Below are positions 1 to 64,000 of a stretch of DNA of 64,000 nt, piece after piece (the first letter of the stretch is position 1; the number at the start of each line of letters is the position of its first letter). The stretch comes from Gammaproteobacteria bacterium (GTDB lineage Bacteria > Pseudomonadota > Gammaproteobacteria > Pseudomonadales > JADFDG01), in NCBI GenBank assembly GCA_018262975.1, contig JADFDG010000004.1, forward strand, positions 107,961 to 171,960, read 5' to 3'. The notes beneath the pieces are model-generated. The model saw only the letters and a list, made by a program, of their open reading frames with translations, did no database searches and was not told the DNA's origin. Position numbers and translations under genes: made by a program.

Positions 1-409
1 CGAGCGCATCGCGACGACGCGCCAGGTAATCGGCCAGGAACGCCAGCATGCCCAGCTTGGCGAACTCGGACGGCTGCACGTTGAACAGCACCAGAGGGAT
101 CCAGCGCTGGCTGCCATTGACCTCGCGGCCGATGCCGGGAATCAGCACCAGCACCAGCCCGAGAATCCCCGCGACCAGCAGCAGCGGGCTGAAGCGCTGC
201 CACATTTCCACCGGGACGCGGGCCACGAACACGCCGACCGTGACAGCCACCAGCACGAACACGCCGTGGCGCAGGCTGAAATAGAACGGGTTGTGCAGCT
301 TGGTGTCGGCAAAGTGGATGGAGGCCGATGTCACCAGCAGGAAGCCGGTAACGACCAGCAGCGCGGCGCTGAGCAGCAATTGCTGGCGGGAAGACAGGAA
401 CGGCAGCAT
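1..409 (-). CDS. ftsW: FtsW, lipid II polymerase of the divisome (N-terminal part, cut by window edge)
   Basis: SEDS-family membrane glycosyltransferase that polymerises septal peptidoglycan from lipid II together with FtsI. Only the first ~136 codons are present. The product starts MLPFLSSRQQ, shows several membrane segments, and then the SEDS signature region GREVNGSQRWI followed by QPSEFAKLGMLAFLADYLARR, which is characteristic of FtsW/RodA. The ATG at 407-409 shares its A with the TGA of murD (TGATG), so it is translationally coupled and belongs to the dcw operon. Gene order murD-ftsW argues for FtsW rather than RodA. The C-terminal half lies outside the window. Confidence 0.93.
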   Translation of the reverse strand, partial: MLPFLSSRQQLLLSAALLVVTGFLLVTSASIHFADTKLHNPFYFSLRHGVFVLVAVTVGVFVARVPVEMWQRFSPLLLVAGILGLVLVLIPGIGREVNGSQRWIPLVLFNVQPSEFAKLGMLAFLADYLARRRDAL

Positions 410-1755
410 CAGCCGGCCTCCCCGGTGCGTGCGCGCACCAGCTGCTCGAAGTGGGTGCCCCGCGCGTCGTAGCCGCTGTACATGTCGAAGCTGGCACAGG
501 CAGGCGACAGCAGCACCACGTCGCCCGGGCGCGCCAGGCGCGCGCACTGGCTGACGGCGTCATCCATGGACGACGCATCAACCAGCTTGTCCTGCTCGCC
601 GAGCGCCGCGCGGATCAGCGGCGCATCCTGGCCGATCAGCACGACGTTGCGCACGTGCGCGCGCACGTGCGGGTCGAGCAGGCGGAAGTCCTGGTCCTTG
701 CCCAGGCCGCCGGCAATCAGCACCACCTTGCCACGGATGTTCTCGCCGAAGCCGGCCAGCGCGGCTGCCGTCGCGCCGATGTTGGTGCCCTTGGAGTCGT
801 TGTACCAGGCCACGCCGTTGGCCTCGGCGACGAACCGGCAGCGGTGCGCCAGGCCCGGGAACTCGCGCAGGGCGCGCAGCATCGCCGCCTGCGGCAGGCC
901 GGCGGCGGCACCGAGGCCGAGTGCCGCCAGCGCGTTGAGCTGGTTGTGGGTGCCCTTGATGCGCATGGCGTCGCAGGCCAGCAGCGGCTGGCCGTCCAGC
1001 GTCAGCGTACGCAGGCCATCGATCACGTTGATGCCATAGCCCTGGCCGGCGGCACCGGCTCCGAAAGTGACCACCTTGCCGGCCAACCCGCCACGCGGCG
1101 CCGACCAAGGATCGTCGCGGTTAACCACCGCGGTGGCGCAATGCGCGTAGATGCGCTGCTTGGCCATGCCGTAGGCGGCGAAATCCGCGTAGCGGTCCAT
1201 GTGGTCTTCGGACAGGTTGAGGATGGTCGCGCCGGCGAGCTGCAGCGAATACGTGGTCTCCAGCTGGAAGCTCGACAGTTCGAGCACGTAGCAGTCCACG
1301 TCGCCGGCAACCAGGTCGAGCGCCGGCGTACCGAAATTGCCACCCACCGCCGCGCGCAGGCCGGCGGCAGTGATCATTTCGCCGACCAGCGCGGTCACGG
1401 TGCTCTTGCCGTTCGAACCGGTGATGCCGATGACCGGCACCTGCGGCCGGGTCGCGCGCAGGTGGCGGGCGAACAGTTCGATGTCGCCGATGACTTCGAT
1501 GCCGTCGGCAGCGGCGGCGGCGATTTCCGCGGTGGCAACGGCGATGCCCGGGCTCACCACCAGCGAGGTGGCGCCGGCGCGCCAGCCTTCGCCGAACCCG
1601 CCGGTGATGATTTCCACGCCGGGGAATTCGGCGCGTACGGCGTCGAGGCCCGGCGGGTTGTCGCGGGTGTCCACGACGCGCACGGCCGCACCCTGCCCGC
1701 GCAACCAGCGCAGGCAGGAAACGCCCGTCTTGCCCAGACCCACGACCACGTACAT
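409..1755 (-). CDS. murD: UDP-N-acetylmuramoyl-L-alanine--D-glutamate ligase
   Basis: Cytoplasmic Mur ligase that adds D-Glu to UDP-MurNAc-L-Ala. About 448 residues, usual for the family. The N-terminal Rossmann-like nucleotide region (VVVGLGKTG) is followed by the ATP loop GITGSNGKST near residue 113, the LSSFQLE and LSEDHMDRY segments, and the C-terminal AHRC...YNDSKGTN and LLSPACASFD motifs typical of MurD. There are two in-frame ATGs. AGGAGG lies only 1 nt before the first (1764) but about 10 nt before the second (1755), so I prefer 1755. It sits between mraY and ftsW as in most gammaproteobacterial dcw clusters. Confidence 0.96.
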   Translation of the reverse strand: MYVVVGLGKTGVSCLRWLRGQGAAVRVVDTRDNPPGLDAVRAEFPGVEIITGGFGEGWRAGATSLVVSPGIAVATAEIAAAAADGIEVIGDIELFARHLRATRPQVPVIGITGSNGKSTVTALVGEMITAAGLRAAVGGNFGTPALDLVAGDVDCYVLELSSFQLETTYSLQLAGATILNLSEDHMDRYADFAAYGMAKQRIYAHCATAVVNRDDPWSAPRGGLAGKVVTFGAGAAGQGYGINVIDGLRTLTLDGQPLLACDAMRIKGTHNQLNALAALGLGAAAGLPQAAMLRALREFPGLAHRCRFVAEANGVAWYNDSKGTNIGATAAALAGFGENIRGKVVLIAGGLGKDQDFRLLDPHVRAHVRNVVLIGQDAPLIRAALGEQDKLVDASSMDDAVSQCARLARPGDVVLLSPACASFDMYSGYDARGTHFEQLVRARTGEAG

Positions 1756-1783
1756 CGCCTTCATTCCTCCTGTTTGCCCTGGC

Positions 1784-2881
1784 TCAGCGCAGCTTCAGCG
1801 AAGCCAGGCCGATCAGCACCAGCACGAACGTGATGATCCAGAAACGCACGATCACCTTTGGCTCCGGCCAGCCCTTGAGTTCGAAGTGGTGGTGGATGGG
1901 CGCCATGCGGAATATCCGCTTGCCGGTCAGCTTGAACGACGCCACCTGGAGCATCACCGACACCGTTTCCAGCACGAAGATGCCGCCCATGATGAACAGC
2001 ACGATTTCCTGGCGGACGATCACCGCCATCACGCCCAGCAGCGCACCCAGCGCCAGCGCGCCGACGTCGCCCATGAACACCTGTGCCGGGTAGCTGTTGA
2101 ACCACAGGAAGCCCAGGCCGGCACCGACCAGCGAACCGACGATGATCACCAGCTCGCCGGCGCCGGGTACGGCCGGGATCAGCAGGTACTGGGCGAACTT
2201 CATGTTGCCGGACAGGTAGGCAAAGATGCCCAGCGCCACGCCGACCAGCACGGTGGGCATGATCGCGAGGCCATCGAGTCCGTCGGTGAGGTTCACCGCG
2301 TTGCTGGTGCCGACGATCACGAAGTAGGCCAGCGCGATGAACAGCACCGGTCCAAGGTCGATGACCAGGTTCTTGAAGAACGGGATCAGCAGCGAGGTCT
2401 GCGTGGTCTCGAACGGCGTCCCGGCCACCGACCAGTACAGGTAGATGGCTGCGCCGAGGCCGGCCACCGACTGCCAGAAGTACTTCCAGCGACCCGGCAG
2501 GCCGCGCGAGTTCTTCTCGACGACCTTGCGATAGTCGTCCACCCAGCCGACCGCGCCGAAGACCATGGTGACGACCAGCACGATCCACACGTAGCGGTTG
2601 TGCAGGTCGGCCCACAGCAGCGTGCCGGCGACGATCGCCACCAGGATCAGCGCGCCGCCCATGGTCGGCGTACCGGACTTCGACAGGTGCGACTGCGGAC
2701 CGTCGGTACGGATCGCCTGGCCGAACTTCATGATCTTCAGGCGCTCGATCATCCACGGCCCGAGCAGCAGGGCAATGGCCAGCGCGGTACCCACGCTCAG
2801 CATCGCGCGCAGCGACAGGTACTGGAATACGGCGAAGCCGGAGTGGTACTGCGCCAGGTATTCAGTGAGCCAGAGCAGCAT
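1784..2881 (-). CDS. mraY: Phospho-N-acetylmuramoyl-pentapeptide-transferase (lipid I synthase)
   Basis: Integral membrane enzyme that moves phospho-MurNAc-pentapeptide to undecaprenyl phosphate, giving lipid I. 365 residues, close to the usual 360. The product begins [16 protein letters not shown] as in other MraY proteins. The Mg2+/catalytic motifs are visible: [16 protein letters not shown] and, near the C-terminus, [11 protein letters not shown]. Around ten hydrophobic segments are present. The start at 2881 overlaps the end of murF by 20 bp. A longer in-frame reading upstream runs into murF and has no MraY-like sequence, so it was not used. Confidence 0.97.
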
Positions 2882-4232
2882 CGGTATCTCCCGTGAGTGC
2901 GGCGACGACACGCTCCATGCGCGCGCTGCGAGAACCCTTGATGAGCACGGTGACGCCGGCGGCCAGCTCCGGCCGCAGCGCATGCACCAGCGAATCGATA
3001 TCGGCGAACGCCTGCGCACCGGCGCCGAAGCCGGCCACGGTGTCGGCAGCACATTCGCCGGTGGTGAACAGTTTTTCCACGCCGGCCTGGCGCGCGAAAG
3101 CGCCCACCTCGCGGTGCAACGCGGCGGCCGTGGGACCCAGCTCGGCCATGTGGCCCAGCACCAGCAGGCGCCGTCCGGGATACGCGCACAACGTGCCGAT
3201 GGCGGCCTTCACCGAACCCGGGTTGGCGTTGTAGGTGTCGTCGATCAGGCGCGCGCCGCCCGGCAACGCGCGCACCAGCAGGCGACCAGACATGGCCTGC
3301 ACCGAGGCAAGGGCGCGCGCGATGTCCGCCAGCGGCACCCCGCAAGCCAGGCCGATGGAGGCGGCAGCCAGCGCGTTCGAGACGTTGTGCACGCCCGGCA
3401 CCGCCAGTGCCACCGGCACGCGGCGCTCGCCCGCGACCAGCGTGAAGCGCGCACAACCATCGCCGGCCACGGCGACGTCTTCGGCGCGCACGTCGGCCTC
3501 GTGGGCCGCGGCATAGGTCATTACCAGGCAGGGCGGCAGGTTCGCCTGCCAGGACCCGGCATAGTGGTCATCGCGGTTGATGACGGCGATGCCCTGCGGT
3601 GCCAGGCGCGAGTACACCTCGCCCTTGCCGGCGGCGATGGCATCCATCGACGCGAAGCCGGCCAGGTGCGCACCGGTCACGTTGGTCACCAGCGCAATGT
3701 CCGGGCGCGCAAAGCCAACCAGGTAGTCGATATCGCCACCGCGACCCTGGCCCATCTCCACCACGGCGAAGCGGTGGGTGGCATCCAGTTGCAGCAGCGT
3801 CAGCGGCACGCCGATCTCGTTGTTGAGGTTGCCCACGGTGGCCAGCGTATGGCCCGCAGTGCGCAGCACCGCCGCCGCCAGTTCCTTGGTGGTGGTCTTG
3901 CCGGAATTGCCGGTGATGGCAACCACGGTGGCGCGGCAGCGCGCACGCCAGGCGCCGGCCAGGCGACCCAGTGCGAGCAGCGTGTCGTCGACGACGATGC
4001 GCGGCGAACCGAGCGAGGCGTCGTCGCGCGACACCACCACGGCCGCGGCGCCGGCAGCCAGCGCCGCGGCGGCATGGTCATGGCCGTCGTGGTTGGCGCC
4101 CTTGAGCGCGAAGAACAGCGTTCCGGCCACGGCCTTGCGGGTGTCCGTGCTGACGCCGCTGCATGTCGCGTCGGCACCGCGCAGCGAGCCCTGCATGGCC
4201 GCCGCCGCCTCGGACAGGCGCATGGTCATCAT
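2862..4232 (-). CDS. murF: UDP-N-acetylmuramoyl-tripeptide--D-alanyl-D-alanine ligase
   Basis: Last cytoplasmic Mur ligase; adds D-Ala-D-Ala to the UDP-MurNAc tripeptide. 456 residues. Visible motifs are the N-terminal uridine-binding region ([20 protein letters not shown]), the ATP loop GNSGKTT at about residues 108-114, [12 protein letters not shown], and the C-terminal [11 protein letters not shown] segment specific to MurF. The ATG overlaps the murE stop (ATGA). The gene continues into mraY with a 20-bp overlap, so expression is probably coupled along the operon. Confidence 0.97.
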
Positions 4233-5761
4233 GCAGCACCCCCGGCGGCACGCGCCGCGAGCGCGTCGCGCACGTGCTGCTGGTCAACGAACGGAGAGCG
4301 CACGCCGGCGATTTCCTGGTAGTCCTCGTGACCCTTGCCGGCCACCAGCACGGTATCGCCGGCCGCGGCGGCAGCCACCGCGCGGGCGATGGCGCGGGCA
4401 CGGTCCGGCTCGACGACCATTTTCGAGGCATCGGCCGCGCCGGCCACGACTTCGGCGATGATCGCCGCCGGGTCCTCGTCACGCGGATTGTCACTGGTCA
4501 CCAGCACGTGGTCGGCGATACGTGCGGCAATGCCGCCCATTTGCGGACGCTTGCCGCGATCACGGTTGCCGCCGCAGCCAAACACGCACCACAGCGCGCC
4601 GCGGGTACGCTCGCGCAGCACGGCCAGTGCCTTTTCCAGGGCATCCGGCGAATGCGCGTAGTCGACCACGCACAGCGGCGCCTCGCCGCCACCGAAGGTT
4701 TCCATGCGGCCGACCGGGGCCTCCAGGCGACCGAGCACGCCGGCGATCTCGTCGAGGCCATGACCGAGCAGGCGCAGCGCACCGATGACTGCCATCAGGT
4801 TGCCGGCGTTGAACCCGCCGACGAGGCGCGTGTCGACGGCCAGCTCGCGGCCCTCGACACGCACGGTGAAGCGCATGCCACGCGGCGCCGGCGCAATGTC
4901 CAGCAACTCGATGTCGTGGCCACGGCCGCGGTTGCCATAGGTCAGCACGCGATCGGCACGCACGCGCCCCTCGGCCTGCCAGCGCTGCGCCCACGGGTCA
5001 TCGCCGTTGAGTACCGCGCCGGACAAGCCCGGCCAGGAGAACAGCGGCGCCTTGGCTTCGGCGTAGGCTTCCATGGTGCCGTGGTAATCGAGGTGGTCAC
5101 GCGACAGGTTGGTGAACACCGCCACCGCCAGCCGCGTACCCGCCAGACGATGCTGCTCGATGCCGATGGACGAAGCCTCCATCGCCACGGCGGCATAGCC
5201 ATCGTCACGCAGGCCGGCCAGCAAGCGCTGCAACTCCACCGCGCCGGGCGTGGTGTTGCCCAGCGGTGCGCGCTGCGCACCGGCGCCGGTGGCGCCCACG
5301 CCCAGCGTGCCCATGACCGCCGCATGGTGGCCCAGCAGCTCCAGCGCGGAGGCCAGCAACCAGCTGGTGGTGGTCTTGCCGTTGGTGCCCGTGACCGCCG
5401 CTACCGACATGGCGCGCGACGGTTCACCGAAAAAGGCCGACGCGATGGGGCCGACCTGGGCACGCAGGTGGCGCACGGCCATCACCGGCACCTGCGCGAC
5501 CGTGCTGTCCACCGCGACGCTGTCGTCCGCCTCGGCGAACACCGCCACGGCACCGCGTGCAATGGCATCGGCGATGAAGGCACGGCCGTCGACGCGGGTG
5601 CCACGCAGGGCGAGATACAGGTCACCGCGGCGCACGTAGCGGCTGTCGTCACAGATCCCGCTGACCTGCACACCCGCGGCACCGGCATTGGCATCCACGC
5701 CTGCGACGGCGAGCAACTCGCCGAGCGGCATGGCACGGGCGCCTTGCTGAACGGTGCTCAT
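4229..5761 (-). CDS. murE: UDP-N-acetylmuramoyl-L-alanyl-D-glutamate--2,6-diaminopimelate ligase
   Basis: Adds the third residue of the stem peptide. 510 residues. The ATP loop GTNGKTT lies at residues 125-131. The tetrapeptide DNPR at 424-427 is the known signature for meso-diaminopimelate rather than lysine, so the peptidoglycan is predicted to be of the Gram-negative DAP type. Other MurE segments seen are DSRYVRRGDLYLAL, NLSRDHLDYHGTMEAY and VVDYAHSPDALEKAL. The start ATG at 5761 overlaps the ftsI stop (ATGA); the frame stays open upstream only as a shadow of ftsI. Confidence 0.97.
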   Translation of the reverse strand: MSTVQQGARAMPLGELLAVAGVDANAGAAGVQVSGICDDSRYVRRGDLYLALRGTRVDGRAFIADAIARGAVAVFAEADDSVAVDSTVAQVPVMAVRHLRAQVGPIASAFFGEPSRAMSVAAVTGTNGKTTTSWLLASALELLGHHAAVMGTLGVGATGAGAQRAPLGNTTPGAVELQRLLAGLRDDGYAAVAMEASSIGIEQHRLAGTRLAVAVFTNLSRDHLDYHGTMEAYAEAKAPLFSWPGLSGAVLNGDDPWAQRWQAEGRVRADRVLTYGNRGRGHDIELLDIAPAPRGMRFTVRVEGRELAVDTRLVGGFNAGNLMAVIGALRLLGHGLDEIAGVLGRLEAPVGRMETFGGGEAPLCVVDYAHSPDALEKALAVLRERTRGALWCVFGCGGNRDRGKRPQMGGIAARIADHVLVTSDNPRDEDPAAIIAEVVAGAADASKMVVEPDRARAIARAVAAAAAGDTVLVAGKGHEDYQEIAGVRSPFVDQQHVRDALAARAAGGAA

Positions 5762-7461
5762 GGCGTGCCCCCGCGGACCGAGGCCACTACCGGCGCGATG
5801 CCGTCCGGGCTCACGTTGAGCGTACGCAACGCGCCGGCGGTGACCGCGGAGAACACCGGCGCCGCCACCAGGCCGCCGTAGTAGGCGTTGTTGCGCGGGT
5901 TGTCGATGACCACCACCGTCACCACCCGCGGCCGCGAAACCGGCGCCATGCCGGCAAACAGCGACAGGTATTCGTTGGCCGCATAACCGGCACCGGTGAG
6001 CTTGTGCACGGTACCGGTCTTGCCTGCCACGCGGTAACCGTTGATGCGGGCGCGGATCGCGGTACCCGCGTCGGTGGTCACCGTTTCGAGCATGCCGGTC
6101 ACGGTGCGCGCGATGTCCTCGGGCAGCACGCGCTCGCCCTCCACGCGCCCGTCGCGGCGCAGCAGCGTCACCGGGCGCGTCACGCCACCGGAAGCCAGCA
6201 CCAGGTAGGAACGCGCCAGCTGCAGTGCCGTCACCGACACGCCGTAGCCATACGACAGCGTGGCCAGCTCGATCGGCCGCCACTTCTGGCGGGCCGGCAA
6301 CGAACCGGTGCTCTCGCCGGGAAATCCCGAGTGGGTCGCCTGCCCGAAGCCCATGCGGCGGTACATGGTCACCAGGCGCTCCGGCTCCATGGCCATCGCC
6401 ATCTTGGTGGAACCGATGTTGCTCGACTTGGTCAGCACGGTGGTGACGTCGATCAGGCCGTAGTCGTGGTGGTCGCTGATGACCTTGGTACCGACGCGGA
6501 ACTTGCCCGGCGAGGTATCGATCAGCGACTGCGGGCGGAACTTGCCGCTTTCCAGGCCCGCCGCCACCGTGAACGACTTCATCGTCGAACCCGGCTCGAA
6601 CATGTCGGTGACGGCACGATTGCGCAGCCACGCCGGGCGGGCGCCGGCACGGTTGTTGGGGTTGTAGGACGGCTGGTTGACCATCGCCAGCACTTCGCCG
6701 GTGTCCACGTCCAGCACCACCACGCTGCCGCCGCTGGCGTTCTGCTGCTGCACGGCGGCGTTCAGCTCGCGATACGCGAGGTACTGGATGCGCAGGTCGA
6801 TGCTCAGCGTCAGGTCCTGGCCCGGGCGCGCATCCTCGATGATCTCGACGTCATCGACCACGCGACCGTTGAGGTCCTTCACCACCTTGCGCTTGCCGGG
6901 ACGGGCACCGAGGCGCTCTTCGAATGCCAGCTCCATGCCTTCCTGGCCGGCATCGTCGATGTTGGTGAAGCCCACCACGTGCGCGGCGACTTCACCGGCC
7001 GGGTAGTAACGGCGGTACTCCGTCATGCCGTAAACCCCGGGCACGCCGAGGTCGAGGATGCCCTTGGCGAAGTCCGGGGCGAGGTGGCGGCGCAGGTAAA
7101 GGAATTCGCGGTCCTGCGCGCGCAGCAGGCGGTCCTTGAAATCCTCGTAATCGACGCCTGCCTTTTTGGCCAGCGCCTTCCAGTGGTCACGGGCGGCGAG
7201 CAATTGGGGCGGGTTCGCCCAGATCGATACCACCGGCGTGCTGACCGCCAGCGGCTGGCCGTTGCGGTCGAGGATAAGGCCACGGGTGGCCGCCAGCGGC
7301 TCGACGCGCAGGTTGCGCGCATCACCCTGCGCACGCAGGAAGTCGGCCTCGCCCACCTGCAGTTGCGCGGCGCGCGCCACCAGCGCGACGGCGGCACAGC
7401 CCAGCAGCACCATGACGATGCGCAGGCGCAGGGTGATGACGAGGTTCGCTGCCTTCCTCAT
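5758..7461 (-). CDS. ftsI: Septal peptidoglycan transpeptidase PBP3
   Basis: Class B penicillin-binding protein that cross-links septal peptidoglycan with FtsW. 567 residues. A short cytoplasmic tail and one membrane anchor (about residues 12-34) are followed by the pedestal domain (ATRGLILDRNGQPLA). The transpeptidase motifs are S292-T-M-K295, S346-S-N348 and K481-T-G. The C-terminus lacks an obvious extra domain. Start chosen at MRKAANLVITLRLR (7461), where the ATG overlaps the ftsL stop (ATGA). Target of beta-lactams by family knowledge. Confidence 0.97.
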   Translation of the reverse strand: MRKAANLVITLRLRIVMVLLGCAAVALVARAAQLQVGEADFLRAQGDARNLRVEPLAATRGLILDRNGQPLAVSTPVVSIWANPPQLLAARDHWKALAKKAGVDYEDFKDRLLRAQDREFLYLRRHLAPDFAKGILDLGVPGVYGMTEYRRYYPAGEVAAHVVGFTNIDDAGQEGMELAFEERLGARPGKRKVVKDLNGRVVDDVEIIEDARPGQDLTLSIDLRIQYLAYRELNAAVQQQNASGGSVVVLDVDTGEVLAMVNQPSYNPNNRAGARPAWLRNRAVTDMFEPGSTMKSFTVAAGLESGKFRPQSLIDTSPGKFRVGTKVISDHHDYGLIDVTTVLTKSSNIGSTKMAMAMEPERLVTMYRRMGFGQATHSGFPGESTGSLPARQKWRPIELATLSYGYGVSVTALQLARSYLVLASGGVTRPVTLLRRDGRVEGERVLPEDIARTVTGMLETVTTDAGTAIRARINGYRVAGKTGTVHKLTGAGYAANEYLSLFAGMAPVSRPRVVTVVVIDNPRNNAYYGGLVAAPVFSAVTAGALRTLNVSPDGIAPVVASVRGGTP

Positions 7462-7742
7462 TGGCCGGTCACCACGATTTCCTGCACCGACGGCAGGTAC
7501 ATGTCGAGCTGCTCGCGGGCCGTCTGCTCGACGTGGGCATAGGAGCCGAAGGTACTCTTCTCCAGCAGCAACTGCCCCCACTGCACCTGCAGCGCCTCGG
7601 CTTCGCGGGTCATCGACTGCAGCTCGTTCACCATCTCGCGCGATACGTGCACGCTGTAGACCACGGCAACCGCGGAACCCAGCGCGGCAACGGCGGCACC
7701 GGCGAACAGCAGCACGTCACGGGCAATGCGCAGGTCAGCCAT
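7458..7742 (-). CDS. ftsL: Cell division protein FtsL
   Basis: Small bitopic divisome protein, partner of FtsB and FtsQ, that activates FtsWI. 94 residues: a short N-terminus, one membrane segment (about residues 8-32, FAGAAVAALGSAVAVVYSV), then a predicted coiled coil with regular leucines (EALQVQWGQLLLEKS) and the HVEQTAREQLDMYLP tail typical of FtsL. Sequence conservation in this family is low, so position between rsmH and ftsI is part of the evidence. The ATG lies inside the last codons of rsmH (8-bp overlap). Confidence 0.92.
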   Translation of the reverse strand: MADLRIARDVLLFAGAAVAALGSAVAVVYSVHVSREMVNELQSMTREAEALQVQWGQLLLEKSTFGSYAHVEQTAREQLDMYLPSVQEIVVTGQ

Positions 7743-8676
7743 GGGTGGCCTCCTGGCGCTCGGCCACGCGCAGGATGGCGCTGCGCGCACGCGGGTTGGC
7801 CTCGACCTCGGCGTCGCCGGCACGCATCGCCTTGCCGGCCAGTGCCAGCTTCGGCGGCGGCAGGTTCGGCGGCAGCGGCATGCCGCGCGGCAGTTCCGGT
7901 CCGCGCGAGTGGTGCAGCATGAAGCGCTTGACGATGCGGTCTTCCAGCGAGTGGAAACTGATGACGGCGAGGCGCCCGCGCGGCGCCAGCACGTCCAGCG
8001 CCTGGCCGAGCGCCTCGACCAGTTGCTCCAGTTCGCGGTTCACGTGGATGCGCAGCGCCTGGAACACGCGCGTAGCGGGATTCTTGCCGGCCTCGCGGGT
8101 GGGAACGGCGCCGGCCACCACTTCGGCCAGCTCACGCGTGGTGGTCAGCGGACGCGAGGCGCGCGCGCGAACGATCGCTTGCGCGATGCGTCGGGAAAAG
8201 CGCTCTTCGCCCAGTTCGCTGAACACCGCCTGCAGCTCCTCCACCGTTGCCCGCGCCACGTAATCCGCCGCGCTCTCGCCCTCCTGCGGGTTCATCCGCA
8301 TGTCGAGCGGTCCTTCACGCATGAAACTGAAACCACGCGATGCGTCGTCCAGTTGCGGCGACGACACGCCCAGGTCCATCAACACGCCGTTCACCTGGCC
8401 ACGCCAGCCACGCGCATCGACTACCGACGCCAGCGCGGCAAATCCCTGGTGCACGATCGAAAAACGCGTGTCCTGTGCGGCCAGCGCGCGCCCCGCCTCC
8501 ACCGCTTGCGGATCGCGGTCGATGGCGAGCAGGCGCCCTTCCGGCCCCAGCCGCCGGAGGATTTCCCGGCTGTGGCCGCCGCGCCCGAAAGTGGCATCCA
8601 CGTAGATGCCCGCCGGCGCGACCTGCAACGCGTCGACCGCCTCCAGCAGGAGGACGGTCTGGTGTTCGAAACTCAC
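7735..8676 (-). CDS. rsmH: 16S rRNA (cytosine1402-N4)-methyltransferase
   Basis: SAM-dependent enzyme, formerly MraW, that methylates N4 of C1402 in 16S rRNA. 313 residues. The protein opens with the family signature (EHQTVLLLEAVDAL, then YVDATFGRGGHS), and further segments include DLGVSSPQLDDASRGFSF and VISFHSLEDRIVK. Its partner at the same nucleotide, RsmI, is encoded nearby at 9821-10687. It follows mraZ by 10 bp and precedes ftsL with a small overlap, the standard dcw order. Confidence 0.97.
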   Translation of the reverse strand: MSFEHQTVLLLEAVDALQVAPAGIYVDATFGRGGHSREILRRLGPEGRLLAIDRDPQAVEAGRALAAQDTRFSIVHQGFAALASVVDARGWRGQVNGVLMDLGVSSPQLDDASRGFSFMREGPLDMRMNPQEGESAADYVARATVEELQAVFSELGEERFSRRIAQAIVRARASRPLTTTRELAEVVAGAVPTREAGKNPATRVFQALRIHVNRELEQLVEALGQALDVLAPRGRLAVISFHSLEDRIVKRFMLHHSRGPELPRGMPLPPNLPPPKLALAGKAMRAGDAEVEANPRARSAILRVAERQEATHG

Positions 8677-8686
8677 GCGACCCCCG

Positions 8687-9139
8687 TCAGAACGAGAGTT
8701 GCTGGACGGCGTCGGGCAAGCCCGTGGCGTCGTCGAGGGTGGCGTTGATCTTCTCGTTGGCCGCCCACTGCTCTTCGCTCCACAGCTCGAGCTTGTGCAC
8801 CTGGCCGAGCATCACCGCGCCTTTCTCGATGCGCGCGAAGGTGCGCAGCATCTGCGGCAGCAGGATGCGGCCGGCGCTGTCGATCTCGCACTCGGTGGCC
8901 TGGCCGATGAAGCGGCGCTTGATGTTGCGGACGTCGGCGCTGCCGTCGGGCAGCGCGGAGACCTTGCGGGCAATCTCTTCCCAGTCGGCCAGCGGATAGA
9001 CGACCAGGCAGCCGTCGTATTGGTGAGCGGTTACTATCACCGTGTTGCCGCCACGATCGGCAATACCGTCCCGGAACCGGGTCGGGATGGCGAGCCGGCC
9101 TTTCGCATCGACGGTGACGGAGGTGATTCCCTGGAACAC
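8687..9139 (-). CDS. mraZ: Transcriptional regulator MraZ
   Basis: AbrB-fold DNA-binding protein, usually an octameric ring, that represses its own dcw operon. 150 residues with two tandem SpoVT/AbrB-like halves: FQGITSVTVDAKGRLAIPTRFRD at the N-terminus and CEIDSAGRILLPQMLR in the second half, each with the conserved D-x-x-GR motif. The start is taken as GTG 9139, because the protein then begins with the (M)FQGI sequence typical of MraZ; upstream in-frame codons give unrelated residues and run through the promoter. Its probable binding site is 40-70 bp upstream (9183-9207). Confidence 0.95.
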   Translation of the reverse strand: MFQGITSVTVDAKGRLAIPTRFRDGIADRGGNTVIVTAHQYDGCLVVYPLADWEEIARKVSALPDGSADVRNIKRRFIGQATECEIDSAGRILLPQMLRTFARIEKGAVMLGQVHKLELWSEEQWAANEKINATLDDATGLPDAVQQLSF

Positions 9140-9182
9140 GCTGCTACCCGCTGGTGTGGAGAGCCTTCCCGGCCCACGAAAA

Positions 9183-9207
9183 TCCACTTTTTCCCACTTT
9201 TTCCCAC
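9183..9207 (-). promoter_or_regulatory. MraZ operator: three GTGGR repeats at 10-bp spacing
   Basis: On the minus strand the site reads GTGGG, five A, GTGGG, five A, GTGGA. The three pentamers are one helical turn apart. This matches the known MraZ box (three GTGGG repeats separated by 5 nt). It lies immediately downstream of the -10 element, where bound MraZ would block initiation or clearance, and about 45 bp upstream of the mraZ start. The third repeat is degenerate in its last base. Confidence 0.85.
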
Positions 9208-9214
9208 CGGGGGA

Positions 9215-9244
9215 ACTATAGGAACCGCCCATCGGCAGCGTCAA
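9215..9244 (-). promoter_or_regulatory. Sigma70 promoter of the dcw operon (mraZ promoter)
   Basis: Minus-strand -35 TTGACG (9239-9244), an 18-bp spacer, and -10 TATAGT (9215-9220). Both hexamers match the consensus in five (-35) and five (-10) positions. The predicted start of transcription, around 9208, abuts the MraZ repeats. This is the best candidate for the main promoter of the whole mraZ-ftsW operon. Confidence 0.8.
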
Positions 9245-9330
9245 GCAAGCGCACCCCGGCCCCGCGGGCGAAGCGGCTTTTAAAATCAATGGGTTAGGCG
9301 GATATCGCGCACGCCGCGGAGGGAGAAAGG

Positions 9331-9356
9331 GTCCCCGCTCAGGCGCCTGCGGGGAC
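9331..9356 (-). terminator. Strong GC hairpin between rnpB and mraZ, possible rnpB terminator
   Basis: Perfect 8-bp arms GTCCCCGC (9331-9338) and GCGGGGAC (9349-9356) enclose a loop that contains its own small palindrome (AGGCGCCT). On the minus strand the stem is followed by CCTTTCTCCC, which is pyrimidine-rich but not a clean T run. It stands downstream of rnpB and upstream of the mraZ promoter, so termination of the rnpB transcript or of 3' read-through is the likeliest role. Confidence 0.4.
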
Positions 9357-9366
9357 ATCCTCACAA

Positions 9367-9381
9367 AGGACTTTAAGTCCT
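9367..9381. repeat. 7-bp inverted repeat around one base in an AT-rich pocket
   Basis: AGGACTT and AAGTCCT flank a single T. The arms are too close for an RNA stem-loop, so a protein-binding dyad is more plausible than a terminator. It lies in the conspicuously AT-rich stretch 9361-9420 just past the 3' end of rnpB, in a window that is otherwise very GC-rich. Confidence 0.35.
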
Positions 9382-9420
9382 AGAATAAATCGCTCTAAGA
9401 AAAGCAATTATTAGAAGAAG

Positions 9421-9791
9421 TGTGGGTCGGCCGATAAGCCGGGTTCTGTCGTGGACAGTCATTCCTCTAGGACGTGCGTCGCCGCACGCCTCAAGCAGCC
9501 TACCCGGGTCCGGCGCGGGCCGCGCCATAGGACCCCTATTTGGCCTTGCTCCGGGTGGGGTTTGCCATGCCGCTCCCGTTGCCGGCAGCGCGGTGCGCTC
9601 TTACCGCACCTTTTCACCCTTACCTGATCCCTTGCGGGCCATCGGCGGTATGTTCTCTGTGGCACTTTCCGTCGATGCGCTGTCACCGGCGCACCTCCCA
9701 GGCGTTACCTGGCACCCTGCCCTGCGGAGCCCGGACTTTCCTCCCCTGCTGCCAACGAGGGCTGCAGCGGCGACTGTCTGGCCGACCCACG
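9421..9791 (-). ncRNA. rnpB: RNase P RNA (type A)
   Basis: Catalytic RNA that trims the 5' leader from tRNA precursors. About 371 nt, close to the 377 nt of E. coli. The 5' end reads GTGGGTCGGCCAGACAGTCG and the 3' end GGCTTATCGGCCGACCCAC, so helix P1 pairs perfectly (GTGGGTCGGCC with GGCCGACCCAC). CAGACAGTCGCCGC near the 5' end and ACAGAACCCGGCTTAT near the 3' end are the universally recognisable RNase P blocks. The exact ends are inferred from P1 and from the promoter spacing. It stands between rsmI and mraZ. Confidence 0.95.
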
Positions 9792-9797
9792 GGCGGC

Positions 9798-9824
9798 ATT
9801 CTAGCCCATCGGCACCGCCCTCAA
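9798..9824 (-). promoter_or_regulatory. rnpB promoter
   Basis: Minus-strand -10 TAGAAT (9798-9803) with a TTGAGG -35 (9819-9824) at a short 15-bp spacing. Transcription would begin at about 9791, exactly where helix P1 of the RNase P RNA starts. The -35 overlaps the last codons of rsmI. Confidence 0.6.
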
Positions 9825-10687
9825 CCGTCGGCAATGCCCATGTCCAGCAATTGCTGGTAGATGTCGCGGCGCGGGCGACCGAGCACGGCAGCAGCCACTT
9901 TGGCCGCCCGCGTTGCCGGCAATTCCCCCGCCAGCGCGCGCAACAACGCCGTCTCGTCGAGTGCGCCGGCGACCGCTTCGTCGGTCGCGCCCTCCACCAG
10001 CAGGACGATCTCGCCACGCTGCTGGTCGGCATCGGCGGCCACGAAGTCGCGCAGCGCCGCCAGCGTATCGCGGCGCACCGTCTCGAAGGTCTTGGTGAGT
10101 TCGCGCGCCAGCGCCCCCATGCGTCCGTCGCCCAGCACCGCTGCCAGGTCGGCGAGGGTTTCCGCCACGCGGTGCGGTGCCTCGTAGAAGATCAGCGTGC
10201 CGCGCTGGCGCACCAGCTGGTCCAGGCGCGCGCGGCGCGCCGCCGCGGTTGACGGCAGGAACCCTTCGAAAAAGAAACGGTCACTGGGCAGTCCGGCTGC
10301 AGACAGCGCGGCGATTGCCGCGCAGGCGCCCGGCACCGGGCTGACACGCACGCCGGCGGCATGCGCGGCCTGCACCAGCCGGAAGCCCGGGTCGCTGACC
10401 AGCGGCGTGCCGGCATCGGAGACCAGCGCCACGCGCTGCCCGGCGGCGACGGCGTGCAGCAAGGCCTCGCTGCGCCCGGCCTCGTTGTGCTCGTGCAACG
10501 ACACCAGCCGGGCGCCCTCGATGCCCAGCTGGCCGAGCAGCCGGGAACTGTGGCGGGTGTCTTCCGCGGCTATAATGTCCGCCGCGCGCAATGTTTCGAT
10601 GGCGCGCGCCGAGATGTCGTCCAGGTTTCCGATCGGCGTCGCCACCACGTGCAGCACGCCGCCACCAGCCCCGGGATTGTCAGCCAT
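9821..10687 (-). CDS. rsmI: 16S rRNA (cytidine1402-2'-O)-methyltransferase
   Basis: SAM-dependent tetrapyrrole-methylase-fold enzyme that adds the 2'-O-methyl group to C1402, completing the work of RsmH. 288 residues. Recognisable segments are ATPIGNLDDISARA near the N-terminus, AAEDTRHSSRLL, ALVSDAGTPLVSDPG, GLPSDRFFFEGFLP and YEAPHRVAETL. The start MADNPGAGG (ATG, 10685-10687) puts the usual dozen residues before the first motif. That ATG touches the lpoA ATG head to head (CATATG); an alternative start at 10744 would run deep into lpoA. Confidence 0.95.
   Translation of the reverse strand: MADNPGAGGGVLHVVATPIGNLDDISARAIETLRAADIIAAEDTRHSSRLLGQLGIEGARLVSLHEHNEAGRSEALLHAVAAGQRVALVSDAGTPLVSDPGFRLVQAAHAAGVRVSPVPGACAAIAALSAAGLPSDRFFFEGFLPSTAAARRARLDQLVRQRGTLIFYEAPHRVAETLADLAAVLGDGRMGALARELTKTFETVRRDTLAALRDFVAADADQQRGEIVLLVEGATDEAVAGALDETALLRALAGELPATRAAKVAAAVLGRPRRDIYQQLLDMGIADG
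10571..10576 (+). promoter_or_regulatory. Consensus -10 (TATAAT) inside rsmI, candidate lpoA promoter element
   Basis: A perfect TATAAT on the plus strand about 110 bp before lpoA, within the rsmI codons for DIIAAED. No good -35 is visible at 16-18 bp (CTGTGG at 17 bp). Because lpoA and rsmI have no intergenic space, any lpoA promoter must lie within rsmI, which makes this hexamer worth listing despite the weak -35. Confidence 0.3.
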
Positions 10688-12526
10688 ATGCGAATGCCCG
10701 CCTTTGTGGGACGCCTCTGTTTCGCCGCCCTGCTCGCCCTGCACAGCAGCGGCTGCCAGTCCGGCAGCGTCGCGTCATTGCCGCTCGACGAGACGTCGGT
10801 CGCCGAGCGCGTACAGCGTGGCGACGCGCTGCTCGCCGACCTGCCGTCCAGCGGTGACACCCGCCAGCAGCGCTTGCTGATGGCCGCGTCGATGTACGTG
10901 TCGGCGCAAGCCTACGCGAAGGCCGTCGCGGCACTCAACCAGGTCGACACCAGCGACTTGTCGCGCGCCCAGCGCGTGCCATTCCTCAGTGACTCGGTGA
11001 CCGCCCTGCTCGGCAACGGCGACATCGATGGCGCATGGGCCACCGTGGCCCGTCCTCCCGCCGGCCGCCACGCGTTCATCGACGACCTCGACCCGGCCGG
11101 ACTGGCGCGGGTGGCCGAGCGACGCGCCGCGGTGCTGGAACGCCGCAACCTGCCGGCGGACGCCATCCGCGAACGCGTGGCGGCCAGCCGGGGCCTGCCC
11201 GGCGACGCCCGCGCGGCGAACGAAGCCGCACTGTGGACGCTGCTGATGCGCGGCAGCCGCGAAACGCTGTCCACCCTGCAGGCCGATGAAGATCGCGACG
11301 TGCAGGGCTGGGCAACGCTCGCACGCATCGTCCGTGACCATGGCGACAGCCCGGGCGCCCTGGCCGGGCGCATCGACGGCTGGATGGCGGCCAACGCCGG
11401 CCACCCCGCCGCCGAGCGGCCACCGGCCGCGGTGGCACGCGCACGCAGCGCCAAGCAGGTCGAGGCGCCGGCACAGATCGGGGTCCTGTTGCCGCTGCAC
11501 GGCAAGCTCGCCAGTGCAGGCATCGCCGTGCAGCGCGGCATGCTTGCCGCCTGGCAACAGGCGCGCACCGACGGCGGCGACCCGGTGACGATGCGCTTCT
11601 ACGATTCGTCACGCAGCGATTTTACCGCGACCTACGATGCCGCCGTGCGCGACGGCGCACAACTCGTCATCGGCCCGCTCGAAAAGGAAAACGTCCGCCT
11701 GCTGCAGCAACGCGAGCGCCTGCCGGTGCCGACGCTGGCGCTCAACTACCCGGACAGCGATGGCGGGCCGGTCACGCTGTACTACTACGGGCTGGCCGGC
11801 GAGGACGAGGCCGCGCAACTGGCGCGCACCGCCGCCGCCGGCAACCTGACCCGGGCCGCGGTGATCTACCCGGCGGGTGAATGGGGCCAGCGGATGGCAC
11901 AACAGGTTGGCGACAGCCTGCGCGCCGCCGGCGGCAGCGTGCGCGCCAGTGCCAGCTTCCAGGGCAATGGCGACTACGGCGAGGTAGTGCGCCGGCTGCT
12001 GGATGTTGGCACCAGCGAAGTTCGCCACGACCGTGTAGAGCGGGTACTGGGTACGAAACTGGCATTCACGCCGCAGCGACGCCAGGACATCGACAGCCTG
12101 TACATCATCGCCAACACGCTGCAGGCCACGCAGATCGCGCCGGCCGTCCAGTACCACCACGCCGGCAACCTGCCGGTGTTCGCCACCTCGCACGTGAACG
12201 GCCAGGCCACCGCCAGCGCCGCCGCCGATCTCGCCGGCGTCCGCTTCGTGGAAATGCCGTGGATCGCCGACGCCGGGCAACCGCTGCGCCAGCAGGTCGG
12301 CAGCGCCTGGAAGGACATCGATGACCGCTACCTGCGCCTGTACGGGTTCGGCATCGATGCCTGGCGGCTCGCCCGCCAGCTGCCGCTGTTTGCGCGCGCG
12401 CCGGATACCCGTATCGACGGCGTCACCGGCATGCTCACGCTCGACGCCAACCGCCGCGTTGTCCGCGAGCTGACATGGATGGTGTACCGTGACGGCGCGG
12501 CCCGGGTGCTCGACGATGCCAACTGA
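10688..12526 (+). CDS. lpoA: Outer-membrane lipoprotein activator of PBP1a
   Basis: Lipoprotein that reaches through peptidoglycan and activates PBP1a. 612 residues, shorter than the 678 of E. coli. A signal peptide ends in HSSGC with the lipidated Cys at residue 23; the -3 position is Ser rather than Leu, so the lipobox is weak. An N-terminal TPR-like helical region is followed, after a short charged linker, by a periplasmic-binding-protein fold beginning IGVLLPLHGKLASAG. Start at ATG 10688 (a second ATG lies at 10694). The last codons overlap yraN by 11 bp. Order rsmI(-)/lpoA-yraN-diaA-dolP matches E. coli and Pseudomonas. Confidence 0.92.
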   Translation: MRMPAFVGRLCFAALLALHSSGCQSGSVASLPLDETSVAERVQRGDALLADLPSSGDTRQQRLLMAASMYVSAQAYAKAVAALNQVDTSDLSRAQRVPFLSDSVTALLGNGDIDGAWATVARPPAGRHAFIDDLDPAGLARVAERRAAVLERRNLPADAIRERVAASRGLPGDARAANEAALWTLLMRGSRETLSTLQADEDRDVQGWATLARIVRDHGDSPGALAGRIDGWMAANAGHPAAERPPAAVARARSAKQVEAPAQIGVLLPLHGKLASAGIAVQRGMLAAWQQARTDGGDPVTMRFYDSSRSDFTATYDAAVRDGAQLVIGPLEKENVRLLQQRERLPVPTLALNYPDSDGGPVTLYYYGLAGEDEAAQLARTAAAGNLTRAAVIYPAGEWGQRMAQQVGDSLRAAGGSVRASASFQGNGDYGEVVRRLLDVGTSEVRHDRVERVLGTKLAFTPQRRQDIDSLYIIANTLQATQIAPAVQYHHAGNLPVFATSHVNGQATASAAADLAGVRFVEMPWIADAGQPLRQQVGSAWKDIDDRYLRLYGFGIDAWRLARQLPLFARAPDTRIDGVTGMLTLDANRRVVRELTWMVYRDGAARVLDDAN

Positions 12527-12878
12527 ACGCAAGGCGCGCGGCGATGCGGGCGAGCAACGCGCACGCGACCACCTCGAGGCACATGGCCTGCACTGCCTGG
12601 CCAGCGCCTGGCGATGCCGGCTGGGTGAACTGGACCTCGTGATGCGCGATGGCGACACGCTCGCTTTCGTCGAGGTCCGCGTGCGGTCGGCCGGCAGCCT
12701 GGTCGGTGCGCTGGAAAGCATCGACGCGCACAAGCAGTGGCGCGTAGCCTGTGCCGCCCGCGCCTGGCTGGCGCGCAACCCGGCACTGGCGGTACTGCCG
12801 GCCCGTTTCGACGTGGTGGCGATCACCGGCGATCACATTACCTGGTTGCGCGACGCGTTTCGCGTCGCGCACGGTTAG
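12516..12878 (+). CDS. yraN: YraN/UPF0102 family endonuclease-like protein
   Basis: 120 residues. The fold is Holliday-junction-resolvase-like: RGDAGEQRARDHLEAHG at the N-terminus, then GELDLVMRDGDTLAFVEVRVR, which holds the acidic D/E-x-V-E-V core of this nuclease superfamily. The molecular role of YraN is still uncertain in the family. The start ATG (12516) lies inside the end of lpoA; an earlier in-frame start would add nine residues with no family similarity. Confidence 0.9.
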   Translation: MPTERKARGDAGEQRARDHLEAHGLHCLASAWRCRLGELDLVMRDGDTLAFVEVRVRSAGSLVGALESIDAHKQWRVACAARAWLARNPALAVLPARFDVVAITGDHITWLRDAFRVAHG

Positions 12879-12891
12879 CGGGGGAAACGGG

Positions 12892-13485
12892 ATGGACAGC
12901 GAACGCGTGGTTCGCGACAACATCAGCGCCCACATCGACGCCGCGGCCGCCGCGCTGGAAACCCAGGCCGGCAACCTCGCCGCGGCGGCTGCCCGCATGG
13001 TGCGCTGCCTGCTGGAGGAACGCCGGCTGTTCGTCTGCGGCAGCGGCGGCTCGGGCGCCAACGCCCAGCACTTCGCCGTGAAGATGCTGGGCCGGCTCGA
13101 GCGCGAACGTCCCGGCCTGCCGGTCTTCTGCCTGTCCGACGGCGCCCCGCAGGCGATTGCCCTGGCAGGCCTGTACGGCACCGCCGACGTATTCGCCCGT
13201 CCCCTGCGCGCGCTCGGCCAGGCCGGCGATGTCCTGCTGGTACTTTCCGCCACCGGCATGTCACCCAGCAGCGTCCAGGCGGTGATCGCCGCCCATGACC
13301 GCGGCATGGACGTGGTCGCGCTCACCGGCCACGAGGGCGGCGACATCGCCCGCGTGCTCGCCGACGACGACATCGAGTTGCGCGTGGCGGTTTCCTCGCC
13401 GGCACGCGCCGAGGAAGTGCACCTGTTGCTCATCAACGTGCTCTGCGACCTGCTGGAGCGCGAACTGTTCGGAGACCTGCCGTGA
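12892..13485 (+). CDS. diaA: DiaA-like SIS-domain protein (DnaA initiator-associating factor)
   Basis: 197-residue single SIS domain related to phosphoheptose isomerase GmhA. Core segments are FVCGSGGSGANAQHFAVKM and VLLVLSATGMSPSSVQAV, followed by VVALTGHEGGDIA. DiaA binds DnaA and promotes orderly initiation in E. coli, and its usual position between yraN and dolP is kept here; GmhA would normally sit elsewhere. Start ATG 12892 is preceded by a purine-rich GGGGGAAACGGG. The stop overlaps the GTG of dolP (GTGA). Confidence 0.88.
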   Translation: MDSERVVRDNISAHIDAAAAALETQAGNLAAAAARMVRCLLEERRLFVCGSGGSGANAQHFAVKMLGRLERERPGLPVFCLSDGAPQAIALAGLYGTADVFARPLRALGQAGDVLLVLSATGMSPSSVQAVIAAHDRGMDVVALTGHEGGDIARVLADDDIELRVAVSSPARAEEVHLLLINVLCDLLERELFGDLP

Positions 13486-14093
13486 ACCAGCGCCTTGCCC
13501 GCAACGTCCTGCGTCGCCTGTCCGTCCTGCTGCTGCTGTCGCTGGCACTAGCCGGCTGCAAGTCGTGGGTGGCGCCGCTGTCGCAGGATGCGCTCGATAC
13601 CTACCATGGCACCCGCACGATGGGTGCCCGCATCGAGGACCAGGCCATCGAGCGCAAGACCTGGCTGAACCTGGTGCGTACCGAGCCCTCGCTGGCCGAC
13701 GCGCGCCTGGTGGTGGTGAGCTGGAATGGCCAGGTGCTGCTCGCCGGCCAGGTCGCCTCGAACGAGGCCCGCGACAAGGCGCAGGCGATTGCCGCACGCA
13801 CGCGCCACGTGCTGCACGTGCACAACGAACTGCAGGTCGGGAAGAAGATCTCGCTGCTGGCGCGCGCCAGCGACGGCTGGATCACCACGCGCGTGAAGGC
13901 CCGCCTGCTGTTCGGCCCGGACGTGCCGGGCCGGCGCGTGAAGGTCGTCACCGAGAATGGCGCGGTGTACCTGATGGGCCTGCTGACACGCGAGGAAGCG
14001 GAGCTGGCGGTGACCGCCGCGCGTGGCGTCTACGGCGTGCAGAAGATCGTGAAGATCTTCGAGTACATCGAACCCGCCAACGCCACGCGCTGA
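13482..14093 (+). CDS. dolP: BON-domain lipoprotein DolP (YraP)
   Basis: Outer-membrane lipoprotein that binds anionic phospholipid, localises to division sites and supports envelope integrity. 203 residues. Signal peptide with lipobox LALAGC (Cys26), then two BON domains: roughly residues 45-115 (SLADARLVVVSWNGQVLLAGQV) and 120-200 (GWITTRVKARLLFG, VYLMGLLTREEAELAV). GTG start overlapping the diaA stop. It ends the lpoA-yraN-diaA-dolP operon and converges on sspB. Confidence 0.92.
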   Translation: MNQRLARNVLRRLSVLLLLSLALAGCKSWVAPLSQDALDTYHGTRTMGARIEDQAIERKTWLNLVRTEPSLADARLVVVSWNGQVLLAGQVASNEARDKAQAIAARTRHVLHVHNELQVGKKISLLARASDGWITTRVKARLLFGPDVPGRRVKVVTENGAVYLMGLLTREEAELAVTAARGVYGVQKIVKIFEYIEPANATR

Positions 14094-14150
14094 GGCACCG
14101 CGACGGATCCGGCGCCGCCGGCCACGCGCCGGCCGCCATGACCGTCGCCG

Positions 14151-14546
14151 TTACTTGACCAGCTTGAGTGCCGGGCGCCCGCGCACCGGCTCCTCGCCCT
14201 CGCCGCCCGTTTCCGGCTGCGGCGGCTCGTCGATGCCTTCCTCTTCGCTGAAGAACATGCCCTGGCCGTTCTCGCGCGCGTAGATGGCCATGATCGAGGC
14301 CACCGGCAGCGAGATGAGGCGGGCCGCGCCGGCAAAACGGGCGCTGAAACTCACCGTCTGCGTACCCAGCTGCAGGTCGGTGACCGCCGCCGGCGCCACG
14401 TTCAGCACGATACGGCCGTCACGGACATAGGCTGCCGGCACGGCCGTGCCGTCGACGGTGGCGTCGACCAGCAGGTAGGGGGTCAGTCCGTTGTCGATGA
14501 TCCAGTCGTAGAACGCGCGAACGAGATAAGGGCGGGTCGGGGTCAT
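14151..14546 (-). CDS. sspB: ClpXP adaptor SspB
   Basis: Adaptor that delivers ssrA-tagged proteins to ClpXP. 131 residues: a folded tag-binding domain (PYLVRAFYDWIIDNGLTPYLLVDA ... LNVAPAAV), an acidic flexible linker (SEEEGIDEPPQPETGGEGEE), and the C-terminal ClpX-binding tail RGRPALKLVK, close to E. coli's. Start at ATG 14546, 8-9 nt after GGAGAG. Downstream of sspA as in other gammaproteobacteria; the 53-bp gap suggests one transcript. Confidence 0.95.
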   Translation of the reverse strand: MTPTRPYLVRAFYDWIIDNGLTPYLLVDATVDGTAVPAAYVRDGRIVLNVAPAAVTDLQLGTQTVSFSARFAGAARLISLPVASIMAIYARENGQGMFFSEEEGIDEPPQPETGGEGEEPVRGRPALKLVK

Positions 14547-14599
14547 GAAAGGGAACTCTCCGGGCACGGCCGGTGTGACCGTGCCGGGCGCAAGTTTAC

Positions 14600-15238
14600 T
14601 CAACCGGGCTGACGAATGGCCCGCTCGCGGTCGGACAGGCTTGCCTGGAAGCCGTCACGCCGGAACAGTCGCTCGCAGTACTTGAGCAGTCCCTTGCCCT
14701 GCTTGGGCGGCACCTCGATCCCCAGCAGCGGCAGCCGCCACAGGATCGGTGCCATCGCGCAATCGACGATCGTGAACTCGTCGCTCATGAAGAACGGCTT
14801 CTGCTCGAAGATCGGCGACAGCGCCAGCAGGCTGTCACGCAGTTCCTTGCGCAGGCGGGGAATTTCCTTGTCCCTGCCCGCCAGGATGGCGTCTACGTGC
14901 CCGCACCAGTCCCGCTCGATGCGGTAGAGCCAGAGTCGGCTCTGCGCCCGGGCCACCGGGTAGACCGGCAACAAAGGCGGGTGCGGGAACCGTTCGTCGA
15001 GGTACTCCATCATGACGTTCGGTTCGTACAGCACGAGGTCGCGGTCAACCAGGGTCGGGACCTCGTTGTAGGGGTTGAGATCGGCGATTTCCGACGGAAG
15101 GTCACCGCCCGGAACGTCCACCACCTCGACCGCCACGCCCTTCTCGGCCAGCACGATGCGCACGCGATGGCAGTAATGGTCCAGGCCATCGGAGAAGAAC
15201 ACCATCGACGAGCGCTTGGTGATGGCGGCAATGTTCAT
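14600..15238 (-). CDS. sspA: Stringent starvation protein A
   Basis: Glutathione-S-transferase-fold protein that binds RNA polymerase and alters promoter choice under stress; no GST activity is expected. 212 residues, the same length as in E. coli. N-terminal thioredoxin-like part [22 protein letters not shown], then [34 protein letters not shown]. Start MNIAAIT at 15238, preceded by GAGAGGGG; two earlier in-frame codons lack this spacing. The petC terminator ends only 20 bp upstream, so its promoter position is unclear. Confidence 0.95.
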
Positions 15239-15258
15239 GGCAACCCCTCTCTTCACGC

Positions 15259-15291
15259 AAAAAGGGTAACTGATTGCTCAGATACCCTTTT
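15259..15291. terminator. Rho-independent terminator of petABC
   Basis: Arms AAAAGGGTA (15260-15268) and TACCCTTTT (15283-15291) extend past one A/A mismatch into CTGA/TCAG around the loop TTGC. On the minus strand the stem ends in five T. It closes the petA-petB-petC transcript. The sequence is nearly symmetrical and could also act in the other direction. Confidence 0.8.
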
Positions 15292-15317
15292 CGCTACTCG
15301 CCGGATTCCGGATGACG

Positions 15318-15977
15318 TCAGTGCACGTCTTTCCAGAACTCCCGCTTCATCAGCCAGGCGAAGATCAGCAGCACCAGCAGGAAGCCGATGACAAAGCCAC
15401 CCACCACCATGCGCGTGACCTGGATGGGCTCGGCCGTGTACTCGAGGAAGGCGGTGATGTCGGCCATCTTCGCCTTGAACTCTTCTTCCGGCAGGGTCCG
15501 CTGCATGTCGGCCATGACGTGCGGCATGCCCACGTTCGGGAACACGTGGTTGTTCACGCCCCACGGACGGCTCGGGTCTTCATAGAAGCTGATCAGGTAC
15601 GAGTACACCCAGTCGGCACCACGCAGCTTGGCCTCCAGGGAGAGGTCCGGCGGCGGCGCGCCGAACCACTTCTTGGCCTGGGCCGGGTCGAGGCCGTTCA
15701 GCATCGGGCTGCCGACCTTGTCGGTGTTGATCATCAGGTTGCCGGCCAGCAGCTCGACCGGGATATCCAGGTCGTTGGCCATGCGCTCGTAACGCACGTA
15801 CTTCAGCGAGTGGCAGCCGAAGCAGTAGTTGACGAACAGCTGGGCACCACGCTGCAGCTGGGCCTTGTCGGTCAGCGAGATCGGCGCGTCGACGATGTAC
15901 GGGTTGTGCTCGCCGCCGGCCGCCTGGGCGGTGAACGGCAGGAACAGGGCAAGGAAGGCGAAAGCGAACTTCTTCAT
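15318..15977 (-). CDS. petC: Ubiquinol-cytochrome c reductase, cytochrome c1
   Basis: Haem-c subunit of the bc1 complex (complex III), facing the periplasm. 219 residues. Signal peptide MKKFAFAFLALFLPFTAQAA, haem attachment motif C52FGCH56, the cytochrome c1 segments RGAQLFVNYCFGCHSLKYVRY and GADWVYSYLISFY, and a C-terminal membrane anchor (about residues 193-212) ending in KREFWKDVH. Separate from cytochrome b (not fused as in rhizobia). Last gene of petABC, followed by a terminator. Confidence 0.96.
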   Translation of the reverse strand: MKKFAFAFLALFLPFTAQAAGGEHNPYIVDAPISLTDKAQLQRGAQLFVNYCFGCHSLKYVRYERMANDLDIPVELLAGNLMINTDKVGSPMLNGLDPAQAKKWFGAPPPDLSLEAKLRGADWVYSYLISFYEDPSRPWGVNNHVFPNVGMPHVMADMQRTLPEEEFKAKMADITAFLEYTAEPIQVTRMVVGGFVIGFLLVLLIFAWLMKREFWKDVH

Positions 15978-15991
15978 GGTCAGTCTCCTTC

Positions 15992-17227
15992 TCAGCCCGT
16001 CACGCGCTCAGGCACCGGCTTCGCCGTCTCGAACTTGTGCAGGAACAAGAGCGAGATGAAGAAGGCGAAGTAGTAGAACGTACCGACCTGTGCCAGGAAG
16101 GTGTACAGGGCGGTCGCCGGCTGGGTGCCCAGCCAGGTCAGCATCACGAACACCGCCGCGAACACCATGGTGGCCACCTTGGTCAGCATGCCCTTGTAGC
16201 GGATGGACTTGACCGGGTTGCGGTCCAGCCACGGCAGCAGGAACAGGATGGCTATGGCGCCGAACATGACGATGACGCCGGACAGCTTGTGCGGTACCGC
16301 GCGCAGCATCGCGTAGAAGGCGCCGTAGTACCACACCGGTGCGATGTGGGCCGGGGTCTTCAGCGGATCGGCCGGTTCGAAGTTCGGCGCCTCGATGAGG
16401 TAGCCGCCACCGGTCGGGAAGAAGAAGATCACGGCGGCGAAGCCGATCAGGAACACGATGGTGCCGACCGTATCCTTCACCGAGTAGTACGGGTGGAACG
16501 GGATGCCGTCCAGCGGGATGCCCTGGGCGTTCTTCTTCTTCTTGATCTCGACGCCGTCGGGGTTGTTGGAACCCACTTCGTGCAGCGCCAGGATGTGCAG
16601 CACGACCAGCGCCAGCAGCACGATCGGGATGGCCACCACGTGCAGGGCGAAGAAGCGGTTCAGCGACGCGCCGGACAGCAGGTAGTCGCCGCGGATCCAC
16701 ACGGTGAGGTCTTCACCGATGTACGGGATCGCACCGAACAGCGAGATGATCACCTGCGCGCCCCAGTAGGACATGTTGCCCCACGGCAGCACGTAGCCCA
16801 TGAAACCCTCGGCCATCAGCGCGAGGTAGATGAGCATGCCGAAGATCCACACCAGCTCGCGCGGCGCCTTGTAGGAGCCGTACAGCAGGCCGCGGAACAT
16901 GTGCAGGTACACCACGAGGAAGAACGCCGAGGCGCCCACCGCGTGCATGTAGCGGATGATCCAGCCCATTTCCACGTCGCGCATGATGTATTCGATCGAT
17001 GCGAACGCGCCTTCGGCGGTCGGGGTGTAGAACATGGTCAGCCAGATGCCGGTGAGCAACTGGTTGATCAGCACCACCATCGACAGTACGCCGAAGAAGT
17101 ACCAGAAGTTGAAGTTCTTCGGAGCGTAGTACTCCGACATGTGCTTCTTGTACGCCTCGGTGACCGGCAGGCGGGCGTCAACCCAGCCCATCAGGGCGGT
17201 GGCCTTGTCCGTCATGTACTTGATCAT
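15992..17227 (-). CDS. petB: Ubiquinol-cytochrome c reductase, cytochrome b
   Basis: Membrane core of complex III carrying haems bL and bH and both quinone sites. 411 residues. Haem-ligand histidine pairs are visible in HAVGASAFFLVVYLHMFR and HVVAIPIVLLALVVLH. The Qo-site motif is present as the PEW variant region is replaced by HIAPVWYYGAFYAMLRAVP. Eight or more membrane spans. The start ATG overlaps the petA stop (TAATG). Runs of K (IKKKKNAQG) occur in the loop after the fourth span. Confidence 0.96.
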   Translation of the reverse strand: MIKYMTDKATALMGWVDARLPVTEAYKKHMSEYYAPKNFNFWYFFGVLSMVVLINQLLTGIWLTMFYTPTAEGAFASIEYIMRDVEMGWIIRYMHAVGASAFFLVVYLHMFRGLLYGSYKAPRELVWIFGMLIYLALMAEGFMGYVLPWGNMSYWGAQVIISLFGAIPYIGEDLTVWIRGDYLLSGASLNRFFALHVVAIPIVLLALVVLHILALHEVGSNNPDGVEIKKKKNAQGIPLDGIPFHPYYSVKDTVGTIVFLIGFAAVIFFFPTGGGYLIEAPNFEPADPLKTPAHIAPVWYYGAFYAMLRAVPHKLSGVIVMFGAIAILFLLPWLDRNPVKSIRYKGMLTKVATMVFAAVFVMLTWLGTQPATALYTFLAQVGTFYYFAFFISLLFLHKFETAKPVPERVTG

Positions 17228-17808
17228 TACGCGGCCCCCTGTTCTTCACCGACAACGATGACGTTCTCGGACTGGTAGAAGTGCGGCGGAACCTCGAGGT
17301 TCAGCGGCGCCGGCACGCCCTTGTAGACGCGGCCGGCGAAGTCGAACTTCGAACCGTGGCACGGGCAGAAGAAGCCGCCGTGGGCCAGCTCGACGGTCGG
17401 CTCCTTGACGTACTTCGGCGAGCAACCCAGGTGGGTGCACACGCCGAGGAGCACGAGCACCTCCGGCTTGATCGAACGCACCGCGTTCTTCGCGTAGGCA
17501 GGTTGCTGCTCTTCAGCGGACTGCGGGTCGCGCAGGTCGCCGTCCTGGGCCGCGAGGGTCTCGACCATCTCCTTGGTACGACGGAGGATCCAGACCGGCT
17601 TGCCGCGCCATTCGTTGACGACGAAACCGCCTTCCTCAATCTTGCTGATATCGATCGTGATCGGGGCACCCGCCGCCTTGGCCTTGGCGCTGGGCGTCCA
17701 GGACATGACGAACGGAACCACGGCCGCCACGGCGCCCAGCGCGCCCACGCCGGCCGTCAGGCCGACCAGGAACGTACGCCTGCTGTTGTCTACACCTTCA
17801 GTGCTCAT
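17227..17808 (-). CDS. petA: Ubiquinol-cytochrome c reductase, Rieske iron-sulfur subunit
   Basis: High-potential 2Fe-2S protein of complex III. 193 residues. Twin-arginine N-terminus (SRRTFLVGLTAG) that stays as a membrane anchor, then the Rieske cluster motifs C124THLGC129 and C148PCH151 with GSKFDFAGRVYKG. Start at ATG 17808 with GGAG about 10 nt upstream. First gene of petABC; it lies 136 bp downstream of the rpsI terminator, so a separate promoter is expected in 17809-17943. Confidence 0.96.
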   Translation of the reverse strand: MSTEGVDNSRRTFLVGLTAGVGALGAVAAVVPFVMSWTPSAKAKAAGAPITIDISKIEEGGFVVNEWRGKPVWILRRTKEMVETLAAQDGDLRDPQSAEEQQPAYAKNAVRSIKPEVLVLLGVCTHLGCSPKYVKEPTVELAHGGFFCPCHGSKFDFAGRVYKGVPAPLNLEVPPHFYQSENVIVVGEEQGAA

Positions 17809-17925
17809 CGAGATGGTCTCCAGCATCCCCGTTGCCAGCCGCAACGGACCCCCGGAAAAAGGGGCTCAAATGGTAAAGAAAAGGCCCTTCATTAACAACA
17901 CGAAGCACACGGAATAACCCCGCTT

Positions 17926-17941
17926 GCTGACCTGCGTCAGC
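17926..17941. repeat. Inverted repeat in the petA leader region
   Basis: GCTGAC and GTCAGC (6-bp arms) around a 4-base centre. It follows the rpsI terminator and is 118-133 bp before petA on the minus strand. Could be an operator or an RNA hairpin in the petABC leader; nothing identifies the factor. Confidence 0.4.
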
Positions 17942-17943
17942 AC

Positions 17944-17978
17944 AAGAAAAAACGCCCAAGCCTTGCGACTTGGGCGTT
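17944..17978 (-). terminator. Rho-independent terminator of rplM-rpsI
   Basis: Perfect 10-bp arms AACGCCCAAG / CTTGGGCGTT with an 8-nt loop, followed on the minus strand by a run of T (TTTTTTC counting the end of the stem). It starts about 24 bp after the rpsI stop. One of the clearest terminators in the window. Confidence 0.92.
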
Positions 17979-18001
17979 CCGGGGATACCCCACCGAAGCG
18001 A

Positions 18002-18388
18002 TCAGCGCTTCGAGTATTGCGGACGACGACGGGCCTTGCGCAGGCCGATCTTCTTGCGCTCGACCTCGCGGGCGTCGCGGGTCACGAAGCCGGCCTTGCG
18101 CAGCGGCGAGCGCAGGGTCTCGTCGTAGCGGATCAGGGCACGGGTGATGCCGTGACGGATGGCGCCGGCCTGGCCGGAAGCGCCGCCGCCGGCTACGCGC
18201 ACGACGATGTCGAACTTCTCGGTGGCTTCGATCAGCTCAAGCGGCTGACGGACCATCATGCGGCTGGTCTGGCGGCCGAAATAGGCTTCCAGGGTCTTGC
18301 CGTTGATCTGGATGGCGCCCTTGCCCGGACGGACGATGACGCGGGCGGTGGCGGTCTTGCGGCGACCGGTGCCGATGTTCTTTTCCAC
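18002..18388 (-). CDS. rpsI: 30S ribosomal protein S9
   Basis: 128 residues (130 in E. coli). N-terminal [19 protein letters not shown] and the basic C-terminal tail [11 protein letters not shown], whose final Lys-Arg reaches the P-site tRNA in known ribosome structures. [19 protein letters not shown] is the family signature. Ten bp downstream of rplM and co-transcribed with it. Confidence 0.98.
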
Positions 18389-18398
18389 GACTCGAACC

Positions 18399-18830
18399 TC
18401 AGCCTACGTTCAGTTCTTGGGGCTGCTGGGCGGTGTGCGGGTGGTTGGAACCCGGGTACACCTTCATCTTGCGCAGCATGGCGCGGCCCAGCGGGCCTTT
18501 CGGCAGCATGCCCTTGACGGCGATCTCGATCACGCGCTCCGGCTTGCGGGCCACCAGCTTCTCGAAGCTCTCTTCGCGAATGCCGCCCGGGTACTCGGTG
18601 TGACGGTAGTAGATCTTGTCGAGGGTCTTGTTGCCGGTGACACGGATCTTGCCGGCGTTGATAACGACGATGTAGTCGCCGGTATCGACGTGCGGGGTGT
18701 ACTCGGGCTTGTGCTTGCCGCGCAGGCGACGGGCGATTTCGGACGCCATGCGGCCGAGGGTCTTGCCATCGGCGTCGATGACGAACCAGTCGCGCTTCAC
18801 TTCATGCGCCTTGGCGCTGAACGTTTTCAT
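18399..18830 (-). CDS. rplM: 50S ribosomal protein L13
   Basis: 143 residues (142 in E. coli). Starts [20 protein letters not shown]; the signature [20 protein letters not shown] near the C-terminus is clear. L13 is known to bind the ribosome early and, in E. coli, to repress its own mRNA leader together with control of S9. A leader of about 80 nt with a small hairpin (18849-18861) separates it from a strong promoter. Confidence 0.98.
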
Positions 18831-18848
18831 GATCTTCTTGCCTCAAAA

Positions 18849-18861
18849 ACCTGCGTCAGGT
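18849..18861 (-). promoter_or_regulatory. Small hairpin in the rplM leader
   Basis: On the minus strand ACCTG, a 3-nt loop, CAGGT, followed by TTTTG: a short stem with a T run, 18 bp before the L13 start. It looks like a weak terminator or a structure masking the ribosome-binding site, and could serve autoregulation by L13; that role is inference. Confidence 0.35.
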
Positions 18862-18919
18862 CGGGTTTTCCGCGGGAAAACTACTCCCCGGGCGCACCCC
18901 CGCCCGCAAAGGAGGGCGC

Positions 18920-18948
18920 ATTCTACTCAAGCACCCGGGCTTTGACAA
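18920..18948 (-). promoter_or_regulatory. Sigma70 promoter of rplM-rpsI
   Basis: Minus-strand -35 TTGTCA (18943-18948), a 17-bp spacer and -10 TAGAAT (18920-18925). Both boxes are one base from consensus and the spacing is ideal, as expected for ribosomal protein genes. The start of transcription would be near 18913, giving an ~83-nt leader. Confidence 0.85.
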
Positions 18949-19056
18949 CGGAGTAGATATCTGCCGGGCCGGCGCCCGGCCGGCCGCTTCCTGCTACCAT
19001 CCGCAACCGCCGGAGCCCGTCTCCACCCCCATATAAATCAAAGACTTGGAGAGCCC

Positions 19057-20103
19057 ATGGAATTGCGAGAACTCGGCAGCAGCGGCATCAAGGTCAGCGC
19101 CCTGTGCCTTGGCACCATGACCTGGGGTGAACAAAACACCCAGGACGAGGCCTTTGCCCAGATGGACCTGGCGGTCGACCGGGGTATCAATTTCTTCGAT
19201 ACCGCGGAAATGTACGCCGTGCCGCCCACGGAGAAGTCCTACGGTACCACCGAAACCATCATCGGCAACTGGTTCCGCGCCCGCCCGGGCCTGCGCCAGA
19301 AAATCGTCCTCGCCAGCAAGGTCTGCGGCCAGGGCGACTGGCTGCCGCACGTGCGCGACGGCAAGCCGCGCCTGAACCGCAAGCACATCGAGGCGGCGAT
19401 CGACGGCAGCCTGAAGCGCCTGCAGACCGACTACCTCGACCTGTACCAGATGCACTGGCCGGACCGTAACACCAACTTCTTCGGCAAGCTCGGCTACCGG
19501 CACGTGGCGAAGGACGAGATCCAGACGCCGATCGCCGAAACGCTGGAAGTACTCGCCGACCTGGTGAAGGCCGGCAAGGTGCGCCACGTCGGCGTGTCCA
19601 ATGAAACGCCGTGGGGCACCATGCGTTACCTCGCGGAAGCCGATGCGCGCGGCCTGCCGCGCATCGTCAGCGTGCAGAACCCGTACAACCTGCTCAACCG
19701 CACCTACGAGATCGGCATGGCGGAAATCTCGCACCGCGAGAACGTCGGCCTGCTGGTGTATTCACCGCTGGCATTCGGCGTGCTGTCGGGGAAATACCTC
19801 GGTGGCGCGCGCCCGGAAAACGCGCGCATCACGCTGTTCAAGCGCTTCTCCCGCTACACCAACCCGCAAGCGGAGATCGCCACCGCGAAATACGTGGCGC
19901 TGGCGCGCGCGCATGGCCTCGACCCGGTGCAGATGGCGCTGCAGTTCGTCACCACGCGACCGTTCGTGGCCAGCAACATCATCGGTGCCACGTCGATCGC
20001 GCAGCTGGAAGCGAACATCGCCAGCATCGGCGTGACGCTCTCCGAGGAAGTGCTCAAGGGCATCGAGGCGATCCACGTCGAGCAGCCGAACCCGGCGCCC
20101 TGA
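19057..20103 (+). CDS. tas: Tas-family aldo/keto reductase
   Basis: NADPH-type TIM-barrel oxidoreductase; the physiological substrate of Tas is not established. 348 residues, very close in sequence pattern to E. coli Tas (346): LGTMTWGEQN, AEMYAVPP, DYLDLYQMHWPDR, NPYNLLNRTYEIG. Catalytic tetrad Asp48, Tyr53, Lys88 and His133 are all present. Start ATG 19057 with TTGGAGAG seven nt upstream; an A/T-rich TATAAAT at 19032-19038 may be its -10. Divergent from rplM and followed by its own terminator. Confidence 0.9.
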   Translation: MELRELGSSGIKVSALCLGTMTWGEQNTQDEAFAQMDLAVDRGINFFDTAEMYAVPPTEKSYGTTETIIGNWFRARPGLRQKIVLASKVCGQGDWLPHVRDGKPRLNRKHIEAAIDGSLKRLQTDYLDLYQMHWPDRNTNFFGKLGYRHVAKDEIQTPIAETLEVLADLVKAGKVRHVGVSNETPWGTMRYLAEADARGLPRIVSVQNPYNLLNRTYEIGMAEISHRENVGLLVYSPLAFGVLSGKYLGGARPENARITLFKRFSRYTNPQAEIATAKYVALARAHGLDPVQMALQFVTTRPFVASNIIGATSIAQLEANIASIGVTLSEEVLKGIEAIHVEQPNPAP

Positions 20104-20124
20104 TCGTCCGGAGTGCAACACGCA

Positions 20125-20153
20125 GGGGGCCGGCAGCAATGCCGGCCCCTTTT
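20125..20153 (+). terminator. Rho-independent terminator of tas
   Basis: 10-bp arms GGGGCCGGCA / TGCCGGCCCC around a GCAA tetraloop, followed by TTTT (20150-20153). The final bases touch the stop codon of the converging SDR gene, so the two genes share a very compact end. Confidence 0.88.
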
Positions 20154-20953
20154 CATTTCGCCGGACGCACCGCCATCTGCATGCTCCGCTCGACCAGCCG
20201 CAGGCGCAGCCCGCGCGGCAGGAAACGCGCCAGCGCCGACACCTTGTTCAGCGCACCCGGCACGAACACCACCTCGCCGCGCAGCATTGCCTCGACCGAC
20301 TGGCGGGCCACTTCCGGCGAATCCATCATGCCCACGTCCTTCTTCAGTTCCTGGCCGGCGTGCTCGAGGAACTCGGTCTTCACGCCGCCCGGACACACGC
20401 AGGTCACGCGCACGTTGCTGTCGCGCAGTTCCCACGCCAGCACTTCCGAGAAAGTAAGCACGAAGGACTTGGTGGCCGAGTACACCGCGAACCGTGCCGC
20501 CGGCAGCATGGCGGCCAGCGATGCGATATTCAGTACGTAAGCAGGACGTCCATGCGCCTTCGCGCGGGCGACGAAATCGTGGGTGAGCGTGGCCAGCGCC
20601 GTGACGTTCAGATCGATGTCGCGTTGCGCGATATCGCGCGGCACGTCCGTGAACAGGTCCCACACGCCGGAGCCGGCATTGTTTGCCAGCACCGTCAACG
20701 GCACGCCACCCAGCGCCCGCTGCGCACGTTCCACCACCGTGTCGACCTGCGCCCGGTCGGCCAGGTCGGCGGCCAGCACGTGGCAGCGCACGCCGTGGCG
20801 GGCCGCGATCTCGCCGGCCAGCGCCTGCAGCCGGTCGGCACGGCGCGCCAGCAGGACCAGGTCGTAACCGCGCGCGGCCAGCTCGCGGGCCAGCTCGCTG
20901 CCGATGCCGCTCGAGGCGCCGGTGACCAGCGCCGCCTTGTCGTTCACGCCCAT
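20153..20953 (-). CDS. Short-chain dehydrogenase/reductase
   Basis: NAD(P)-dependent classical SDR of 266 residues; substrate unknown. Cofactor motif TGASSGIG (11-18), NNAG (91-94), and the catalytic Ser145, Tyr158 and Lys162 (YSATK) are intact. The sequence resembles YqjQ/DltE-like SDRs of the short acyl or ketone reductase type. The arginine-rich C-terminus (ARFLPRGLRLRLVERS) may contact the membrane; that is speculative. It lies downstream of the acyl-CoA dehydrogenase but behind a terminator, so it is probably transcribed separately. Confidence 0.88.
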   Translation of the reverse strand: MGVNDKAALVTGASSGIGSELARELAARGYDLVLLARRADRLQALAGEIAARHGVRCHVLAADLADRAQVDTVVERAQRALGGVPLTVLANNAGSGVWDLFTDVPRDIAQRDIDLNVTALATLTHDFVARAKAHGRPAYVLNIASLAAMLPAARFAVYSATKSFVLTFSEVLAWELRDSNVRVTCVCPGGVKTEFLEHAGQELKKDVGMMDSPEVARQSVEAMLRGEVVFVPGALNKVSALARFLPRGLRLRLVERSMQMAVRPAK

Positions 20954-20975
20954 GGGGCCTCCTGCCGTGCCAAAT

Positions 20976-21003
20976 GAAAAAGGCCGCCCCGGGGGGCGGC
21001 CTT
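20976..21003 (-). terminator. Rho-independent terminator of the acyl-CoA dehydrogenase gene
   Basis: AAGGCCGCCCC / GGGGCGGCCTT inverted repeat with a 2-nt centre (a 9-bp stem with a 6-nt loop is the likely RNA form), followed by TTTTT on the minus strand. It begins 24 bp after the stop. Confidence 0.88.
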
Positions 21004-21026
21004 CAACGTTAGCGCAGGAACGTGGA

Positions 21027-22169
21027 TCAGGACAGCAGCTGGCGCGAGACCACCAGTTTCATGATCTCGTTGGTACCGCCGTAGATGCGCTGCACGCGGG
21101 CGTCCGCCCACATGCGCGCGATCGGGTACTCCCACATGTAGCCGTAGCCGCCGAACAGCTGCACGCACTCGTCCAGCACCTCGCACTGCAGGTCGGTGAT
21201 GATGTACTTGGCGGCCGACGCAGTGGCGGCATCGAGCTTCTTGTTGCAGTGCAGCTCGAGGCAGCGATCGACGTAGGCGCGGCCCATCTCGATCTTGGTG
21301 TGGATCTCGGCGAGCTTGAACTGGGTGTTCTGGAAGTCGGAGATCGACTTGCCGAACGCCTTGCGCTCCTTGACGTAGTCCAGCGTCAGCTTGAACGCGC
21401 CCTCCGCCATGGCAATGCCGTTGACGGCGATGCCCAGGCGCTCCTGCGGCAGCTCGGTCATCAGGTAGATGAAACCCATGCCTTCCTTGCCGAGCAGGTT
21501 CTCTTTCGGCACTTTCACGTCGTTGAAGAACAGCTCGGAGGTGTCCTGCGCCTTCATGCCGACCTTGTGCAGGTTGCGGCCGCGCTCGAAGCCCGGCATG
21601 CCACGCTCGACCAGCAGCAGGGAAATGCCCTTGGCGCCGGCGTTCGGGTCGGTCTTGGCGACCACGATGACCACGTCGGCGTTCTGGCCGTTGGTGATGA
21701 AGGTCTTGGAACCGTTCAGCAGGTAGTGGTCGCCCTTGTCGACGGCAGTGGTCTTGACGCCCTGCAGGTCGGAGCCGGCGCCCGGCTCGGACATGGCGAT
21801 GGCGCCGATGCACTCGCCGGTGATCATCTTCGGCAGGAACTTGTGCTTCTGCGCCTCGGAACCGTGGTGCTCGATGTACGGGCCGACGATGTCGGTGTGC
21901 AGGCCCCAGCCGATGCCGGTCAGGCCCAGGCGGGAGATCTCTTCCATGACAATGACGCTGTACAGGTAGTCGGCGCCGGCGCCGCCGTACTCCGGCGACA
22001 CGCACGGGCACAGGAAGCCCTGCTCGCCGGCCTTGAGCCACAGGTCCTTCGGCACCACGCCCTCGTCTTCCCACTGCTGGTGGAAGGGCACCGCTTCCTT
22101 CTCGAGGAACTTGCGCAGCGCGTCGCGGAACATCTCGTGGTCGGAATTGAACAGGGTACGCGGGATCAT
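21027..22169 (-). CDS. Long-chain-type acyl-CoA dehydrogenase
   Basis: FAD enzyme for the first step of fatty acyl-CoA oxidation. 380 residues with the three-domain ACAD fold: GECIGAIAMSEPGAGSDLQG at the FAD site and QLFGGYGYMWEYPIARMWADARVQRIYGGTNEIMK at the C-terminus. The YGGTNEI end has Gly where medium- and short-chain enzymes carry the catalytic Glu; together with ELPQERL this matches the long-chain (ACADL-like) and isovaleryl groups, in which the catalytic Glu sits in the middle helix. Start ATG 22169. A similar gene stands near tas in Pseudomonas. Confidence 0.9.
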   Translation of the reverse strand: MIPRTLFNSDHEMFRDALRKFLEKEAVPFHQQWEDEGVVPKDLWLKAGEQGFLCPCVSPEYGGAGADYLYSVIVMEEISRLGLTGIGWGLHTDIVGPYIEHHGSEAQKHKFLPKMITGECIGAIAMSEPGAGSDLQGVKTTAVDKGDHYLLNGSKTFITNGQNADVVIVVAKTDPNAGAKGISLLLVERGMPGFERGRNLHKVGMKAQDTSELFFNDVKVPKENLLGKEGMGFIYLMTELPQERLGIAVNGIAMAEGAFKLTLDYVKERKAFGKSISDFQNTQFKLAEIHTKIEMGRAYVDRCLELHCNKKLDAATASAAKYIITDLQCEVLDECVQLFGGYGYMWEYPIARMWADARVQRIYGGTNEIMKLVVSRQLLS

Positions 22170-22198
22170 GGCGTTGCTCCTTGGGGCTTCGGGAAAAA

Positions 22199-23320
22199 TC
22201 AGGGCTTGTGCTCGCGCGCCAGGTACTCGTGCGACTGCATTTCCAGCAGGCGGCTCTGGGTGCGCTTGAACTCGAAGGTCAGGCGACCGCCGGCATACAG
22301 GTCGTCGATGGGCACCGCGCCGGACATGATCAGCTTGACGTTGCGGTCGTAGAACTCGTCGACCATGTTGATGAAACGGCGCACGGCGTCGTCCTGCGAG
22401 GCATCCATGCGCGGCACGTTGCTGACCAGCACCGCGTGGAACTGGCGGGCGATCTCGATGTAGTCGGCGGCGCTGCGCGGCTGCACGCACAGTGGCACGA
22501 AGTCGAACCAGGCGACGTCCTCGGCCAGCTTGCGCGCCGGGATCCGGCGGTCGTTGATGTCCACGAAGCAGTCGCTCTCGCAGAGGATCATCGCCGGCGC
22601 CAGCTCGCGGAAACTCTTCTCCAGGCTGGCATCGGCGGCGGCGTCGAGCGGGCTGTGGAAGATCTCAGCCTTCTCCAGCACGCGCAGCCGGTAGTCGATG
22701 CCGCTGTCGACGTTCACCACGGTGACGTTCCGCTTGAGGATCTCGATGGCCGGCAGGAAGCGCTCGCGCTGCAGGCCATCCTTGTAGAGGTTGTCCGGGA
22801 TGATGTTCGAGGTGGCCACCAGCGTCACGCCGCGCTCGAACAGCTTCTCGAACAGCGAACCGAGGATCATGGCGTCGGTGATGTCGGAGACGAAGAACTC
22901 GTCGAAGCAGATGACGAGGGCTTCCTTCGCGAAGCGGTCGGCGACGGTGTCCAGCGGGTTCTTCCTGCCCGACAGCGTGCGCAGCTCGGCGTGCACGCGC
23001 TGCATGAAGCGGTGGAAATGGCTGCGCATCTTCCGCCGGAACGGCAGGCTGTCGAAGAAGATGTCCATCAGGTAGGTCTTGCCGCGCCCCACCCCGCCCC
23101 AGAAGTACAGTCCGCGGATGTTCTCGCGGCCGCCGAAACTGCGCTGCATGCGGCTGACCAGGCTGCGGTCGTCCTGCCAGCGTTCCACCAGCTGGTCGTA
23201 CAGGGCCTGCAGGCAGTCGACGGCGTGCGCCTGCGCGGCGTCGGCGTGGAAGCCGGGACGCTGCAGGTCCTGCTGGTAGTGTTCGCGCGGGCTGGGCCGC
23301 GCCGGGGCGATGGCGTTCAT
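22199..23320 (-). CDS. zapE: Cell division ATPase ZapE (AFG1 family)
   Basis: AAA-type ATPase that destabilises Z-rings during constriction, and is the bacterial relative of mitochondrial AFG1/LACE1. 373 residues. Walker A GGVGRGKT (75-82), Walker B VICFDEF, and the family segments LYFWGGVG, HFHRFMQRVHAEL, SNIIPDNLYKDGLQRERFLPAI. The extended N-terminal region RPSPREHYQQDL is typical. It precedes the acyl-CoA dehydrogenase by 29 bp and may share its transcript. Confidence 0.95.
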   Translation of the reverse strand: MNAIAPARPSPREHYQQDLQRPGFHADAAQAHAVDCLQALYDQLVERWQDDRSLVSRMQRSFGGRENIRGLYFWGGVGRGKTYLMDIFFDSLPFRRKMRSHFHRFMQRVHAELRTLSGRKNPLDTVADRFAKEALVICFDEFFVSDITDAMILGSLFEKLFERGVTLVATSNIIPDNLYKDGLQRERFLPAIEILKRNVTVVNVDSGIDYRLRVLEKAEIFHSPLDAAADASLEKSFRELAPAMILCESDCFVDINDRRIPARKLAEDVAWFDFVPLCVQPRSAADYIEIARQFHAVLVSNVPRMDASQDDAVRRFINMVDEFYDRNVKLIMSGAVPIDDLYAGGRLTFEFKRTQSRLLEMQSHEYLAREHKP

Positions 23321-23332
23321 GGGGCCGGCAAT

Positions 23333-24004
23333 TTACCCCCCGGCACCGGGCGGCGAAAGGGTTTCCAGCAACCAGCGGGCAGTTTCCGCCTTGAGTTCCG
23401 GCAGCACGCCGTGGAAGAAATGGCCGGTGGCGAAGGTCTGCAGCCGTACCGCCGGCTGCCGCTCGCGCAGCCAGCGGCCCACCGCGGCGGCATCCACGAC
23501 CTCGTCGTCGTCGCCCTGCACGACCAGGGTGGGCGGCGCCAGCGGCGGCAACCCGGCGAACCCCGGGTATTGCACCGGCGGCGCGACCAGGACGAGCGCC
23601 GCGGGCAGCCGGCCACCGGCCTGCTGCAACCTCGCGGTGGCGGCGGCGGCCACCCAGGCACCGAAGGAAAAGCCCGCCAGCACCAGCCGGTGCCCCGACT
23701 CGGTGCAGCCATCGACTACTGCGAGCAGGTCTTCAACTTCGCCGACACCGTCGTCATGTACACCCGCACTGGCACCAACGCCGCGGAAATTGAAGCGAAC
23801 GGCGCGCATCCCGGCGTCACGCGCGGCGCGCGCGAGGGTATGGACGACCTTGTTGTCCATGGTGCCGCCGTGCAGCGGGTGTGGATGGCAGATGACGACG
23901 TCAACGCCGATGGACTCCGTGCGTGGCGACTCGCTGCGTACTTCCAGCGGACCAACCGGGCCGTCCGTCCGCAGTACACCTTCGGTTTCGGACATTACTT
24001 GCAT
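23333..24004 (-). CDS. Predicted alpha/beta hydrolase (COG2945 type)
   Basis: 223 residues. The pattern HPHPLHGGTMDNKVV followed by RFNFRGVGAS and the nucleophile elbow G-F-S113-F-G fits the COG2945 group of small serine hydrolases; the acid (GDDDEVVD) and histidine (TGHFFHG) of the triad follow in order. No signal peptide, so cytoplasmic. The natural substrate is unknown. Start ATG 24004 is chosen because GGA lies 8 nt upstream; ATG 23995 (MSETEG) is an alternative. Thirteen bp before zapE, so probably the same operon. Confidence 0.8.
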   Translation of the reverse strand: MQVMSETEGVLRTDGPVGPLEVRSESPRTESIGVDVVICHPHPLHGGTMDNKVVHTLARAARDAGMRAVRFNFRGVGASAGVHDDGVGEVEDLLAVVDGCTESGHRLVLAGFSFGAWVAAAATARLQQAGGRLPAALVLVAPPVQYPGFAGLPPLAPPTLVVQGDDDEVVDAAAVGRWLRERQPAVRLQTFATGHFFHGVLPELKAETARWLLETLSPPGAGG

Positions 24005-24098
24005 ACAATCAGTCCATGCGCCGTCACGATGGCGTCGATAGTAAGCGCCGCGCAGCGGCCGACCAACACCGGACTGCACCACCTTACGGAAATCCACG

Positions 24099-24494
24099 AT
24101 GACCCTCGTTACTGCCCTGCTCGCCTTCATCGCCGGCATTGCCTGCGGACTCGCCCTGCGCCCCGGGCTCGACCGCCGCCGCAAGTTGCGCCGCGCCTTC
24201 CGGGCCGCCCGCGTCAAGCGGGTCAGCCAGGAGCAGTTGCAGCCGCAGATCGAGGGAGAGTTCGTCATGCCGCGCGACTATTACCTGGCCGGGCGCAAGG
24301 AGCGCGGCTCGCTGGCCGAGGGCTTCGGGCTGAAATCCGCCGCGGGCGGCGCGGCTGGCGCCGGCAAGCAGGCCGACCCGGATCCCTCGCGCATCCCCAC
24401 GCCGCGCGATTACTACGAGCGCGAGACCCCCGAGGACGAAGGGCTGCTGTCCGAGGGCTTCGGGCTGAAGCGCCAGGGCGAAGGCCAGGCCTGA
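24099..24494 (+). CDS. Small membrane-anchored protein with a duplicated PRDYY...EGFGLK motif
   Basis: 131 residues, not recognised. An N-terminal hydrophobic helix (about residues 2-20) is followed by a basic stretch (RRRKLRRAFRAARVKR), consistent with an inner-membrane anchor and cytoplasmic tail. The tail carries two copies of a 22-23-residue unit (58-79 and 102-124), both starting PRDYY and ending EGFGLK, joined by an Ala/Gly linker. GGAA lies 8 nt before the ATG. It diverges from the alpha/beta hydrolase and ends at a strong terminator. The repeated motif makes a real gene more likely than a chance reading frame. Confidence 0.65.
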   Translation: MTLVTALLAFIAGIACGLALRPGLDRRRKLRRAFRAARVKRVSQEQLQPQIEGEFVMPRDYYLAGRKERGSLAEGFGLKSAAGGAAGAGKQADPDPSRIPTPRDYYERETPEDEGLLSEGFGLKRQGEGQA

Positions 24495-24515
24495 CACACC
24501 GGCTTCACCGCATGA

Positions 24516-24546
24516 AAAAGGCCGCGCCAGGAGCGCGGCCTTTTTG
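24516..24546. terminator. Bidirectional terminator between the small membrane protein and rmlB
   Basis: Perfect 13-bp arms (24516-24528 and 24534-24546) with AAAAA and TTTTT at the outer ends and a CAGGA loop. It works equally well on both strands and separates the two converging genes. Confidence 0.92.
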
Positions 24547-24573
24547 TTCGTGCGGCTCCTGCGGCCAACCGTT

Positions 24574-25617
24574 TCAACCCAGCCCGAGTCGGCGGGGGTC
24601 GGCCAGGTACCAGTCGACGGTAATGGCCAGCGCATCCTCGAAACGGCTCGCCGGGCGCCAGCCCAGTTCCTTTCCGATGTAGCCAATGTCCACGGCGTAG
24701 CGCCAGTCATGGCCCGGGCGGTCGGTGACGAAGCTCACCAGCTGGCGATGCGGCGCGCGCGCCGGACGTCGCTGGTCCATCAGCCGGCACAGGGTCTCGA
24801 CGATCTCGATGTTGCGGCGCTCGTTGTCACCGCCGACGTTGTAGGTCTCGCCGACCTTGCCCGCCTCCAGCACCCGCCAGATCGCATCGCAGTGGTCGTC
24901 CACGTAGAGCCAGTCGCGGATGTTGCGGCCATCGCCATAGACCGGGATCGGCTTGCCTTCGACGCAGCAGCGGATGATGGTGGGGATGAGTTTCTCCGGG
25001 TGCTGGCGCGGACCGTAGTTGTTGGAGCAGTTGGTCGCGGTGACCGGCAACCCGTAGGTGTGGTGGTAGGCGCGCACGAAGTGGTCGCTGGAGGCCTTGC
25101 TGGCCGAGTACGGCGAGTTCGGCGCGTACGCGGTCGTTTCACGGAAAGCCGGGTCGGCGTCGCCGAGGGTGCCGAACACTTCGTCGGTGGAAATGTGGTG
25201 GAAGCGCCGCGCAGCAGCCAGCGCCTCCCCGCTCAGACCCTGCTCGCGGATCCAGTAGTCACGCACGGCCTCCAGCAGGGTGAAGGTGCCGATGACGTTG
25301 GTGCGCACGAATTCGCCGGGCCCGCTGATGGAACGGTCGACGTGCGACTCGGCAGCGAAGTGCACCACCGTGTCGATGGCGTGTTCGCGCAGCAGGCGAT
25401 CGACCAGCGCGCGGTCGCAGATATCGCCCTGCACGAAGGTGTGCCGCGCCGGGTCGGCCAGGCCCTCGAGCTTGTCCAGCGAGCCCGCATAGGTCAGCGC
25501 ATCGAGATTGACGATACGGGCGGCTGCATCGCGCGCCAGCACGTGGCGAACGAAGTTCGCGCCGATGAAGCCGGCACCGCCGGTGACCAGGATGTTGCGG
25601 GGCGCGAAGTTGGCCAC
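24574..25617 (-). CDS. rmlB: dTDP-glucose 4,6-dehydratase
   Basis: Second step of dTDP-L-rhamnose synthesis: dTDP-glucose to dTDP-4-keto-6-deoxyglucose, NAD-dependent. 347 residues. NAD motif TGGAGFIG (12-19), HFAAESHVDRSI, HISTDEVFG, YSASKASSDHF (Tyr/Lys pair) and NCSNNYGPRQHPEKLIP are diagnostic. The start is taken as GTG 25617 because GGAG lies 6 nt upstream; ATG 25650, overlapping the rmlD stop, would add 11 residues and has no Shine-Dalgarno. Last gene of the rmlA-C-D-B operon. Confidence 0.95.
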   Translation of the reverse strand: MANFAPRNILVTGGAGFIGANFVRHVLARDAAARIVNLDALTYAGSLDKLEGLADPARHTFVQGDICDRALVDRLLREHAIDTVVHFAAESHVDRSISGPGEFVRTNVIGTFTLLEAVRDYWIREQGLSGEALAAARRFHHISTDEVFGTLGDADPAFRETTAYAPNSPYSASKASSDHFVRAYHHTYGLPVTATNCSNNYGPRQHPEKLIPTIIRCCVEGKPIPVYGDGRNIRDWLYVDDHCDAIWRVLEAGKVGETYNVGGDNERRNIEIVETLCRLMDQRRPARAPHRQLVSFVTDRPGHDWRYAVDIGYIGKELGWRPASRFEDALAITVDWYLADPRRLGLG

Positions 25618-25649
25618 GGGAATCTCCACTCGTTTGCCGCCGGGCGGCA

Positions 25650-26564
25650 TCAGGAATCGAATCGTACGCCGTCGTCGCGCCAGCGGGCGAGCACCGTGCG
25701 CAGGCCGTCTCGCCAGTCGGGCTGGCTGATGTGCAGCGCCGCGCAGGTCCCGGCCATGTCCAGTACGGAATTGGCCGGGCGCCGCGCCGGCGTCGGGTAG
25801 TCGGCCGTGGTAATGGGGTCCACCGGCACGGTGCGCGCGATCAGTCCGGCGGCATGCGCCTCGGCAATGATCACGCGTGCGAACTCGCACCAGGTGGTGG
25901 CCGGCTGGCCGACGTAGTGCCAGGTCCCCCAGGGCAGCGCTTCGCCGCGCAAGTGGCGGCGCGCCAGCGCCAGCAACTCGCGCGCCAGGTCACCGGTCCA
26001 GGTCGGTCCGCCGCGCTGGTCGGCGACCACCCGCAGGGCGTCGCGGGTGGCGGCCAGGCGCACCATCGTGCGCACGAAATTGTTGCCGTGCTCGCCAAAC
26101 ACCCAGCTGGTGCGCACGACCAGGTGCTGCCGACAGGTTTCGCGCACGTGCCGCTCGCCGGCCAGCTTGCTGGCACCGTACACGCCCAGCGGTGCCGTGA
26201 CATCGTCGACCAGCCACGGCGAGTCCTTGGTGCCGTCGAACACGTAGTCGGTGGAGACGTGGAACACGGGAATGCCGGCGGTCTCGCAGGCTTGTGCCAG
26301 GTGGCGCGGCCCGTCGGCGTTGCCGGCCTGCGCCAGCGCCGGCTCGCTCTCGGCACGATCGACCGCGGTATAGGCGGCGGCATTGATCACCAGGGCGGGG
26401 CGATGCTGCGTGAACGTCCGCATCACCGCGGCGGGATCGGCGATGTCACAGGTCGTGCGGTCGACGCCGACCAGGCGCAGGCCATCGACGCGGGCGGCCA
26501 GCAGTTCACGACCCAACTGGCCATTGGCGCCGGTCACCAGCACCACAGGAAGCTGCGCGTCCAC
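25650..26564 (-). CDS. rmlD: dTDP-4-dehydrorhamnose reductase
   Basis: Final step of dTDP-L-rhamnose synthesis. 304 residues; extended SDR. Motifs: TGANGQLGREL, NAAAYTAVDRAESE, VSTDYVFDGT, YGASKLAGE, VRTSWVFGEHGNNFV and YPTPARRPANSVLD. Start taken as GTG 26564 with GAGG at 6-nt spacing; a TTG at 26576 overlapping the rmlC stop is possible and would add four residues. Confidence 0.94.
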   Translation of the reverse strand: MDAQLPVVLVTGANGQLGRELLAARVDGLRLVGVDRTTCDIADPAAVMRTFTQHRPALVINAAAYTAVDRAESEPALAQAGNADGPRHLAQACETAGIPVFHVSTDYVFDGTKDSPWLVDDVTAPLGVYGASKLAGERHVRETCRQHLVVRTSWVFGEHGNNFVRTMVRLAATRDALRVVADQRGGPTWTGDLARELLALARRHLRGEALPWGTWHYVGQPATTWCEFARVIIAEAHAAGLIARTVPVDPITTADYPTPARRPANSVLDMAGTCAALHISQPDWRDGLRTVLARWRDDGVRFDS

Positions 26565-26572
26565 CGGCGCCC

Positions 26573-27133
26573 TCAACGGAACACCGGCAGTCGCTCTCGC
26601 GACTGTGCGGCAAGACGCGGGTTGGCCAGGTCCTTGGCGGACAGTTGCGGCGCCTCGGCCAGCGCCGGCCAGGCGATGCCGACGTCCGGGTCGTCCCAGG
26701 CAATGCCCTGCTCGGAAGCCGGGTGGTAGTAATCAGTGCACTTGTAGACGAAATCCGCCATCTCGCTGAGCACGACAAAGCCGTGCGCAAAACCCGGCGG
26801 CACATACAACTGGCGATGGGATACGTCGTCGAGCACGGCGCCGTACCATTGGCCGAAATGCGGGGACCCGACGCGCACGTCTACCGCCACGTCGAAAACT
26901 TCCCCGCGTGACACCCGCACCAGCTTGCCCTGCGGTTGCACCAGTTGGTAGTGCAGACCGCGCAACACCCCACGGCGCGAGCGCGACTGGTTGTCCTGAA
27001 CGAAACGCACGCCCGGCAGGTACTGCGCCAGCGTCTCCTCGCGGAAGGTCTCGACGAAGAAGCCGCGCGCATCGCCGAAAGCCTTCGGCTCGATCAGCAA
27101 CACGCCGGGCAACGGCGTCTCGATGACATTCAT
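26573..27133 (-). CDS. rmlC: dTDP-4-dehydrorhamnose 3,5-epimerase
   Basis: Cupin epimerase, third step of the rhamnose pathway. 186 residues. [39 protein letters not shown] (catalytic His in LHYQ), [16 protein letters not shown] and YKCTDYYHP are all family blocks. The ATG overlaps the rmlA stop (ATGA), so it is coupled to rmlA. Confidence 0.96.
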
Positions 27134-28011
27134 GCTCGCTTCTGCTTCAGCAGGTTGAGCAGGTACTGGCCATAGGCGTTCTTGCCCATGGGGGCGGCCT
27201 GCTGTTCCAGCGTGGCGTCGTCGATCCAGCCCTGGCGCCAGGCGATCTCCTCCGGGCAACTGATCTGCAGGCCCTGGCGCTGCTGCAGGATGTGCACGAA
27301 ATTGGCGGCCTCCAGCAACGACTCGTGGGTGCCGGTGTCGAGCCAGGCGTAGCCACGCCCCATGATTTCCACGTTGAGGTCGCCGCGCTCGAGGTAGGCG
27401 CGGTTGACGTCGGTGATCTCCAGTTCACCGCGCGCCGACGGCTTGACGGCACGGGCGATGTCCACCACGTCATTGTCGTAGAAGTACAGGCCGGTCACGG
27501 CATAGTTCGACTTCGGCTGCTTCGGCTTCTCCTCGATGGATACGGCACGACCGGCCTTGTCGAACTCCACCACGCCGTAGCGCTCCGGATCGTTCACGTA
27601 ATAGCCGAACACGGTGGCCCCGGACGGGCGCGCATCGGCGCTGGCGAGCAGTTCCGGCAGGCCGTGGCCGTAGTAGATGTTGTCACCCAGGATCAGGCAG
27701 CTCGGGTCATTGCCGACGAAATCGGCACCGATGATGAAGGCCTGGGCGAGGCCGTCCGGACTTGGCTGCTCGGCGTACGACAGCGATACCCCCCAGCGGC
27801 TGCCGTCACCGAGCAGTTGGCGGAAGGCCGGCAGGTCGCGCGGAGTGCTGATCAGGAGGATGTCGCGGATGCCGGCCAGCAGCAGTGTCGACAGTGGGTA
27901 GTAGATCATCGGCTTGTCGTAGACCGGCATCAGCTGCTTGCTGACCGCCATGGTCACCGGGTAAAGCCGGGTGCCGGATCCGCCGGCGAGGATGATTCCC
28001 TTGCGCGCCAT
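27130..28011 (-). CDS. rmlA: Glucose-1-phosphate thymidylyltransferase
   Basis: First step of the rhamnose pathway: glucose-1-P + dTTP to dTDP-glucose. 293 residues. Nucleotide-binding [45 protein letters not shown] and [19 protein letters not shown] are diagnostic. Two ATGs lie at 28017 and 28011; GGAGG at 28020-28024 is 8 nt from the second but 2 nt from the first, so 28011 is preferred. Heads the operon and is presumably feedback-controlled by dTDP-rhamnose, as known for RmlA. Confidence 0.96.
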
Positions 28012-28037
28012 CGTCATGTCCTCCAGAGGGCGCGCCG

Positions 28038-28043
28038 ATTATA
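28038..28043 (-). promoter_or_regulatory. Candidate -10 of the rmlACDB operon
   Basis: Consensus TATAAT on the minus strand, 27 bp before the rmlA ATG, in the 41-bp gap after the NIF3-family gene. No convincing -35 is seen at 16-18 bp, so an activator or extended contacts would be needed. It is nevertheless the only promoter-like element ahead of the rhamnose genes. Confidence 0.45.
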
Positions 28044-28055
28044 GCCCGTGACGCT

Positions 28056-28814
28056 TCAGGCCGGGTTGGGTATGTCGATGTGGCGGTGCTCGACACCGAA
28101 GCGCGCGGCGATCCAGTCGCCGAGCGCCTGCACGCCGTAGCGCTCGGTGGCATGGTGGCCACAGGCGAGGAACTGGATGCCGGTCTCGCGCGCGACATGC
28201 ACCGTCTGTTCGGAAACCTCGCCGGTCAGGTACAGGTCCACGCCCGCCGCCACCGCCTGCTCGATGTAGCCCTGGGCGCCACCGGTACACCAGCCGACGC
28301 GACGCACCGGCGCATCGGCTTCGCCCACGTGCAGCACGTCGCGGCCGAGTACCTGGCGAACGCGCGCCGCAAAGCGGCCGGCGGTTTCCGGCGCGGCCAG
28401 CTCGCCGGTGTTGCCGACCACGCGCCGGTCCAGCGGGTCCAGCGGGCCGGTCACCAGCAAGCCGAGGCGGCGCGCCAGTTGCGCGTTGTTGCCCAGCTCG
28501 GGGTGGGCATCGAGCGGCAGATGGTAGGCAATCAGGTTGATGTCGTGCGCCAGCAGGGTGCCCAGCCGGCGGCGCTTCATGCCCACCACGCGGGCATCCT
28601 CGCTCTTCCAGAAATAGCCGTGGTGCACCAGGACCGCGTCGGCGCCGGCCTCCACCGCCGCATCGAGCAGTGCCTGGCTGGCGGTCACCCCGGTGACCAG
28701 CCGGCGAATCTCGGCCCGCCCCTCCACCTGCAGCCCGTTGGGGCAATAGTCGGCGAACTGCTGCGGTTGCAGCAGCGTATCAAGCGCAGCGAGCAGTTCC
28801 TGGCGGCGAACCAT
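28056..28814 (-). CDS. Nif3-like dinuclear metal-centre protein (YbgI family)
   Basis: 252 residues. Metal-ligand motifs [30 protein letters not shown] and [11 protein letters not shown] are all present, so the di-metal hexamer fold is well supported. It is often labelled GTP cyclohydrolase 1 type 2, but the reaction is unproven for bacterial members. Starts [15 protein letters not shown]. The NIF3-family gene next to AlgW is also found in Pseudomonas. It diverges from the protease gene. Confidence 0.92.
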
Positions 28815-28959
28815 GCGGGCCTCGGTGGTGGCGGGAAGGGCGTAACGCAGTCACAACAGGACGACACGGCAAATACGTTACCCTGTGCACGCGGGGCGCA
28901 CCATGCCGGCACCGGCCGCTGGCCCCGCCCCTCCCCGGCCCAGTCCTGCGAACCATGCC

Positions 28960-30120
<1,161 letters not shown>

Positions 30121-30130
30121 CCGCGCTCCT

Positions 30131-30198
30131 TGTAGCGAGGGGCCATGCCCCCGACGCTCTTGCTCCGTCCGTGTCGGGGGCATGGCCCCCTCGCTACA
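30131..30198. repeat. REP-like paired inverted repeat, element 1 (TGTAG ends outward)
   Basis: Two half-sites, 30131-30155 and 30173-30198, in inverted orientation around a 17-bp centre. Each half-site begins TGTAGCGAGGG, has the central near-palindrome GGCCATGCCCC, and ends CCGAC at the centre. It lies between the converging ends of algW and hisC. The same half-site occurs in four other places in the window. Confidence 0.9.
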
Positions 30199-30213
30199 GG
30201 AAAGCGGACAGCT

Positions 30214-31275
30214 TCAGGCGAGGATGGCGCGCAGCGCGGCGATCAGCGCGGCGTTTTCTTCGGGCAGGCCGATGGTGACGCGCAGGTACGGCGCGACGCG
30301 CGCCGGCGAGCGGAAGTGGCGTACCAGCACCGCCTTTTCGCGCAACGCCTGCGCCAGTTCCGCGCCATCACAGCTGGCGTGGCGCGCGAACACGAAGTTC
30401 GCCGCCGACGGCAGCACGCTGAAGCCGAGCGCCTGCAACTCCGCCACCAGCGCCGTGCGGCTGTCGACAACCGCGCGGCAGGTTTGCGCGAAGTAGTCGC
30501 CGTCGGCCATGGCGGCGGCGGCGCCGACGATCGCCAGGCGGTCCAGCGGATAGGAATTGAAACTGTCCTTGATGCGCACCAGCGCCTCGATCAGCGCCGG
30601 GTGGCCGATGGCATAACCGACACGCAGCCCCGCCAGCGAACGCGACTTGGACAGCGTCTGCGTGACCAGCAGGTTGGGGTATTTCTGCGTCAGCGCCACC
30701 GCGCTGTCGGCACCGAAATCAACGTAGGCTTCGTCGACCACCACCACCGAGTCGACGTTGCGTGACACCAGCCGCTCGATGTCGTCCAGCGGCAGCGGCA
30801 CGCCGGTCGGCGCGTTCGGATTGGGGAAGATGATGCCGCCGTTCGGCCGCAGGTACTCGTCGACGCGGATGGCAAACGACTCGTCGAGCGGCACCGCGGT
30901 GTAGTCGATGCCGTACAGGCCGCAGTACACCGGGTAGAAACTGTAGGTGATGTCCGGGAACAGGATCGGCTCGGCGTGGCGGAACAGGCCGAGGAACACG
31001 TGCGCGAGCACCTCGTCGGAACCGTTGCCGACGAACACGCATTCGCGCGGCACGCCGAAGTGCGCGGCCACCGCGTCCACCAGCGCGCCCGAGGTGGGGT
31101 CGGGGTAGCGGCGCAGGCTGGCGCCGAGTTCCGCCTGCATCGCCGCGATCGCACGCGGCGACGGCGGGTACGGGTTCTCGTTGGTGTTCAGCTTCACGAG
31201 GTTGGGAATCTTCGGCTGCTCGCCGGGCACGTAGGGCACCAGCTTGTGGACGAAGTCGCTCCAGTATCTGGACAT
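30214..31275 (-). CDS. hisC: Histidinol-phosphate aminotransferase
   Basis: PLP enzyme converting imidazole-acetol phosphate and glutamate to histidinol phosphate. 353 residues, fold type [40 protein letters not shown] (Asp181) and [17 protein letters not shown] with the PLP Lys210 are diagnostic. The ATG follows the hisD stop by a base or two. It is the end of the murA-hisG-hisD-hisC string known from Pseudomonas. Confidence 0.96.
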
Positions 31276-31276
31276 G

Positions 31277-32581
31277 TCATTTCACCCGCAGGGCGGCGGA
31301 ACGGGCGTGGGCGTCCAGGCCCTCGCACTGCGCCAGCGTGTCGGCGACGCGCCCCAGCACCTGCGCGCCCTGCGGCGAGCAGAAGATCAGCGAACTGCGC
31401 TTCTGGAAATCGTACACGCCAAGCGGGCTGGAAAAGCGCGCGGTGCCGCTGGTGGGCAGCACGTGGTTGGGCCCGGCGCAGTAGTCGCCCATGGCCTCCG
31501 GCGTGTGGCGGCCCATGAAGATCGCGCCCGCGTGGCGAATCAACGGCAGCAGCGCATCCGGTTCGGCCACCGACAGTTCCAGGTGTTCAGGCGCCACGCG
31601 GTTGACCACGTCGCAGGCATCGGCGAGATCACGCGCCAGCACGAACACGCCGCGACCTTCCAGCGAGGCACGGATGACATCGCGGCGCGGCAACGAGGGC
31701 AGCAGGCGATCCATGGCGCCCTGCACGGCATCGAGGAAAGCGGCATCCGGCGAGACGAGGATGGACTGCGCGTTCTCGTCGTGCTCGGCCTGCGAGAACA
31801 GGTCCATGGCGATCCATTCGGGATCGGTCTGCCCGTCGCAGACCACGAGGATCTCCGACGGTCCGGCGATCATGTCGATGCCGACCGTGCCGAACACCTG
31901 CTTCTTGGCGGTGGCCACGTAGATGTTGCCCGGGCCGACGATCTTGTCCACGCGCGGGATGGTGGCCGTGCCGTACGCCAGCGCCGCCACGGCCTGCGCA
32001 CCACCGATGGTGAACACGCGGTCCACGCCGGCCTCGTGAGCAGCGGCCAGCACCAGGTCGCTGATTTCGCCGGCGGGTGCCGGCACGACCATGATGACCT
32101 CGCCGACACCGGCCACCTTCGCGGGAATGGCATTCATCAGCACCGACGAGGGATACGACGCCTTGCCGCCCGGCACGTACAGGCCGGCGCGATCGAGCGG
32201 CGACACGCGCTGCCCGAGGCGGTTGCCCAGCGCATCGGAATATTGCCAGTTGGACTGCAACTGGCGGCCGTGGAAATCGCGGATGCGCGCGGCGGCTTCG
32301 CGCAACGCCGCCAGCGCCGGCGCCGGCACGCGCGCCAGCGCGGCGGCCAGCGCGTCGCGGCTGATCTCCAGCGCACCGACCGACGCGGCATCGCGACGAT
32401 CGAAACGGTTGGTGTATTCGAGCACTGCTGCATCACCGCGCGCGCGTACGTCGGCGATGATGGCAGCCACCGTCTGCTCGACGGCAGCATCGCGCTCCTC
32501 GCTCCAGGCCACGGCCTGCGCCAGTTGCGCGGCAAACGCGGCGTCAGCGGCATCCAGGCGACGGATCTGCAAGGCGCTCAC
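31277..32581 (-). CDS. hisD: Histidinol dehydrogenase
   Basis: Zn and NAD enzyme; two-step oxidation of histidinol to histidine. 434 residues. Blocks seen: [92 protein letters not shown]. The zinc-ligand Gln/His of SQAEHD are intact. GTG start overlapping the hisG stop (GTGA), so coupled to hisG. Confidence 0.97.
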
Positions 32582-33222
32582 GCGGCCCCCCGTTGCTCAC
32601 ACACCGCGCGCAACTGCTCGACCAGCCCGGCGATGCGCGCGTGCTTCATCTTGAAACTGCCCTTGTTGACGATCAGCCGCGCGCTGATGGTGGCAATCAA
32701 CTCGGTCGGCTCCAGGCCGTTTTCCTTGAGCGTCTTGCCGGTATCGACGATGTCGACGATGCGGTCGGCCAGGCCCATCAGCGGCGCCAGTTCCATCGAC
32801 CCGTACAGCTTGATCAGGTCGACCTGTTCGCCCTTCTCCGCGTAGTACTGCTTGGTGAGCTTGACGAACTTGGTGGCCACGCGCAGCCGTCCGGCCACCG
32901 GCGGGGCGTCCTTCTTCGCGGCGACCATCAGCCTGCAACGGGCGATACCCAGGTCCAGCGGCTCGTAGACGCCGGCCGCGCCGTGCTCCATCAGCACGTC
33001 CTTGCCGGCCACGCCGAGGTCGGCGGCGCCGTTCTCCACGAACACCGGCACGTCGGTGGCGCGGATGATGATCACGCGCAGGCCCGGATCGGTGGTGTCG
33101 AAGATGAGCTTGCGGCTCTTCGCCGGATCGTCGGTCAGGCGGATGCCCACGCGATCCAGCAGCGGCAGCGTGTCGTCGAGGATGCGGCCCTTCGACAGGG
33201 CGAGAATCACCGGCTCGGTCAT
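32578..33222 (-). CDS. hisG: ATP phosphoribosyltransferase, short form
   Basis: First step of histidine synthesis. 214 residues: the catalytic part only ([76 protein letters not shown]). The ~80-residue C-terminal regulatory domain of the long form (about 300 aa) is absent. Short-form HisG is known to need the HisZ subunit, which is not in this window. Start ATG 33222, 4 bp past the murA stop. Confidence 0.95.
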
Positions 33223-33226
33223 GGCG

Positions 33227-34540
<1,314 letters not shown>

Positions 34541-34795
34541 TCAGAAACCGAGTTTCTGTTTCTTGTCCCACTCGGCGGGGGTGAAGGTCTGCAGCGTGAT
34601 CGCGTGGATGGCGCCGCTGGTGATCTGCGGGTTGATGGTGCCGTAGACCAGTTGCTGCTTCTTGACCAGCGACAGGCCGGCGAACTGCTCGCTGACCACG
34701 GTGGCGGAGAAATGGCGGCCGTCGTCGCCCTGGACGATGGCGGTGGCGCCGGGGATGCCCTGCTCGATCAGGGCCTGGATCTCTTGCGGTGACAT
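34541..34795 (-). CDS. ibaG: BolA-family protein IbaG (YrbA)
   Basis: 84-residue BolA/YrbA protein, thought to handle Fe-S clusters with monothiol glutaredoxins. MSPQEIQALIEQGIPGATAIVQGDDGRHFSATVVS and KKQQLVYGTINPQI with a conserved His near the end (GAIHAITLQTFTPAEW) fit the family. Start ATG 34795, 140 bp after the mlaB stop; the gap contains REP-like element 2. In E. coli and Pseudomonas it also stands between mlaB and murA. Confidence 0.93.
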   Translation of the reverse strand: MSPQEIQALIEQGIPGATAIVQGDDGRHFSATVVSEQFAGLSLVKKQQLVYGTINPQITSGAIHAITLQTFTPAEWDKKQKLGF

Positions 34796-34868
34796 GGCGG
34801 TGGCCTGCCTGGAAGGTTTAGCCGCCCATGATAATCGATGCGACGCCCCGGCCGCCCGCGCTTCCCGC

Positions 34869-34940
34869 GTAGAGAGGGGGCCATGCCCCCGATGACTTAC
34901 CGGGAAGGGTGCAGGTCGGGGGCATGGCCCCCTCTCTACA
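34869..34940. repeat. REP-like paired inverted repeat, element 2 (TGTAG ends outward)
   Basis: Half-sites 34869-34892 and 34915-34940 around a 22-bp centre. The right half is complete (TGTAGAGAGGG to CCGAC on the minus strand); the left has lost the first T and reads CCCGAT at its inner end. The TAG stop codon of mlaB (34936-34938) is part of the right half-site. Confidence 0.9.
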
Positions 34941-35229
34941 GGGGGAGGACGTCCTGGAGGCCGGACAGGCGGAGGATGCCGGCCAGGCGAGGGGGGACGT
35001 CGAGGATGCGCAGGGACTTGCCGGCGGCCACCGCAGCCCGCTGCCACTCGACCAGCACCACGGCGCTGACCGAGTTGACCCGCGACAGGCCGGCCAGCGA
35101 CACCTCCACCGACGATCCGGGGGCGCCGGCGATCAGCGCCCGCCCGGCGGCGCAGGCCGCCACGGCGTCGTCGAACAGCAGGTCGCCCTCGACCGCGATG
35201 CGCCCCTCGCGGGCGGTCACCGTGGCCAT
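34936..35229 (-). CDS. mlaB: STAS-domain protein MlaB of the Mla phospholipid transporter
   Basis: Cytoplasmic STAS subunit that binds the MlaF ATPase and stabilises the MlaFEDB complex. 97 residues; VSLAGLSRVNSVSAVVLVEW holds the conserved Ser/Asn motif of STAS domains. The start shares its A with the mlaC stop (TGATG). The reading frame ends in LPL followed by a TAG that belongs to REP-like element 2, so the original C-terminus may have been reset by the repeat. Confidence 0.88.
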   Translation of the reverse strand: MATVTAREGRIAVEGDLLFDDAVAACAAGRALIAGAPGSSVEVSLAGLSRVNSVSAVVLVEWQRAAVAAGKSLRILDVPPRLAGILRLSGLQDVLPL

Positions 35230-35879
35230 CAGCCGGACTTCTTCTTTTCCGCCTCGACGCGCGAGCTCCAGTTGGCGATCACCTTGTCGATGTCACCACC
35301 GTACTGCTGCACCATCTCGGCGAAATTGTTGCGGTAGGTCATGCCGAGGTTCACGCCCTCCAGCACCAGGTTCTCCAGCTTCCAGGCACCCTGCTCGTTC
35401 AGGTACATGGCGTAACTGATCTTGTAGACAGTGCCGTCCTTCATGGTCACTTCCATGTTGACGGTGGCGCGGTCGGCCTCCACCTCGCCACGACCCGGCG
35501 GCAGCACCACGAACTTCTGGTCGTTGTAGTTGGCCAGTGCCGAACCGTAGGCACGGATCAGGCTCTTCTTGAACACCTCGCCGAAGCGCGCGCGCTGCTC
35601 GGGCGTGGCCGTCTTGTACTGCCTGGCCATGACCCGCTTGGCAATACGATCGAAGTCCACATAAGGGACCAGGTTTTCCTCGACGATCACATACAGGTGG
35701 TCAGGGTTTTTCTTGAACGTCGGACGATCGGCGACGATGCGCCCGAGCACGTCCCTGGTGGCCTTCTCGACGACCTGGTGGGGAGCCGGCAGGGCGCCGG
35801 CCGGCTGCACGGCGGCAGCGGCGACGGTGGCCAGCAGCAGGAACAGCGGGGCAAGCAGGGTAGCGGTCAGTCGGTTCAT
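35229..35879 (-). CDS. mlaC: Periplasmic phospholipid-binding protein MlaC
   Basis: Shuttles phospholipid between MlaA-porin in the outer membrane and MlaFEDB in the inner membrane. 216 residues. Signal peptide (about 23 residues, ending VAAAA), then VEENLVPYVDFDRIAKRVMARQYKTATPEQRARF and the C-terminal LENLVLEGVNLGMTYRNNFAEMVQQYGGDIDKVI that defines the Tol-Tol-Ttg2 family. ATG overlaps the mlaD stop. Confidence 0.95.
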   Translation of the reverse strand: MNRLTATLLAPLFLLLATVAAAAVQPAGALPAPHQVVEKATRDVLGRIVADRPTFKKNPDHLYVIVEENLVPYVDFDRIAKRVMARQYKTATPEQRARFGEVFKKSLIRAYGSALANYNDQKFVVLPPGRGEVEADRATVNMEVTMKDGTVYKISYAMYLNEQGAWKLENLVLEGVNLGMTYRNNFAEMVQQYGGDIDKVIANWSSRVEAEKKKSG

Positions 35880-36346
35880 TCGGTGGGCTCCTTGTTCAAC
35901 TGGTTGGACAAGAACTTGCCGATAAGGTTCTCGAGTACCAGCGAGGACTGGGTATCCCGGATGGTCGCCCCCGCGGCCAGCATCTCTTCGTCCGCTCCCG
36001 GGGTGAGGCCGATGTACTTCTCGCCCAGCAGGCCCGAGGTGAGGATGGCCGCACTGGTGTCGGTGGTCAGGCCCTTCACGTTGCCGTCGATGGCCATCTC
36101 GACCCTGGCGGAATAGGACTCCGGGTCCAGCTCGATGGCCGTGACGCGCCCGACCAGCACGCCGCCGATGGTCACCTTGGCGCGCACCGTCAGGCCGGAC
36201 ACGTTCTCGAACTTGCCGTAGATGAGGTAACTGTCGGCCGGGGCACTGAAGGTCAGCCCGCTGACCTTGATGGCCAGGAAGGCAAACGCCAGCAGGCCGG
36301 CGATGAGGAAGCCGCCGACGGCCAACTCGAGGGTGCGTGTTTTCAT
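35876..36346 (-). CDS. mlaD: MCE-domain phospholipid transport subunit MlaD
   Basis: Inner-membrane anchored hexameric MCE ring of the Mla importer. 156 residues: one membrane helix (about 8-29), then a single MCE domain (YGKFENVSGLTVRAKVTIGGVLVGRV ... LTSGLLGEKYIGLTPG), and a short C-terminal helix (LENLIGKFLSNQL) that lines the pore in known structures. Two bp after mlaE. Confidence 0.96.
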   Translation of the reverse strand: MKTRTLELAVGGFLIAGLLAFAFLAIKVSGLTFSAPADSYLIYGKFENVSGLTVRAKVTIGGVLVGRVTAIELDPESYSARVEMAIDGNVKGLTTDTSAAILTSGLLGEKYIGLTPGADEEMLAAGATIRDTQSSLVLENLIGKFLSNQLNKEPTE

Positions 36347-36347
36347 C

Positions 36348-37148
36348 TCAGAACCCCTTGAACATGACGGCGGTGAGCAGGAAATCCAGCCCCAGTACCG
36401 CCAGCGACGAATAGACCACGGTGCGCGTGGTGGCGCGCGAGATGCCTTCGGAGGTGGGCTCGGCGTCGTAACCCTGGAACACGGCGATCCAGATGCACAC
36501 CGACGCGAACACCACGCTCTTGATGATGCCGTTGCCGACGTCCTCGCCGAACTCCACCGAGTTCTGCATGGCCGACCAGTAGGAACCGTCGTAGACGCCC
36601 AGCCATTCCACGCCGACCAGCCAGCCGCCGCAGATGGCCACCGCGGTGAAGATCATCGCCAGCAGCGGCATGGAAATCACGCCGGCCCAGAAACGCGGTG
36701 CGACGATGCGGCGCAACGGGTCCACGCCGATCATCTCCATGCTCGACAACTGCTCGGTGGACTTCATCAGGCCGATTTCCGCCGTCACCGCCGAGCCGGC
36801 CCGGCCGGCGAACAGCAAGGCGGTAACCACCGGCCCCAGTTCGCGGTTGAGGGTCAGCGCCACGATCTGCCCGAGGGCCGCCTCCGAGCCGAAGTCCACC
36901 AGCACGCGGTACAACTGCAGGCCCAGCACCATGCCGATGAACAACCCGGCGACCACGATGATCACCAGCGACAGCACGCCGATGGCGTAGATCTGCTTCG
37001 CCAGCAACGGCAACGCCGTGCGCGGATTGGGAACGGTGGCAATGCTGTGGAACAGCATGATGCCGGCGCGACCGGTGGCCTCGATCACCTCGAGCGCGCC
37101 GGCGCCGAGCCCCGCGACACGGGAGAGCAGGTCGCGTTGCTCAGCCAC
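36348..37148 (-). CDS. mlaE: Phospholipid ABC transporter permease MlaE
   Basis: Integral membrane permease of MlaFEDB. 266 residues with about five membrane segments. [71 protein letters not shown] is the strongly conserved MlaE/YrbE block. GTG start at 37148 with a perfect GGAGG 6 nt upstream, inside the end of mlaF (8-bp overlap). Confidence 0.95.
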
Positions 37149-37971
37149 GGCCGGCCTCCCGCGGCACGCCGCCCGCCAGCAGGTCGTCGGCATAGCCGCG
37201 CGCCGGGTAATGGAACGGCACCGGGCCGTCCGGTTCGCCGCGCATGAACTGGCGCACCTCGGGGCTGTCGGAGGCCATGACCTCGGCCGGCGTACCCTGG
37301 CCGATCACCCGCCCGTTGGAGATCACGTAGATGTAGTCGGCGATGCTGGCGGTCTCCGGTACGTCATGCGAGACGATCACGCTGGTGACGCCCACCGACT
37401 CGTTGAGCGACTTGATCAGCTTGACCAGCACGCCCATGGCGATCGGGTCCTGGCCGGCAAACGGCTCGTCATACATCACCAGGTCAGGGTCCAGGGCGAT
37501 GGCGCGCGCCAGCGCCACCCGCCGAGCCATGCCACCGGACAACTCGCTGGGCATCAGGTCGCGGGCGCCGCGCAGGCCGACGGCGTTGAGTTTCATCAGC
37601 ACCAGGTCGCGGATCATCGACTCCGGCAGGCGCGTGTGCGCCCGCAGCGGGAAGGCCACGTTCTCGTAGACCGACAGGTCGGTGAACAGTGCGCCGCTCT
37701 GGAACAGCATGCCCATGCGACTGCGCGCCTCGTACAACTCGCGCCGGGACATGCCGGCCAGGTCCGCGCCCTCGACCTTCACGGTGCCGGCATCCGGCCG
37801 CAACTGGCCGCCGATCAGGCGCAGCAGCGTGGTCTTGCCGGTCCCCGAGGGGCCGAGGATCGCGGTGATGCGCCCGCGGGCGATGTCGATGTCGACGTCG
37901 TCGAAGATGGCGCGCGAGCCCCGACGGAAAGTCAGGCCGCGTATTTCGACGTGGTTGCCGGAGGCGCTCAT
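37141..37971 (-). CDS. mlaF: Phospholipid ABC transporter ATPase MlaF
   Basis: Cytoplasmic ATPase of the Mla system. 276 residues. Walker [10 protein letters not shown] (40-48), signature LSGGMARR, Walker B LVMYDEPF and the switch His in VSHD. The C-terminal extension after the ATPase core ([20 protein letters not shown]) resembles the MlaF tail that contacts MlaB. First gene of mlaFEDCB; an extended -10 lies 42 bp upstream. Confidence 0.96.
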
Positions 37972-38012
37972 GCCGTTTGCTGGTTCCGCCGGGTCGGGAA
38001 AAAGGAGGGCGC

Positions 38013-38021
38013 ACTATACCA
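38013..38021 (-). promoter_or_regulatory. Extended -10 promoter of the mla operon
   Basis: TGG TATAGT on the minus strand (TATAGT at 38013-38018 with the TGN extension). No good -35 is visible. Transcription would start near 38006, 35 nt before mlaF. Confidence 0.6.
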
Positions 38022-38072
38022 CCCCGCTCCGCGTTCGACTGCGCCGGCGGCCAATCGTGCCGCGGCCGGCTC

Positions 38073-38081
38073 TGGTATCCT
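38073..38081 (+). promoter_or_regulatory. Extended -10 promoter of kdsD-kdsC-lptCAB
   Basis: TGG TATCCT on the plus strand (-10 hexamer 38076-38081). It faces away from the mla promoter 55 bp to the left. A -35 was not found. The leader to the kdsD ATG would be about 80 nt. Confidence 0.5.
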
Positions 38082-38169
38082 AGGCGCCCCGGGGACCGTT
38101 ACCTGCGCCCCCCGGCGCGTCCGGGCCATGCCCCCGGCCACGCCCCGTCAGCACATCCTGGAACGACGC

Positions 38170-39144
38170 ATGCAACGACAGCACGACTTCACCGCCTCGG
38201 CCCGGCGCGTCCTGCGCATGGAGGCCAGCGCCGTCGCCGACCTCGAACAGCGCATCGACGCCGGCTTCGGCCGCGCCTGCCAGATCCTGCTCGCCTGTCG
38301 CGGCCGCGTGGTGGTCACCGGCATGGGCAAGAGCGGGCACATCGGCAGCAAGATCGCCGCCACCCTCGCCTCCACCGGCACGCCGGCCTTCTTCGTGCAT
38401 CCGGGCGAGGCCAGCCACGGCGACCTCGGCATGATCACCCCGGGCGACGCGGTGATCGCGCTGTCCAACTCCGGCGAGACCGCCGAAGTCCTCACCATTC
38501 TGCCGCTCATAAAGCGCATGAACGCGCCGCTGGTCAGCATGACCGGCAAGCCCGGCTCGACGCTGGCGCGCATGGCCGACGTCAACCTGGATGTCGGCGT
38601 GGCCCAGGAAGCCTGCCCGCTCAACCTCGCGCCCACCTCCAGCACCACCGCGGCGCTGGCCATGGGCGATGCGCTCGCGGTGGCGCTGCTGGAGGCACGC
38701 GGCTTCACGCCCGAGCAGTTCGCGCTGTCGCACCCGGGCGGCAGCCTGGGACGCCGCCTGCTGCTGATGGTCGACGACGTGATGCACAAGGGCGACGACA
38801 TCCCGCGGGTGAAGCCGGATGCGGCGCTGTTCGACGCGCTGTTCGAAATCACCCGCGCCGGCAAGGGCATGACCACCGTGGTCGACGACGACGGCCGGCT
38901 GCTCGGCATCTTCACCGACGGCGACCTGCGCCGCACGCTCGACCACGAGGTCGACCTGCGCAAGACGCCGATCAGCGCCGTGATGAACCGCAAGTGCACC
39001 ACGGTCAGGCCGGGCATCCTTGCCGCCGAATGCCTGCGCATCATGGAAGACCGCAAGATCAACGGCCTGGTGGTGGTCGACGACGACAACCGCCCGGTGG
39101 GCGTGCTGAACATGCTCACCCTGCTGCGCGCCGGCGTGTTCTGA
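38170..39144 (+). CDS. kdsD: D-arabinose 5-phosphate isomerase
   Basis: Interconverts ribulose-5-P and arabinose-5-P, first step of KDO synthesis for LPS. 324 residues: SIS domain (VVVTGMGKSGHIGSKIAATLASTGTPAFFVHP, IALSNSGETAEV, APTSSTTAALAMGDALA) and two C-terminal CBS domains (VMHKGDDIPRV... and VMNRKCTTVRPG...). Start ATG 38170 with GGA 8 nt upstream; an ATG at 38128 in frame would add 14 residues lacking similarity. The arrangement kdsD-kdsC-lptCAB is standard. Confidence 0.95.
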   Translation: MQRQHDFTASARRVLRMEASAVADLEQRIDAGFGRACQILLACRGRVVVTGMGKSGHIGSKIAATLASTGTPAFFVHPGEASHGDLGMITPGDAVIALSNSGETAEVLTILPLIKRMNAPLVSMTGKPGSTLARMADVNLDVGVAQEACPLNLAPTSSTTAALAMGDALAVALLEARGFTPEQFALSHPGGSLGRRLLLMVDDVMHKGDDIPRVKPDAALFDALFEITRAGKGMTTVVDDDGRLLGIFTDGDLRRTLDHEVDLRKTPISAVMNRKCTTVRPGILAAECLRIMEDRKINGLVVVDDDNRPVGVLNMLTLLRAGVF

Positions 39145-39154
39145 GGAAGCCCGC

Positions 39155-39697
39155 ATGCAATCCGTGCTCGACCGCGCCCGCCACGTGCGCCTGCTCGCCC
39201 TCGACTGCGACGGCGTGCTCACCGACGGCCGCCTGTACTACGGCAACGACGGCGAGGAGCTGAAGGCGTTCAGCATCCTCGACGGCCACGGCATCAAGAT
39301 GCTGCGCGCCAGCGGCGTGGAGGTGGCGATCATCACCGGCCGCAAGAGCGACTTGGTGAAACGCCGTGCGAAGGAACTGGGCGTCACCGAATTGCTGCTG
39401 CAGGGCCGCGAAGACAAACTGGTCGCCTTGCAGGAACTGCTGCCGAAACTGGGCATCGGCCTGGACGCCGTGGCCTACTGCGGCGACGACCTGCCTGACC
39501 TTGCGGCCATCCAGCGCGTCGGCCTCGGCATCGCACCGGCCAACGCCTACGCCACCGTGCGCGAGCATGCGCACTGGGTGACCGGCGTGCGCGGCGGCGA
39601 GGGCGCGGTACGCGAGATCGCCGACCTCATCATGCGCGCGCAGGGCACGCTGGACGCTGCCATCGCCCGCTACCACGCACCCGCGGAGCGCACGTGA
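39155..39697 (+). CDS. kdsC: 3-deoxy-D-manno-octulosonate 8-phosphate phosphatase
   Basis: HAD-family phosphatase, third step of KDO synthesis. 180 residues. Catalytic D17-C-D19 in LALDCDGVLTDG, then IITGRKS, LQGREDKLVALQEL and YCGDDLPDLAAIQRVGLGIA (acidic Mg2+ site). No cap domain, as in tetrameric KdsC. Ten bp after kdsD; the stop overlaps the lptC GTG (GTGA). Confidence 0.96.
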   Translation: MQSVLDRARHVRLLALDCDGVLTDGRLYYGNDGEELKAFSILDGHGIKMLRASGVEVAIITGRKSDLVKRRAKELGVTELLLQGREDKLVALQELLPKLGIGLDAVAYCGDDLPDLAAIQRVGLGIAPANAYATVREHAHWVTGVRGGEGAVREIADLIMRAQGTLDAAIARYHAPAERT

Positions 39698-40368
39698 GCC
39701 TGCGCCGCGGCGTACTCAACACCACCGGCATGCTGACGCTGGCGGTGGCGGTGTTCTACAGCCTGGAATACTGGCCGCAACGCACGCCGCTGTTGCCGAC
39801 CGGCAATGCGCCCGCGCACGCTGCCAACGAGCCGGACTACACCATCACCGAGTTCCACGCCATCGACCTCGACGAGCAGGGTCGGCTGCGCTACGAACTC
39901 ACGGCCACCCGCCTGGTCCACTACCCGGAACCGGAACGCGCCGAACTGGTGGCACCCGACATGATTTTCTACCGCAGCGAATCGGCGCCGGGCCCGATCG
40001 CCGTGACGCCGGCCGACACCGCCGGCGAAGTTGCCGGCGACCCGGAAGCCGCGCCGGTGGCGCCGTCGACCGACCCCTGGCAACTCACCGCCGACGCCGG
40101 TCGCATCAGCGACGGCGGCGACCGCCTCGACCTGTCCGGCGACGTGAAGGTGGCGCGCGTGACGGAAACGGAAAATGCCGAGGCGCACATGACCATGGAT
40201 GCGCCGAACCTGACGGTGTTCGGCCGCCAGCAACTTGCCACCACCGACGGCCCCGTCACCCTGCGCTCCGCGCAGGCGGAACTGCGCGGCGTCGGCATGA
40301 CCATCGACATGAAACACGGGCAGATGCACCTGAAGTCGCAGGTACGGGGACACTATGATCCGCAATGA
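39694..40368 (+). CDS. lptC: LPS export protein LptC, with an unusual P/A-rich insertion
   Basis: Inner-membrane anchored beta-jellyroll protein that takes LPS from LptB2FG and passes it to LptA. 224 residues against 191 in E. coli. One membrane helix near the N-terminus (about 8-24). YTITEFHAIDLDEQGRLRYELTATRLVHYPEPERAEL is the family core. Residues 97-128 form a Pro/Ala/Asp-rich stretch between the expected strands, which explains the extra length. GTG start; the end overlaps lptA by 14 bp. Confidence 0.9.
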   Translation: MSLRRGVLNTTGMLTLAVAVFYSLEYWPQRTPLLPTGNAPAHAANEPDYTITEFHAIDLDEQGRLRYELTATRLVHYPEPERAELVAPDMIFYRSESAPGPIAVTPADTAGEVAGDPEAAPVAPSTDPWQLTADAGRISDGGDRLDLSGDVKVARVTETENAEAHMTMDAPNLTVFGRQQLATTDGPVTLRSAQAELRGVGMTIDMKHGQMHLKSQVRGHYDPQ

Positions 40369-40936
40369 ACAGCCCTGGCGCCTTGCGCTGCCGGGCGTCT
40401 TCCTCCTGCTGGCCAGCGGCATTGCCCACGGCATGCTCACCCTGGACCGCAACGCGCCGATCCAGATCGAGGCCGACTCGGCGGTGATCGACGAGCCGTC
40501 GGGCAGTGCGATCTATCGCGGCCGGGTGGTGCTGCAGCAGGGGCTGCTCAAGTTGCAGTCCAGCGAACTGACCGTCTACATCAAGGACGGCAAGGCCACA
40601 AAGGCCGTGGCCTCCGGTACGCCGGTGAAACTCGACCAGGCGCCCACGCCCACCGACGAGGCGATCCACGCCGAGGCGCGCCGCATCACCTTCCAGATCG
40701 AGGCCGACCGCATGCTGCTGGACAACCAGGCCACGCTGCGCCAGGGCGACCGCCTGTTCCAGGGCGCGCACATCGACTACGACGTGGTGAACCGCAAGGT
40801 GAATGCCAGCGGCGGCGGCTCGTCGCGCGTGCTGCTGGTGCTGCCGCCGACACCGGCGGGCACCGACAAGCCCGACGCCGACAAGGGCGGCCGCCAGCAA
40901 TCCACCCTGCTGCCCGCCGGCAACGCCAAACCGTGA
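40355..40936 (+). CDS. lptA: Periplasmic LPS-transport protein LptA
   Basis: Forms the periplasmic bridge carrying LPS. 193 residues. Signal peptide of about 26 residues (ending GIAHG), then the OstA-type fold: [34 protein letters not shown] and [41 protein letters not shown] disordered, Gly/Pro/Lys-rich tail ends the protein. ATG start within lptC. Confidence 0.94.
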
Positions 40937-40943
40937 GGAACCG

Positions 40944-41669
40944 ATGAGCACCCTGCGCGCGGAAAAGCTGGCGAAGGCATACAAGGGCCGACGCGTTGTC
41001 GAGGACGTTTCGCTGGAAGTGAACACCGGCGAGATCGTCGGCCTGCTGGGCCCCAACGGTGCCGGCAAGACCACCTGTTTCTACATGATCGTCGGCCTGG
41101 TGCCGCAGGATGCCGGGCGCATCAGCATCGATGGCAACGACATCGCCGCGCTGCCCATGCACGGACGGGCGCGCCGCGGCATCGGTTACCTGCCGCAGGA
41201 AGCGTCGATTTTCCGCCGCCTGACGGTGGCGGAGAACATCCTGTCCATCCTCGAGTTGCGCCGCGACCTCGACAAGACGCAGCGGCAGAAGGAACTCGAC
41301 TCGCTGCTCGAGGAGTTCCATATCGGGCACCTGCGCGACAGCCTCGGCCAGGCACTGTCCGGTGGCGAGCGCCGTCGCGCCGAGATCGCCCGCGCGCTGG
41401 CCTCGCGCCCGTCGTTCATCCTGCTCGACGAGCCGTTCGCCGGCGTCGACCCGATCTCGGTCAGCGACATCAAGCAGATCGTCCGCCACCTGCGCGACCG
41501 CGGCATCGGCGTGCTGATCACCGACCACAACGTGCGCGAGACGCTCGACATCTGCGAGCGCGCCTACATCGTCGGCGGCGGCCACATCATCGCCACCGGC
41601 AGCCCCGCCGACGTACTGGCCAACCAGAAGGTCCGCGAGGTCTACCTCGGCGACGAATTCCGCCTGTAG
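40944..41669 (+). CDS. lptB: LPS export ATPase LptB
   Basis: Cytoplasmic ATPase of LptB2FG. 241 residues, as in E. coli. Walker [10 protein letters not shown] (36-44), [18 protein letters not shown] (LptB-specific Q-loop), [15 protein letters not shown], Walker [17 protein letters not shown] and [10 protein letters not shown]. It ends ...YLGDEFRL followed by a TAG that is also the start of REP-like element 3; the protein itself has a normal C-terminus. Confidence 0.97.
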
Positions 41670-41731
41670 CGAGGGGGCCATGCCCCCGATCCCCGATCCT
41701 CGCCCGTCGGGGGCATGGCCCCCTCGCTACA
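41665..41731. repeat. REP-like paired inverted repeat, element 3 (TGTAG ends outward)
   Basis: Half-sites 41665-41689 and 41706-41731 around a 16-bp centre. The left half begins inside lptB, whose stop codon (41667-41669) is the TAG of TGTAG. It fills most of the lptB-rpoN gap. Confidence 0.9.
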
Positions 41732-41745
41732 AAAGGCTGGCATCG

Positions 41746-41775
41746 TTGGGCATGACTCTTGCAGGCTGGTATTCT
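41746..41775 (+). promoter_or_regulatory. rpoN promoter region with overlapping sigma70-like and sigma54-like elements
   Basis: GGGCATGACTCTTGCA at 41748-41763 matches the -24/-12 pattern TGGCA-N6-TTGCA in all but the first base, with correct GG-to-GC spacing. The same stretch can be read as a sigma70 promoter: TTGGGC (41746-41751), 18 bp, TATTCT (41770-41775) with a TGG extension. Either would start transcription within 10 nt of, or at, the rpoN ATG. Confidence 0.4.
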
Positions 41776-41782
41776 TCCCGTC

Positions 41783-43330
41783 ATGAAGCAGTCGCTGCAC
41801 CTCCAGGTCTCCCAGCACCTGACCATGACGCCGCAACTGCAGCAGGCCATCAAGCTGCTGCAGCTCTCCACGCTCGACCTGCAGCAGGAGATCCAGGCGG
41901 CGCTGGAATCCAACCCCCTGCTCGAACTCGACGAGGACGGTGACGGCGGTCCGGACGAGCCGGTCGACCCGGCCGTAGACGACCTCGACGACCCCATCCG
42001 CCTGCTGGAGCAGTTGCAGGCCAGCGGCAGCGAGGAGCCCACGCCGGACAACCAGGCCATGGACCTGGAGACCGCCAGTGACATGCCGGACGACTTGCCG
42101 GTGGACAGTGCCTGGGAAGACGTCTTTGAAAGCAGCGCCTCGGCCGGGCCCGCCGCCAGCGGCGAGGACCAGGACTTCGAGACCGGCGGCACCCGCGAAT
42201 CGCTCGCCGACCGCCTGCTGTGGCAGCTCAACCTCACGCCGATGGGCGACCTCGACCGCGGCATCGCCTTCGCCATCATCGAGTGCCTGGACAGTGACGG
42301 CTACCTCACCACGCCACTCACCGACATCCGCGATGCCGTGCTGGCCGACGAGGACATGCAGGCCCTGGTGGCGGCCCGCCCCCAGGAAGCGGGCGAGGAG
42401 CCGCTGGGCCTTGACGAGATCGAGGCGGTGCTGCACCTGGTGCAGAGTTTCGACCCGCCCGGGGTGGCGGCGCGCGACCTGCGCGAGTGCCTGCTGATCC
42501 AGTTGCGCCAACTGCCGGCCGGCACCCCTTGGCGTACCGAGGCCCTGCGGCTGGTCGGCGACCACCTCGACCTGCTCGGCCAGCGCGACTTCGCCCTGCT
42601 GGGGCGCCGCCTGGGCCTGCGCGAGGAGCAACTGGGCCAGGTCATCCGCCTCATCCGCAGCCTGAACCCGCGCCCCGGTGGTTCGGTGGCCCAGGAGGAG
42701 TCCGGCTACGTGGTGCCCGACGTGGTGGTGCGCCGCGACGGCCGCCGCTGGCGGGTGGAGCTCAACCCGGACGCCACCCCGAAGCTGCGCATCAACGCCG
42801 GCTACGCGGCCATGGCCCGCGAGGCCAGTGCGCGCCGCGACGCCGAGTACCTGCGCAACCACCTGCAGGAAGCGCGCTGGCTGCTCAAGAGCCTGCGCTC
42901 GCGCAACGAGACCCTGCTGAAGGTTGCCAGCCGCATCGTCGAGGTACAGCAGGGCTTCCTTGACCAGGGGCCGGAGGCCATGAAGCCGCTGGTGCTGGCC
43001 GACATCGCCGAGTCCGTGGGCATGCACGAGTCGACCATTTCCCGGGTCACCACCGAGAAGTACATGCTCACCCCGCGCGGCATTTTCGAGTTGAAATACT
43101 TCTTCTCCAGCCACGTCGGTACCGCGGCGGGCGGGGAGTGTTCTTCCACTGCCATCCGTGCCATCATCAAGAAACTGGTCGCTGCGGAAAATCCTCGCAA
43201 ACCCTTGAGTGACAACCAGATAGCGGACCTGCTGGTCGAACAGGGCATCAACGTGGCCCGTCGCACTATCGCCAAGTACCGCGAATCGCTCAACATCCTG
43301 TCATCCAGCGAGCGCAAGCGCCTCGTCTGA
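41783..43330 (+). CDS. rpoN: RNA polymerase sigma-54 factor
   Basis: Alternative sigma factor that reads -24/-12 promoters with ATP-dependent activators. 515 residues. Region I is Gln/Leu-rich ([28 protein letters not shown]), region II is acidic, and the C-terminal DNA-binding domain has the HTH ([28 protein letters not shown]) and the RpoN box ([10 protein letters not shown]). Start ATG 41783; no clear Shine-Dalgarno. Followed by hpf, ptsN, rapZ and npr as in most gammaproteobacteria. Confidence 0.97.
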
Positions 43331-43374
43331 GGGCAGGGAAACCACCGGGACGATGTCCCGCAAGGAGCCTGACG

Positions 43375-43665
43375 ATGCAGATCAATCTCCATGGCCACCA
43401 CGTTGAACTGACCGACCCGATCAAGACCTACGTGAACGAAAAGTTCACCCGGCTGTCGCGCCACTTCGACCACATCACCAGCACCAACGTGGTGCTGTCG
43501 GTCGAGAAGAACCGCCAGAAGGCCGAGGCCACCATCCGCTTCTCCGGCGGCGAAGTGTTCGCCGATTCCACGGAGGCCGACCTGTATGCGGCGATCGACC
43601 TGCTGATCGACAAGCTCGACCGGCAGATCCTCAAGCACAAGGAAAAGATCAAGTCCCACAAGTAA
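43375..43665 (+). CDS. hpf: Short-form ribosome hibernation promoting factor
   Basis: Binds the 30S decoding region and helps dimerise ribosomes in stationary phase. 96 residues, short form only (no C-terminal dimerisation domain). MQINLHGHHVELTDPIKTYVNEKFTRLSRHF and SGGEVFADSTEADLYAAIDLLIDKLDRQILKHKEK fit. AAGGAG lies about 7 nt before the ATG. Downstream of rpoN. Confidence 0.96.
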   Translation: MQINLHGHHVELTDPIKTYVNEKFTRLSRHFDHITSTNVVLSVEKNRQKAEATIRFSGGEVFADSTEADLYAAIDLLIDKLDRQILKHKEKIKSHK

Positions 43666-43686
43666 GGCCTTCCCTCCCCTGTTGAT

Positions 43687-43712
43687 GCCGGCGCCGCCCG
43701 CGCGGCGCCGGC
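43687..43712. repeat. 11-bp GC stem-loop between hpf and ptsN
   Basis: Perfect arms GCCGGCGCCGC (43687-43697) and GCGGCGCCGGC (43702-43712) with a CCGC loop. No T run follows on either strand, so it looks like an mRNA-stabilising or processing hairpin inside the operon rather than a full terminator. Confidence 0.6.
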
Positions 43713-43727
43713 CATCCGATACCCCCC

Positions 43728-44201
43728 ATGCAAATCCTCGACATCCTTTCCCCGGAGCGCGCGCAGGCCGGCGTTGCCGCCGCCAGCAAGAAGCGCGCCC
43801 TGGAAATCGCCGCCGGCACGGTGGAGAAAGCCGTGGGCATCAGCGATGCCGCGCCACGCATTTTCGATGCGCTGCTGGCCCGTGAACGCCTCGGCAGCAC
43901 GGCCCTCGGCGAGGGCGTGGCGGTGCCGCATTGCCGCCTGCCGGGTTGCGACCGCACCGTCGGCGTGCTGCTGCAGCTGGCCGAGGGCATCGATTTCGAC
44001 GCCCCGGACAGCCAGCCGGTGGACCTGCTGTTCATCCTGGTGGTGCCCGAACAGGCCACCGACGAGCACCTGCAATTGCTGGGTCGCGTCGCCGGCATGT
44101 TCAATGATGCCGATGCTCGCCAGGCGCTGCGCGAGGCGCGCAGCGCCGCCGACCTGTACGCGCGCGTACAGGCATTTGAACACACTGCCTCCGCCGGTTA
44201 A
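43728..44201 (+). CDS. ptsN: Nitrogen-PTS EIIA protein
   Basis: Terminal phosphate acceptor of the PtsP-NPr-EIIANtr relay, which controls potassium, nitrogen and sigma54-linked functions. 157 residues of the mannitol/fructose EIIA fold. The active His68 lies in GVAVPHCRLPG; LDLLFILVVPEQATDEHLQLLGRVAGMF-type core is clear. Regulates by protein contact, not sugar transport. Ordered between hpf and rapZ. Confidence 0.95.
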   Translation: MQILDILSPERAQAGVAAASKKRALEIAAGTVEKAVGISDAAPRIFDALLARERLGSTALGEGVAVPHCRLPGCDRTVGVLLQLAEGIDFDAPDSQPVDLLFILVVPEQATDEHLQLLGRVAGMFNDADARQALREARSAADLYARVQAFEHTASAG

Positions 44202-44243
44202 CGTGGGGGCTCCCCGCCCCCGTTTCGCCCGGGAATTCCCGCC

Positions 44244-45149
44244 ATGCGCCTGATCGTCGTCAGCGGTCGCTCCGGTTCCGGCAAGACCACCGCCCTGCAG
44301 GTCCTCGAGGACGCCGGCTTCTATTGCGTGGACAACCTGCCGGTGGCGCTGCTGCCGGCGCTGGCGTCCGAGGTCCACCAGGACGCACAGGGCGGCACCA
44401 GCACGCGGCTGGGCAAGGTGGCCGTGGGCATCGATGCGCGCAACGTACCTGGCCAGCTCGAGCGTTTCCCGCAGTTGCTGCGCGAGATCGCCAACGAGGC
44501 CACGCTGGCCGGCGGCGGCAGCTGCGAGGTGATCTACCTCGACGCCGACGACGACACGCTGCTCACGCGCTTTGCCTCCACCCGCCGCAAGCACCCGCTG
44601 TCCTCCGACACCCTGCCGCTGGCGGAGGCGCTGATCCAGGAGCGCGCCCTGCTGGAACCCATCGCCTCGCTGGCCGACCTCGTCATCGACACCGGTTCGC
44701 TCACCGTGCACGGGCTGCGCGACCTGGTGCGCGCGCGCGTGGTCGGCAAGTCGCACAAGGGCATGGCGTTGCTGTTCGAGTCGTTCGGCTTCAAGCACGG
44801 CGTGCCGCCGGATGCCGACCTGGTGTTCGACGTGCGCTGCCTGCCCAACCCGTACTGGGTGCCGCACCTGCGCCAGCACACCGGGCTGGAGCCACAGATC
44901 ATCGAATTCCTCGATGGCCAGGCCGAAGTCCAGGAAATGATCGGCGACCTGTTCGCCCTGCTGGACAAGTGGCTGCCGCGCTTCGAGCAGAATGACCGCC
45001 AGTACATGACCGTGGCGATCGGCTGCACCGGTGGCTACCACCGCTCGGTATACGTTGCCGAGCGCCTGGCCAAGGGGCTGGCCGACGTGGCCGCCCACGT
45101 GCAGGTACGCCACCGCGAACTGCTGCAGCAGGCCGGGAGCGCGCCGTGA
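44244..45149 (+). CDS. rapZ: RNase adapter protein RapZ
   Basis: 301 residues. In E. coli RapZ binds the sRNA GlmZ and presents it to RNase E, tuning glucosamine-6-P supply for cell-envelope synthesis. Walker A GRSGSGKTT at 8-16, DNLPVALLP, DIRCLPNP-like DVRCLPNPYWVPHLRQHTG, and the C-terminal IGCTGGYHRSVYVAERL, which are the family signatures. The stop overlaps the GTG of npr. Confidence 0.95.
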   Translation: MRLIVVSGRSGSGKTTALQVLEDAGFYCVDNLPVALLPALASEVHQDAQGGTSTRLGKVAVGIDARNVPGQLERFPQLLREIANEATLAGGGSCEVIYLDADDDTLLTRFASTRRKHPLSSDTLPLAEALIQERALLEPIASLADLVIDTGSLTVHGLRDLVRARVVGKSHKGMALLFESFGFKHGVPPDADLVFDVRCLPNPYWVPHLRQHTGLEPQIIEFLDGQAEVQEMIGDLFALLDKWLPRFEQNDRQYMTVAIGCTGGYHRSVYVAERLAKGLADVAAHVQVRHRELLQQAGSAP

Positions 45150-45418
45150 TCCGCCGCGACATCGAGATCATCAACAAGCTGGGCCTGCACGCGCGCGCGG
45201 CCGCGAAACTGGTCGCCGTGGCCGGCCGCTACAGCGCCCGCGCCTCCCTCGGGCGGCCAGGCCAGAAGGGCGCCGACGCGAAGAGCATCATGGCCATGCT
45301 GATGCTGGCCGCCGGCAAGGGCACCACCCTCGTACTCGAGTGCGACGGCAGCGACGAGCAGGAACAGGCCAATGCCATCTGCGCGCTGGTGGCCGATTAC
45401 TTCGAGGAAGGCGAGTAA
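45146..45418 (+). CDS. npr: Phosphocarrier protein NPr
   Basis: HPr-like carrier that passes phosphate from PtsP (EINtr, not in this window) to PtsN. 90 residues. Phosphorylation site His15 in NKLGLHARAAAKLV, and KSIMAMLMLAAGKGTTL around the regulatory-serine region. GTG start overlapping rapZ (GTGA). Ends the rpoN-hpf-ptsN-rapZ-npr string. Confidence 0.95.
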   Translation: MIRRDIEIINKLGLHARAAAKLVAVAGRYSARASLGRPGQKGADAKSIMAMLMLAAGKGTTLVLECDGSDEQEQANAICALVADYFEEGE

Positions 45419-45509
45419 CAGCCGGCAACACGACCGGGCTGCCCCTGGCGCCCGCGCCTCGCTAGACTAGCGCCCGCCAACCGCAAGGACCTGCCGACGG
45501 GAGCCCGGG

Positions 45510-46454
45510 ATGCTCAGAGCCTTCCACGCCGAGGACAACAAGCTCCGCGAAGCCGCCAGCATCGACGACCGCGCGCTGGCCGGCGCCCTGTGGGTCGACC
45601 TGCTCGAGCCCACCGACGAGGAGCGCGAGCGCGCCGAGGTCATCTACAAGAAGGACCTGCCGGAGGCCGAGGAAGTCGAGGAGATCGAGGACTCGGCGCG
45701 CTTCTTCATCGAAGGCAACGATATCCACGTGCACACGCTGTACCTCGCGCAGTCCGAGGGCATGCACGACACCGCCTCGGTGGCCTTCATCCTCAAGCCG
45801 GAACGCCTGCTCACCATCCGCGACACAGATCTCGCCGACTTCCGCCTGATGCGCCTGCGCATCCGCCGCGGCCAGACCGATGCCTCCACGCCGCTGCGCC
45901 TGCTGGTGACGCTGTTCGAGCAGAAGGTGGAACACCTGGCCGACGCCATCGAGGACATCCACGGCGCGCTCGAGGAAGTGAGCCGGCTGGTGCTGGCCAA
46001 CAAGCCGGAACAACTGGAAACGGCGATCGACCGCCTCGCCAAACTCGAGGACAGCAACGGCAAGGTGCGGCTGTGCCTGATGGATTCGCAGCGCTCGCTG
46101 TCGTTCCTGCAGCGGCACATCCGCCAGTCGCCGGACGACCTCGTCGCCTGCCGCGAGATGATGCGCGACCTCGAGGCGCTGATGTCGCACACCACGTTCC
46201 TGTTCGAGAAGATCAACTTCCTGATGGATGCCGCGCAGGGCTTCATCAACATCGACCAGAACCAGATCATCAAGATCTTCTCGATCGCCGCCGTGGTGTT
46301 CCTGCCGCCGACGCTGGTGGCGAGCATCTACGGCATGAACTTCTCGCACATGCCGGAACTGGCGCTCGAATGGGGCTACCCGGTGGCGCTGGTGCTGATG
46401 GTGATTTCCGGCATCGCGCCGTACTGGTACTTCAAGCGCAAGGGCTGGCTGTAA
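45510..46454 (+). CDS. corA: CorA-family magnesium/divalent cation transporter
   Basis: Pentameric inner-membrane channel-type Mg2+ transporter. 314 residues: a large N-terminal cytoplasmic domain with long acidic helices, two C-terminal membrane helices, and the selectivity motif G275-M-N277 (IYGMNFSHMPEL). Ends in the basic KRKGWL. A TAGACT -10 may lie at 45464-45469 in the 91-bp gap after npr. Whether it carries Mg2+, Co2+ or Zn2+ cannot be told from sequence alone. Confidence 0.93.
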   Translation: MLRAFHAEDNKLREAASIDDRALAGALWVDLLEPTDEERERAEVIYKKDLPEAEEVEEIEDSARFFIEGNDIHVHTLYLAQSEGMHDTASVAFILKPERLLTIRDTDLADFRLMRLRIRRGQTDASTPLRLLVTLFEQKVEHLADAIEDIHGALEEVSRLVLANKPEQLETAIDRLAKLEDSNGKVRLCLMDSQRSLSFLQRHIRQSPDDLVACREMMRDLEALMSHTTFLFEKINFLMDAAQGFINIDQNQIIKIFSIAAVVFLPPTLVASIYGMNFSHMPELALEWGYPVALVLMVISGIAPYWYFKRKGWL

Positions 46455-46473
46455 CGGCTGCGGCCTGCAGCCA

Positions 46474-46510
46474 GACGAAAAAAAGGCCGCTTGCGCGGCC
46501 TTTTTTCGTC
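46474..46510. terminator. Bidirectional terminator between corA and the OmpA-type lipoprotein
   Basis: Long near-perfect inverted repeat, GACGAAAAAA(A)GGCCGC against GCGGCCTTTTTTCGTC, with a TTGC loop. T runs are present on both strands, suitable for both converging genes. Confidence 0.92.
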
Positions 46511-46520
46511 CGGCGGCAGG

Positions 46521-47195
46521 TTACTCGGTAACCGGCAGCAGGGTCAGTTCGACGCGGCGGTTGAGGGCCTTGCCTTCCGCGGTGCCGTTGTCCGCCACCG
46601 GGCGGGCTTCGCCGTAGCCGACGGTGGTCAGGCGCTCCGGCTTCACGCCCTTGCCGCGCAGGTAGTTGGCGACGCTGTTGGCGCGGCCCTGCGACAGGGT
46701 CAGGTTGGCGCTGTCGGTGCCGTCGCTGTCGGTGTGGCCGGCGACTTCCAGCACGGTCTTGTCGAATTCCTTGACCACCAGCACGACGGAATCCAGCACG
46801 CCGGTGAAGTCCGGCTTGATGTCGACCTTGGCGGTGTCGAAGGTGATGTTGCCCGGCATCACCAGGGTGATGTTGTCGCCCTCGCGCACGACGCGCACGC
46901 CGGTGCCCTCGAGCTGGGCGCGCAGCTTGGCTTCCTGGCGATCCATGTAGTTGCCGACCGCGCCACCGGCGATGGCGCCGACGCCGGCGGCCTTGAGGAT
47001 GCGCTCGGTGCGCTGGCGGCGGTCATCGTCGCGGTTGTCGATGTAGGCGCCGATCGCGGCGATGCCCGCGCCGATGGCGGCGCCGGCGGTGGTCTTGCTG
47101 ACCTGCTTCTCGCCGGTGTACGGGTCGTAGGTCATGCAGCCGGCCAGCAGGGTGGTGGCGGCGATGCCGGCGGCGAGGAGGTGGATCTTGCGCAT
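46521..47195 (-). CDS. OmpA-domain lipoprotein with glycine zipper (YiaD-like)
   Basis: 224 residues. Lipoprotein signal with lipobox LLAGC (Cys20), a glycine-zipper segment (AGAAIGAGIAAIGAYI and AGVGAIAGGAVGNYMD), then a peptidoglycan-binding OmpA domain (NITFDTAKVDIKP, AGHTDSDGTDSANLTLSQGRANSVANYL, GYGEARPVADN, NRRVELTL). Likely anchors the outer membrane to the cell wall, as known for YiaD and Pal-like proteins. Start ATG 47195 after GGGAG. Confidence 0.9.
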   Translation of the reverse strand: MRKIHLLAAGIAATTLLAGCMTYDPYTGEKQVSKTTAGAAIGAGIAAIGAYIDNRDDDRRQRTERILKAAGVGAIAGGAVGNYMDRQEAKLRAQLEGTGVRVVREGDNITLVMPGNITFDTAKVDIKPDFTGVLDSVVLVVKEFDKTVLEVAGHTDSDGTDSANLTLSQGRANSVANYLRGKGVKPERLTTVGYGEARPVADNGTAEGKALNRRVELTLLPVTE

Positions 47196-47237
47196 GGGAT
47201 GCTCCCGGTTTGCCTGGATACTTGAGATGGACACGAT

Positions 47238-47249
47238 CGTCGATCGACG
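47238..47249. promoter_or_regulatory. 12-bp perfect palindrome upstream of the OmpA-type lipoprotein
   Basis: CGTCGATCGACG, 43-54 bp before the start codon. A possible operator; no matching regulator in the window. The rest of the 159-bp gap to the SRPBCC gene shows no other clear element. Confidence 0.25.
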
Positions 47250-47354
47250 TGGTGCGCTAGGGTAACCCATCAGACGCCGGGGACGGCGCCGGGTTCCCGC
47301 CGTTCATCCACGGCGTGACGCAATTCAAGGTTTCTGCACGACCAGCCGTCCGCC

Positions 47355-47819
47355 TCAGCAGGCACCGGCGGCCAGGCGGGCCAGGAAGTGCTCAAGGGCG
47401 CGCGCGTAACTCTGTTCGGTGCGCGCCGCGAACGCCTGCTCGCCACCGGCGGGCACCAGCGCGGGCCTGGCGGCCAGCCGCGCCTGCCAGTCCACCGTGC
47501 ACGCCTGCGGGCCGCGCGGTTCCACGCGGATGGTCACCACGAAGCCGGTTGCTTCCGACAGGCCCGGCCCGTCGATGACCTGGTATTCGGTGAACAACGC
47601 TTCGTTGTCCTGCACGACGAGGCGATGCTTCACCGGCGGAAACGGCGGGATGACGATGGTGCGCAAGGCGCCGGCGTGGTTGCCGTCGCTGCCGAACTCC
47701 GCGATGCCGGGGAACCAGTCGGGCAGGCGCGAGAAATTGCCCATCACGTTCCACACGCGCTCCGCGTCGAACGGCAGTTCGCGCACGATGCCGAAGCTGA
47801 TCGCCGCCTGGCCGGACAT
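47355..47819 (-). CDS. SRPBCC (START-like) ligand-binding protein
   Basis: 154 residues, helix-grip fold. ELPFDAERVWNVMGNFSRLPDWFPGI is the typical SRPBCC opening (polyketide cyclase / MxaD-like group), with aromatic and charged cavity residues in strands that follow. No signal peptide. The ligand is unknown; homologues are found near many different pathways. Three bp beyond the stop of pmbA and probably co-transcribed with it. Confidence 0.75.
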   Translation of the reverse strand: MSGQAAISFGIVRELPFDAERVWNVMGNFSRLPDWFPGIAEFGSDGNHAGALRTIVIPPFPPVKHRLVVQDNEALFTEYQVIDGPGLSEATGFVVTIRVEPRGPQACTVDWQARLAARPALVPAGGEQAFAARTEQSYARALEHFLARLAAGAC

Positions 47820-47822
47820 GCG

Positions 47823-49181
47823 TCAGCCCTCCGCCGCGACCATCATCGACGGCAGCAGTATCGAGCCGACATGCACGTTGCCACGCGGATCGGCGTCGCC
47901 ACCCACCGCCGCGAGGTCGCGGAACATGTCGCGCAGGTTGCCGGCGATGGTGATGCCCGAGACCGGGTGGGCGATGCGGCCGTTGCGCACCGCGAAGCCG
48001 GCGGCACCGCGCGAGTAGTCGCCGGTAACGAGATTGACGCCATGCCCGAGCAACTCGGTGACGACGATGCCATCGCCCATCTTCGCCAGCAGCGCATCGA
48101 AGGTTTCGCCGGTGCCGGTGACGAACACGTTGTGCGCGCCGCTACCGTTGCCGGTGGGCGCCATGCCGAGTTTGCGCGACGCGTACAGGCCCAGCATGTA
48201 ACTGGCCAGCACGCCGTCACGGATGAAGTGCTTGTCGCAGGTGGGCAGGCCGTCGCCGTCGAAGGCGGCGCTGCCGGAATGGCGCGGCAGGCGCGGCTTT
48301 TCCTCGATCTGCAGCCACGAGGGGAACAATTGCTCGCCGAGCTTGTCGAGCAGGAACGAGGAGCGGCGATACAGCGCGCCACCGGAGATCGCCGACAGCA
48401 GGTGCCCGATGAGCGAGGTGGCGATTTCCGGCGCGAACAGTACAGGCATCTGCCCGGTGGCGATCGGCTGCGCGCCGAGGCGCGCCACGGTGCGCGCGCC
48501 GGCCTTGCGGCCGATCACGCCGGGCCCGGCCAGCGCACTGGCATCGCGGTTGCTGTCGTACCAGTAGTCACGCTGCATGTCGTCGCCGTCGCGCGCGATC
48601 AGCACGCACGACAGGCCATGGCGGGTGCCCGGGTAGCCGGCGAAGAAACCGTTGGAGTTGGCATAAACGCGGTACACCTCGTGGGTGTTCACCGTCGCGC
48701 CCTCGGAATTGACGATGCGGTTGTCCACCGCGCGGCCGGCCTCCTCGCATTCGCGGGCGAGGTTGGCGGCGGCATCGGCGTCGATGTGCCACGGGTGGTA
48801 AAGATCGAGGTCGGGAATGTCGCGCGCCAGCTGCTCCGGCGCCGCCAGCCCGGCAAACGGATCCTCGGAGGTATGGCGGGCGATTTCCAGCGCCGCCGCC
48901 ACCGCCTCGCGGATGGCCTGCGGGCGGGTGTCGGAGGTGCTGGCGTGGCCCTTGCGCTGGCCGGCATAGACGGTGATGCCGAAGCCGCCGCTGCGGGTGA
49001 ACTCCACGGTCTCGACTTCACCCATGCGCACCGACAGCGACAGGCCGCGCTCGGCGCTCACCCCCACCTCGGCGGCACTTGCCCCCTGGGCACGGGCCTC
49101 GTCGAGGATCTGCTGGACCAGGGATTCGAGGCGGGGCTTGTCGTCGAGGATCGGGGTGTCGTCTGCGGCAGGGGTGTTCAA
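47823..49181 (-). CDS. pmbA: Metalloprotease TldE/PmbA
   Basis: Partner of TldD in the TldD/E protease that matures peptides such as microcin B17 and acts with CcdA in E. coli. 452 residues. Recognisable blocks: VETVEFTRSGGFGITVYAGQRKGHASTSD, VNSEGA-like IVNSEGATVN, and SGITIAGNLRDMFRDLAAVG at the end. TldE lacks the HExxxH metal site found in TldD, in line with this sequence. TldD is encoded 2.3 kb away (51535-52977). Confidence 0.95.
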   Translation of the reverse strand: MNTPAADDTPILDDKPRLESLVQQILDEARAQGASAAEVGVSAERGLSLSVRMGEVETVEFTRSGGFGITVYAGQRKGHASTSDTRPQAIREAVAAALEIARHTSEDPFAGLAAPEQLARDIPDLDLYHPWHIDADAAANLARECEEAGRAVDNRIVNSEGATVNTHEVYRVYANSNGFFAGYPGTRHGLSCVLIARDGDDMQRDYWYDSNRDASALAGPGVIGRKAGARTVARLGAQPIATGQMPVLFAPEIATSLIGHLLSAISGGALYRRSSFLLDKLGEQLFPSWLQIEEKPRLPRHSGSAAFDGDGLPTCDKHFIRDGVLASYMLGLYASRKLGMAPTGNGSGAHNVFVTGTGETFDALLAKMGDGIVVTELLGHGVNLVTGDYSRGAAGFAVRNGRIAHPVSGITIAGNLRDMFRDLAAVGGDADPRGNVHVGSILLPSMMVAAEG

Positions 49182-49225
49182 CGGGGGGACTCCATCGGCG
49201 CCGGCCGGGAAGCCCGGGCGGCATC

Positions 49226-49234
49226 TGGTATGAT
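49226..49234 (+). promoter_or_regulatory. Extended -10 promoter of darP
   Basis: TGG TATGAT on the plus strand (-10 at 49229-49234), 58 bp before the start codon. No clear -35. The same TGGTATnnT form precedes mlaF, kdsD and rpoN. Confidence 0.55.
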
Positions 49235-49291
49235 CGCGCCGATGTTAGCACCCACCCATTTTCCCGTCGAAACCCGCCTGCCCGCCGCCCC

Positions 49292-49819
49292 ATGAGCAAC
49301 GAAATCCCGCCGCTGCCCGACGAACGGATCAGCAAGACCAAGCGCAAGAAGCAGATGCACGACCTGCAGGACTTCGGCGAGATGCTGCTGGAACTGCCGG
49401 CCGCCACGCTGGCGAAACTGCCGCTGGACGAGCGCATGCTGCAGGCGGTAGCCGACTGGAAGAAGGTCCGCAGCTGGGAGGCCAAGCGGCGCCACATCCA
49501 GTACATCGGCCGCATCCTGCGCGAAGGTAACGGCGAGGAAGTGCGCGAGGCCTACGAGATCATCACCGACCCCAGCCGTCTGGCGCGGGTGGAACGCATG
49601 CGCGATGCGTTGATGACCGACGATGAGGCAGTCCAGGCATTCATCGCCGAGCACACCGACTGCGACGTGACGCACCTGCGCCAGTTGCTGCGCAACGCCC
49701 GCAAGGAGCGCGAGGAGCTGGTGAAGCTGCAGGAAGCCGGCACGCCGCCGGGCAACATCCCGAAGAGCGCCAACTACCAGAAGCTGTTCCAGTTCCTCAA
49801 GGAAGTGATGGGCGTCTGA
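49292..49819 (+). CDS. darP: Dual-action ribosomal maturation protein DarP (YjgA)
   Basis: Helical protein that promotes the late steps of 50S subunit assembly in E. coli. 175 residues. RISKTKRKKQMHDLQDFGEMLLELP and RRHIQYIGRILREG are the DUF615 hallmarks. Start ATG 49292 (earlier codons in frame lie inside pmbA antisense). Divergent from pmbA, with REP-like element 4 five bp after the stop. Confidence 0.95.
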   Translation: MSNEIPPLPDERISKTKRKKQMHDLQDFGEMLLELPAATLAKLPLDERMLQAVADWKKVRSWEAKRRHIQYIGRILREGNGEEVREAYEIITDPSRLARVERMRDALMTDDEAVQAFIAEHTDCDVTHLRQLLRNARKEREELVKLQEAGTPPGNIPKSANYQKLFQFLKEVMGV

Positions 49820-49823
49820 GGAG

Positions 49824-49882
49824 GTCGGGGGCATGGCCCCCTCTCTACAACGAGCAGGTAGAGAGGGGGACATGCCCCCGAC
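49824..49882. repeat. REP-like paired inverted repeat, element 4 (GTCGG ends outward)
   Basis: Half-sites 49824-49849 and 49858-49882 with an 8-bp centre. Orientation is opposite to elements 1-3: the CCGAC/GTCGG ends face outward and the TGTAG ends inward. The right half has one substitution (GGGGACATGCCCC). It separates darP from the unknown secreted protein gene. Confidence 0.9.
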
Positions 49883-49896
49883 CGCATTCGCGCCCC

Positions 49897-50985
49897 TCAG
49901 AGGTCGTAGCAACCCGACCAGCCCTGCGCCTTGAAGGCGTTGATGCGCTCGACCCCGCGATCAAACGCACGCCGGATCGCCGCGGCGTCACGGTAATCGG
50001 TGACGTCGCGCCAGTTGGCCCGGTCCACCAGCGACAGCAGCATCACGGTGTTGAGGCGCGACCGGTCGGGTGCGTAGCGCGCCCGCATCGGTTCGAACAG
50101 GCCTTCCCGGAACGCGTGCCCCTCGGGCAGTCCGGTAGCGCAGGCCGCCATCTGCGGCGCGAGCCAGCGCTTGTAGGCCGCCAGCATCTCCGGGTCCTGG
50201 TACCACCCCCGCCAGAAGTAATCCTCGTAGCGGTCCACGGTGGCCTGGCCGATGGCGCAGGCCAGCGCGAGGTCGACCGGGTTGCCGGTGAGCATGGCGC
50301 CGCGCAGGTAGTCGCGCGCCCGCATCGGCTGGCTGGCGCGGTACTCAATCTCCGGGTATTCCTCGACCGACTGCGTGTAACGGCGCGGGTAGGTCAGCAC
50401 GCCGCAGGCGTTCATGCGCGGCTGCCAGGTGAGCATCATCACCGCCTTCGCGAGGATGAACTCGCGCGGGTACTGCTGGTAGGCCGCATCGACGGCACGC
50501 ATCATGAACTCGGCATCCGGCGTCGACAGCGCGATCAGTTGCTCGAAATCGGCGACCGACATCGTCTTGTCCTGCGGCAGCGCCGCCAGCCAGGCGTCGA
50601 TGCGCGCCTTGTGCTCGCGGCGCGCCTGCTCGACCTGCTGCGACTTCTCGACATTGCGCGCATCCTGCTGGGCATTCTCGGCCGCCCACTTGCGATCGAT
50701 CCAGTCGGAATAGGCCTGCGCCGACATGGCGGCGGCGTCGCGCTGCTCCTGTGCGCGCCGCTCGAGTTCGCGGATGAAACCGGGCTTCCCGACCGGCGAG
50801 ATCTTCAGCGTGCCGTCCGGCGCATTGGCCCGCGCCCGCTCGCCCATCGACTCGATCTGCTGGCGGGTGATCGAGTTCATGTAGTTGTCGAAGGTGTCGG
50901 CACGTGCCGGCGCGACGATCGACAGCGCGGCCAGCAGCCCGCCGAGCATGCTCGCGCGCGCAAGGATTCGTTGATTCACCACCAC
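49897..50985 (-). CDS. Secreted protein of unknown function, about 362 residues
   Basis: Not recognised. N-terminal signal peptide (about 29 residues, cleavage after VAPARA). The first third is charged and helical, rich in Arg, Gln and Ala (RAQEQRDAAAMSAQAYSDWIDRK...). The C-terminal two thirds hold four Cys (NACGVL, LACAIG, MAACATG, SGCYDL), probably two disulfides, and several WxxP/W-rich turns. It begins with GTG codons overlapping the end of the upstream gene by about 10 bp, so the two are probably one operon. It is absent from the usual darP-tldD order and flanked by REP-like elements 4 and 5. Confidence 0.75.
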   Translation of the reverse strand: MVVNQRILARASMLGGLLAALSIVAPARADTFDNYMNSITRQQIESMGERARANAPDGTLKISPVGKPGFIRELERRAQEQRDAAAMSAQAYSDWIDRKWAAENAQQDARNVEKSQQVEQARREHKARIDAWLAALPQDKTMSVADFEQLIALSTPDAEFMMRAVDAAYQQYPREFILAKAVMMLTWQPRMNACGVLTYPRRYTQSVEEYPEIEYRASQPMRARDYLRGAMLTGNPVDLALACAIGQATVDRYEDYFWRGWYQDPEMLAAYKRWLAPQMAACATGLPEGHAFREGLFEPMRARYAPDRSRLNTVMLLSLVDRANWRDVTDYRDAAAIRRAFDRGVERINAFKAQGWSGCYDL

Positions 50986-51374
50986 AGGTACCCCGGCTCG
51001 ATGGCGGCACAGACACGGCCGTCCTCGTTGAAGGCGATGTAGGCGCCCTCGTGGTTCTTCGTGCGCTTCTGGTTGTGCGGCAGGTATTCGTAGGTATCGA
51101 AATACCAGACGTCAATGTCGTCGCGCCCGGGTCGCGCGCAGGGCAGCATCCGGGCCTTGGCGCCTTCGCGCCAGCGCTTCTGGATCTTGGCGACCGTGAG
51201 CCGGGTCTTGTCAGCGGGATCGCCCATCAGCAGACGCACGTCTTCCTGGGTGCTGACGCCGGGGACCAGCAGGAAGGTCAGGCGCGAACCGATACGGTCG
51301 GATCCGGCGGACATGGCGGGCATCAGGCCCAGTGACAGCAAGGCCGCCAGGGCAAGGAAACGGGGATGACGCAT
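50976..51374 (-). CDS. Small secreted protein, weakly similar to the SmpA/OmlA (BamE) fold
   Basis: 132 residues. Signal peptide (MRHPRFLALAALLSLGLMPAMSA). PGVSTQEDVRLLMGDPADKTRL resembles the GxST..DV..LLG.P turn found in BamE and related small outer-membrane proteins, and IDVWYFDTYEYLP a following strand; but there is no lipobox Cys at the signal end, so this is not BamE itself. Two Cys (LPCARPG, RVCAAIEP) may pair. First gene of the two-gene operon; GGAA lies 9 nt before the ATG. Confidence 0.7.
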   Translation of the reverse strand: MRHPRFLALAALLSLGLMPAMSAGSDRIGSRLTFLLVPGVSTQEDVRLLMGDPADKTRLTVAKIQKRWREGAKARMLPCARPGRDDIDVWYFDTYEYLPHNQKRTKNHEGAYIAFNEDGRVCAAIEPGYLWW

Positions 51375-51404
51375 CGTGGGGTTCCGGAGGCGTTCGACGG
51401 GGGG

Positions 51405-51432
51405 ATTCTCGCCAACGCGAAGGCGGGTGCAA
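51405..51432 (-). promoter_or_regulatory. Candidate promoter of the unknown secreted pair
   Basis: Minus-strand TTGCAC (51427-51432), 16 bp, GAGAAT (51405-51410). The start would be near 51398, 24 nt before the ATG. A run of nine G/C (51447-51455) lies 15 bp upstream of the -35 and adjoins REP-like element 5. Confidence 0.4.
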
Positions 51433-51454
51433 AGCCCCGTGAAACAGGGGGGGG

Positions 51455-51514
51455 GTCGGGGGCATGGCCCCCTCTCTACAGGAAGCGCGGGTAGAGAGGG
51501 GCCATGCCCCCGAC
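51455..51514. repeat. REP-like paired inverted repeat, element 5 (GTCGG ends outward)
   Basis: Half-sites 51455-51480 and 51491-51514 with a 10-bp centre, in the same orientation as element 4. It stands 20 bp after the tldD stop (minus strand) and upstream of the unknown secreted pair. Confidence 0.9.
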
Positions 51515-51534
51515 CGCGACGGGTCCGCCGCGGA

Positions 51535-52977
51535 TTAACCGCCGGTGCCGCCGACGACGATCTCGTCGATCAGCAGCGTCGGCTGGCCGACACCGACCGG
51601 CACGCTCTGCCCTTCCTTGCCGCAGGTCCCCACGCCGCCGTCGAGCGCCAGGTCGTTACCCACCATCGACACGCGGTTCATCACCTCCGGGCCATTGCCG
51701 ATCAGCGTGGCGCCCTTCACCGGGCGCGTCACCTTGCCGTCCTCGATGAGGTAGGCCTCGGTGGTGCTGAACACGAACTTGCCGCTGGTGATGTCCACCT
51801 GGCCGCCACCGAAGTTGGCGGCGAAGATGCCCTTCTTCACCGAGCGGATGATGTCCGCCGGATCCGATTCGCCGGCCAGCATGTAGGTGTTGGTCATGCG
51901 CGGCATCGGCAGGTGCGCGTAGGACTCGCGGCGGCCGTTGCCGGTGGCAGCAACGCCCATCAGGCGCGCGTTCATCTTGTCCTGCATGTAGCCGGTGAGG
52001 ATGCCGTTCTCGATCAGCTCGGTGCGCTGCGTCGGGGTGCCCTCGTCATCCACGGACAGCGAACCGCGACGGTTGGCCATGGTGCCGTCATCGACGATGG
52101 TGCACAGCGGCGACGCCACCTGCTGACCCATGCGGCCGGCGTACATCGACGAGCCCTTGCGGTTGAAGTCGCCTTCCAGGCCGTGGCCCACCGCCTCGTG
52201 CAGCAGCACGCCCGGCCAGCCGGGGCCGAGCACCACCGGCATGCGCCCGGCCGGCGCCGGTACCGCCTCGAGGTTGAGCAACGCCAAGCGCACCGCCTCG
52301 CGCACGTACGAAGAAGCGCGGTAACCCTCGAGGAACCAGCGGTAATCCACCCGGCCACCGCCGCCGGACGAGCCGCGCTCGCGACGACCGTTGTGCTCGG
52401 CGAGCACCGACACGTTCAGGCGCACCAGCGGACGCACGTCGGCGGCCAGGGCACCGTCGCTGGCGGCGACCAGCATCACCTCGTGCTCGCCGGCCAGCGA
52501 CACCTGCACCTGGGTGATGCGCGGATCCAGCGCGCGCGCCTCGGCATCGAGGCGGCGCAGCAGTTCGATCTTTTCCGGGCCGGCCAGCACGTCGAGCGGG
52601 TTGGCGGCGATGTACAGCGGCGAGGCATGGCGTTCGGCGAAAACCGGCACGCGCTTTTGCTGCCCGGCGCGGGCGATACCCTGCGCCGCCGACGCGGCGC
52701 GCGCCAGGTCCGGCAACAGGATGCTGTCGGAATAGGCGAAGCCGGTCTTCTCGCCGCTGATGGCACGCACGCCCACGCCCTGCTCGATGCCGTGCGAGCC
52801 TTCCTTGACGATGCCGTCCTCCAGCAACCACGACTCGTGGCGGCTCCACTGGAAGTACAGGTCGGCCAGGTCGATGTCGCGGCCGAGCATGCCATCGAGC
52901 ACGCGCGCCAGCGCGGCGCGATCGAGGTTGGCGGGCGCCAGCAGTTCGCGTTCGGCAATCGCCAATGCATGGGTCAT
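51535..52977 (-). CDS. tldD: Metalloprotease TldD
   Basis: Catalytic subunit of TldD/E. 480 residues. The metal site H260-EAVG-H265 (HExxxH) in [18 protein letters not shown] is intact; KNARLMGVA-like [31 protein letters not shown] and [18 protein letters not shown] segments follow. The start ATG overlaps the nit stop (ATGA). The order nit-tldD is usual; pmbA is separated from it by darP and the unknown pair. Confidence 0.96.
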
Positions 52978-53870
52978 GGGGAAACCTCGTCGGAATGCGG
53001 TTTGGCGGGCGCTGCGGCGCCCGCGGGTCCGGGTGTTGTATCGCATTGCAGGCGGCGATGCGCGAGCGAAGGCAGACGGGCGCGCACATCGGCAAGGCCG
53101 CCGGCCTCGAGGCTCGCCACGGCGATGCCCTCGCCGCTGTCGATGCCGGCCAGCACGCGCCCCCAGGGATCGACGATCATGCTGTGGCCAAAGGTCTCGC
53201 GACGCTCGTCGTGGCGACCGCCCTGCCCGGCGGCCAGCAGGAAACAACCGTTCTCGATGGCGCGCGCCCGCACCAGCACGTCCCAGTGCGCCTCGCCGGT
53301 CACGCGGGTGAACGCGCTGGGCAGCACGATGATCTCGGCGCCGCGGTCGACCATGGCGCGAAACAGTTCGGGGAAACGCAGGTCGTAGCAGATGGCGAGG
53401 CCCACGCGTGCGAACGGCGTGTCGACCACCACCACGGCATCGCCGGGCCGGAAGCGCTCCGACTCGCGGTAGCGTCCCTGCGCGTCGCCCACGTCCACGT
53501 CGAACAGGTGCAGCTTGTCGTAGCGCGCGGCGCACGTGCCGTCGGGCGCGAAGACCAGGCAAGCGGAATACACGCGCGGGTCCGCGTCGCCGCCGGCGCC
53601 GCGGACCGGTATCGATCCACCCACCAGCCAGATGCCGTGCTGGCGCGCCTGCCGTGCCAGGAAGGCCTGGAAGGGGGCCGCCGGATCGCCGAAGTCCTCG
53701 GCCAGCGCCTGCACGTCGGCAGCACTGAACACCGCGAAGTTTTCCGGCAACACCACCAGCCGCGCACCGGCGGCAGCGGCTTCGCCGACCAGGCGCGCCG
53801 TCGCGGCAAGATTCCGCGCAGGGTCGCGACCACTGACCATCTGCACCACGGCAACGCTCACGTCCTGCAT
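52974..53870 (-). CDS. Nitrilase-superfamily amidase (deaminated glutathione amidase type)
   Basis: 298 residues. The nitrilase triad Glu43 (LPENF), Lys119 (YDKLHLFDV) and Cys161 ([11 protein letters not shown]) is present. The pattern [21 protein letters not shown] resembles the Nit1/YbeM group, which removes deaminated glutathione; a repair role is therefore likely but not proven. AAGGA lies 8 nt before the ATG at 53870, which itself follows the yhdP stop. Pseudomonas has the same gene between yhdP and tldD. Confidence 0.85.
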
Positions 53871-53874
53871 CAGG

Positions 53875-56800
53875 CTAGTCCTTCCTGGCGGGTGCGGGCG
53901 CGCCTTCCACCTGGCGCACCTGCGGGTCGTTCCAGTTGCCGCTGACGTCATAGGCCAGCGTAGTCATCTTTTCCAGGCGATCGCCCCACAACTGTTCGAA
54001 GGCGACGATGCCGGCGCAAGCGGCCAGGCCCGCCAGGCAACCGACATACAGGTTGCTGTTGAGCGGGAGGGTGACACGCAGCCGGGTGTCCAGCGTGTCG
54101 GAGGCAAGGTCAGCGGTACCGGACAGTTCGAACATCGCCGACGGGCCCTTGACCACCAGGTCCTGCGTCGAGACCCGGCCACCCTCGAGTGCGAGCTTGC
54201 CGGTCAGCGTGTCGAAGGCAACGCCCTTCCTGTACAGGTCGGTGAAGTCGAACTTCATGCGCCGCTGCCAGGTGTTGACGTTGAAAACACCGAGTGCACG
54301 CAGTGCCTGCGAGCGGGCCGAGCCGGTAACGAAACGCCCGGCGCGAAAATCGAGCGCGACGGTGCCGGCGGCACGCAGCGGGTCGAAATCGGTCGGGCGA
54401 CCGGACCAGGACAGGTCGAAGTCGGCCCTGGCCTGCTCGGAACTGAGGTTCGGTGCGAAACCGAACGCTTCGCTGACCCGCGCCAGGTCGTCGGCCGTCG
54501 CGGCACCCGCGAAGCGCGTGCGGCTGCCACCGGCGACCGGGAACCACGCGCCTTCCCCCTGGATGTCCAGCGCGCGCCAGGCCCCGTGCACATCGCGCAG
54601 CAATGCCTGCTGGCCGTCCGGCACCACCTCGAAAGACCAGCTGCCGTAGTCTTCCGCGCCGACCCGCACGGCGTTGATCGCCACGGCCATGCGCGGCAGC
54701 GACGCGGGCGACAGCGCCGGCCCGACACCCAGGCGCGCCGCGGTTGTCGCCGGCAGGTTGATGGCGTCCAACTGCAGCACCAGCGGCTTGTCGCCGCGCT
54801 CCTGGTACCCGTCGGGCAGCAGCGCCTGGCCACGCAACTGGTCGCTGTCCACGCGCAGCAACCAGCCGGCCGGTTCGCGCGCGAAGCCCAATGTCGCGTC
54901 ATCCAGCAACAGGCCGCCGCCGACGTCCATGCGCGTGGCGCTGACGTTGATGCGCTGCAGGCGCTCACCCATGGACGTCATGCCGGCGACGGCACGCGAC
55001 AGCGAGAAGTCACCGGCCGGCGCCGCCGCCCCGCCAGCCAGGCGGCCGACAAACGCCAGCCAGTCACCGATCACCAGCGACGGCGCACTGCCCTCGATGA
55101 CAATGCCGGCGCCAGCGTTCGGCGCCAGTCGCGCATTGCCCAGCGCCACGGCGCCGGATACCGGCGCGCCGTCCGACAACACCAGGTCGGCGGCAAGCGC
55201 GCGCCCGTAGTTCAACGTCAGGCGCGGTTTGTCGGTGCCCAGCGTGTAGGAAAAACGCGTGTCGACGGCCGCGTCCGCCGGCTTGGCCAGCGGCGCCGGC
55301 GCCGTGGAGGAAATGCCGCGCAGGTCACTGCGCAATTCGAGCCGGGAATCACCGCCGCGCGCCGTGTCGAAGCGCAAGGTGAGCGCGGACTCCGCTTCAC
55401 CACGCAACACGTCCAGCGCCGGCAACTTCAGCCAGGCGTTGACCGGCTGCATGCGCAACCGTCCGCGCAGGTCGACCACCGTCTGCTGGCGACCGTCGAT
55501 GACCGAGGTTCGGGCCGTTCCGGCGAGGGCACTGCCGAGCGCCGTGCCGCGCATGTCCTGGCCGGAGAACCCGTCCTTGCTGTCAAAACGCAGCGCACCG
55601 GAAACATCGCTGATTTCCAGTGCATGTGCGGTTGATGTCAGGGTGGCACCGGCAACGTTCCCCGACGCCGTCACGTGTGGCGCCGCACTGCCACCCAGTG
55701 CAGTGACCACGCGCACCTGCGCATCGAGTCGCCCGTTGCCGTCCCAGCGCAGCAACTCGGCAGGCACCGCCGAGCGCAACGGCGTATCGCGGAACAGGCG
55801 GAACATGTCGGCCAGGTCGCCGTTCACCTGCGCCTGCACGTCAAGTTGCGACGGCGCCCTGTCACGCGGCGTGACGGCGACCGTGATATCGCCGAGCTGG
55901 CTGTCGAGCAGGCGTGCCTGGCGGGCGCGCGCGACCACGTGGCCGCCGTCGATGAGCACGTCCGCATCGGCACTCTCGAGGCGCGGCCATTCCGGCAGGA
56001 ACGCCAGCGACAGGCCACTGCCCTCGTAACGCATCTGGAAGGTACGCCCGGATTGCGTCGAGGCTTCGCGTCGCACCGGTCCGTCGAACAGGAACGAGCC
56101 GCGCGTGAGCCGGCCGGCGCCAAGTGCGCTCGTCAACCATTCGCGCAGGCCATCACTGACCGCCAGCGGCAGGTAGCGCGGCGTGGCGGCGGGGTTGCCG
56201 TCCTCGATGAGGCCAAGCAGCTGCAGCCGCGGCGATGCGTCGCCGGGCGGCAGTTGCAGGGTCAGCAAACCACTGGCGCGTGCGTCGGCGTTGCGCAGCG
56301 TGAAGCGGTTGCTCGCCAGCTGCCAGCCGCCGTCCGGCTGCCGGCGCCACACGATGCGCAGTGCACCCTCGGCCAACGGCAGCGGCGACGTGAAGACCTG
56401 CGGCAGGACGAGCTGGCCGTCGCTCACGGCCACGCTCGCCATGCCGGCATCCGGCTGCAGCTCGATACGACCACCAACACCCGACAGTCCCGGCAGTGCA
56501 CCGTCCGCCTGCACGGCGAGTTGCGTGAAGCCGGCGGCAAGGCGCCAGCGGGCAGCCGGTTCCGCAGGCTCGTCCCAGGCAAAGCGCAGGTCGCGCAACT
56601 GGCCCTGCGGGGCGATACGGGCCAGGCGCCCGAGGTCCACGCGGTCCGGCGGTAACAGGTCGGCAAACCCCGCCAGCATCGGCAGGCTGCCGGCAGACAG
56701 CGCGACGCGCACCCGGCGCCGGCCCTCGGCGTCGCGGCGCCACTCCAGCGCGCCACTCGACTCCGGCCATGCCTGGCCCTGGCGACGGAAGCCGAGGCCG

Positions 56801-57774
56801 TCCAGCGCCAGCTGCCAACCATCGGCCAACGGCTGCCAGCGCACACGGGCGCTGGCGCCGAGCAGGCCTTCCACCTTCCGCCCGTCCGCCAGGCTCACGG
56901 CCAGGCTGTCGATCTGCACGCGCGAGGTCAGCGCCATGACACGCGCATCCCGCAGTTGCAGCCAGGCCTCGCCACCGCCCGACAGGGCGTCGATCCACAG
57001 CTCGCCGGCATCGCGGCGCGGCAGCCAGCCCTCCAGCGACGACGGCGATACCCGCAGGTACAGGGCGGCGACCAGTTCCGCCGGCAGCACCGGCGAACCG
57101 TCGAACTGCAGCACGAAACTGGCCGGCACACGCGAAGGGCCGAGCAGCGTGGCACGGCCGCCGATGGCATGCCGGTCGCCCTCGTTGTGCATGTGCAGGC
57201 GGATGTCCTCGATCGCGGTCACCGGCAGCCGTTCGCTTTCCACCACCACCCGCGCACGCTCGACGACGATATCGCGCTGCCGATAGACCACGGCGAGCGC
57301 CTGCCGGAGACGTTCGGCAGCCAGCGGATCGTTGACCTTGAACGGCATGCCCTTGACGCGGAAGCGGCCGTCCTCGTCCTGCACCAGCGTCAGGTCGATG
57401 CCCTCGATGCGCAGCAGGTCCAGCACCGGGCGGCGCGCAAGCAGCGAGCGGAACGGCGCCACTTCCAGGTCGATCGCCGGTGCTGCCAGCGCCGGCGCCT
57501 CCGGCGTGTCCTTCACGAACAGACGCACGCCGCGCAGGCGCACCACCGGCGTCAGCAGGCGCATGTTGCCTTCGATGGCATCGATCTCGACGCGCAGGTC
57601 CAGTTGCTGGCCGGTCCAGGCGGCGACGTCAGCGCGCTGCTTTTCCAGCAGCGAGAGCAGCTGGCCGGCGAGCACCACGTACAACGCGACCAGCACGATC
57701 GCCACCGCGCCGGAAATCCAGCCGATGGTGACCAGTCGATCGAGGAGGCGGCGGCGACGGTCGTTTGCGTTCAT
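53875..57774 (-). CDS. yhdP: AsmA-like phospholipid transport protein YhdP
   Basis: Very large periplasm-spanning protein (1299 residues) of the AsmA/VPS13-like bridge family. In E. coli YhdP, with TamB and YdbH, moves phospholipid to the outer membrane. One N-terminal membrane helix (about 16-38, IGWISGAVAIVLVALYVVLAGQ), then repeated beta-rich AsmA-type regions through the whole length, and a C-terminal segment (NLYVGCLAGLAACAGIVAFEQLWGDRLEKMTTLAYDVSG) of the kind that ends these proteins. Only 26 bp separate it from maf; rng, which lies here in Pseudomonas, is missing. Confidence 0.9.
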   Translation of the reverse strand: MNANDRRRRLLDRLVTIGWISGAVAIVLVALYVVLAGQLLSLLEKQRADVAAWTGQQLDLRVEIDAIEGNMRLLTPVVRLRGVRLFVKDTPEAPALAAPAIDLEVAPFRSLLARRPVLDLLRIEGIDLTLVQDEDGRFRVKGMPFKVNDPLAAERLRQALAVVYRQRDIVVERARVVVESERLPVTAIEDIRLHMHNEGDRHAIGGRATLLGPSRVPASFVLQFDGSPVLPAELVAALYLRVSPSSLEGWLPRRDAGELWIDALSGGGEAWLQLRDARVMALTSRVQIDSLAVSLADGRKVEGLLGASARVRWQPLADGWQLALDGLGFRRQGQAWPESSGALEWRRDAEGRRRVRVALSAGSLPMLAGFADLLPPDRVDLGRLARIAPQGQLRDLRFAWDEPAEPAARWRLAAGFTQLAVQADGALPGLSGVGGRIELQPDAGMASVAVSDGQLVLPQVFTSPLPLAEGALRIVWRRQPDGGWQLASNRFTLRNADARASGLLTLQLPPGDASPRLQLLGLIEDGNPAATPRYLPLAVSDGLREWLTSALGAGRLTRGSFLFDGPVRREASTQSGRTFQMRYEGSGLSLAFLPEWPRLESADADVLIDGGHVVARARQARLLDSQLGDITVAVTPRDRAPSQLDVQAQVNGDLADMFRLFRDTPLRSAVPAELLRWDGNGRLDAQVRVVTALGGSAAPHVTASGNVAGATLTSTAHALEISDVSGALRFDSKDGFSGQDMRGTALGSALAGTARTSVIDGRQQTVVDLRGRLRMQPVNAWLKLPALDVLRGEAESALTLRFDTARGGDSRLELRSDLRGISSTAPAPLAKPADAAVDTRFSYTLGTDKPRLTLNYGRALAADLVLSDGAPVSGAVALGNARLAPNAGAGIVIEGSAPSLVIGDWLAFVGRLAGGAAAPAGDFSLSRAVAGMTSMGERLQRINVSATRMDVGGGLLLDDATLGFAREPAGWLLRVDSDQLRGQALLPDGYQERGDKPLVLQLDAINLPATTAARLGVGPALSPASLPRMAVAINAVRVGAEDYGSWSFEVVPDGQQALLRDVHGAWRALDIQGEGAWFPVAGGSRTRFAGAATADDLARVSEAFGFAPNLSSEQARADFDLSWSGRPTDFDPLRAAGTVALDFRAGRFVTGSARSQALRALGVFNVNTWQRRMKFDFTDLYRKGVAFDTLTGKLALEGGRVSTQDLVVKGPSAMFELSGTADLASDTLDTRLRVTLPLNSNLYVGCLAGLAACAGIVAFEQLWGDRLEKMTTLAYDVSGNWNDPQVRQVEGAPAPARKD

Positions 57775-57799
57775 TGCGCTGCGGCCAGATGCTGTTCAG

Positions 57800-58405
57800 T
57801 CACGTCGCGTCGACCGCTGGCCGGTGCCAGCACGGCACGCCGAAGGCCTCGAGCAGTGCGACGGTTTCCGCCAGCGGCAAGCCGACCACGCCCGTGTAAC
57901 TGCCGTCGATGCGGGTCACCAGCGTGCCGCCCAACCCCTGGATGCCATAGGCGCCGGCCTTGTCCAGCGGTTCGCCGGTTGCCACGTAGCGGGCGATCAG
58001 CCGGTCATCGAGGCGGCGGAACCACACCCGCGTTTCGCTGGTGCGCGAGAGGATCTCGCTGCCGCGGCACACCGCCACGGCAGTCAGTACGCGATGTTCG
58101 CGCCCCGACAGGCGCGCGAGCATGCGCGCGGCATCGGCGGCATCGGCGGGCTTGCCGAGGATCTCGTCGTCGACCACCACCGTGGTGTCGGCACCCAGCA
58201 CCGGCAACGTGCCGGCCTGCGGCAGGACCGCCACTGCCTTGGCGCGCGCCAGCCGCTCGACGTAGTCGGCCGGCGCCTCGCCGTCGCGCAGGGTTTCATC
58301 CACGCCGGCAACCTGCACCACGTAGCGCACGCCCGCCTGCGCCAGCAACTCGCTGCGGCGCGGGGAGGCGGAGGCAAGGACGAGGTCGGGCTGCGCCACG
58401 GTCAT
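57800..58405 (-). CDS. maf: Maf-type nucleotide pyrophosphatase
   Basis: Hydrolyses non-canonical or certain canonical nucleoside triphosphates (the dTTP/UTP or m7GTP groups). 201 residues. LVLASASPRRSELLAQAG, LGADTTVVVDDEILGKP, RMLARLSGREHRVLTAV, DKAGAYGIQGLGG and VVGLPLAETVALLEAF are the Maf signatures; GAYGIQG with VVGLPL is commonest in the dTTP/UTP group. The ATG overlaps the mreD stop (TGATG). Confidence 0.93.
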   Translation of the reverse strand: MTVAQPDLVLASASPRRSELLAQAGVRYVVQVAGVDETLRDGEAPADYVERLARAKAVAVLPQAGTLPVLGADTTVVVDDEILGKPADAADAARMLARLSGREHRVLTAVAVCRGSEILSRTSETRVWFRRLDDRLIARYVATGEPLDKAGAYGIQGLGGTLVTRIDGSYTGVVGLPLAETVALLEAFGVPCWHRPAVDAT

Positions 58406-58893
58406 CAATGCACGTTGAATACGCGACGCAGGCGATCCTGCAGGGCGAACGCCCAGGGCCACAGCGCCGCGGTCACCAGAACCGGCAGCAGGGCTGCCCA
58501 GAATACCGGCACCTGCACGCCGGCAAGGCTCGCCACGAAACGCGTGACGCCCAGCGCGCCGAGGCACAGCAACAGCACGGCGCCGACCTGTTGCGGCATG
58601 GGATAGACCTTCATGCGCGCCGCCAGCTGGCTGGCACCGAAGCCGACCACGCTGAACGCCAGCGCATGCATGCCCAGCGGCGTGCCGCGCAACACGTCCA
58701 TGAACAGACCGACCCAGAACCCCGTCCAAGTCCCGAAGCGCTCCGGCAACGCCGCCGCCCAGTAGACGATGGCCAGCAGCGCGAATGACGGGCGCAGCCA
58801 GTCGAGCACCTCCGGCAACGGCATCACTGCCAGCAGCAGCGACGCCAGCATGCACAACACCACCAGCCAGGTGCCGCGACGACCGTTCCTCAT
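58405..58893 (-). CDS. mreD: Rod shape-determining protein MreD
   Basis: Integral membrane protein of the elongasome, about five membrane segments in 162 residues. PSFALLAIVYWAALPERFGTWTGFWVGLFMDVLRGTPLGMHALAF (PE-x-G...GL-x-D...G-x-PLG) is the conserved MreD core. Overlaps mreC (ATGA) and maf. Confidence 0.93.
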   Translation of the reverse strand: MRNGRRGTWLVVLCMLASLLLAVMPLPEVLDWLRPSFALLAIVYWAAALPERFGTWTGFWVGLFMDVLRGTPLGMHALAFSVVGFGASQLAARMKVYPMPQQVGAVLLLCLGALGVTRFVASLAGVQVPVFWAALLPVLVTAALWPWAFALQDRLRRVFNVH

Positions 58894-59792
58894 GGCGACG
58901 ACTCCTGCGCGGCGGGCGCGGGCACAACCGGTGCAACCGCCTGTTGCTGCATGAGGGTGGCCTGCAGTTCCTGCTGCGCGAACACCAGCAGCACGTGTCG
59001 CGCGCGGTCGGTGGCGGCGCTGGGGATGACGTCGACGGTCATGAAGGTCTCCTGCGGGTCCTTGACCACGCTGGCGACGCGACCGACCGGGTAGCCGCGC
59101 GGGAAGATCCCGCCCAGCCCGGAACTGACGAGCAGGTCGCCCTGGCGCACGTCGGCGGTGATGGGCAGGTACTGCAGCGACAGGTGGCCGGGACGGCCGA
59201 TGCCGGCGGCAATGCTGCGCACGCCGTTGCGGTTGATCTCCACCGGCAGTCCGTGGCGCGAATCGGTGACCAGGATGATCCGCGACTGGCTCGGCCCCAC
59301 GGCGATGATCTGGCCGATGATGCCGTTGGCGTCGAGCACCGGCTGGCCGACGTAGAGGCCGCTGTCCGTGCCCTTGTCGATGATGACTTCGAGGCGCGAC
59401 GGGTCAGGATCGGTACCGATGATCTCGGCAACCAGCACGCTGGAATCGAGCAGCGCGGACGAGTTGAGCAGTTCACGCAGGCGCGCGTTTTCGGCGGTGA
59501 GCACGGCAAGGCGTTGCACGTGTCGCTGCAGCACGAGGTTTTCCTGCGCCAGCCGCGCGTTGTCTTCCTGCAGCGCGGCACGCGTGGCGAAGAGCTCCCC
59601 GATGCCTTGCACGGCGCGACGGGGCAGGTCCGCGGCGGTGATCATGGGTTCGGTGGCGCGCGACAACATGCTGCGCACGGGATCGAGCCAGTCCAGGCGC
59701 ACGTCGACGAACACCAGCGCGGCCGCCACCAGCACGGCGACCAGCAGGCGGTAACCGGAATCCGGTTCGTCGGCGAACAGCGTCTTGGCCAT
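58890..59792 (-). CDS. mreC: Rod shape-determining protein MreC
   Basis: Bitopic periplasmic scaffold that links MreB to PBP2/RodA. 300 residues: a cytoplasmic tail, one membrane helix (about 13-30), a coiled coil (ALQEDNARLAQENLVLQRHVQRLAVLTAENARLRELL), and the beta-barrel domain (GTDPDPSRLEVIIDKGTDSGLYVGQPVLDANGIIGQI, SGLGGIFPRGYPVGRV). A Gln/Ala/Pro tail ends the protein. It is 77 bp after mreB with a hairpin between. Confidence 0.95.
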   Translation of the reverse strand: MAKTLFADEPDSGYRLLVAVLVAAALVFVDVRLDWLDPVRSMLSRATEPMITAADLPRRAVQGIGELFATRAALQEDNARLAQENLVLQRHVQRLAVLTAENARLRELLNSSALLDSSVLVAEIIGTDPDPSRLEVIIDKGTDSGLYVGQPVLDANGIIGQIIAVGPSQSRIILVTDSRHGLPVEINRNGVRSIAAGIGRPGHLSLQYLPITADVRQGDLLVSSGLGGIFPRGYPVGRVASVVKDPQETFMTVDVIPSAATDRARHVLLVFAQQELQATLMQQQAVAPVVPAPAAQESSP

Positions 59793-59823
59793 GGGTGACG
59801 CGCTCTCCTGCCTGCGGCGGGAA

Positions 59824-59850
59824 TGAAACGGGCGGCCATGGAGCCGCCCG
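59824..59850 (-). terminator. Hairpin between mreB and mreC, probable partial terminator
   Basis: 8-bp arms CGGGCGGC / GCCGCCCG with a CATGGA loop, followed on the minus strand by TTTCATTC. The weak T run suggests partial read-through, a known way to make more MreB than MreC and MreD. Confidence 0.55.
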
Positions 59851-59869
59851 CGGGATCACAGCATGTCGA

Positions 59870-62912
<3,043 letters not shown>

Positions 62913-62916
<4 letters not shown>

Positions 62917-64000
62917 GCTGGGCCAGTGACTGGGACGTGGTGATCGGCCTGGAAGTGCATGTCCAGCTCGCCACGCAATCGAAAATCTTCTCCGGCTCGC
63001 CGACGGCTTTCGGCGCCGAGCCGAACACGCAGGCGTCGCTGGTCGACCTCGGCATGCCCGGCGTACTGCCGGTGCTCAACGCCGAGGCGGTGAAGATGGC
63101 GGTGCGCTTCGGCCTCGGCATCGATGCCGAGATCGGCCGCAAGAGCGTGTTCGCGCGCAAGAACTACTTCTACCCGGACCTGCCCAAGGGCTACCAGATC
63201 TCGCAGTACGAGCTGCCGATCGTGGGCAAGGGCCACGTTGACATCACCCTCGACGACGGCACCGTCAAGCGCATCGGCGTGACGCGCGCGCACCTCGAGG
63301 AAGACGCCGGCAAGTCGCTGCACGAGGACTTCCAGGGCATGTCCGGCATCGACCTCAACCGCGCCGGCACGCCGCTGCTGGAAATCGTGTCCGAGCCGGA
63401 CATGCGCAACGCGAAGGAAGCGGTGGCCTACGCGCGCGCCATCCACGCGCTGATCCGCTACCTGGGCATTTCCGACGGCAACATGAACGAGGGCTCGATG
63501 CGCTGCGACTGCAACGTGTCGATCCGTCCGAAGGGCACCGAAGCATTCGGCACCCGCCGCGAGATCAAGAACGTCAACTCGTTCCGCTTCATCGAGAAGG
63601 CGATCAACGCCGAGGTGGAGTGGCAGGTCGAGCAACTGGAATCCGGCCGCAAGATCCAGCAGGCCACGGTGCTCTACGACCCGGCCACCAACACCACGCG
63701 CGCCATGCGCACCAAGGAAGAGGCCAACGACTACCGCTACTTCCCGGACCCGGACCTGCTGCCGGTAGTGGTCAGCGAGGCCTTCATCGAGGAGGTGCTC
63801 CGCGCCCTGCCGGAGCTGCCGGAGGCCAAGCGGGCCCGCTTCATTTCCGAGTTCGGCCTGGGCGACTACGACGCCGCCCGCCTGGTCGGCGACAAGGACC
63901 TGGCGCAGTTCTTCGAGACCGCCGTGCAGGCCGCCGGCAGCGCCAACGCCAAGCTGGTGGCCAACTGGACCATCTCCGAACTGCTTGGCCGCCTGAACGC
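62913..64000 (+). CDS. gatB: Asp-tRNA(Asn)/Glu-tRNA(Gln) amidotransferase subunit B (3' end beyond window)
   Basis: Kinase/transferase subunit that activates and amidates the misacylated tRNA. The first ~362 residues are present: [108 protein letters not shown] and [12 protein letters not shown]. Helical-domain sequence follows to the edge, and the YqeY-like tail is missing. ATG overlaps the gatA stop (ATGA) with GGAGG 7 nt upstream. Confidence 0.97.

Follow-up and report, generated by a model that had tools for sequence, protein, structure and literature searches.

A probable lineage-restricted pair of genes for putatively exported proteins at the tldD-darP junction of a gammaproteobacterial genome

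Two overlapping genes, here called g1 and g2, lie between darP and tldD in the window (the whole stretch of DNA analysed, 64,000 nucleotides of a gammaproteobacterial contig), at a junction that is almost empty in related genomes. We put at about 70% the probability that they form a lineage-restricted operon for two exported proteins, situated at a permissive convergent junction, and that the REP elements on either side of them were placed independently. This reading draws on what we observed of the gene structure, the conserved neighbours, the rule by which REPs are placed in this genome, a paralogous pair of genes, and the lack of homologues in the genomes sampled. The original prediction had reported two genes for secreted proteins between darP and tldD with REP-like elements at both borders, and this description holds: the genes are overlapping open reading frames on the minus strand whose predicted products begin with signal-peptide-like N-termini, and the elements are inverted pairs of one repeat. 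Along the window the order is pmbA, darP, REP 4, g1, g2, REP 5 and tldD, with the following features.

47823-49181, minus strand: pmbA, with Pfam PmbA_TldD domains; further gene of the conserved row, beyond darP
49292-49819, plus strand: darP (Pfam DarP, E = 7.6e-41); flanking gene
49823-49883, no strand: REP 4, a tail-tail dimer of GTAG REPs between the convergent stops of darP and g1
49897-50985, minus strand: g1, putative exported protein predicted to be helical, 362 aa as listed, without family match
50976-51374, minus strand: g2, putative exported protein of 132 aa with a predicted BamE/OsmE-like fold, without lipobox cysteine
51447-51455, no strand: nine consecutive G immediately ahead of REP 5, upstream of g2
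51454-51515, no strand: REP 5, a tail-tail dimer of GTAG REPs between the tldD stop and the g2 start
51535-52977, minus strand: tldD, with Pfam PmbA_TldD domains; flanking gene, its start inferred from an ATG common to relatives

An addition to a conserved gene row

We looked for darP in relatives from the same order and read the DNA around each copy. All 14 relatives that keep tldD, darP and pmbA together, which come from five families of the order, have tldD and darP convergent, with neither g1 nor g2 between them and a gap of 13 to 463 bp (the distance between the last aligned residues); this statement covers the clustered genomes only, darP elsewhere in the sample not lying beside tldD within 4 kb. 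Because the relatives have so short an interval at this place, the comparison of sequences marks the g1-g2 pair as an addition to the conserved tldD-darP-pmbA row, two genes apparently placed at a junction that is normally nearly empty. The order darP then tldD, which the original prediction gave for Pseudomonas, proved right in substance, since tldD adjoins darP in these 14 genomes. The genome of the window is the sole representative of its family in the sample, and its assembly yielded no SSU rRNA gene. Its DarP shares at most 46% identity with any other DarP sampled in the order.

The same junction has received another gene elsewhere. At L131 4532-4906 and L138 3533-3907, in two genomes from another family of the order, darP and tldD are separated by a gene of 124 aa that is homologous in the two. 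Like g2-g1, this gene is a lineage-specific insert at the convergent junction, but it stands alone, is unrelated to g1 and g2, lies on the darP strand and has no evident signal peptide. Neither of these two genomes contains REPs of the type found in the window. Because a second family has its own gene at this place, we conclude that the site accepts inserted genes in at least two lineages. The g2-g1 pair would thus occupy a site that is normally almost empty and is nonetheless tolerant of extra genes.

A second, paralogous pair in the same genome

About 32 kb from g2-g1 the genome holds a paralogous pair, g1'-g2' (G000:C24:190180-191795), within the following region.

L073 9918-11795 (G000:C24:189918-191795), no strand: g1'-g2' region, with reversed gene order, behind tRNA-Met

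The products of g1' and g2' are 38% and 33% identical to the respective window copies. The two genes stand in the order opposite to that of g2-g1, with frames that again overlap or touch, and the pair begins 186 bp behind the tRNA-Met gene. The nearest REP (185252-185268) is about 4.9 kb upstream, and there is none between the pair and the contig end; g1'-g2' is not a copy of the same cargo between the same bounding repeats, which would be the mark of a REP-bounded cassette. That the two genes have stayed paired in spite of the changed order suggests that the two proteins work together.

Similarity between g1 and g1' is concentrated in one place. Residues 30-64 of g1 (about 50794-50898, minus strand), at the N-terminus of the predicted mature protein, form a 35-residue motif, DTFxxYMNSITRQQIExM...ARANAPDGTLxISP, that is 80% identical to g1', against 31% for the rest of the protein, and within it 34 nt are identical between the two genes. 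The motif may be a docking site or a trace of gene conversion.

In GC content and codon usage, g1, g2 and their paralogues all fall between the 25th and the 70th percentile of genes, and a foreign origin on grounds of composition was rejected. Such native composition counts against a recent import, not against an old one.

One alternative to the preferred reading, which we consider rather unlikely, makes g2-g1 and g1'-g2' slices of an ancestral tandem array or larger island, of which one slice stayed by tRNA-Met and the other reached the tldD-darP junction. This history fits the divergence of the pairs, their distance of about 32 kb, their opposite order and the overlapping or touching frames of both, as well as the stretch of 34 identical nucleotides; the second pair also lies behind a tRNA gene, a common site of integration. 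However, the 10 kb downstream contained no repeat of the tRNA-Met 3' end, an intermediate array is not known, and the composition of the genes is native.

Gene structure and predicted products

In the direction of transcription g2 is upstream of g1, for which three GTG codons are candidate starts. The third (50979) gives a product of about 360 aa and, taken as the start in place of 50985, leaves a probable overlap of 4 nt with g2 (GTGA, 50976-50979), through which g2 and then g1 would be cotranslated as one operon. Judged by eye, both proteins have hydrophobic, signal-peptide-like N-termini, and both would be exported to the periplasm. The run of nine G at 51447-51455 falls in the g2 leader and is a possible slippage site; runs of at least nine G or C occur only three times in the 1.18 Mb sampled.

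The two proteins had been said to belong to no nameable family. This stands insofar as neither matches a named family well, and needs qualifying insofar as g2 and g2' resemble BamE and OsmE. For g1, structure prediction gave a mostly helical model of low confidence (mean pLDDT about 60) that had no usable structural match. Against the Pfam family BamE (PF04355), g2 scored 14.7 bits, below the cut-off of 23.2, and g2' scored 24.4 bits, above it, although a six-frame search gave g2' only 17.3 bits, again below. The model of g2 (mean pLDDT also about 60) found OsmE (4dm5) as its best Foldseek match, with a probability of 0.97 and an E value of 0.11, and several BamE chains were also among its structural matches. 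The likeness to the BamE/OsmE (SmpA/OmlA) family consists in a predicted course of helix, helix and then strands, in which both the initial PGV(S/T)xxxV...GxP and the strand with GRxC at its end are in place. g2 differs in lacking the lipobox cysteine, in having two cysteines that are nearly conserved and a long insertion ahead of the strands, and in being paired with g1. Because neither g2 nor g2' has a lipobox cysteine near the end of its signal-like segment, they are not BamE lipoproteins; a separate, real BamE is encoded elsewhere in the genome (L147, 71.4 bits).

Searches beyond this genome found no homologue of the pair. Profile searches found no homologue of g1 in 369 genomes of the class or 398 of the phylum and no homologue of g2 in 274 genomes of the class, and among the 146 genomes of the order only this one contained homologues of either. 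Homologues were not found in plasmids, phages and viral contigs as far as these were searched, nor in GTDB contigs by peptide patterns, a weak search because the patterns left out the best-conserved motif. Pfam, NCBIfam, PHROGs and PADLOC gave no convincing match apart from the BamE-like g2 and g2'. With searches whose first pass is loose, the absence of the pair outside this genome is likely rather than certain.

As to function, we tentatively propose an envelope-associated complex in the periplasm in which g2, acting as a small BamE/OsmE-like domain, would bind g1; the N-terminal motif of mature g1 may be the point of contact. A bolder version, in which g1 and g2 represent a new protein family whose members are exported and work in pairs as one periplasmic machine (a BamE-like subunit and a helical partner with a strongly conserved N-terminal docking motif) that spread within one lineage as a cassette, with the genes kept together and their order shuffled, seems to us decidedly unlikely. 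An orphan pair that is present twice in one genome and was not found elsewhere in the samples would be a modest, testable case of a lineage-restricted exported complex.

We regard it as very unlikely that g1 and g2 are instead an exported antagonist and its immunity protein, or another conflict module, in which the BamE/BLIP-like g2 blocks its partner. Such a module would agree with genes that are paired at both loci in variable order, have diverged save for one motif and occur in one lineage only, and the weak structural matches of g2 include, at rank 9 (E = 0.65), BtiO, an immunity protein of type VI secretion (T6SS). However, both proteins have signal-peptide-like starts, which injected effectors usually lack; there is no toxin-like domain, there are no secretion genes in the cassette, PADLOC gave no convincing match, and the fold matches are weak.

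The border REPs as members of a genome-wide family

The repeat at the two borders has the consensus RTCGGGGGCATGGCCCCCTCKCTAC (on the other strand GTAG...GAY) and matches about 535 sites in the 3.3 Mb genome. The sequence found in the window had no match in the other 145 genomes of the order (146 examined, including this one). The window has 12 half-sites where 0.26 would be expected. The 1.18 Mb sampled contains 222 half-sites, grouped in 131 clusters, and the reversed-sequence control 10. Adjacent REPs in this sample form 91 pairs (59 HH, 10 tail-tail and 22 tandem).

These clusters settle behind genes. With gene limits from a simple gene caller, 113 3' ends and 83 5' ends face a REP cluster; the distance is at most 30 bp for 81% of the 3' ends (median 18) and for 35% of the 5' ends. 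A REP is present at the 3' end of 94 of 823 genes and at the 5' end of 20 of 823, and clusters occur in tandem (61), convergent (26) and divergent (11) contexts. Successive clusters are no more than 1.7 kb apart in 36 of 122 cases, and among about 120 inter-REP intervals, 28 hold exactly one gene and 20 exactly two.

The family is of the GTAG type, and its closest known counterpart is the GTAG REP superfamily, of which 24 families have been published, with its RAYT transposases (Di Nocera et al. 2013, PMC3733652). In both, the repeat is a short palindrome rich in G+C and ending in GTAG (CTAC when read from the opposite strand); it is present in hundreds of copies, as HH and tail-tail dimers, at sites just behind the 3' ends of genes, and a RAYT gene is flanked by the same repeats. 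Here the single RAYT gene in the genome, for a Y1_Tnp protein (45.6 bits; L077 9369-9935, G000:C25), lies between HH REP dimers at L077 9349-9401 and 9940-9992. The points found in this genome are thus the GTAG-ended palindrome, the high copy number, mostly outside genes and near 3' ends, the HH and tail-tail dimers and a cognate RAYT flanked by REPs; the family differs in that its exact REP occurs only in this genome among the 146 of the order.

In published genomes, GTAG REPs in a convergent context lie next to both 3' ends (<20 bp), and unidirectional ones lie close to the 3' end of the upstream gene at a variable distance from the downstream gene (PMC3733652). REP 4 is 3 nt from the darP stop and 13 nt from the g1 stop, and REP 5 follows the tldD stop by 19 nt and precedes the g2 start by 79 nt; REP 4 fits the convergent pattern, and REP 5 the unidirectional one, in textbook fashion. 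The elements do sit at the borders, as had been noted, but so exact a fit is the rule for this repeat throughout the genome, where its place is directly after stop codons.

Both elements are inverted pairs with the GTAG ends inside, i.e. tail-tail dimers. As RNA, REP 4 is predicted to fold into a hairpin of -55 to -56 kcal/mol (z about -9 to -11.5) and REP 5 into one of -55 to -59 kcal/mol. Aligned directly they are about 80% identical over 50 nt, and their similarity ranks fifth among the 45 pairs of tail-tail dimers. The same orientation that had been ascribed to them carries little information, since each is an inverted pair and reads almost alike on both strands: direct alignment does score better than reverse (45.5 against 40), but the difference rests only on the spacer of 9-11 nt, and the spacers differ. 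An old duplication of one REP may have given rise to both, as the spacers align better in the direct sense. Tail-tail dimers are a minority of pairs, yet they are found at both borders, a weak counter-point to independent placement; a tail-tail cluster next to another occurs twice in 122 cases, against 0.7 expected.

Recombination of REP 4 with REP 5, whether homologous or mediated by the RAYT, is highly improbable as the way in which the pair arrived, or could depart, as a composite mobile unit: although the rarer tail-tail dimer at both borders, the identity between the two and a RAYT gene among hundreds of REPs would suit such a process, the 3'-end rule alone predicts both REP positions, the common homology extends over only about 60 nt with differing spacers, the two are not clearly each other's nearest match, REPs are missing next to the paralogous pair, and a family that lacks these REPs has an extra gene of its own at the junction. 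The suggestion of REP recombination or REP-assisted insertion was therefore not borne out, either by the placement of the repeats or by the intervals between them, 20 of which contain two genes, and the paralogous pair and the insert in the other family speak likewise against a REP-assisted cassette. As ordinary members of a family of hundreds of copies that settles behind genes, the repeats are poor evidence for a REP-borne arrival of the pair, and a joint origin of REPs 4 and 5 is not needed for anything seen.

Under the preferred reading of independently placed REPs, the two dimers would be separate, ordinary insertions, presumably mobilised by the single RAYT, that settled just behind stop codons, where strong hairpins can protect or end transcripts. 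REP 4 would then serve darP and g1, and REP 5 would serve tldD. The appearance of a cassette between repeats can thus arise where REPs accumulate behind stops and convergent junctions tolerate new genes. The stretch around the RAYT gene is itself dense in REPs, with 13 clusters in 20 kb.
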